This document shows positions 1-32,024 of a stretch of 32,024 nt of DNA, in pieces. How positions within the stretch are numbered: position 1 is the first letter of the stretch; the number at the start of each line of letters is the position of its first letter. Where the stretch lies: assembly GCA_947459405.1 (NCBI GenBank), contig CANHDQ010000005.1, positions 1-32,024 on the forward strand. Direction: 5' to 3'. The position numbers and the translations under genes are program-made. This DNA comes from Comamonadaceae bacterium. Lineage in GTDB: Bacteria; Pseudomonadota; Gammaproteobacteria; Burkholderiales; Burkholderiaceae_C. The notes beneath the pieces were generated by a model. It was not told the origin of the DNA. It saw only the letters and a program-made list of their open reading frames with translations, and ran no database searches.

Positions 1-5
1 CGTGC

Positions 6-1265
6 TCATTGCGCTTTCTCCAAGATCGTGACCACGCATGCAGCCTCGTCGAAACCCATCACGCCGCCGCCGTTTTCAACCAGTCCGATGCGCGCGTCCT
101 TGACCTGGCGAGGCCCGGCCTCGCCGCGCAATTGCAGACACACTTCATGGACCATGGAAAGCCCCGTGGCACCGACCGGATGGCCCTTGGAGACCAGGCC
201 TCCCGACACATTGACCGGCAGCGCACCGCCCAGCGCGGTTTGCCCCGACTCCACCATGCGCCCGCCCTGCCCATCGGGGCACAGGCGCAGCATCTCGAGC
301 TGGTAGATCTCACAAAACGAGGTCGCATCATGCAACTCGACCAGATCGATGTCCTGCGGCCCCAGGCCGGTACGCGCGTAGGCTTTGTCGGCGGCAATGC
401 GCGACAGCCCGGGCTCATCGAGCGCGCGGTACTTGCCACCGGAGAGCTCGCAGGTGCGCACCCGCACCGCTCGCGCTCTGGCCGCAGGCGGGAAGTGCGC
501 CAGCGCGGCCTCAGAGCACAAGATGGCCGCTGCCGCACCGTCGCCCAGAGGCGAGCACATGGCGCGCGTCAGCGGCCAGCTGATCTCGCGGTCGGCCAGC
601 ACCTGCTCGATCGTCATCTCGAAGCGGTATTGCGCCTTCGGGTTGAGGCTGCCGTGGTAGTGGTTCTTGGCAGCGCCGGCCGCGATCTGGCGCTGCGTGG
701 TGCCGTGCGCCTTCATGTGCCAAGCCGCCTGCATGGCGTAGGTGTCCATGAACACGGTGCGCCCGGGCGCCGTCACAAACGGCTTGCCCGCCTGCTCCCC
801 GGCGCGGGCGTAGTAGTCGTGCCAACGCTCGGGTTGCAACTGATCGATTCCGGTGGCAAAAATCTCCGCCACCCGCTCGGGGCGATCGGGGCTGGTGAGC
901 TTTTCTACGCCAATGGCCAGACTGACCTGGCACTGCCCCGACAAGATGTCCTTCCAGGCACCCTGAAAGGCAAAGGAGGCGGTCGCGCAGCCGCCTTCGA
1001 CGTTGATCATCGGCACCCGCTCAGGGAACAGGCCCGACTGCACCATGGGCGTAAAGCAGACCTGCCCGCGAATCCCGCCCTGCCCCCACTGCCCCATGCC
1101 GCAGTTGCCAAACCAGGCTTGCTCGATCAAGGCGGCATCGGAGGCGGCCAAACCGGCATCGCTCAGGGCGTCAAGATAGGCCCACTGCGCCAGATCAGAA
1201 AACGAGCGATCGGCATGCTTGCCAAATGGCGTGCAGCCCGTTCCAATGACATAGACATCGCTCAC
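6..1265 (-). CDS. Thiolase-superfamily protein (SCP2/lipid-transfer-type acetyl-CoA acyltransferase)
   Basis: ORF 6..1328(-); thiolase motifs NVEGGCATAS (catalytic Cys), SPLGDGAAAAIL, SKGHPVGATGLSMVHE, NGGGVMGFDEAA. GTG start at 1265 (VSDVYVIGTG) preceded by a purine-rich RBS (gagggag). Confidence 0.88.
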   Translation of the reverse strand: MSDVYVIGTGCTPFGKHADRSFSDLAQWAYLDALSDAGLAASDAALIEQAWFGNCGMGQWGQGGIRGQVCFTPMVQSGLFPERVPMINVEGGCATASFAFQGAWKDILSGQCQVSLAIGVEKLTSPDRPERVAEIFATGIDQLQPERWHDYYARAGEQAGKPFVTAPGRTVFMDTYAMQAAWHMKAHGTTQRQIAAGAAKNHYHGSLNPKAQYRFEMTIEQVLADREISWPLTRAMCSPLGDGAAAAILCSEAALAHFPPAARARAVRVRTCELSGGKYRALDEPGLSRIAADKAYARTGLGPQDIDLVELHDATSFCEIYQLEMLRLCPDGQGGRMVESGQTALGGALPVNVSGGLVSKGHPVGATGLSMVHEVCLQLRGEAGPRQVKDARIGLVENGGGVMGFDEAACVVTILEKAQ

Positions 1266-1340
1266 GGCAGATCGCTCCCTCTCGGTTACGCTGAGAGCCC
1301 CGTCGACTTTCGGGGCTGCCCGGCGCACCGGTGCTTGTGT

Positions 1341-1368
1341 TTAGAATGCCAAACGATTGTTTTTCTAA
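1341..1368. promoter_or_regulatory. Nested palindrome in the divergent thiolase intergenic region (candidate operator)
   Basis: TTAGAA (1341-1346) ... TTCTAA (1363-1368) enclosing AAACGATTGTTT (1351-1362), one substitution from the symmetric AAACGATCGTTT. Confidence 0.45.
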
Positions 1369-1422
1369 TTAAATCTCCTCACCATTGCGGAAAACCCGCA
1401 TGGCCGTACCAAGGGAACAACC

Positions 1423-2625
1423 ATGACCGGATTTCAGGATATCGTTCTGAGCAGCGGCGCGCGCACCCCGCTGGGCGACTTCGGCAAGTCTTTGCGCGAC
1501 ACGCCACTGAGTGCGCTGGCGGTGCATGCGGTCCAGGCCAGCATCGCCCGCGCCGGCATCACCGCCCACGACGTCGACCACCTCGTCTTTGGCAACACAG
1601 CGCCGGTGGATCACGACGGTCTGTTTGCCAGCCGCAAGATCGCCCTGGATGCGGGCCTGCGCATCGAGAGCGCCGCCATGGGGGTCACCCGCGCCTGCGG
1701 CACAGGGTCGCAGACGATCGTGACGGCGGCGCAGCAAATCGCCGGCGGTCACAGCCAGGTCGCGATCGCCGCCGGCGGTGAAAACTATTCGCGCGTGCCT
1801 TATCTGGCCCACCAGATGCGCTGGGGCGCCCAGCGCGGCCCGGTCGAGTTGGTCGATGGCCTGGACTACATCTATCGCTGCCCCTTCACCCGCGAACTGA
1901 TGGGCGACACCGCCGAGAACATGGTCGCGCGCTTTGGCTACACCCGGCAGGCGATGGACGAGTGGGGCCTGATGAGCCAGCAGCGTGCCGGCGCCGCCAT
2001 GCGCAGCGGTTTCCTGGCGCGCCAGATTGCGCCGATCACACTCGCCGGCCCCAAGGGCACGAGCCGGCTCTTTGAGCACGACGAGTTCCCCCGACCGGAT
2101 ATCACGCCCGAAAAACTGGCCTCGCTCAAACCCTCCTTTCGCAAGGACGGCAAGGGCAGCGTGACCGCCGGCAACTCCAGCGGCGTGACCGACGGGGCCG
2201 CGGCTTTGGTGGTGGCCAGCCTGGGCGCAGCCCAGCGCCTGGGTATACCGGTTCAGGCCAAGCTGGTCGATTGGGCGGTGGTGGGCGTTCCCCCCGAGAT
2301 CATGGGCAGCGGGCCGGTGCCGGCCATTGCCAAGCTGCTGGCCCAGCGTAAGCTCAGCGTGGCCGACATCGACTATTTTGAAATCAACGAGGCCTTTGCA
2401 GTGGTCAATCTGCACGCCGAGCGCGAGCTGGGCATTCCGCGCGCACGCACCAACCTATATGGCGGAGGCATCAGCCTGGGGCATCCACCGGGCGCCACCG
2501 GGCTGCGCATGACGATCACCGCCATGCACCACTTGCAAGACACCGGCGGGCGCTACGCCATCATCAGCATGTGCCTGGGTTCGGGCATGGGCATGGCCAG
2601 CCTGATTGAAAACCTGGTGCGCTAA
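1423..2625 (+). CDS. Acetyl-CoA C-acyltransferase / beta-ketothiolase
   Basis: Full-length 400 aa ORF; VTRACGTGSQTIVTAAQQI, NSSGVTDGAAALVV, NEAFAVVN, GGGISLGHPPGATGLR, CLGSGMGMASLIE. Confidence 0.93.
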   Translation: MTGFQDIVLSSGARTPLGDFGKSLRDTPLSALAVHAVQASIARAGITAHDVDHLVFGNTAPVDHDGLFASRKIALDAGLRIESAAMGVTRACGTGSQTIVTAAQQIAGGHSQVAIAAGGENYSRVPYLAHQMRWGAQRGPVELVDGLDYIYRCPFTRELMGDTAENMVARFGYTRQAMDEWGLMSQQRAGAAMRSGFLARQIAPITLAGPKGTSRLFEHDEFPRPDITPEKLASLKPSFRKDGKGSVTAGNSSGVTDGAAALVVASLGAAQRLGIPVQAKLVDWAVVGVPPEIMGSGPVPAIAKLLAQRKLSVADIDYFEINEAFAVVNLHAERELGIPRARTNLYGGGISLGHPPGATGLRMTITAMHHLQDTGGRYAIISMCLGSGMGMASLIENLVR

Positions 2626-2695
2626 AGCGAGCCAGCCGGTCCAAGGCGGGGCCTGACCGGCCGTGGCCCCAGGCCATGGTCTAAACTTCTCTTCG

Positions 2696-3235
2696 ATGAA
2701 GACCCTGATCTGCTCGGTGGTGCTCCTGTGCGCCAGCTTGACGGTGCGGGCGCAGGCCCAGCCCGCGCCGCCCGAGGCAAGCGGCCTGGGCGGCGTGCCC
2801 ATGGCCGCCCAGGTCAGGCTTGCGCCCGGCAGCTTGCACCCTGCGGTCGAATTGGCCAAGACCCTGCTGGGCATCCCCTACCGCTGGGCCGGCACCAACC
2901 CGGCACAAGGTTTCGATTGCAGCGGTCTGGTCTACTACGTCTACAACCAGCTGCAGGTGCGTGTGCCGCGCATGCAGCGTGATTTGTTCCATCAGGCCCA
3001 GCAGGTTCAGAAAAGCCAGCTCGAGCCAGGCGATCTGCTGTTTTTTGACACCTTCGCCCGCCTGTCGCACGTTGGGATCTACATCGGGGACGGCCAGTTC
3101 ATCCATGCACCGCGGCGCGGTCTGTCGGTGTCGATCGAGTCGATGGACTCGAGCTATTACCGCAAACGCTATGTCGGCGCCCGGCGCGTGATGGGCGGCG
3201 CGGCGGGCGCTGCACTCGCGCCGTTCGCACCCTGA
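2696..3235 (+). CDS. C40-family (NlpC/P60) peptidase, exported
   Basis: ATG 2696 gives a signal-peptide-like MKTLICSVVLLCASLTVRAQAQ; catalytic FDCSGLVYYVYNQ and LSHVGIYIGDGQFIHAP. Confidence 0.9.
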   Translation: MKTLICSVVLLCASLTVRAQAQPAPPEASGLGGVPMAAQVRLAPGSLHPAVELAKTLLGIPYRWAGTNPAQGFDCSGLVYYVYNQLQVRVPRMQRDLFHQAQQVQKSQLEPGDLLFFDTFARLSHVGIYIGDGQFIHAPRRGLSVSIESMDSSYYRKRYVGARRVMGGAAGAALAPFAP

Positions 3236-3363
3236 TTGCCGGGCCAAACGACGCACGCGACGGCTTCTTCCTCACAGACCACCTGAACCCGTCCCTGCAA
3301 AAAAATCGGGGCGCGTCCACCCGCAGGGGTGCGGCGATCCTCGTCGGTGCGAGCTTGCCGACC

Positions 3364-4419
3364 TCAAAAACTGCTGGGTCGGTTGCTGAGCACCGCGGAG
3401 GTCGAGGCCCAAGGCGCAGACAACGGGGGCGTTTGCTTCGCAGCTTTCTGCATCGCAGCGTCCAGGGCCTGGGCGATGCTCGGCCTTAAGGCATTGGCAA
3501 TATCCCCGTACTTGAGCGGGTGGTAGCGATCGGCCTTCTTGAAATCGGCCAGATCAAGGGTCTGGTCACCGAACTGCTGGGCCACATTCAAGACCAGGGC
3601 TCGGGCCTGCGGGTCGTAGGGCAAAACCCAAAGGTTCTTTTCAGCACCGAGGCCTGCTCGTATGTTCTTGAGATTCTGGGTGATCTGCTGGGGACTGTAA
3701 TAGGCGTTGACCGGCTGATTGACGATGTCGTTGGTGCCGATAGAGATGATGGCCAAATCCGCGTTTTTCAGACCGGGGTTCTGCTGGATGCGCCTTAAGG
3801 TCTGGGGACTGCTGTGCCCTCCGGTCGCCTCGATCGCATAACCGAGCTCGTTTTGTACCAAGCCCTTGCGGCCCGGGAAAAACTGAGGGGGCACCCCCTG
3901 GCTCCTGAGCACCGAGCCGCCGATGCCCACAGCGATGCTGTCACCCACAATGGCCACCCGTGGCCGGCCACCTGCCGCCGCCAGCGGTGCGGGTGCAGGC
4001 TCCGCGGCGACCGGGGGCAAAGGCTGGGGGTCGGACGCCGGTACCTGCCGAGCCAAAGGACGCAGCCGCTGCAAGCTTGAAAAATCCAGCACCTGTCCGA
4101 CCCGAATCTTGTCCGGGTCCCGAAGCGCGTTGGCCTGCCCGACACCGAGGGCCAATTGATGGATCTGTCCCGCCGACATGCCCTGCGCATCGGCGCCGAG
4201 GTACTGCCGGGTCAGGCTGGTCAGAGTCTGCCCAGGCTGCACCACCTGCTTGCCCTGCAAATCAGGTGAATTCGGGGCCCGCCGCGCGCGATCGAGCTGC
4301 TGGCGAAACAGGTCGGGCTGGGCCAGCGGCAAGGACCCCGCCCCCAGTCGCCCCGAGCGAGCTTGTGCAGCGCGCGGGTCCTGGGCTTCCTGAATAGGAT
4401 AGATCGAAGGGACAGTCAT
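3364..4419 (-). CDS. LysM-domain SGNH/GDSL hydrolase
   Basis: SGNH blocks GDSIAVGIGGS, ISIGTNDI, DRYHPLKYG; N-terminal LysM-like VVQPGQTLTSLTRQYLG...IRVGQVLDFSSLQ. ATG 4419 (MTVPSIYPIQ...) is favoured over 4608 because a sigma-54-type promoter lies at 4475-4490. Confidence 0.85.
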   Translation of the reverse strand: MTVPSIYPIQEAQDPRAAQARSGRLGAGSLPLAQPDLFRQQLDRARRAPNSPDLQGKQVVQPGQTLTSLTRQYLGADAQGMSAGQIHQLALGVGQANALRDPDKIRVGQVLDFSSLQRLRPLARQVPASDPQPLPPVAAEPAPAPLAAAGGRPRVAIVGDSIAVGIGGSVLRSQGVPPQFFPGRKGLVQNELGYAIEATGGHSSPQTLRRIQQNPGLKNADLAIISIGTNDIVNQPVNAYYSPQQITQNLKNIRAGLGAEKNLWVLPYDPQARALVLNVAQQFGDQTLDLADFKKADRYHPLKYGDIANALRPSIAQALDAAMQKAAKQTPPLSAPWASTSAVLSNRPSSF

Positions 4420-4474
4420 GGGACGGATCAAACCGGCGTCGAAAATCCGACGCTTCCAATGGGCTGATTCGTCA

Positions 4475-4490
4475 AGCAAGACACGGGCCA
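4475..4490 (-). promoter_or_regulatory. Sigma-54 (-24/-12) promoter candidate for the LysM-SGNH gene
   Basis: Minus strand reads TGGCCCG-TGTC-TTGCT; one mismatch to consensus TGGCACG-N4-TTGCW with exact GG-N10-GC spacing; about 56 bp upstream of ATG 4419. Confidence 0.65.
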
Positions 4491-4676
4491 GAGCTCGCCC
4501 AAATCGGCACCGACCCCGACGGACGGCCTCAGGGGCAGCACAAGCCCTGGCGGCATAATGCGGCCTAGACTCACCAAGCATGTTCGCCTGTCTCTGTCGG
4601 CCCGGCAAAGCCAGGCGACTCTTTTTCGGCGACCTGCGCCGCCCTTGGCGGTACGTAGACGAATAGCCTTCCCAGC

Positions 4677-5225
4677 ATGACTCCTGCAGCGACTGCCCCC
4701 AAAGGTAGACCGACCGGTGCCGCCTGGCTGCTCATGGCAGCAGGCTGGCTGTGCGCGGCCGGCGTCTGGGCGCAAACCGGTGACACAGCGCCCCGCCCCG
4801 AGCAGCCGCAGGCTGCGGCGAGCCCCTCGACGCAGGCATCGGCCCCGCCGGCCCTTTCGGACGTCAAGCAAGCCCGAGGCCCTATCGACCGCAAGATGGT
4901 TCAACGCATCTTCGAGCAAATTTGCCGGGCCGGCATCAAGCACCCAAAAATCGTTATGCAGCAGGCGATTTTGGAGACCGGATGGTTCAGGAGCCCCTTC
5001 CTGATGACGCGCCACAACCTTTTCGGTTTTCGCAAGGTCAGGTACCTGGAGTTCAAGACCCCCGAAGAAAGCATCCGCTTCTACAAAAATTGGCAGGACA
5101 AAAACTATCTCAACCCCGACCAGAACTATTTCGAATTCCTGAGCGAAATCAAATACGGCAGCCCGGACTACCCGCAGCACGTGGCCCGCATCAACTGGAA
5201 TCAGGATTGCGGCGCGCACAAATAG
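4677..5225 (+). CDS. Glucosaminidase-domain (FlgJ/LYZ2-like) peptidoglycan hydrolase
   Basis: Signal-peptide-like N-terminus; HPKIVMQQAILETGWFRSPFLMTRHNLFGFRK ... SIRFYKNWQ. Confidence 0.85.
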   Translation: MTPAATAPKGRPTGAAWLLMAAGWLCAAGVWAQTGDTAPRPEQPQAAASPSTQASAPPALSDVKQARGPIDRKMVQRIFEQICRAGIKHPKIVMQQAILETGWFRSPFLMTRHNLFGFRKVRYLEFKTPEESIRFYKNWQDKNYLNPDQNYFEFLSEIKYGSPDYPQHVARINWNQDCGAHK

Positions 5226-5226
5226 C

Positions 5227-6630
5227 ATGGTTTTCGCGAGCCTGACTTTCCTCTTCTTGTTTCTGCCAGCCGTGCTGGCGATCTATTACGCCTTCCCTCA
5301 GCGTCAGGTGCGCAATGTCATCCTGACGGGGTTTTCCTTGCTGTTTTACGCGTGGGGGGAACCGATCTGGGTCGCGCTGCTCATTTTTTCTGCGATCTGG
5401 GACTGGCTCAACGGCCTGTGGATAGAGCGCCATGCCGATCGGCGAGATCTGGCACGCCTGGGCCTGGCCAGCTCGCTGATTGTCAATCTGGGGCTGCTGG
5501 CCACCTTCAAATACGCCGACTTCATCGTCGAGACGGTCAATGCATTGACCGGCCTGCAGTTCAAGGAGCCGGGCATCCTCTTGCCCATAGGAATCTCGTT
5601 TTATACCTTCCAGACCATTTCCTACACCATTGATGTCTACCGCGGCGAAGTCAAGGCGCAGCGCAGTCTGCTCAATTTCATGCTCTTCGTGGTCTGCTTT
5701 CACCAGCTCGTGGCCGGCCCGATCGTGCGCTACGCGCATGTAGCCAAGGAGATTGAGGAGCGGGTCTTTCACGTCGCCGACTTCAGCGAAGGCGTCTCCA
5801 GATTCTGTCAGGGTCTGTTCAAGAAGGTGTTCCTGGCCAACGTGGCCGGCGAACTGGCCCAGCAGTTCCTGGGCAAGGCGCCGACCGAAACCACCATGAT
5901 GGGAGAGTGGTTCGGGCTGCTCATGTTCAGCTTGCAGATTTACTTTGACTTCTCGGGCTATTCGGACATGGCCATCGGCCTGGGCCGCATGTTCGGCTTT
6001 CACTACCACGAGAACTTCAAGTATCCCTACACCTGCGCATCCATCACCGACTTCTGGCGCAGGTGGCACATCTCGCTGGGCACTTTCTTTCGCGACTACG
6101 TCTACATACCGCTGGGCGGAAACCGCCAACATGCCACGCGCAACATCTTCATCGTCTGGGGCCTGACCGGCCTGTGGCATGGTGCGAGCTGGAACTTCGT
6201 GCTCTGGGGTCTGTATTTCGGTGTCATCTTGTTTATCGAAAAGAAGGGCTTGCTTGCCTGGCTGAGCACCAAGCCAGCCTGGCTGCAGCATGTCTATGCC
6301 CTCTTTTTGGTCGTGATCGGCTGGGACATCTTTTATTTCACCGACGTGCACCGGATGGGTGAGAGCATGGCCCTGCTCCTGGGGCTCAGCGGCCAGCCGC
6401 TTTACGACTTTGAAGTGCTTGCCGCCCTCAGCGCACATGCCTATTGGCTGGCTCTGGCTCTGATCATGACCACGCCCTTGGTGCTGCAAACGTTTCGAAA
6501 GATCTGTCACAGCCGTGAGGCCGCCCAGGCGCAATGGCTGGAGCTTGCCGCCAACGTCTTCTTGCTCAGCGTCAGCGTGACCTTGCTGGTGGGCAAGACC
6601 TACAACCCCTTCATCTACTTCCGCTTCTGA
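5227..6630 (+). CDS. MBOAT-family membrane O-acyltransferase (AlgI/PatA-like)
   Basis: 467 aa, many TM stretches; FYFDFSGYSDMAIGLGRMFGFHYHENFKYPY, FWRRWHISLGTFFRDYVYIPLGGNR, GLTGLWHGASWNFVLWGLYFG (MBOAT His). Starts 1 bp after the previous stop. Confidence 0.95.
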   Translation: MVFASLTFLFLFLPAVLAIYYAFPQRQVRNVILTGFSLLFYAWGEPIWVALLIFSAIWDWLNGLWIERHADRRDLARLGLASSLIVNLGLLATFKYADFIVETVNALTGLQFKEPGILLPIGISFYTFQTISYTIDVYRGEVKAQRSLLNFMLFVVCFHQLVAGPIVRYAHVAKEIEERVFHVADFSEGVSRFCQGLFKKVFLANVAGELAQQFLGKAPTETTMMGEWFGLLMFSLQIYFDFSGYSDMAIGLGRMFGFHYHENFKYPYTCASITDFWRRWHISLGTFFRDYVYIPLGGNRQHATRNIFIVWGLTGLWHGASWNFVLWGLYFGVILFIEKKGLLAWLSTKPAWLQHVYALFLVVIGWDIFYFTDVHRMGESMALLLGLSGQPLYDFEVLAALSAHAYWLALALIMTTPLVLQTFRKICHSREAAQAQWLELAANVFLLSVSVTLLVGKTYNPFIYFRF

Positions 6631-6635
6631 TCGCC

Positions 6636-8132
6636 ATGTCTGAAGCCATCCGATCAAAACTGTTCCTGTGGGTCAACACCCTGACCTTCTCGGGCCTGCT
6701 GGCTTTGGGAGGTCTGGTGTTTGTTTCTATGCCCAAGCAGAGCGTGTCCGACGATGAAAAGCGCTCCCTGGCCCCGCTGCCTCAGTGGGACTGGCAGCAA
6801 GTGGCCGATGGGCACTACTTCAAGGCCATGGACGACTACGTGGCCGACAACTTCATCATGCGCTACCAGCTCACCCAGACCGCCGGTCAGCTGCGCAGCA
6901 CGCGGGGTTGGGCCCTCGATGAAATCGAGATCTACAAGGGCGCACCGGCAGCGGCAGCAGCCCCGGCCCAGGCCCCGCGGGCTCCACAGGCGCAGATCAC
7001 CGAAGCGGCCACGCAAATGCCGGCCGACACCGTGGCCCAGACCGCGGCCGACCAAAGAGCCGGCACGCCGGGCACGGCCTTAGCCGGGCCGGCCCAGAAT
7101 GCTGAGGCGGCTGCAACAGCAGTGGCGCTTGCATCGACGCCAGCACCAGAGGGCCAGGGCGGGGAAAGAAAGCAAGCGCAAAGCCAAGCCCCAGCTGCTG
7201 CCGATGAAGCCGCGCAGCCCTATCAGAACATCGAATCCATCATCATCTACAAGAGTCGGGCGGTGCAGATGGTGGGGGCATCGACAGCGGCGCTGCAGCC
7301 GATGTCCCGGGTCATCAATCAGTACCAAAAGGAATTGGGGCCTGCGGTGAAGGTTTACTTCATGCCCATCCCGGTCGGCTCGGACTTTTACCTGCCTCCC
7401 AAGTTCAACAAGGGGGCAGCGGTCGAGCGTCGATTGATCTCACACATGTTCGACCTGCTCGAGCCCGAAATCGGCAAGGTGCGCAGCTACGAGCGGCTGG
7501 CCGAGCGGACCGGGGAATACATTTACTTCTACACCGATCATCACTGGACAGGGCTGGGCGCCTACTACGCCTACCAGGCCTTTGCCGAGAAGGCTCAGTT
7601 CGCAGCCCTGCCCCTGAACGTCCTCGAGAAAAAGACCATCAAGAACTTCCTGGGCACGCTCTACCACCGCACGATGTCTCCGACCCTGAAGAATCGGCCA
7701 GATGATGTGGAGTACTTCAAGGTGCCGCACACCACCAAAGTCCGCTACTTCCAGTCGGAGCGCTCGGCCGGCTCGCCCGGCGTGCTGTACGCCGAATTCG
7801 CGCGTGGTCCGGGGGCCTATGGGGTGTTTTTGGGCGGCGATCACCCGCTGGTGCAGATTTCCAGCGATGTTCGCAACGGGCGCAAGATCGTGGTGATCAA
7901 AGACTCTTACGGCAATGCCTTCGTCCCTTATCTGGCCTCTCACTATGAGGAAGTCTTTGTGGTCGACTACCGCTACTTCAACGGAAGCATCCGCGCACTG
8001 ATTGGGCAGCATGGCATCGGAGAAGTCCTTTTCGCCCACAACACCTACGTGATGGTGGCACCCTACACCGCCCAGCGCGCCAGATCTTTCCTGCAAGCCG
8101 GCGCGACCCGGCCCGCCCCCTCCACTCAGTAA
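6636..8132 (+). CDS. DHHW-family / AlgJ-AlgX-like acetyltransferase-associated protein
   Basis: ATG 6636 (MSEAIRSKLFLWVNTLTFSG); YFYTDHHWTGLGAYYAYQAF and KIVVIKDSYGNAFVPYLASHYEEVFVVDYRYF; starts 5 bp after the MBOAT gene. Confidence 0.88.
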   Translation: MSEAIRSKLFLWVNTLTFSGLLALGGLVFVSMPKQSVSDDEKRSLAPLPQWDWQQVADGHYFKAMDDYVADNFIMRYQLTQTAGQLRSTRGWALDEIEIYKGAPAAAAAPAQAPRAPQAQITEAATQMPADTVAQTAADQRAGTPGTALAGPAQNAEAAATAVALASTPAPEGQGGERKQAQSQAPAAADEAAQPYQNIESIIIYKSRAVQMVGASTAALQPMSRVINQYQKELGPAVKVYFMPIPVGSDFYLPPKFNKGAAVERRLISHMFDLLEPEIGKVRSYERLAERTGEYIYFYTDHHWTGLGAYYAYQAFAEKAQFAALPLNVLEKKTIKNFLGTLYHRTMSPTLKNRPDDVEYFKVPHTTKVRYFQSERSAGSPGVLYAEFARGPGAYGVFLGGDHPLVQISSDVRNGRKIVVIKDSYGNAFVPYLASHYEEVFVVDYRYFNGSIRALIGQHGIGEVLFAHNTYVMVAPYTAQRARSFLQAGATRPAPSTQ

Positions 8133-8137
8133 CCGTG

Positions 8138-9991
8138 ATGACCCCACAAAAAGCCCTGCCCCAAGCGGTCCGCGTCTGGCTTGCTCGCAGGCGACGCAGT
8201 CTCGTGCTGCTGACCATGCTGCCGCTGAGCGCCTGCGCACTGGCGCCCAAAACGTCCTCCGGCGAGGACCCCGCCGCCGTACCGAAGCCGCCCGTTCTGG
8301 TGCTGGGCCAGGCGCCCGCTGCCCAGGCCTCGGGCAGCCAGGAGGTGGCCCCCGCGATTCGATTTGTTCCGGCTGCACCGAGCGCGCAGCCCGCACCCCC
8401 GGCCAGCCCCAGTGAAGCAGACCCCGCTGCTGCGCCGCGACCGGCCATGCCCGAAGCGGCGCCTGCTGCCGGCGCGCCGGCCCGATTGCCCGACGCTGTG
8501 GCGGCCCCCGCCACAGCCCTGCCCGCCCGCGAAGATCCCGCCGATCTGGGCACCGACAGGCGCAGCCCAGGCGCCTCTTCCGTGGAGCCGGCCAAGATAC
8601 CGGGCACGCGTCTACAAAGTCGCCCGCCGGGCCCCTTTAGCCGTTCCACGCTCAAGGATCTGATGGGCGATGGCGCCGCCGACCTGCTCCATTTCGTGCG
8701 GCCCGAAATCAACGTCCTGCAGTATCCCAAGCCCGAGATGGCCGAGCGCCTGCGGCAACTGTGGCGCAGCGCCTCGCAGCGGCAGGTGGTCATCGCCCAC
8801 TATGGCGACTCCCACGTGCAAGGGGGCCCCCAGCTGCAAATGATCCGCAATGAACTGCAGGGCCTTGCCGGCAGCGCTGGACGAGGCATGATCTTCCCCT
8901 ACGCCTTGGCCAAAACCTACTCGCAGGTGGACTACCAATCGGCCTTCACAGGCAACTGGAGCCACGCCAGCAGCATGCAAACGTCACCTCGCGTGCCACT
9001 GGGCGTCGCAGGTTTTGCCGCGCACACCACGGACCCGCAGGCCTCCTTCACGTTCAGTTTCCACAACCTGCCCGAGCCCGGCGAGAAAGTCACCCGCTTT
9101 TTCTACCGCACACTGGGGCCGGGCGTGCAACTGGAGGTCCTGAGCGGCGGATTGGCGCAGATGGTCAGCCTGCCCGGAGGTCCTGCCACTTCAGGCACCC
9201 AGGTGCTTGAACTCAAATGGCCCTTCCTGAGCGATGTGGTGCACTTTCAGATCCACAACCCGGAAGGCCACCGGGTCGAGATCTATGGCGTGAGCATCGA
9301 AAACCCCGGCCCCGGGATCCTGCATCACAACCTGGGTGTGGGCGGTGCAACCTTCGTCTCGCTGCTGGTGCAGGAGCACTTTGAAAACCAGTCGCGACAA
9401 CTGCGGCCCGACATTGTGGTGCTGGACTGGGGCACGAACGACATCATCTACAAGAACACGGTGCCAGATGATTTTGAGGAAACCGTGGTCAAGACCCTCG
9501 AACGCATCCGTGCGATTCACCCGCAGGCCCTGATCATCCTGCCCAATTCGCAGGCCATGTTCTTCAAGCGCAAGCCCATCACCGCGGCGGCCAGCCTCTC
9601 AAGCGTCTTGCGCCGGATCGCCATGAAGCACGATTGCTTTTTCTATGACTGGTACCGGGTGGCCGGCGGCCCCGACTCGATGCGAACCTTCTACGCCTAC
9701 GGCCTGGCCAGTCCCGACCACATCCACCTCAGCGCACTGGGCTATGCGGTCAAGGGTCAGCTCTTCGCCCAGGCCTTGCTCAATACGGTCGCACCGAGTG
9801 ACAAGGCGCCCGCGAAAGCCCAAGCCCCCGACCAGCAAGGCGGCCGGCAACATCCGCATTCGGTGTCTGCCTGGCTCAAAAGTCAGACCTTGATCAACCG
9901 CAAGCCCGACCTGATCCCCGCTAAAGGCAAGCCGCCGACGCCAGCCAAGAAAGCGTCCAGCACGGGCAAACGGTCGACCCAGAAGCGCTGA
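8138..9991 (+). CDS. SGNH/GDSL hydrolase lipoprotein (PatB/Ape-like O-acetyl esterase or transferase)
   Basis: Lipobox LPLSAC near the N-terminus; long Pro/Ala linker; VIAHYGDSHVQGG, GVGGATF, VLDWGTNDI, DHIHLSALGY catalytic blocks. Confidence 0.88.
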   Translation: MTPQKALPQAVRVWLARRRRSLVLLTMLPLSACALAPKTSSGEDPAAVPKPPVLVLGQAPAAQASGSQEVAPAIRFVPAAPSAQPAPPASPSEADPAAAPRPAMPEAAPAAGAPARLPDAVAAPATALPAREDPADLGTDRRSPGASSVEPAKIPGTRLQSRPPGPFSRSTLKDLMGDGAADLLHFVRPEINVLQYPKPEMAERLRQLWRSASQRQVVIAHYGDSHVQGGPQLQMIRNELQGLAGSAGRGMIFPYALAKTYSQVDYQSAFTGNWSHASSMQTSPRVPLGVAGFAAHTTDPQASFTFSFHNLPEPGEKVTRFFYRTLGPGVQLEVLSGGLAQMVSLPGGPATSGTQVLELKWPFLSDVVHFQIHNPEGHRVEIYGVSIENPGPGILHHNLGVGGATFVSLLVQEHFENQSRQLRPDIVVLDWGTNDIIYKNTVPDDFEETVVKTLERIRAIHPQALIILPNSQAMFFKRKPITAAASLSSVLRRIAMKHDCFFYDWYRVAGGPDSMRTFYAYGLASPDHIHLSALGYAVKGQLFAQALLNTVAPSDKAPAKAQAPDQQGGRQHPHSVSAWLKSQTLINRKPDLIPAKGKPPTPAKKASSTGKRSTQKR

Positions 9992-10030
9992 GCGGTCGCC
10001 CCGGCCCCATTCATTTCAGGCGCGCGCCCC

Positions 10031-11215
10031 TCAAAACCTGCGGGGCGAGTCTGCCGAAGCGTAAAACGCAGGACTTGAAGAGGCGCGGGCGGCTGCGGCC
10101 TGTGCGATCGCGCTGCCGGGCATCGGCGCAATTGCAGACCAGCGCAAACGCAACTCTTCAGCAGCTGGCACAGTGGCCATCGCAGGGGCGGGGGCCTGCT
10201 GGCCTGCGGCCAGCGCCATCTGAACCTGAGGCACCGAGGCACGCATGCGCGCCGTCGCGTCAATGAGCGAAGCCAGCGCGCTCGCGTAATGGGGCCCCGT
10301 GGCATAGCCGGCGCGCTGCAGCGCCGAGGCAAAGGCCACCGGATCGCCCGTGTTCTTCATCACCTGCGCATAACGGGGCGACTGGCTGATCAGCCGGGCA
10401 TAGTCAGCGAACGACTCTTCGTAGCTCGAGTAGGCGCGAAAGCGTCCGACCATGCGCTCGGGCACGCCGTTGACATACTCGGTCGTCATGATGTCGACAC
10501 TCGGGCCGCGCCAATTGGCGCCGGTGCGGATTCCAAACAAATTGAAGGAATTGCGGCCGTCGGCACCCCTGATCTCGCGCCGGCCCCATCCGGTCTCCAG
10601 TGCGGCCTGCGCCAACATGTAGTGCGCAGGAATACCACTGGCAGCTTCCGTCTTTTGTGCGGCCGCGGCATGGCGGACCATGAAGTCTCCGGCTGCTGAG
10701 CCGGTGCTGCGAAGCGATACGGGCGGTCCCGACACGCGGGGCGGCGCCTGATCGGGCGCGACGGCCGGCGCCAAAGCGGGCGGCGCGGCTATTGGCCTTG
10801 CAGGCGCAGAACCAAAGTCAACTCCGGCACTGCGAACCGCATCCAGAGCAGGCCGCTCGCCGCTGGCCAGGGCGTGGGCTCTGGCCTGGACCGCGCTGAC
10901 ATCGATGACCTGACCCGGCCGGATGGAGCCGATAGCGGCGATGTCATTGTCCTTGGCGACTGCGACCGCCAGTTGGTACAACTGGGTCGGACTCAAGTTC
11001 AGCTGAGGTGAGATCAGGCGCAGATGACGCTCCACCAGGCCCGAGAGCGTGTCGCCGCCGCGCACGGTGATTTCACGAATCTCGCCGCGCGCAGCCGCCG
11101 GCGCCTGGGCCCACGCAAGACTTTGCGCGAAGCCCGGTACGGGCGCCGATGCGGCTGCGGGCCGGCTCATCGCTTGGCCGCCCGGGGTGGACGCGTTGAC
11201 AGACAGGACAGTCAT
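10031..11215 (-). CDS. LysM-like + glucosaminidase-domain protein (FlgJ-like)
   Basis: SGIPAHYMLAQAALETGWGRREIRGADGRNSFNLFGIR ... FADYARLISQSPRYAQVMKN; N-terminal VRGGDTLSGLVERHLR...IRPGQVIDVSAVQ. ATG 11215 (MTVLSVNAS) favoured by the upstream sigma-54 motif. Confidence 0.87.
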   Translation of the reverse strand: MTVLSVNASTPGGQAMSRPAAASAPVPGFAQSLAWAQAPAAARGEIREITVRGGDTLSGLVERHLRLISPQLNLSPTQLYQLAVAVAKDNDIAAIGSIRPGQVIDVSAVQARAHALASGERPALDAVRSAGVDFGSAPARPIAAPPALAPAVAPDQAPPRVSGPPVSLRSTGSAAGDFMVRHAAAAQKTEAASGIPAHYMLAQAALETGWGRREIRGADGRNSFNLFGIRTGANWRGPSVDIMTTEYVNGVPERMVGRFRAYSSYEESFADYARLISQSPRYAQVMKNTGDPVAFASALQRAGYATGPHYASALASLIDATARMRASVPQVQMALAAGQQAPAPAMATVPAAEELRLRWSAIAPMPGSAIAQAAAARASSSPAFYASADSPRRF

Positions 11216-11289
11216 GGTCAGGCAGAGGGGCGACATGCGCAGCCTGCAAGCTCGCGCATGTCGACGGAAAGTCAACAGGCCCCTTCAAC

Positions 11290-11305
11290 TGCAATATTCG
11301 TTCCA
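11290..11305 (-). promoter_or_regulatory. Sigma-54 (-24/-12) promoter candidate for the LysM-glucosaminidase gene
   Basis: Minus strand reads TGGAACG-AATA-TTGCA; one mismatch to TGGCACG-N4-TTGCW with exact GG-N10-GC spacing; about 75 bp upstream of ATG 11215. Confidence 0.65.
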
Positions 11306-11487
11306 GGCTTTTCCCTCTAGGTGCTGCCGAGCCACAGCACACCATGAAACGTCGCGATGGCTCTCAATAAAAGTGAGCGATTACATACATTTGGTGAGGA
11401 GAGGCTATGACCAGGGTCTCAACCCCGCCCGGCCGCCAGCCAATCCGCGGCAAAGTCTCGGGGCGGCGCCTCGGCGCTGCAGCGCCG

Positions 11488-11709
11488 TCAATCGGCCGCG
11501 CGCTGCGCGCGGCGCTGCCGCTTGCGCTTGGCCTTGTTGTGCGAGGGCGGCGCCGACAATTCGCGCTCGATCGCCATCGACCGCAGTTGAGCCAGCGCCT
11601 GCTGATTGCGCTCAAAACGGCGTCGGTTCAAGTGCCGGCGCAGGCCAAATCCGATCAGGAAGCTGACCAGACCGGAGACCAGCAAGATGGTCCAAAGTTC
11701 GGAGTTCAT
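11488..11709 (-). CDS. Small single-TM protein with Arg/Lys-rich C-terminus
   Basis: MNSELWTILLVSGLVSFLIGFGLRRHLNRRRFERN...; overlaps the hemW stop by 4 bp (ATGA-type coupling). Confidence 0.65.
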   Translation of the reverse strand: MNSELWTILLVSGLVSFLIGFGLRRHLNRRRFERNQQALAQLRSMAIERELSAPPSHNKAKRKRQRRAQRAAD

Positions 11710-12914
11710 GGGCGGGACGAGGGCGGCAAAAACAGCGCCTGCAGATCGTTGAGAAAGTCAAAGCCACGCTCGGTCGGGCGGATGTGCGTCGGATCGGCGT
11801 GCAGCAAACCGCTCGATTGTGCCTGCGCAATGCCCTCTTGCAAGACCGAAGGCGGCAGGCCGGTGCGGTCGGTGAAGTCCTGCAAGGCAAAGCCCTCAGG
11901 CAGCCGCAGGGCATTGAGCATGAATTCGAACGGCAAGTCGGCGCGGCCGACCTCCTGCTCCTGCGCGATGGCTTGCCCCTTCGCGGCCCTCTCCATATAC
12001 AAGCGCGGCTCGCGCACCCGAACCTGGCGTACCACGCGATGGGGAAAACTGAGCTTGGAATGGGCGCCCGCACCGATGCCCAGGTAGTCACCAAAGCGCC
12101 AGTAATTGAGGTTGTGCCAGCAGCGATGGCCCGAGCGAGCAAAGGCCGAGACCTCATAGCGCTGCAAGCCGACGGCGGCGCTTTGCTCGGTGATGCGGTC
12201 GAGCATGGCATAGGCCAGATCGTCATCGGGCAAGGGCGGCGGGAACTTGGCGAAATAAGTGTTGGGCTCGATCGTGAGGTGATAGATCGACAGATGCGGC
12301 GGCTGCAGGGCCAGCGCCTGCTGCAAATCGGCCTCGAGCCCTGCCATGTCCTGGCCAGGAAGGCCGTACATCAGGTCGAGATTGAAGGTGTCAAAGCACT
12401 GCGCAGCCTCCTGCGCAGCGGCCAGGGCCTGGGCCCGGTCATGCACGCGGCCCAGGGCCTGCAGGGCCTGGTCATCAAAGCTCTGCACCCCCAAAGACAG
12501 CCGACTCACGCCTGCCTGCCGGTAGGCGCGAAAACGGTCTTTTTCAAACGTACCGGGGTTGGCCTCGAGCGTGATCTCGCAATCGGGCGCGAGCTTGAGC
12601 CGCGCGCGCAAATCGGCCAGCAGACGGTCGATGGCCGCCGGCGTGAACAGACTGGGCGTGCCGCCGCCAAGGAAGATGCTGTGCACACTGCGGCCCCAAA
12701 TCAGGGGCAGGGCCGCATCGAGATCGGCCACGAGCGCGTCCAGGTAATTGTCCTGCGGCGTCTGCCCGGCTGCGATTTCATGCGAGTTGAAGTCGCAGTA
12801 AGGGCATTTGCGCAGGCACCAGGGCATGTGCACGTAAAGCGACAAAGGCGGCAGGGCCGCCAGCTGCAGCGTGCCCGCTCGCAGGTAATGCGAAATGTCG
12901 CGGGGGCCAGACAT
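11706..12914 (-). CDS. hemW: Radical SAM heme chaperone HemW
   Basis: SLYVHMPWCLRKCPYCDFNSHE (CxxxCxxC), IFLGGGTPSLF, EANPGTFEKDRFRAYRQAGVSRLSLGVQSF, YEVSAFARSGHRCWHNLNYWRFGDYLGIGAGAHSKL. Confidence 0.95.
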   Translation of the reverse strand: MSGPRDISHYLRAGTLQLAALPPLSLYVHMPWCLRKCPYCDFNSHEIAAGQTPQDNYLDALVADLDAALPLIWGRSVHSIFLGGGTPSLFTPAAIDRLLADLRARLKLAPDCEITLEANPGTFEKDRFRAYRQAGVSRLSLGVQSFDDQALQALGRVHDRAQALAAAQEAAQCFDTFNLDLMYGLPGQDMAGLEADLQQALALQPPHLSIYHLTIEPNTYFAKFPPPLPDDDLAYAMLDRITEQSAAVGLQRYEVSAFARSGHRCWHNLNYWRFGDYLGIGAGAHSKLSFPHRVVRQVRVREPRLYMERAAKGQAIAQEQEVGRADLPFEFMLNALRLPEGFALQDFTDRTGLPPSVLQEGIAQAQSSGLLHADPTHIRPTERGFDFLNDLQALFLPPSSRP

Positions 12915-12917
12915 GCT

Positions 12918-13520
12918 TTAGGCGAGCCAGCGTTCGCGGATCAGCTCGCTCATCTGGCGGGCCGCCTGGCCACGGTGGCTGTGCGCATTCTTGACCTCGA
13001 CAGGCAGCTCGGCGAAGGTCTTGCCAAAAGCCGGGATGAACATGACGGGATCGAACCCGAAGCCGTGGCTGCCGCGCGGCTGCCGGGTGATCTCGCCGGC
13101 CGCGCGGCCCACCGCGATCAGGGGTTCGGGGTCATCGGGCGTGCGCACCGCCACCAAGGTGCTGACCAGGGCGGCGCGGCGGTCGTCGAGATCGCGCATC
13201 TGCTCGAGCAAGGCCTTGACGTTGTTGGCATCGCCCTTGGCGTAGCCAAACTGCGTGGCGTAATAGGCGGTGTCCACGCCCGGCAAACCGCCAAAGGCTT
13301 GCACACACAGGCCGGCGTCGTCGGCTATGGCAGGCAGGCCACTGGCGCGCGCCGCGTGGCGGGCCTTGGCCAGTGCGTTTTCGACGAAGGTGCGAAAAGG
13401 CTCCTCGGCCTCGCCGATGCCCAGATCAGACTGGCGCAGCAGCTGCAGACCCAAAGGCTCGAACATGGCCTGCAGCTCGGCAAGCTTGCCGGCGTTGTGG
13501 GATGCCAGAACCAGCTTCAT
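12918..13520 (-). CDS. rdgB: Non-canonical purine NTP pyrophosphatase (RdgB/HAM1)
   Basis: [78 protein letters not shown]. Confidence 0.96.
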
Positions 13521-14257
13521 CGGGCGGGCAGGGTTTGGGCCAGCGCAGCCTTTTGCAGCGCGATCAGCTCGGCAATGCCCTGCTCGGCCAGCGCGAGCAG
13601 CTGGTCCATTTCCTTGCGCGTAAAGGCCGCGCCCTCGGCCGTGCCCTGCACCTCGACAAAATGGCCGGCCTCGGTCATCACGACATTCATGTCGGTATCG
13701 CAGGCCACGTCTTCCAAATACTGCAGATCGAGCAAGGCCGAGCCCTGCACGAGGCCGACCGAGATGGCCGCCACATGACCGCGCACCGGGCTGCGCTCGA
13801 GCTTGCCCTGCGCCAGCAGCTGGGCCACGGCGTCTTGCGCCGCCACAAAAGCGCCGGTGATGGCCGCCGTGCGGGTGCCGCCGTCGGCCTGGATCACATC
13901 ACAGTCCAGGTGAACGGTGCGTTCACCGAGCAGATCCAGGTCAAAAACCGCGCGCAGGCTGCGGCCAATGAGCCGCTGGATCTCCTGCGTGCGCCCACTT
14001 TGCTTTCCCTTGGCCGCCTCGCGGTCGCTGCGAGTGTGGGTCGCGCGCGGGAGCATGCCGTATTCGGCCGTGACCCAGCCCTGGCCGCTGCCGCGCTTGT
14101 GCGGCGGCACTTTTTCCTCGACCGAAGCGGTACACAGCACCTTGGTCTGGCCAAATTCGATCAGCACCGAGCCCTCGGCATGGATGGTGTAGGCGCGGGT
14201 GATGCGCACCGGGCGCAGTTGCGCGCTTGAACGTTGGTCGGGACGTGCGTAGGTCAT
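13517..14257 (-). CDS. rph: Ribonuclease PH
   Basis: ATG 14257 [51 protein letters not shown]...[17 protein letters not shown]..., [24 protein letters not shown]; overlaps rdgB by 4 bp. Confidence 0.96.
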
Positions 14258-14391
14258 GGCGGGCATCGAATCGAAGTCTGCGGCCGTCATGCGGCCGGGC
14301 CGGCAATGGTAGCGGCTCCCGCGCGGGCCCATGGGCCCTCGCGGGGCTGGCGGCGCAAAAAAGGGGGGCGACCGACTCGGTCCAAGCCCGC

Positions 14392-14397
14392 TATAAT
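14392..14397 (+). promoter_or_regulatory. Canonical -10 TATAAT upstream of rpmB-rpmG
   Basis: TATAAT at 14392-14397; -35 region poor; inverted repeat GACCGAcTCGGTC at 14370-14382 sits in the -35/spacer position. Confidence 0.6.
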
Positions 14398-14584
14398 GGT
14401 CGGCTTTGCGAATTGCGGGCCCCCTGGGCCCATAAGGCGCAAAAAATCGATACCGCCCGGTGAGCCGGAGCCGTACTTGGCCTGCAAGCGCTTGATGCGC
14501 GCCCCAGGCCGGGGCTGGCGGCACAACACAGGACCCGGGCGAGGTGCAGCGCAGGCTGCTAACTGTTTTTAATGGAGTGTCCTC

Positions 14585-14818
14585 ATGGCACGCGTCTGTC
14601 AAGTCACGGGCAAGAAGCCCATGGTCGGGAACAATGTGTCCCACGCCAACAACAAAACCAAGCGCCGGTTCATGCCGAACCTGCAGTACCGCCGTTTCTG
14701 GGTCGAGAGCGAGAACCGCTGGGTGCGTCTGCGCATCACCAACGCGGGCCTGCGCCTGATCGACAAGAACGGCATTGACGCGGTCCTGGCCGACCTGCGC
14801 GCACGCGGCGAAATCTAA
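14585..14818 (+). CDS. rpmB: 50S ribosomal protein L28
   Basis: [77 protein letters not shown]. Confidence 0.98.
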
Positions 14819-14830
14819 AGGAGCAGCACC

Positions 14831-14998
14831 ATGGCAAAAGGCGCACGCGAAAAAATCAAGCTCGAGTCCACCGCCGGCACGGGCCACTTCTACACGACCA
14901 GCAAAAACAAGAAAACCACGCCCGACAAGATGCTGATCATGAAGTTCGACCCCAAGGCTCGCAAGCACGTCGAGTACAAAGAGGTCAAACTCAAATAA
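14831..14998 (+). CDS. rpmG: 50S ribosomal protein L33
   Basis: Below the ORF-track cutoff; [55 protein letters not shown] (55 aa), directly after rpmB. Confidence 0.98.
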
Positions 14999-15018
14999 GC
15001 AGGCTCCAGTGGCCGCAC

Positions 15019-15049
15019 AACCCGCCCTCGCAAGACGGCGGGTTTTTTC
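15019..15049 (+). terminator. Rho-independent terminator of rpmB-rpmG
   Basis: AACCCGCC-ctcgcaagac-GGCGGGTT followed by TTTTC. Confidence 0.88.
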
Positions 15050-15134
15050 TTGCCCGTTTGCCACACAGGACCAGGCGCCAGCACGCCGGCGACGCAGCAG
15101 CGACAATGGGCGCCCCAACCGACCCGAACACGCC

Positions 15135-15611
15135 ATGAACATCAGCAAAGACACCGCCGTCACCCTGCGCCTGAAAGTCACCGACGCCCAGGGACAGGTG
15201 ATCGAAAGCGGCAAGGAGCCCGTCGCCTACCTGCACGGCGGCTATGGCAACTTGCTCGACAAGCTCGAGGAGGCCCTCGAAGGCCAAAGCACGGGGTTCA
15301 AGATCGACCTCAAGCTGGCGCCGGCCGATGCGTTTGGCGAACGCGACGAAACCCTGATCCAGACCATCGCCAAAAGCGACTTCCCCCCTGGCGTCAAGGT
15401 GGGCGGCCAACTCGAAGGCCAGGGCCAAGATGGCAACCGCCAGGTCTTTACCGTGGTCAAGATCAAGGGCCAGCAGGTGATCCTCGATGGCAACCACCCG
15501 CTGGCAGGCAGGACGCTGCTCATCAGCGCCCAGGTGCTCGACGTGCGCGCCGCCTCAGCAGAGGAAATCGCGCACGGCCATGTGCACGGGGCGCACGGTC
15601 ACCAACACTGA
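15135..15611 (+). CDS. FKBP-type peptidyl-prolyl cis-trans isomerase, SlyD-like
   Basis: ATG 15135 [51 protein letters not shown]..., His-rich tail [12 protein letters not shown]. Confidence 0.93.
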
Positions 15612-15619
15612 AATTCGCA

Positions 15620-15642
15620 CTGAAGCTCACACCGAGCTTCAG
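15620..15642. terminator. Candidate bidirectional hairpin between convergent genes
   Basis: CTGAAGCTC-acacc-GAGCTTCAG, 9-bp stem overlapping the stop of the AI-2E gene; no strong U tract. Confidence 0.4.
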
Positions 15643-16709
15643 TCAGGCTCTTGCGAGGCGGCCAGCAAGCTCCAGGCGGCCATGCACATGGCGGCGATCA
15701 CCGGCCCGATGACAAAGCCATTGAGCCCGAACATGGAGATGCCACCCAGCGTGGACAGCAACACCACGTAGTCGGGCATCTTGGTGTCCTTGCCCACCAA
15801 GATGGGGCGCAGGATGTTGTCCACCAGGCCGATCACGAGCACGCCAAAGGCCAGCAGCACCGATCCTTGCACGATCTGGCCGCTGATAAACAGATAAATG
15901 GCCATCGGCAGCCAGACCACCGCCGCCCCCACAGCCGGCAGCAAGGACAAAAAGGCCATCACCACGCCCCATAAAACAGGGGCATTCAGATCGAGCGCCC
16001 AAAAGATCAGGCCGCCCAATGCGCCCTGCGCCATGGCCACCGCAATATTGCCCTTGACGGTCGCGCCGATGACGGTGGCGAACTTGCTGCCCAGCTCGTC
16101 CTTGATCTGCTCTCCCAAGGGGATGACCTGTCGCAAGCGCGCGATCAGTGCGCGGCCGTCACGCAAAAAGAAAAAGAGCAGGTAGAGCATGATGAAAAAG
16201 CCCAGCACCAAGTTGAAGGCATCCTGGCCAATGCTCACTGCCTGCGCCGCGAAAAACTGCGAACCACGGGTCAACGCTGCGGTCAAGCGCTCTTGCAGCA
16301 GGCCCGAGCTGCCCAGCCCGAAGCGGTCGAGCAAGGCGGTCACCGAGGCGGGCAATGCGGCGTAGATCTGCTGCAGATAGGCGCTGAAATTGATCTCGCC
16401 CGACCCCAGGCGCTGATACACCTGCGCCCCTTCCTTGACCAGCATGCCAGCAATCCAGCTCAAGGGCAGCAAGACCAGCAAGACGATGCCCAGCAGGCAG
16501 GTCAAGGCAGCCAGATTGCGCCGCCCGGGCATGGCCTGGAGCAGGCGGCGCTGCATGGGCGCAAACAAGATGGCCAGGGCAGCGGCCCAAAACAGCGCGC
16601 CGTAGTAGGGCTGCAAGATCCAGGCAAAGGCCACGCTGGCGGCAACCAGCAAAACCAGAAAAGCCTTGTCCTGCAGCGAGGAGCGGGGGTCGTTGGGGCG
16701 CGTGTTCAT
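15639..16709 (-). CDS. AI-2E family transporter (PerM/YdiK-type)
   Basis: MNTRPNDPRSSLQDKAFLVLLVAASVAFAWILQPYYGALFWAAALAILFAPMQRRLL; multiple TM; AFGVLVIGLVDNILRPILVGKDTKMPDYVVLLSTLGGISMFGLNGFVIGPVIAAM. Confidence 0.95.
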   Translation of the reverse strand: MNTRPNDPRSSLQDKAFLVLLVAASVAFAWILQPYYGALFWAAALAILFAPMQRRLLQAMPGRRNLAALTCLLGIVLLVLLPLSWIAGMLVKEGAQVYQRLGSGEINFSAYLQQIYAALPASVTALLDRFGLGSSGLLQERLTAALTRGSQFFAAQAVSIGQDAFNLVLGFFIMLYLLFFFLRDGRALIARLRQVIPLGEQIKDELGSKFATVIGATVKGNIAVAMAQGALGGLIFWALDLNAPVLWGVVMAFLSLLPAVGAAVVWLPMAIYLFISGQIVQGSVLLAFGVLVIGLVDNILRPILVGKDTKMPDYVVLLSTLGGISMFGLNGFVIGPVIAAMCMAAWSLLAASQEPD

Positions 16710-16777
16710 CGCAGAGGGTGTGCGGTTGGGGGGCAGATGCCGCCATGGTAACGGCTTGCGGGATTCGGCCCACTTTT

Positions 16778-16813
16778 GCAATGGCCGCAGCAATGGCAGC
16801 AGCAATGGCCGCA
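16778..16813 (+). repeat. 12-bp x 3 tandem repeat
   Basis: GCAATGGCCGCA / GCAATGGCAGCA / GCAATGGCCGCA immediately upstream of the helicase gene. Confidence 0.85.
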
Positions 16814-16854
16814 CGCCAGGGACCGGGAGCACGGCTGCACTACCATGGCGTCCC

Positions 16855-19284
16855 ATGCCCAGCGATCCTGCCTGGCCCGCCGAGACTTACACGGTGGCGG
16901 TGCGACAACTTTGCGAGTTCACTGCCCGCTGCGGCGATCTGGACCTGCGCTTTCAAGGCGCCCCCACCGGTGCTGAAGGCGTGGCCGGTCACACCCTGGT
17001 GGCCCAGCGCCGTGGCCCGGGCTACGAGCGCGAGTTGGCACTGAGCGCAGCGTGGGGCCCCCTGACTGTGCGCGGCCGGGCCGACGGCTACGACAGCCTC
17101 AAGCATAGGCTCGAAGAGGTCAAAACCTACCGCGGCCGCTTCGAGTCCATCACCGCCGAGCAGCAGGCTGTGCACTGGGCGCAAGTGCAGATCTACGGGC
17201 ACCTGTTGTGCCAGACGCGCGCACTGCCGCAGATCCGGCTGGCGCTGGTTTACCTCAACCTCGACGACAGCCAGGAAACCGTGCTCGAGCGTGTGTATGA
17301 GGCCCAGGCCCTGGAGGAATTTCACGCGCTGCACTGCAGCCGATTTGTCGAGTGGGCCCGGCAAGAGCTCGCCCACCTGAAGGCGCGCGGCCAGGCACTG
17401 CAGGGCCTGGCCTTTCCCCAGGCGGCCATGCGCGAGGGCCAGCGCACGCTGGCACGCGCAGTCTGGCACGCAGCGCGGCAAGGGCGCTGCCTCCTGGCCC
17501 AGGCGCCCACCGGCATCGGCAAGACGCTGGGCACCGTGTTTCCTGCGCTCAAGGCCATGGGCGATCCGGGCCAAGCCACCGCGATCGACAAGCTCTACGT
17601 CCTGTCGGCCAAAAGCTCGGGCCGCACGCTGGCTGTGCAAGCGCTGGCCAGCCTGGTGCGCGGTGCGGCGCCCAGCGAGCCCGCCTGCGCAGGCGGCGAC
17701 CCGTCGACGGCCGCAGAGCCTGCGCCGATGCAAGCGCCGATGCAAGCGCCGAGCGATGGCAGCATCGGCCGGCGCCTGCGCGTGCTCGAGCTGCTCGCGC
17801 GCGAGAAAGCCTGTGAGCATCCCGACAAGGCCTGCCACGGTCAATCGTGCCCGCTGGCCAAGGGCTACTACGACAAGCTGCCGGCAGCGCGTGCGGCCGC
17901 CGTAGAGGCCGGCCTGATGGACGGGGTCACGCTGCGCCGCATTGGGCTTGACCACGAACTGTGCCCCTACCACCTCGGCCACGAGATGCTGGCCTGGTCC
18001 GATGTGGTGGTGGGCGACTACCACCACTGGTTTGACAGCCACGCCGTGCTCTACAGCCTGAGCACGGCGCGTCAGTGGCAGGTGGCGGTGCTGGTGGACG
18101 AGGCGCATAACCTGGTCGAACGGGGCCGCCAGATGTACAGCGCCGACCTCGACGACTCGGTCATCGACGCGGCTAGCGCGGGCGCGCCGGCCGCCCTGCG
18201 GCAAGACCTCGCGCGCTTGCGCCGCCACTGGCGCGCCTTGAGCCGGGACGCAGCGCCCTACAGCGTGCTGCCCCAACTGCCGCCAGCTCTGCTGGCGGCG
18301 ATGCAGCACACACGCGGGGCCATCATCGCCTGGCAAGGCGAGCACCCGACGCAGCCGGCTGCACCGCTGCAGCGCTTGTCGCACGCGCTGGGCCACTTGA
18401 TGCAACGGCTGGCCAGTCTGGATACGCACAGCCTCATCGATTTGAGCGTGCAGCAGAGCCAAGGAAGCGGCCGGGCGCGCGCCACGCTGTGCGTGCGCAA
18501 TGTGGTGCCTGCGCCCTTTCTTGGGCCGCGTCTGAGCGCCGCGCATTGCTGCGTGCTGTTTTCGGCCACGCTCACACCGGCCGAGCACTACGCGCAAATG
18601 CTGGGCCTGCCCGAGGACACGCGGCGTCTGGACGTGGCCGGGCCGTTTCACGCCGGGCAGCTCGAGGTGCGCGTGCTCAAGGGGGTGTCGACCCGCTGGG
18701 CCGACCGCAGCCTGAGCCTGCCGACCTTGGTTGAGGTGATGGCGGCGCAGTGGCAGGAACGACCGGGCAAATACCTCGCGTTTTTCAGCAGCTTCGACTA
18801 TTTGCAGCAAGCCAGCCTGGCGCTGCAGCAGTCTCATCCGCAGCTGCCGCAGTGGCAGCAAAGCGCGCGCATGAGCGAGGCCCAACAAGAGGCGTTTGTC
18901 GAGCGCTTCCGGTCGGGCCCGTCCGGAATAGGCTTCGCGGTCCTTGGCGGCTCGTTCGCAGAAGGCATCGATCTGCCCGGCCCGCAGCTCATCGGCGCCT
19001 TCATCGCCACCTTGGGCCTGCCACAGCTCAATCCGGTCAATGAGCAATTTCGAAGGCGCATGGAGCAGCTGCTCGGGCGCGGCTATGCGCATGCCTACCT
19101 CTATCCCGGCCTGCGCAAAGTGGTGCAAGCGGCCGGCCGGGTGATCCGCAGCCAAAGCGATCAGGGCGTGCTCTGGCTGATGGACGAGCGGTTTGCCCAG
19201 GCCCAGGTGCGGGCCCTGCTGCCGCCCTGGTGGCGGCTCGAGGTCATTGAATCCCCCGATGGCCGGGCAGCTGCCGGGCCCTGA
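16855..19284 (+). CDS. DinG/XPD-like Fe-S superfamily 2 helicase with N-terminal PD-(D/E)XK nuclease-like domain
   Basis: N-terminus GRADGYDSLKHRLEEVKTYRG (D..ExK); Walker A LAQAPTGIGKT; Cys set CEHPDKACHGQSCPLA...C; Walker B VLVDEAHNL; FSATLTP; GSFAEGIDLPG; QAAGRVIRSQSDQG. Confidence 0.92.
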   Translation: MPSDPAWPAETYTVAVRQLCEFTARCGDLDLRFQGAPTGAEGVAGHTLVAQRRGPGYERELALSAAWGPLTVRGRADGYDSLKHRLEEVKTYRGRFESITAEQQAVHWAQVQIYGHLLCQTRALPQIRLALVYLNLDDSQETVLERVYEAQALEEFHALHCSRFVEWARQELAHLKARGQALQGLAFPQAAMREGQRTLARAVWHAARQGRCLLAQAPTGIGKTLGTVFPALKAMGDPGQATAIDKLYVLSAKSSGRTLAVQALASLVRGAAPSEPACAGGDPSTAAEPAPMQAPMQAPSDGSIGRRLRVLELLAREKACEHPDKACHGQSCPLAKGYYDKLPAARAAAVEAGLMDGVTLRRIGLDHELCPYHLGHEMLAWSDVVVGDYHHWFDSHAVLYSLSTARQWQVAVLVDEAHNLVERGRQMYSADLDDSVIDAASAGAPAALRQDLARLRRHWRALSRDAAPYSVLPQLPPALLAAMQHTRGAIIAWQGEHPTQPAAPLQRLSHALGHLMQRLASLDTHSLIDLSVQQSQGSGRARATLCVRNVVPAPFLGPRLSAAHCCVLFSATLTPAEHYAQMLGLPEDTRRLDVAGPFHAGQLEVRVLKGVSTRWADRSLSLPTLVEVMAAQWQERPGKYLAFFSSFDYLQQASLALQQSHPQLPQWQQSARMSEAQQEAFVERFRSGPSGIGFAVLGGSFAEGIDLPGPQLIGAFIATLGLPQLNPVNEQFRRRMEQLLGRGYAHAYLYPGLRKVVQAAGRVIRSQSDQGVLWLMDERFAQAQVRALLPPWWRLEVIESPDGRAAAGP

Positions 19285-19687
19285 TATCGAAGCGCTCATC
19301 GTCGGTGCTAAAACCGTCGAGGTCCTGGGCTTGCGCATCCGCATCGGCATCGGCCTCGTCTTGTGCCAGTTCCGAAACGTCAGCCGTGGTGTCGATCAAA
19401 TAAGGATCGTCCAGAGCGGGTTCGGTCCCTTGGGTCACAGTCCGGTCGATCGAGCCGGCCAGGCGCACCAGATGGTCGGGCAAGATATCGCAGCCTTGCA
19501 CCAGCGGGCCATCGCTCAAGGGGTCCTCTCCCGTTCCTGTGGAGTCGCTGTCACCGGCCAGGACTTGGCGGTTGCGCGTGCCCAGGCTGTCACTGCCGCT
19601 GTCACTGCTGTCGCTCGGCCCGAGGCTGGCCAGATCCGCTCCTGAGGGCTGGCGGGGTGCACGGGCACCGCCTGTAAGGGTGGTCAT
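19244..19687 (-). CDS. Acidic, Ser/Asp-rich hypothetical protein
   Basis: MTTLTGGARAPRQPSGADLASLGPSDSSDSGSDSLGTRNRQVLAGDSDSTGTGEDPLSDG...; ATG 19687 preceded by an RBS-like aaggagc on the minus strand; overlaps the helicase 3' end by 41 bp. Confidence 0.7.
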   Translation of the reverse strand: MTTLTGGARAPRQPSGADLASLGPSDSSDSGSDSLGTRNRQVLAGDSDSTGTGEDPLSDGPLVQGCDILPDHLVRLAGSIDRTVTQGTEPALDDPYLIDTTADVSELAQDEADADADAQAQDLDGFSTDDERFDIRARQLPGHRGIQ

Positions 19688-19896
19688 GGGGCTTGCTCCT
19701 TCATGGGTTGAGGCAATAGAGAGCGGGTCGGCCGCACGCTGCGGGCCGCGACACCCGATCCCCCTCCAAGCCACTGTGTCCGAAGTCCTGCGCCGACTCT
19801 GTAGGCCAATCTCTATGGGTGTACCGATGCTGACGGCCGGCCCATGTCAGAGCCACACGAACGATGAACTCGAGCCTCGTGCCCGGCAGACACACA

Positions 19897-19920
19897 AAAA
19901 AAGGGGCTCGCGCCCCTTTT
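19897..19920 (-). terminator. Rho-independent terminator for the KGG gene
   Basis: Minus strand AAAAGGGGC-GCGA-GCCCCTTTTTTT; 8-9 bp GC-rich stem plus U run. Confidence 0.85.
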
Positions 19921-19987
19921 GATGCCTCCTGCGGCCTGGGGCGACTCTTGGATCGCCGGGCTCTTGTTGCAGATGAGAGGGCCGCGC

Positions 19988-20200
19988 TTAGGCCGGGGCC
20001 GATCCTTCAGCCGACTTGCGCCGCCCTGCCCGACCACCCTTGCGGCCGGCCTCGCGGGCCTCGGCCGAATTGAACTCGTGGGCCCTGCCACTGGCATGGG
20101 CCGCCTTGCCGCCAAGACTGGCAATCTCGCGCTGGCGCTGCGGATCCATGGACGCAAAGCCGCGCTTGGACGGCGTCTTGGTTTCGAACGTGTCGCTCAT
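19988..20200 (-). CDS. KGG-motif stress-induced protein (YciG/Con-10-like)
   Basis: MSDTFETKTPSKRGFASMDPQRQREIASLGGKAAHASGRAHEFNSAEAREAGRKGGRAG. Confidence 0.88.
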   Translation of the reverse strand: MSDTFETKTPSKRGFASMDPQRQREIASLGGKAAHASGRAHEFNSAEAREAGRKGGRAGRRKSAEGSAPA

Positions 20201-20473
20201 GATCAAACTCTCCTGCTGGTTGAGGGGTCAACAAAACACAGCAAGACTGTAGAAAACGGCCGAGAACCTTTTAATCGGTCAACACCGATGGGCTTTGTAG
20301 GACAACGCCGCAGCCGCAGTCCGAGCGTCAATCCGGTCGCGCTTTTATGCAATTGGGGCATATGAAAAATCAAAAAAAGTAGTTTGGCGAATGATGAGTC
20401 CACTCCAGAATCGCGCCTCACCGCTCAAAGGGCAACAAAGGCCGACCTCGGCAAACCCAAGATTCAATCCGCC

Positions 20474-21469
20474 ATGACACTCAAGCCCCGCCTCCTCCTC
20501 GCCGCCCTCACCTTGTCTGCCGCTGGCCTGGTGCAAGCACAGACCGGCCTGCTCAACGTCTCCTACGACGTTTCCCGGGAGTTCTACAAAGACCTCAATG
20601 CCGCATTCACCGCGCATTACAAAAAAACCACTGGGCAGGACATCAAGGTCGATCAGTCGCACGCAGGCTCGAGCGCGCAGGCGCGCGCGGTAGCCGACGG
20701 ACTCGATGCAGATGTCGTGACCATGAACACCACCACCGACATCGACTTCCTGGCCGAAAAGGGCGTGGTGGACAAGGACTGGCGCAAACGCTTTGCCCAC
20801 AACGCCGCGCCCACCCATTCGACCATGCTGTTTCTGGTGCGCAATGGCAACCCCAAAGGCATCAAGGACTGGGACGACCTGACCCGGCCCGGCATCTCGG
20901 TGGTGGTGGTCAACCCCAAGACCGGCGGCAACGGCCGCATGGCGTATTTGGCCGCCTGGGGCTATGCACGCAGCAAAGGCGCGAGCGACGCGCAAGCAGC
21001 CGAATTTGTGAGCAGGCTCTACAAGAACGTGCCCGTCCTGGCCCGCGGTGGACGCGATGCCACCGGCATCTTCCTGCAGCGAGGCATCGGCGATGTCTTG
21101 GTGACCTTCGAGTCGGAGGTGGTGTCAGTCGACAAAGAATTTGGCAGCAGCAAGGTCGATGCCATCCATCCATCGGTCTCCATCGTCGCAGAAAACCCGG
21201 TGGCCATCGTTGAGCGCACGGTCAAAAAGAAAAACACAGCCGCGCAAGCCCAAGCCTATTTGGATTTTCTGTATTCGCCCGAAGGCCAGGAAATTGCGGC
21301 GCGGCACAACATCAGGCCGCACAACGAAGCGGTCTTGAAAAGACACGGCGCCGTGTTCAAACCCATCAAGCTCTTTACCGTCGAGCAGTACTTCGGCTCG
21401 CTGGCCAACGCGCAGAAGGTGCACTTTAACGACGGCGGCCAGTTCGACAAGATCTTTGGTCAGCGCTGA
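20474..21469 (+). CDS. sbp: Sulfate ABC transporter substrate-binding protein
   Basis: ATG 20474; signal peptide; LLNVSYDVSREFYKDLNAAF, QSHAGSSAQARAVADGLDADVVTMN, GISVVVVNPKTGGNGRMAYLAAWGYA; followed by cysTWA. Confidence 0.95.
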   Translation: MTLKPRLLLAALTLSAAGLVQAQTGLLNVSYDVSREFYKDLNAAFTAHYKKTTGQDIKVDQSHAGSSAQARAVADGLDADVVTMNTTTDIDFLAEKGVVDKDWRKRFAHNAAPTHSTMLFLVRNGNPKGIKDWDDLTRPGISVVVVNPKTGGNGRMAYLAAWGYARSKGASDAQAAEFVSRLYKNVPVLARGGRDATGIFLQRGIGDVLVTFESEVVSVDKEFGSSKVDAIHPSVSIVAENPVAIVERTVKKKNTAAQAQAYLDFLYSPEGQEIAARHNIRPHNEAVLKRHGAVFKPIKLFTVEQYFGSLANAQKVHFNDGGQFDKIFGQR

Positions 21470-21472
21470 ACC

Positions 21473-22291
21473 ATGAACACCGCCACGCGGGTCTTGCCCG
21501 GCTTCAAGATCACGCTGGGCTACACGCTGCTCTACCTCAGCTTGCTGGTGTTGATCCCGCTGTCGGCCCTGGTCCTGAAGACGCTGTCCCTGAGTTGGCC
21601 ACAGTTTTGGGACGCGGTGACTGCACCGCGGGTGTTGGCGGCCTATCGCTTGACCTTTGGCGCCTCGCTAATCGCCGCCACGGTCAATGCGGTCATGGGC
21701 CTGCTGCTGGCCTGGGTGCTGGTGCGCTACGACTTTCCCGGCAAAAGAATCATCGACGCCATGGTCGACCTGCCCTTCGCCCTGCCCACAGCCGTCGCAG
21801 GTATCGCACTGACGGCCTTGCTCGCAGGCAATGGATGGATCGGCCAGTACCTCGAGCCCATGGGCGTGCAACTGGCGTTCAACCCCAACGGGGTCGTGAT
21901 CGCACTGATCTTCATCGGCTTGCCGTTTGTGGTGCGAACTGTGCAACCGGTGCTCGCGGACCTCGAGAAAGAACTTGAAGAGGCGGCCACCTGCCTGGGC
22001 GCAACACGCTGGCAAACCTTCAGCCGGGTGATCCTGCCGACGCTCACGCCCGCGCTGCTGACCGGCTTTGCGCTGGCCTTGGCACGCGCCATCGGGGAAT
22101 ACGGCTCGGTGATTTTTATTGCAGGCAACATGCCCATGGTCTCTGAAATCACGCCGCTCATCATCGTCGGCAAGCTCGAGCAGTACGACTACGCCGGCGC
22201 CACCGCCGTGGCCACCGTGATGCTGCTGATCTCGTTTGTGCTGCTTCTGCTGATCAACGCGCTGCAGGCGTGGCAAAGGCGCAGGTCATGA
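21473..22291 (+). CDS. cysT: Sulfate ABC transporter permease CysT
   Basis: [33 protein letters not shown]...; [43 protein letters not shown]. Confidence 0.95.
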
Positions 22292-23265
22292 ACCCGGCGA
22301 CAGTCCTCACTACGGGCGGTGCCGCCACCACAAGCGCCCCTGCAACAAACGCCCCTGCAACAAGCGGCGCAGTCCAGCGCCCAAGCCGCGCCCGAGCCCG
22401 CAGCCAATTGCCCTGGGGCCGCTGGTGCCTGATCACGCTGGCGCTCGGCTTCATGGTGCTGTTCCTGATGCTGCCGCTGGCAGCCGTCTTTGCAGAGGCG
22501 CTGCGCAAAGGCTGGAGCGCCTACTGGCAGGCCCTGCAGGAGCCCGACGCCTGGTCGGCGATTCGTTTGACGCTCCTCATCGCCGCCATCGCCGTGCCGC
22601 TCAACCTGGTGTTTGGTGTGGCGGCGGCCTGGGCGATTGCCAAATACGAGTTTCGCGGCAAGGCCTTTCTGACCACCCTGGTTGACTTGCCGTTTTCGGT
22701 CTCGCCCGTGGTCGCCGGTCTGATTTACGTGCTGGTCTTTGGCGCACAGGGCTGGCTGGGCCCCTGGCTGGCTGAGCACAACATTCGGATCATCTTTGCG
22801 GTGCCGGGAATCGTCCTGGCCACGGTGTTTGTGACCTTGCCCTTCATCGCCCGCGAATTGATCCCGCTGATGCAGGCGCAGGGCAGCGATGAAGAGCAGG
22901 CGGCCATCGTGCTCGGCGCCACGGGCTGGCAAACCTTCTGGCATGTGACGCTGCCCAATATCAAATGGGCGCTGATTTATGGCGTGATCTTGTGCAACGC
23001 CCGCGCCATGGGCGAGTTCGGCGCGGTCTCGGTGGTGTCGGGGCATATCCGGGGACAAACCACCACCATGCCGCTGCATGTGGAAATTCTCTACAACGAA
23101 TACCAATCGGTTGCCGCCTTCGCCGTCGCGTCTTTGCTGGCGCTGCTCGCGCTGGTGACCCTGGCGGTGCAAAGCACGGTGCACTGGCTCCATGAGCGCG
23201 AGCTCAAGGCCGCGGCGAACCTGCCGCCCGATCGGTGCGGACGTCCTGAAGAAAGCCATCCATGA
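22288..23265 (+). CDS. cysW: Sulfate ABC transporter permease CysW
   Basis: ATGA overlap with cys[59 protein letters not shown]. Confidence 0.95.
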
Positions 23266-24335
23266 GCCTTGAAATTCGCCACATCTCCAAACGCTTTGGC
23301 AACTACCAAGCCCTGCGCAGCGTCAATCTGGACGTCCAAAGCGGCGAGCTCATGGCGCTGCTCGGACCGTCGGGCTGTGGCAAGACCACGCTGCTGCGCA
23401 TCATCGCCGGTCTTGAAAGCGCTGACCAAGGCCGCATTCTGTTTGCGGGTAAAGACACCACCGATGTGCATGTGCGCGATCGCCAGGTGGGGTTCGTGTT
23501 TCAACATTACGCCCTGTTTCGGCACATGACGGTGTTTGAAAACATCGCCTTTGGTTTGCGCATCAAGCCGCGCGGCCAGCGGCCGAGCTCGGCGCAGATC
23601 AAAGCCAGGGTCGCAGACCTGCTCAAGCGGGTACAGATGGAGTCGATGGCCGATCGCTACCCGTCGCAGCTTTCGGGCGGTCAGCGCCAGCGCATTGCGC
23701 TGGCCCGGGCGCTGGCCGTCGAGCCCAAGGTGTTGCTGCTCGACGAGCCCTTTGGCGCGCTCGATGCCAAGGTGCGCAAGGAGCTGCGCCGCTGGCTGCG
23801 ACGGCTGCACGACGAGCTTGAGGTGACGAGCATCTTCGTCACGCACGATCAGGAGGAGGCTCTGGAGGTGGCCGACCGGGTGGTGCTCATGAACCAGGGC
23901 GCCATTGAACAGGTGGGCACGCCCCAGCAGGTCTGGGACCATCCGGCCAGCCCCTTCGCGTATGGCTTTTTAGGCGACGTCAACCTCTTGCACGGCCGTG
24001 CCCATGAGGGCCTGCTGCACCTCGATGGCCTGGCCCTGGACGCACCCGAACACCGACAAGCACAAAACGCACAAGCCATGGCCTACGTCCGCCCCCACGA
24101 GCTGCAGGTCGAGCGTTACCGATCGGGCGCCAGCGGCATGGTGGCCCAGCTGCAGCGGGCGATCGTGGTCGGCCCACTGGCCCGCCTGGAGATCGGCTTA
24201 GAGGCCAATGCCCAAGGTCCGCAGCAGGCCCTGGAGGCGCACATGAGTGCGGATCGCTTTGACGAACTCGGTTTGAAAGAAGGCGAAAAGCTGCTCGTTT
24301 CACCGCGCAAGGCGCGGGTCTTCTTGCACGCTTGA
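23262..24335 (+). CDS. cysA: Sulfate ABC transporter ATP-binding protein CysA
   Basis: ATGA overlap with cys[91 protein letters not shown]. Confidence 0.97.
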
Positions 24336-26975
24336 ACCCAGAGCGTGTAGCGCGGCGTTGGCGATGCTCTGCGCGTCGACCCCAAAAAACTCGCGCAGCT
24401 GTGACCTTGTGTCACTGCGGCCAAAACCGTCCGTGCCCAAGGTCAGGTAGCGGCGCCCCTGGGGCAAATGGGCCCGGATGCTCTCTGGCAAGGCCTTGAC
24501 GTAGTCGGTGGCCGCAATGATCGGCCCGCGGGTAGAGGCCAGCTGCTCGGCCACATACGCCGTGCGGCTTGCGCCTTCTTGCAGGGCCGCACGCTCGCAA
24601 GCCTGCCCGTCGCGGGCCAACTCACTCCAGCTGGTCACACTGACCACCGTGCTGCTGACCCCCTGAGCTGCGAGCAACTGCGCTGCGGCAATCACCTCGG
24701 TGAGGATGGCACCCGAGCCCAGCAAAGTCACTTCACGGTTGGAGGCCGCGCGGGTCTTGAGCACCGGCCCATAACGGCCGAACTCATAGCAGCCCCGAAT
24801 GACCTGATCGGCCACACCGGCGGGCAGATCGGGTTGGGCGTAGTTGGCATTCATGAGGGTGACGTAATAAAACACGTCGCGCTGCTCGACCATCATCTCC
24901 TGCATGCCGTGCGCCAGGATGACAGCCAGTTCGCCAGCAAAAGCCGGGTCATAGGCTTTGCAATTGGGAATGGTCGCAGCCCACAAATGGCTGCTGCCGT
25001 CTTGGTGCTGCAAACCCTCGCCGCCCAGCGTGGTACGCCCAGATGTGGCACCGAGCAAAAAGCCGCGCGGCTGCTGGTCGGCGGCCGCCCAGATCGCATC
25101 GCCCACGCGCTGAAAACCAAACATCGAGTAGTAGATATAAAAAGGCAGCATCGCCACGCCATGGACGCTGTAGGCCGTGGCTGCGGCGGTCCAGCTGGCA
25201 ATCGCCCCGGCCTCGCTGATGCCTTCCTCCAGAATCTGCCCGTCCAGCGCCTCGCGGTAGCTGAGCACCGAGCCGATGTCCTCGGGCGCGTAACGCTGCC
25301 CCACGCTCGAATAGATGCCCACCTGCTTGAACAGGTTGGCCATGCCAAAGGTGCGCGCCTCGTCGGCCACGATGGGCACGATGCGCGGGCCCAGGGCCTG
25401 GCTCTTGAGCAAATTGCCCAGCATGCGCACAAAGGCCATGGTGGTGCTCATTTCCTTGCCGCCGGCTTGCAGCGCAAATTGCGCGTAGCTCTCAAGCGCT
25501 GGAACCGGCACCGCCTCGCAGTCGGTGTGGCGCTTGGGCAGATAGCCGCCCAGGTCTTGGCGGCGCGCGTGCAGATACTGCATCTCGGGGCTCTCAGGCG
25601 CGGGCTTGTAGAAAGCCAGGCCCTTGGCCTGCTCGTCGCTCAGCGGCAGGTTGAATCGGTTTCTGAATTCGATCAACTCCTGCTCGTCGAACTTCTTTTG
25701 CGAGTGCGTGGTCATCTTGCCCTGACCGGCCGAGCCCATGCCATAGCCCTTCTTGGTATGCGCCAGGATCACGGTGGGCTGCCCCTTGTGGGCGGCGGCT
25801 GCGGCGTAGGCAGCGTGGATCTTGACCAGGTCGTGACCGCCGCGCTTGAGCCGGTCGATTTGATCGTCCGTCATGCCCTGGGCCAGTCGGGCCAGCTCCG
25901 GGTTCTGGCCGAAGAAGTGCTCCCGGTTGTAGCGCCCGTCGTTGGCGGCAAAGGTCTGCATCTGGCCGTCGACCGTGCTCGCAAACGCACGCAACAATGC
26001 GGCCGACTGGTCGCGGGCGAACAAGCCGTCCCAGTCGCTGCCCCAGACCAGCTTGATCACGTTCCAGCCCGCGCCGGCAAAGAGCTTTTCGAGCTCGTCG
26101 ATGATGCGGAAATTGCCGCGCACCGGGCCGTCGAGGCGCTGCAAATTGCAGTTGACCACCCACACCAGGTTGTCCAGGTTCTCGCGCGCAGCCAGGGTCA
26201 ACGCGCTCATGCTCTCGGGCTCGTCCATCTCGCCGTCGCCAAACACGCCCCAGACCTTGCGGCCCGAGCAATCGAGCAACTGGCGGTGCGTGAGGTAGCG
26301 CATGAAGCGGGCGTGATAGATGGAGCTGATCGGGCCTATCCCCATTGAGCCGGTGGGAAACTGCCAGAAGTCGGGCATCAGGTAGGGGTGGGGGTAGCTC
26401 GGCAGCCCGCGCGTGCCGCGCGCCACAGCGCCAATCTCCTGGCGGTAATGCGCCAGTTCCTGTTCGCTCAGGCGTCCCTCCAGAAAGGCGCGGGCATAAA
26501 CGCCCGGCGCGCTGTGCGGCTGGAAAAACACCAGGTCACCGCGGTGCTGCGCATCACGGGCGTGAAAGAAATGGTTAAAGCCCACCTCAAACAAATCGGC
26601 GGCGCTCGCGTAACTGGCGATGTGCCCGCCCAGATCGCCGTAGGCCTGATTGGCCCGCACCACCATGGCCAATGCATTCCAGCGCATCAGCGAGGCCAGA
26701 CGCTCCTCAATGGCCAGATCGCCCGGAAACACCGGCTGCTGGTCCACTGCAATAGTGTTGACGTAGGGCGTGTTCAGGTCGGGCTGCCAGCGCGTGCCCA
26801 TGGCCCGCGCGCGGGCCACCAGCAGGTCCAGAATCTGACGCGCTCGCTCGCCGCCGTCCTGGCCGGACTGCACCAACGCAGCGAAGGCATCAAGCCACTC
26901 GGCGGTCTCCTGGGGATCGGGGTCTTGGCCCAGGGCAGGCATTTGCAGCCAGCCGGCTAACGTGGGGGCGTTCAT
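24300..26975 (-). CDS. aceE: Homodimeric-type pyruvate dehydrogenase E1 (AceE/MdeB-like 2-oxoacid dehydrogenase)
   Basis: 891 aa; [121 protein letters not shown]. Confidence 0.95.
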
Positions 26976-27026
26976 GGCGAGTCTCCTTGCAATGCCCGAA
27001 CTGTATTGAATCCCGGACAGAAGGTG

Positions 27027-27063
27027 ATGCTTTAATTTCGCAAAAACCCAGTTCTTAAAGCAT
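27027..27063. promoter_or_regulatory. 9-bp inverted repeat in the aceE/Lrp divergent region (candidate Lrp-family operator)
   Basis: ATGCTTTAA (27027-27035) and TTAAAGCAT (27055-27063), perfect, 19-nt spacer, in an AT-rich island. Confidence 0.6.
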
Positions 27064-27091
27064 TAAATTCTGATTTAGTTAAAATTTCAGC

Positions 27092-27571
27092 ATGAAAATC
27101 GACGCTATTGACCTGCGCCTGCTTGCCGAACTGCAACACGACGGCAGCCTGAGCAATGTCGAGTTGGCCCGCCGGGTCCACCTCTCGCCCTCCCCCTGCC
27201 TGGCCCGCGTCAAGGCGCTGGAGGCCGCCGGTGTGATCAGCCGATACGTGGCCCTGGTCAACGCGAGCAAGCTCGGTCTGGGGCTCAACGTGTTCATCAA
27301 CATCAGCCTGCGCACCCAAAGCAAGGAGGCGCTGGCCATGTTCGAGGGGCGCATGGCCGAGTACGAAGAGGTGATGGAGTGCTATTTGATGACGGGCGAC
27401 TCGGACTACCTGATCCGGGTAGCGGTGCCCGACATGGCCGCGCTCGAGCGCTTCATTCTCGACAAGCTCTCGCCGATCGAGGGCGTGGAAAAAATCCGCT
27501 CGAGCTTTGCGCTCAAGCAGGTGCGCTACAAAACGGCCCTGCCCCTGCCGCCGGCAGGGTTCGAGCGCTGA
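27092..27571 (+). CDS. Lrp/AsnC family transcriptional regulator
   Basis: MKIDAIDLRLLAELQHDGSLSNVELARRVHLSPSPCLARVKALEAAGVISRYVALVN...; ECYLMTGDSDYLIRVAVPDM; divergent from aceE. Confidence 0.96.
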   Translation: MKIDAIDLRLLAELQHDGSLSNVELARRVHLSPSPCLARVKALEAAGVISRYVALVNASKLGLGLNVFINISLRTQSKEALAMFEGRMAEYEEVMECYLMTGDSDYLIRVAVPDMAALERFILDKLSPIEGVEKIRSSFALKQVRYKTALPLPPAGFER

Positions 27572-27596
27572 GCCTGCACGCGTACACTGCCCAGCC

Positions 27597-28427
27597 ATGA
27601 CCTGGCAGGCCAAACTCACACTCGACTACCGGCTACAAGACGGCCGCAGCGTCGCGGCCTTTGCCCACGAAGGCCCGCTGCGCATCCTGCAAAGCCTCTA
27701 CCCGCAGGGCGAGGCGATCTGTCACAACGTGCTGGTCCACCCGCCAGGCGGGCTGGTCGGCGGTGACACGCTCGACATCGCGGTCAAGGTAGGCACGGGC
27801 GCCCACGGGCTCATCACCACCCCTGGTGCAACGCGCTTTTACCGCTCAATGGGCGAGCCGGCACTGCAGCGCACCAGCCTGCTGCTCGAGCCCGGGGCAC
27901 GGCTCGAATGGCTGCCCCTGGAAGCCCTGTGCTACAGCGGCTGCCTGGCCGAGAACCGCTTGCACATGCAGCTTGGAGCCGGCGCCGAGCTGATCGGCTG
28001 GGACGTCACCGCGCTGGGCTTGCCTGGCGCCGGCCGGCCTTTCGTGGCCGGTCAGTTCCGCCAGCACCTCGAGCTCGAAGGCATCTGGCTCGAACGCGCA
28101 CTGCTCAAGGCCAGCGACACGGCCCTGCTGGACAGCCCGCTCGCACTGGCCGGCCAGCGCTGCATCGGCACGCTCTTTGTGCTGTGCGGCTCGGCCATGG
28201 CGCGTGATCGGCGCGAACACCTGCTGGAGTTGGCGCGATCGACCCTGGGCGGCCACGCCCTGGCGGCCACCTCAGGCGTCACGGCGCCCAATGAGCACGT
28301 GCTGCTGCTGCGGGTGCTGGCGCCTCTGGTAGAGCCTGCGATGGACCTGATGCGGCGGATCTGGCAGGTCTGGCGCCGCGGTGCCTGGGATTTGGAGGCG
28401 CCGGCGCCGCGGATCTGGTCGACCTGA
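27597..28427 (+). CDS. ureD: Urease accessory protein UreD
   Basis: MTWQAKLTLDYRLQDGRSV, LYPQGEAICHNVLVHPPGGLVGGDTLDI, TTPGATRFYRS, RLEWLPLEALCYSG; C-terminus ...WDLEAPAPRIWST appears complete. Confidence 0.93.
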   Translation: MTWQAKLTLDYRLQDGRSVAAFAHEGPLRILQSLYPQGEAICHNVLVHPPGGLVGGDTLDIAVKVGTGAHGLITTPGATRFYRSMGEPALQRTSLLLEPGARLEWLPLEALCYSGCLAENRLHMQLGAGAELIGWDVTALGLPGAGRPFVAGQFRQHLELEGIWLERALLKASDTALLDSPLALAGQRCIGTLFVLCGSAMARDRREHLLELARSTLGGHALAATSGVTAPNEHVLLLRVLAPLVEPAMDLMRRIWQVWRRGAWDLEAPAPRIWST

Positions 28428-28435
28428 AGCCGCGC

Positions 28436-28455
28436 GGGGCTCGTTTCAGAGCCCC
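28436..28455 (+). terminator. Hairpin after ureD
   Basis: GGGGCTC-gtttca-GAGCCCC perfect 7-bp stem; no long U tract. Confidence 0.5.
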
Positions 28456-28524
28456 TGGAGAAGGCCCAATGGGCTCAAACGGCAAACTTTAGGAAGCCCT
28501 GGCTGGGCCCCGAGCCCAACCGCC

Positions 28525-29727
28525 TCAGGCGCGGGCGGCGCGCAGCTTTTGCGAGAACTGCTGCAAGGCCGCAATGCCGCTGGCCTCTGCGCGCTGGCAC
28601 CAGCCCTGCAGGTCGGCGGCGAGCTGCTCGCGAGACGACGAGGTGCTCAGCCAGAGCTGGCGCAACTCTTCGCGCATGGTCACCATCTTGTCGAGCACAG
28701 GATGCTCGGCGCGTGCCCGGGCCACCTGGGCCCGCACCGCCTCGGGCACCTTGTCTTCGTCGCGGTGCAGCCACCGGGCGGCGGTCTTGAGCACCGACAC
28801 ATCGGCCTGGCGCGCCTTGAGCGCGGCCAGTTCGGTGTGCGCCGAACGGCGCAGTTCGCGCGCAAAGCCGGCCATCACCTCGTAGCGGTGGGCAATGAGA
28901 GCCTCGAGCGTCTTTTCATCGGCCACCGGCTGTACGCTGCCCAGTTGCAGCCGCGGCGGCACCTTCTTCACACTGGCCAGACCGACAGACTTGAGCAGCG
29001 TGATGTACATCCAGCCGATATCAAATTCGTAAGGCTTGATCGAGAGCTTGGCCGAGGTGGGGTAGGTGTGGTGGTTGTTGTGCAACTCCTCGCCCGCAAT
29101 AACGATGCCCCAGGGCGAAAGATTGGTGCTGGCATCGGGCGCCTCAAAGTTGCGGTAACCCCAGTAGTGACCGGCGCCGTTGATGACGCCGGCAGCCATG
29201 ATGGGCGTCCACGCCATCTGCACCGCCCAGACCACCAGGCCGGCGATGCCAAAGAGGGCCAGGTTGATGATCATCATCAGGCCCACACCCTGCCAAGAAT
29301 AGCGGGTGTAGAGGTTGCGCTCGATCCAGTCGTCGGGCGTGCCGTGGCCAAATCGGGCCATGGTCTCCTTGTTCTTCGACTCTGCCCGGTAGAGCTCAGC
29401 ACCGCGCAAAAGCACCGTCTTGATGCCGTGGACATGCGGGCTGTGCGGGTCTTGTTCCTGCTCGCATTTGGCGTGGTGCTTGCGGTGTATGGCGGCCCAC
29501 TCCTTGGTCACCTGGCCGGTGGTCAGCCACAGCCAAAGGCGGAAAAAATGCGAAGCAATCGGGTGCAGGTCCAGCGAGCGATGCGCCTGGTGCCGGTGCA
29601 GAAACACGGTCACGCTGATCATGGTGACGTGGGTCATGGCCAGCGTGTACAACACGATCTGCCACCAGGCCACATTCCAGAGCCCATGGGCCAGCCAGTC
29701 GAGCGCCGCATCAAACAAGATCATCAT
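28525..29727 (-). CDS. Acyl-CoA/fatty acid delta-9 desaturase
   Basis: Histidine boxes HRHQAHRS, HRKHH and HNNHHTYP; hydrophobic N-terminus MMILFDAALDWLAHGLWNVAWWQIVLYTLAM. Confidence 0.94.
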   Translation of the reverse strand: MMILFDAALDWLAHGLWNVAWWQIVLYTLAMTHVTMISVTVFLHRHQAHRSLDLHPIASHFFRLWLWLTTGQVTKEWAAIHRKHHAKCEQEQDPHSPHVHGIKTVLLRGAELYRAESKNKETMARFGHGTPDDWIERNLYTRYSWQGVGLMMIINLALFGIAGLVVWAVQMAWTPIMAAGVINGAGHYWGYRNFEAPDASTNLSPWGIVIAGEELHNNHHTYPTSAKLSIKPYEFDIGWMYITLLKSVGLASVKKVPPRLQLGSVQPVADEKTLEALIAHRYEVMAGFARELRRSAHTELAALKARQADVSVLKTAARWLHRDEDKVPEAVRAQVARARAEHPVLDKMVTMREELRQLWLSTSSSREQLAADLQGWCQRAEASGIAALQQFSQKLRAARA

Positions 29728-29943
29728 GCATCCTTGTACGCCCGGCGGACAGCGCCCCCCGCGCTGATTACCACCAGATAGTACTCATTGTAGGCCCTGG
29801 ACCCGCAGCAGCCCATCCTGGCCGGCCCGAAAACAGGCATAAATGGCGAAAAATTCTTTAATTTCGTCTAAATAACGTCTTTATGTGCACTTTTGAGCAG
29901 AGCAAGAGGCCAGCAGCTGGGATAAACCGGCGGGCAGAGGGGT

Positions 29944-31197
29944 TCAGCGACGCTGCCAGGCGGCGGCAAAAAAGCCATCGGTCTGATGCCGGTGCGGCCA
30001 CAGGCGCAGGTACGGCCCCTCGCACAAGCCCGCAGTCTGCTCAGCCGGCAGCACTCCCAGCAGTGGCCCAGCCGGCAGCGACTCGAAGTCAGGATGCTGA
30101 TCGGCAAAAACCTGCGCGATGGCCTCGTTCTCCGCCCGCAACAGGCTGCACGTGGCGTAAACCAGACGGCCGCCAGACTTGACCAGCCTGGCCGCGCTGG
30201 CCAATATGGCCTGCTGCTTGAGCGCCATCTCCTGCACCGACTGGGGACTTTGGCGCCACTTCAGGTCGGGGTTGCGGCGCAAGGTGCCCAGGCCCGAGCA
30301 GGGGGCATCGACCAGCACCCGATCGATCTTGCCGGCCAGGCGCTTGATGCGCTCGTCGCGCTCGTGCGCAATGACCACCGGGTGCACATTGGACAGGCCG
30401 CTGCGCGCCAGCCGCGGCTTGAGCGCATCGAGCCGGTGCGCCGACGTATCAAAAGCGTACAGGCGACCCGTGCTCCTCATGCAGGCGCCGATGGCCAGCG
30501 TCTTGCCGCCGGCGCCGGCACAAAAGTCCACCACCATCTCGCCGCGGTGCGCATCGAGGAGCATGGCCAGCAATTGCGAGCCCTCGTCCTGCACCTCGAT
30601 CACGCCCTTCTTGAACAGCTCCAGGCTGGTCAGCGGCGGTTTGTCTTGCAGACGCAAGCCCCAAGGAGAGTAAGGCGTAGGCTCGCTGGCGATGCCCAGG
30701 CGAGACAGCGCCTGCTGCACCTCGGCACGCTTGCCCATGAGCGCGTTGACCCGCAAATCGAGCCCGGCCGGGCGGCTCAGGCTGTCGGCCAGGGCGTCGA
30801 ACTGATCGCCGAGCTGCTGTTTGAGCGGATCGACCAGCCACTGCGGCAGATTGTGGCGATGCAGGTCCATGAGCTCAGAGGGACGGACCTGGTCGCAATG
30901 CTGCAGCCACTGCTTTTCGGCGCCTTGGAGGGCGCTCATCAAAAAATCGCGCTCGGCCGCAAAGCCCAGGATCGCCAAACGGCGCTCCAGGGCACCGCTG
31001 CCCGACTGAGCGAGATAGGTGAACAAAATCTTCTTGCGCAGCACGGCATAAACCGTCTCGGCCAACGTGGCCCGCTCGCGCGGGCCCAACCGGTGCTCGC
31101 GAAAGTAGCGCGACAGGACGGCGTCAGCCGGGTGATCGAAACGCAGCACCTGCTTGAGCAGATCGGCGGCGGTGTCCAAAAGAGCCTTAGGATGCAT
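29944..31197 (-). CDS. RsmB/NOP family SAM-dependent RNA (cytosine-5) methyltransferase
   Basis: ATG 31197 MHPKALLDTAADLLKQVL; VQDEGSQLLAMLLDAHRGEMVVDFCAGAGGKTLAIG; VLVDAPCSGLGTLRRNPDLKW; GGRLVYATCSLLRAENE. Confidence 0.95.
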   Translation of the reverse strand: MHPKALLDTAADLLKQVLRFDHPADAVLSRYFREHRLGPRERATLAETVYAVLRKKILFTYLAQSGSGALERRLAILGFAAERDFLMSALQGAEKQWLQHCDQVRPSELMDLHRHNLPQWLVDPLKQQLGDQFDALADSLSRPAGLDLRVNALMGKRAEVQQALSRLGIASEPTPYSPWGLRLQDKPPLTSLELFKKGVIEVQDEGSQLLAMLLDAHRGEMVVDFCAGAGGKTLAIGACMRSTGRLYAFDTSAHRLDALKPRLARSGLSNVHPVVIAHERDERIKRLAGKIDRVLVDAPCSGLGTLRRNPDLKWRQSPQSVQEMALKQQAILASAARLVKSGGRLVYATCSLLRAENEAIAQVFADQHPDFESLPAGPLLGVLPAEQTAGLCEGPYLRLWPHRHQTDGFFAAAWQRR

Positions 31198-31257
31198 GGC
31201 GCCATTGTCCCACCCGCTCCCAACCGCGTCCGAACCAAGCCCCCACAACTGCCCGCC

Positions 31258-31512
31258 ATGTCTGACCACGACTTGCCACCCCTGATCGAAACCCCGCCCG
31301 GCCTGTACCTGCACTACAAGGGCCTGCCCTACCAGGTGCTGGGGACGGTGCGACACAGCGAGACGCTGGAGCCCATGACGCTGTACCGCGCGCTCTACGG
31401 TCAGCGCGGCCTGTGGGTGCGGCCGGCAGCGATGTTTCTGGAAGAAGTCGAGGTGAACGGGGCGCGCCAGCCGCGTTTCAAGTGGCAGGGGCCGGCCGAG
31501 GCCTCGCTTTAG
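31258..31512 (+). CDS. DUF1653 domain protein
   Basis: ATG 31258 MSDHDLPPLIETPPGLYLHYKGLPYQVLGTVRHSETLEPMTLYRALYGQRGLWVRPAAMFLEEVEVNG. Confidence 0.9.
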   Translation: MSDHDLPPLIETPPGLYLHYKGLPYQVLGTVRHSETLEPMTLYRALYGQRGLWVRPAAMFLEEVEVNGARQPRFKWQGPAEASL

Positions 31513-31545
31513 CAGGGCATTGAAGTTCCGCCCAACCCTGAACGC

Positions 31546-31648
31546 GAGCTTTGGGCGGCGGCACTGCGCTCCGCGAATGTCCCCCGGCCCGGCTGGCGCC
31601 GGTCCTCCTCCTTTATTTCGCTGCGCACAGCGCCACCGCCCAAAGCTC
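31546..31648 (-). repeat. Hairpin element, copy C (inverted orientation)
   Basis: Arms GAGCTTTGGGCGG (31546-31558) / CCGCCCAAAGCTC (31636-31648); minus-strand core GCAGCGAAATAAAGGAGGAG...CGGGGGACATTCGCGGAGC shared with copies A and B. Confidence 0.85.
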
Positions 31649-31709
31649 TAAGACGGCCGAGCTAAACACCGACCTCGGCCCCGCCCCCAAGATCCACACC
31701 ACCCCACAT

Positions 31710-31814
31710 GGCCGCTGGGCTGGGCTGCCTGGCGCAGCGAAATAAAGGAGGAGAGGTGGCCGCCAGGCCAACTCGGGGGACATTCGCGGAGCCAGGCAGC
31801 CCAGCCCAGCGGCC
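31710..31814 (+). repeat. Hairpin element, copy A
   Basis: Perfect 24-bp inverted arms GGCCGCTGGGCTGGGCTGCCTGGC (31710-31733) / GCCAGGCAGCCCAGCCCAGCGGCC (31791-31814); core GCAGCGAAATAAAGGAGGAG...CGGGGGACATTCGCGGA. Confidence 0.92.
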
Positions 31815-32024
31815 TCACCGCAGCTCAGGAATGCCAAGTCACGAGCTCGCCACACAGCCCACCACCCAAACACCCATAGCACCCCGCCTGGCCACTGGCC
31901 TGGGTTGCCTGGCGAAGCGAAATAAAGGAGGAGAGGTGGCCGCCAGGCCAACTCGGGGGACATTCGCGGAGCCAGGCAGCCCAGCCCAGCGGCCTCACCG
32001 CAGCTCAGGAATGCCAAGTCACGA
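31741..32024 (+). repeat. 180-bp-period direct repeat reaching the window edge
   Basis: 31741-31844 is identical to 31921-32024 (104 bp, exact); upstream parts of the unit are similar but diverged. Confidence 0.95.
31890..31994 (+). repeat. Hairpin element, copy B
   Basis: Same right arm (31971-31994) and core; left arm 31890-31913 differs from copy A at 3 positions. Confidence 0.92.

Follow-up and report, generated by a model that had tools for sequence, protein, structure and literature searches.

Three hairpins that close the window (the whole stretch of 32,024 nucleotides analysed here, from a Comamonadaceae bacterium) belong to a widespread repeat which is best explained, with moderate confidence, as a non-autonomous palindromic mobile element of the REPIN or MITE kind, acting as folded single-stranded DNA and exchanging its hairpin tips between copies. 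A sequence-only reading had proposed a structured RNA, a folded single-stranded DNA or a non-autonomous palindromic mobile element. The evidence favours the folded DNA element, because the repeat forms a mirror-image paired unit with defined ends, is present or absent at orthologous sites and carries DNA-type loops on one strand only. The earlier observation is real but understated, as the following results show.

The three elements described in that reading, sharing a core in both orientations, were all found (Table 1), and they were the only matches of the covariance model in the window. The three cannot be counted as independent: C (minus strand) and A (plus strand) constitute one usual mirror-image pair, located 32 bp after the stop codon of a DUF1653 gene, while B is a local tandem duplicate which repeats A and its flank until the contig end truncates it, in agreement with the near-duplication reported before. 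All of them contain the common core GCGAAATAAAGGAGGAG-[inner hairpin]-CGGGGGACATTCGC. Copy A (31710-31814) folds with a 24-bp perfect outer stem around a GCA/GGA internal loop, then a GCGAA/TTCGC stem, an internal loop that is large and asymmetric, and finally the tip TGGCC-GCCA-GGCCA, and none of 200 shuffled sequences folded as well; the three helices pointed out from the letters were all recovered in this fold. Read on the minus strand, copy C adopts the shape of A with arms of unrelated sequence, as had also been claimed. At the orthologous place in a related metagenome-assembled genome (L069, 4954-5715), five hairpins are found in the order - + - + +, compared with three here, so that the length of the array is variable at this locus, which probably broke the contig assembly at the end of the window.

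Table 1. Coordinates of the hairpin copies, their conserved parts and the neighbouring gene in the window.
Feature	Position	Strand	Evidence
Hairpin C, left half of the mirror-image pair	31545-31649	-	cmsearch 97.2 bits, E 1.1e-21; fold z -8.0
Spacer separating C and A	31650-31708	.	sequence; length typical for the element family
Hairpin A, right half of this pair	31709-31815	+	cmsearch 104.7 bits, E 1.5e-23; MFE fold z -10.1
Hairpin copy B, tandem near-duplicate of A	31889-31995	+	cmsearch 89.4 bits; 180-bp period repeat, 93% identity
Left core GCGAAATAAAGGAGGAG	A 31737-31753; B 31917-31933; C 31605-31621	A +; C minus strand	exact pattern; kept in unselected partner copies
Inner hairpin, GCCA loop, cGNNAg class (A)	A 31754-31773; B 31934-31953; C 31587-31604	A +	pattern, fold, loop classes
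Right core CGGGGGACATTCGC	A 31774-31787; B 31954-31967; C 31573-31586	A +	exact pattern; kept in unselected partner copies
Tandem duplication, 180-bp period	31685-32024	+	repeat units 31685-31844 and 31865-32024; contig ends inside
DUF1653 gene (context, outside the element)	31258-31512	+	PF07866, E 1.6e-26

On its GGAG strand the hairpin is built in tiers: the outer stem is long, the middle one measures 5 bp, and above them an internal loop, purine-rich and conserved (ATAAAGGAGGA opposite GGGGGACA), leads to a tip hairpin. For the covariation analysis and the covariance model, 49 copies were picked from a set in which arm identity stayed below 75%. Among these divergent copies 34 of the 38 base pairs had changed on both sides, which bears out the suggestion of selection on structure. 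In fact, the covariation score was 0.732, against 0.185±0.010 for shuffled alignments, lying above all 500 shuffles and every slid register, and 92.7% of the cells were paired, compared with at most 40.3% when the register was slid. The short middle stem covaries too (GCGAC/GTCGC, GCGGC/GCCGC). Moreover, the conservation of the core is no artefact of core-based searching, since partner copies adjoining an exact copy, which had not been selected for the core, kept it exactly in 95 of 144 cases and with five or fewer mismatches in its 31 nt in 134. The exposed loop of every copy (for instance window positions 31743-31752) also holds the Shine-Dalgarno-like string AAAGGAGG, which the DNA reading leaves unexplained.

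Hundreds of copies exist beyond the three seen at first. In the genome of the window the exact core pattern has 9 occurrences and its reverse none, and the covariance model recovers 14 copies there. Among GTDB species genomes the exact core marks at least 120 loci, the matches listed being mostly from Variovorax, Hydrogenophaga, Rhodoferax, Ramlibacter and Pseudorhodoferax, and the number of exact copies per genome ranges from 0 to 88, the latter in one Variovorax genome (G287). With the covariance model, matches were obtained in 179 of 401 genomes of the same bacterial family (about 45% of the sampled species) and in 79 of 141 genera; five other genomes of the genus itself gave no match to the model. 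In evenly drawn samples of the class and phylum, matches were confined to this family and to one other of the same class, whose copies replace the GCA/GGA loop by continuous pairing and keep the purine-rich loop and GGGGGACA. The comparison with Rfam that had been called for gave no family match in the window at gathering or permissive thresholds, and only weak, chance-level ones in relatives. The core strings do not occur in the relevant papers of the literature searched, and a survey of GTAG/CGTC palindromes makes no mention of the Comamonadaceae genera searched for. This would make it a large and apparently undescribed repeat family, widespread among the species of one major bacterial family. 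A phage or viral origin was rejected, with no exact match among 2.9 million viral contigs or in phage records; matches on plasmids were limited to three Variovorax megaplasmids.

The copies are arranged in a characteristic way. Close pairs stand in mirror image, a minus copy followed by a plus copy, in 88 of 92 cases, with cores about 105 bp apart, and unpaired single copies occur as well. In Variovorax the unit measures about 300 bp, is bounded by the inverted ends GTTCrGGGCGCG...CGCGCCyGAAC and has two members with different arm types; around the copies of the window such terminal inverted ends are not clear. Variovorax units from unrelated loci align over their whole length, conservation falling from 0.7-1.0 within the unit to about 0.45 immediately beyond the left GTTC and the right GAAC. 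Placement is intergenic, typically tens of bases past a stop codon: by heuristic gene calls, 21 of 80 units have convergent neighbours and 7 have divergent ones, and only 2 pairs fall inside a called ORF. A long insert between hairpins was found in a single case (L142:1693-6674, G216:C46), where 4.8 kb separate a left hairpin from a right one. This stretch contains a Sel1-repeat gene and four ORFs lacking a Pfam match, and no transposase was identified among the five ORFs scanned. The pieces adjoining the hairpins resemble the normal spacer, which suggests that a unit either received this DNA as an insertion or carried it along.

Individual sites are not permanent. At one gene junction compared among Variovorax genomes, G287, G320 and G340 carry the unit, G304 and G311 have it in a half-decayed state, G341 retains only remnants of its ends, and G331, G342 and G330 lack it. 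At a second junction it is carried by G287 and G304, while G357 has a short intergenic region cleanly without it, and in G341 a deletion (L212) fuses the outer halves of the left and right hairpins, creating another palindrome of the kind that slippage of the replication machinery between folded hairpins would be expected to leave. Decayed remnants and the hairpin-fusing deletion can be followed at L155 and L212. The sites therefore turn over between species, although presence and absence alone cannot separate gain from loss. No target-site duplication was seen by eye at filled and empty sites, where the intergenic flanks are too diverged for base-exact ends.

The acting strand can be read from the imperfect pairs. 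In the outer stem, all copies together show 561 G.T pairs against 61 A.C mismatches on the GGAG strand, and 97 against 18 in the 49 divergent copies once two fixed wobble columns are left out (binomial p 3e-14 for the asymmetry, the cells not being independent); it is therefore on the GGAG strand that folding is required. In addition, cGNAg or cGNNAg tip loops are found on this strand in 30 of the 49 divergent copies and on the opposite strand in none. On G-C stems, GNA and GNNA loops give DNA mini-hairpins of extraordinary stability, among them GCGAAGC (Tm near 78 C; PMC4686876); GCGAAGC itself is present as a tip, and the argument from loop stability rests on this literature, the DNA parameter set used scoring all triloops alike. 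Wobble pairs and loops together favour a GGAG strand folded as single-stranded DNA over RNA, although RNA tolerates G.T-type pairs too and cGNA loops are not forbidden there. A structured RNA would be produced by transcription from the neighbouring gene, the GGAG hairpin acting in the 3' region of the mRNA through stability, termination or the binding of ribosomes or proteins via AAAGGAGG. The wobble asymmetry, being of the G.U type, the Shine-Dalgarno-like string of the core, the position just past genes and the strong RNA folding would all fit. Nevertheless, we regard this as unlikely, since the tetraloops are mostly of the GCCA type, with GNRA loops in only 2 of 110 distinct tips, Rfam holds no match, a mirror-image pair transcribed from either side would yield one good and one poor hairpin, and related species lose sites, which decay.

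The tips change in a way that the arms do not follow. In 30 of 40 orthologous copy pairs in Variovorax, several of which share a locus and are thus not all independent, the inner hairpin differs, and in 25 it differs en bloc, by length or by at least three substitutions, the outer arms of these orthologous pairs being 90.5% identical. Identical tips are found in only 25% of orthologous pairs, not far from the 17% at unrelated loci of different species, and at one locus four species carry four different tips (L016, L024, L077, L234). Most simply, this would reflect ectopic gene conversion of short tracts across the identical core, possibly triggered when the folded tip is cleaved. The exchange of tips at fixed sites may leave, in living genomes, a legible trace of recombination events at hairpins.

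As for the mobilising enzyme, two candidates were rejected. The RAYT transposase (Y1_Tnp) does not track the element as its driver: it was detected in 24 of 28 carriers and in 19 of 23 non-carriers tested, carrier status being assigned by the covariance model, and it is absent from the carriers G012, G021, G233 and G270. An IS91-type enzyme was discarded on the grounds that Y2_Tnp is absent from G287, the genome with 88 exact copies. Furthermore, no parental IS or autonomous version with the same ends was found, L142 being the sole long-insert case. Some sequences around transposase genes were also recorded. The only Y1_Tnp gene of the window's own genome (L010, G000:C85) is flanked by AATTGGGGTCAGACCCCAATT-type palindromes, and strings related to AATTGGGGTCAGACCCCAATT directly adjoin some hairpin copies (L006, L185). 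The conserved 3' flank of the Y1_Tnp gene in relatives (L131, L133, L134, L137, L141), such as ATGTGTCCCCTTATTAAT, gives AATAAGGGGACACAT when its opposite strand is read, which resembles the hairpin core minus its tip (AAATAAAGG...GGGGACAT).

A true REPIN, that is, a REP doublet moved by the RAYT of the host, would account for the inverted doublets with spacer, the singlets, the intergenic placement and the compensatory changes (PMC3116915), and for the AATAAGGGGACACAT-like strings of the RAYT flank in relatives. However, no core copy lies in the roughly 1.5 kb surrounding 12 Y1_Tnp genes, of which one belongs to the window's own genome and the remaining 11 to carrier genomes, the presence of the gene is unassociated with the element, and the hairpin measures about 100 nt instead of 20-40, which leaves this explanation with little probability. 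Even less probable is a host DNA site (a roadblock, a nucleoid or repair site, or a bidirectional terminator) kept by host selection and spread by recombination and not by transposition: placement past genes, the symmetrical unit and broad presence in one family would suit it, but the exact-core copy number is highly uneven, five relatives of the same genus have no model match, individual sites are not maintained and whole units are homologous at unrelated loci.

The single-stranded DNA element could then work as follows. The normal unit is two large hairpins in mirror image, closed by the short inverted ends GTTCrGGGCGCG, and its GGAG-carrying DNA strand would fold into the hairpin. An enzyme supplied in trans would most likely recognise the conserved loop on this single strand and move or copy the unit into the space just past genes, arms and tip being free to vary while pairing holds. 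Tip exchange would probably arise when the folded hairpin is cut or stalls at the tip and a second copy serves as the template for its repair, through gene conversion across the identical core on either side. A bolder version is possible, though we advance it only tentatively: a family-wide element of single-stranded DNA hairpins, with a mover that is neither RAYT nor IS91-type, in which the tips may be exchangeable cassettes; at fixed sites, other mini-hairpins of the DNA type would recurrently take their place en bloc, since the fold itself would provoke cleavage and ectopic gene conversion. The family would provide strong natural evidence for a precise single-strand DNA fold as a target of selection. 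Moreover, the mobilising enzyme becomes a concrete target, and since some carriers have no Y1 transposase at all, something else can apparently keep doublets of the REPIN type moving.

Among known systems, REPINs combine inverted doublets with spacer, singlets, intergenic location, a conserved strand with compensatory changes and patchy copy number (PMC3116915). The present element shares with REPINs and REP-BIMEs these doublets, singlets, intergenic positions, compensatory stem changes and uneven copy number, and works like a REPIN or a MITE. It differs in its unit, a three-tier hairpin of about 100 nt with a 31-nt core, a swappable tip and the inverted ends; it has not been filed as a REPIN because the association with RAYT, a defining feature of that class, was tested and was not found, carriers without Y1_Tnp existing. 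Bacterial MITEs and small interspersed repeats such as Correia, ERIC, RUP and BOX are likewise small, non-coding, intergenic and numerous, with inverted ends, whereas the element has two internal hairpins with a conserved single-strand core, spans 79 genera with full turnover of its arms, and neither a target duplication nor a parental IS was seen for it. Finally, strand-specific hairpins are a trait of the HUH ends of IS200/IS605 (Y1) and IS91 (Y2), the latter having GTTC/GAAC at its end; in contrast to these, the element has no transposase gene between its hairpins, and Y2_Tnp is missing from the genome where its copies are most abundant.
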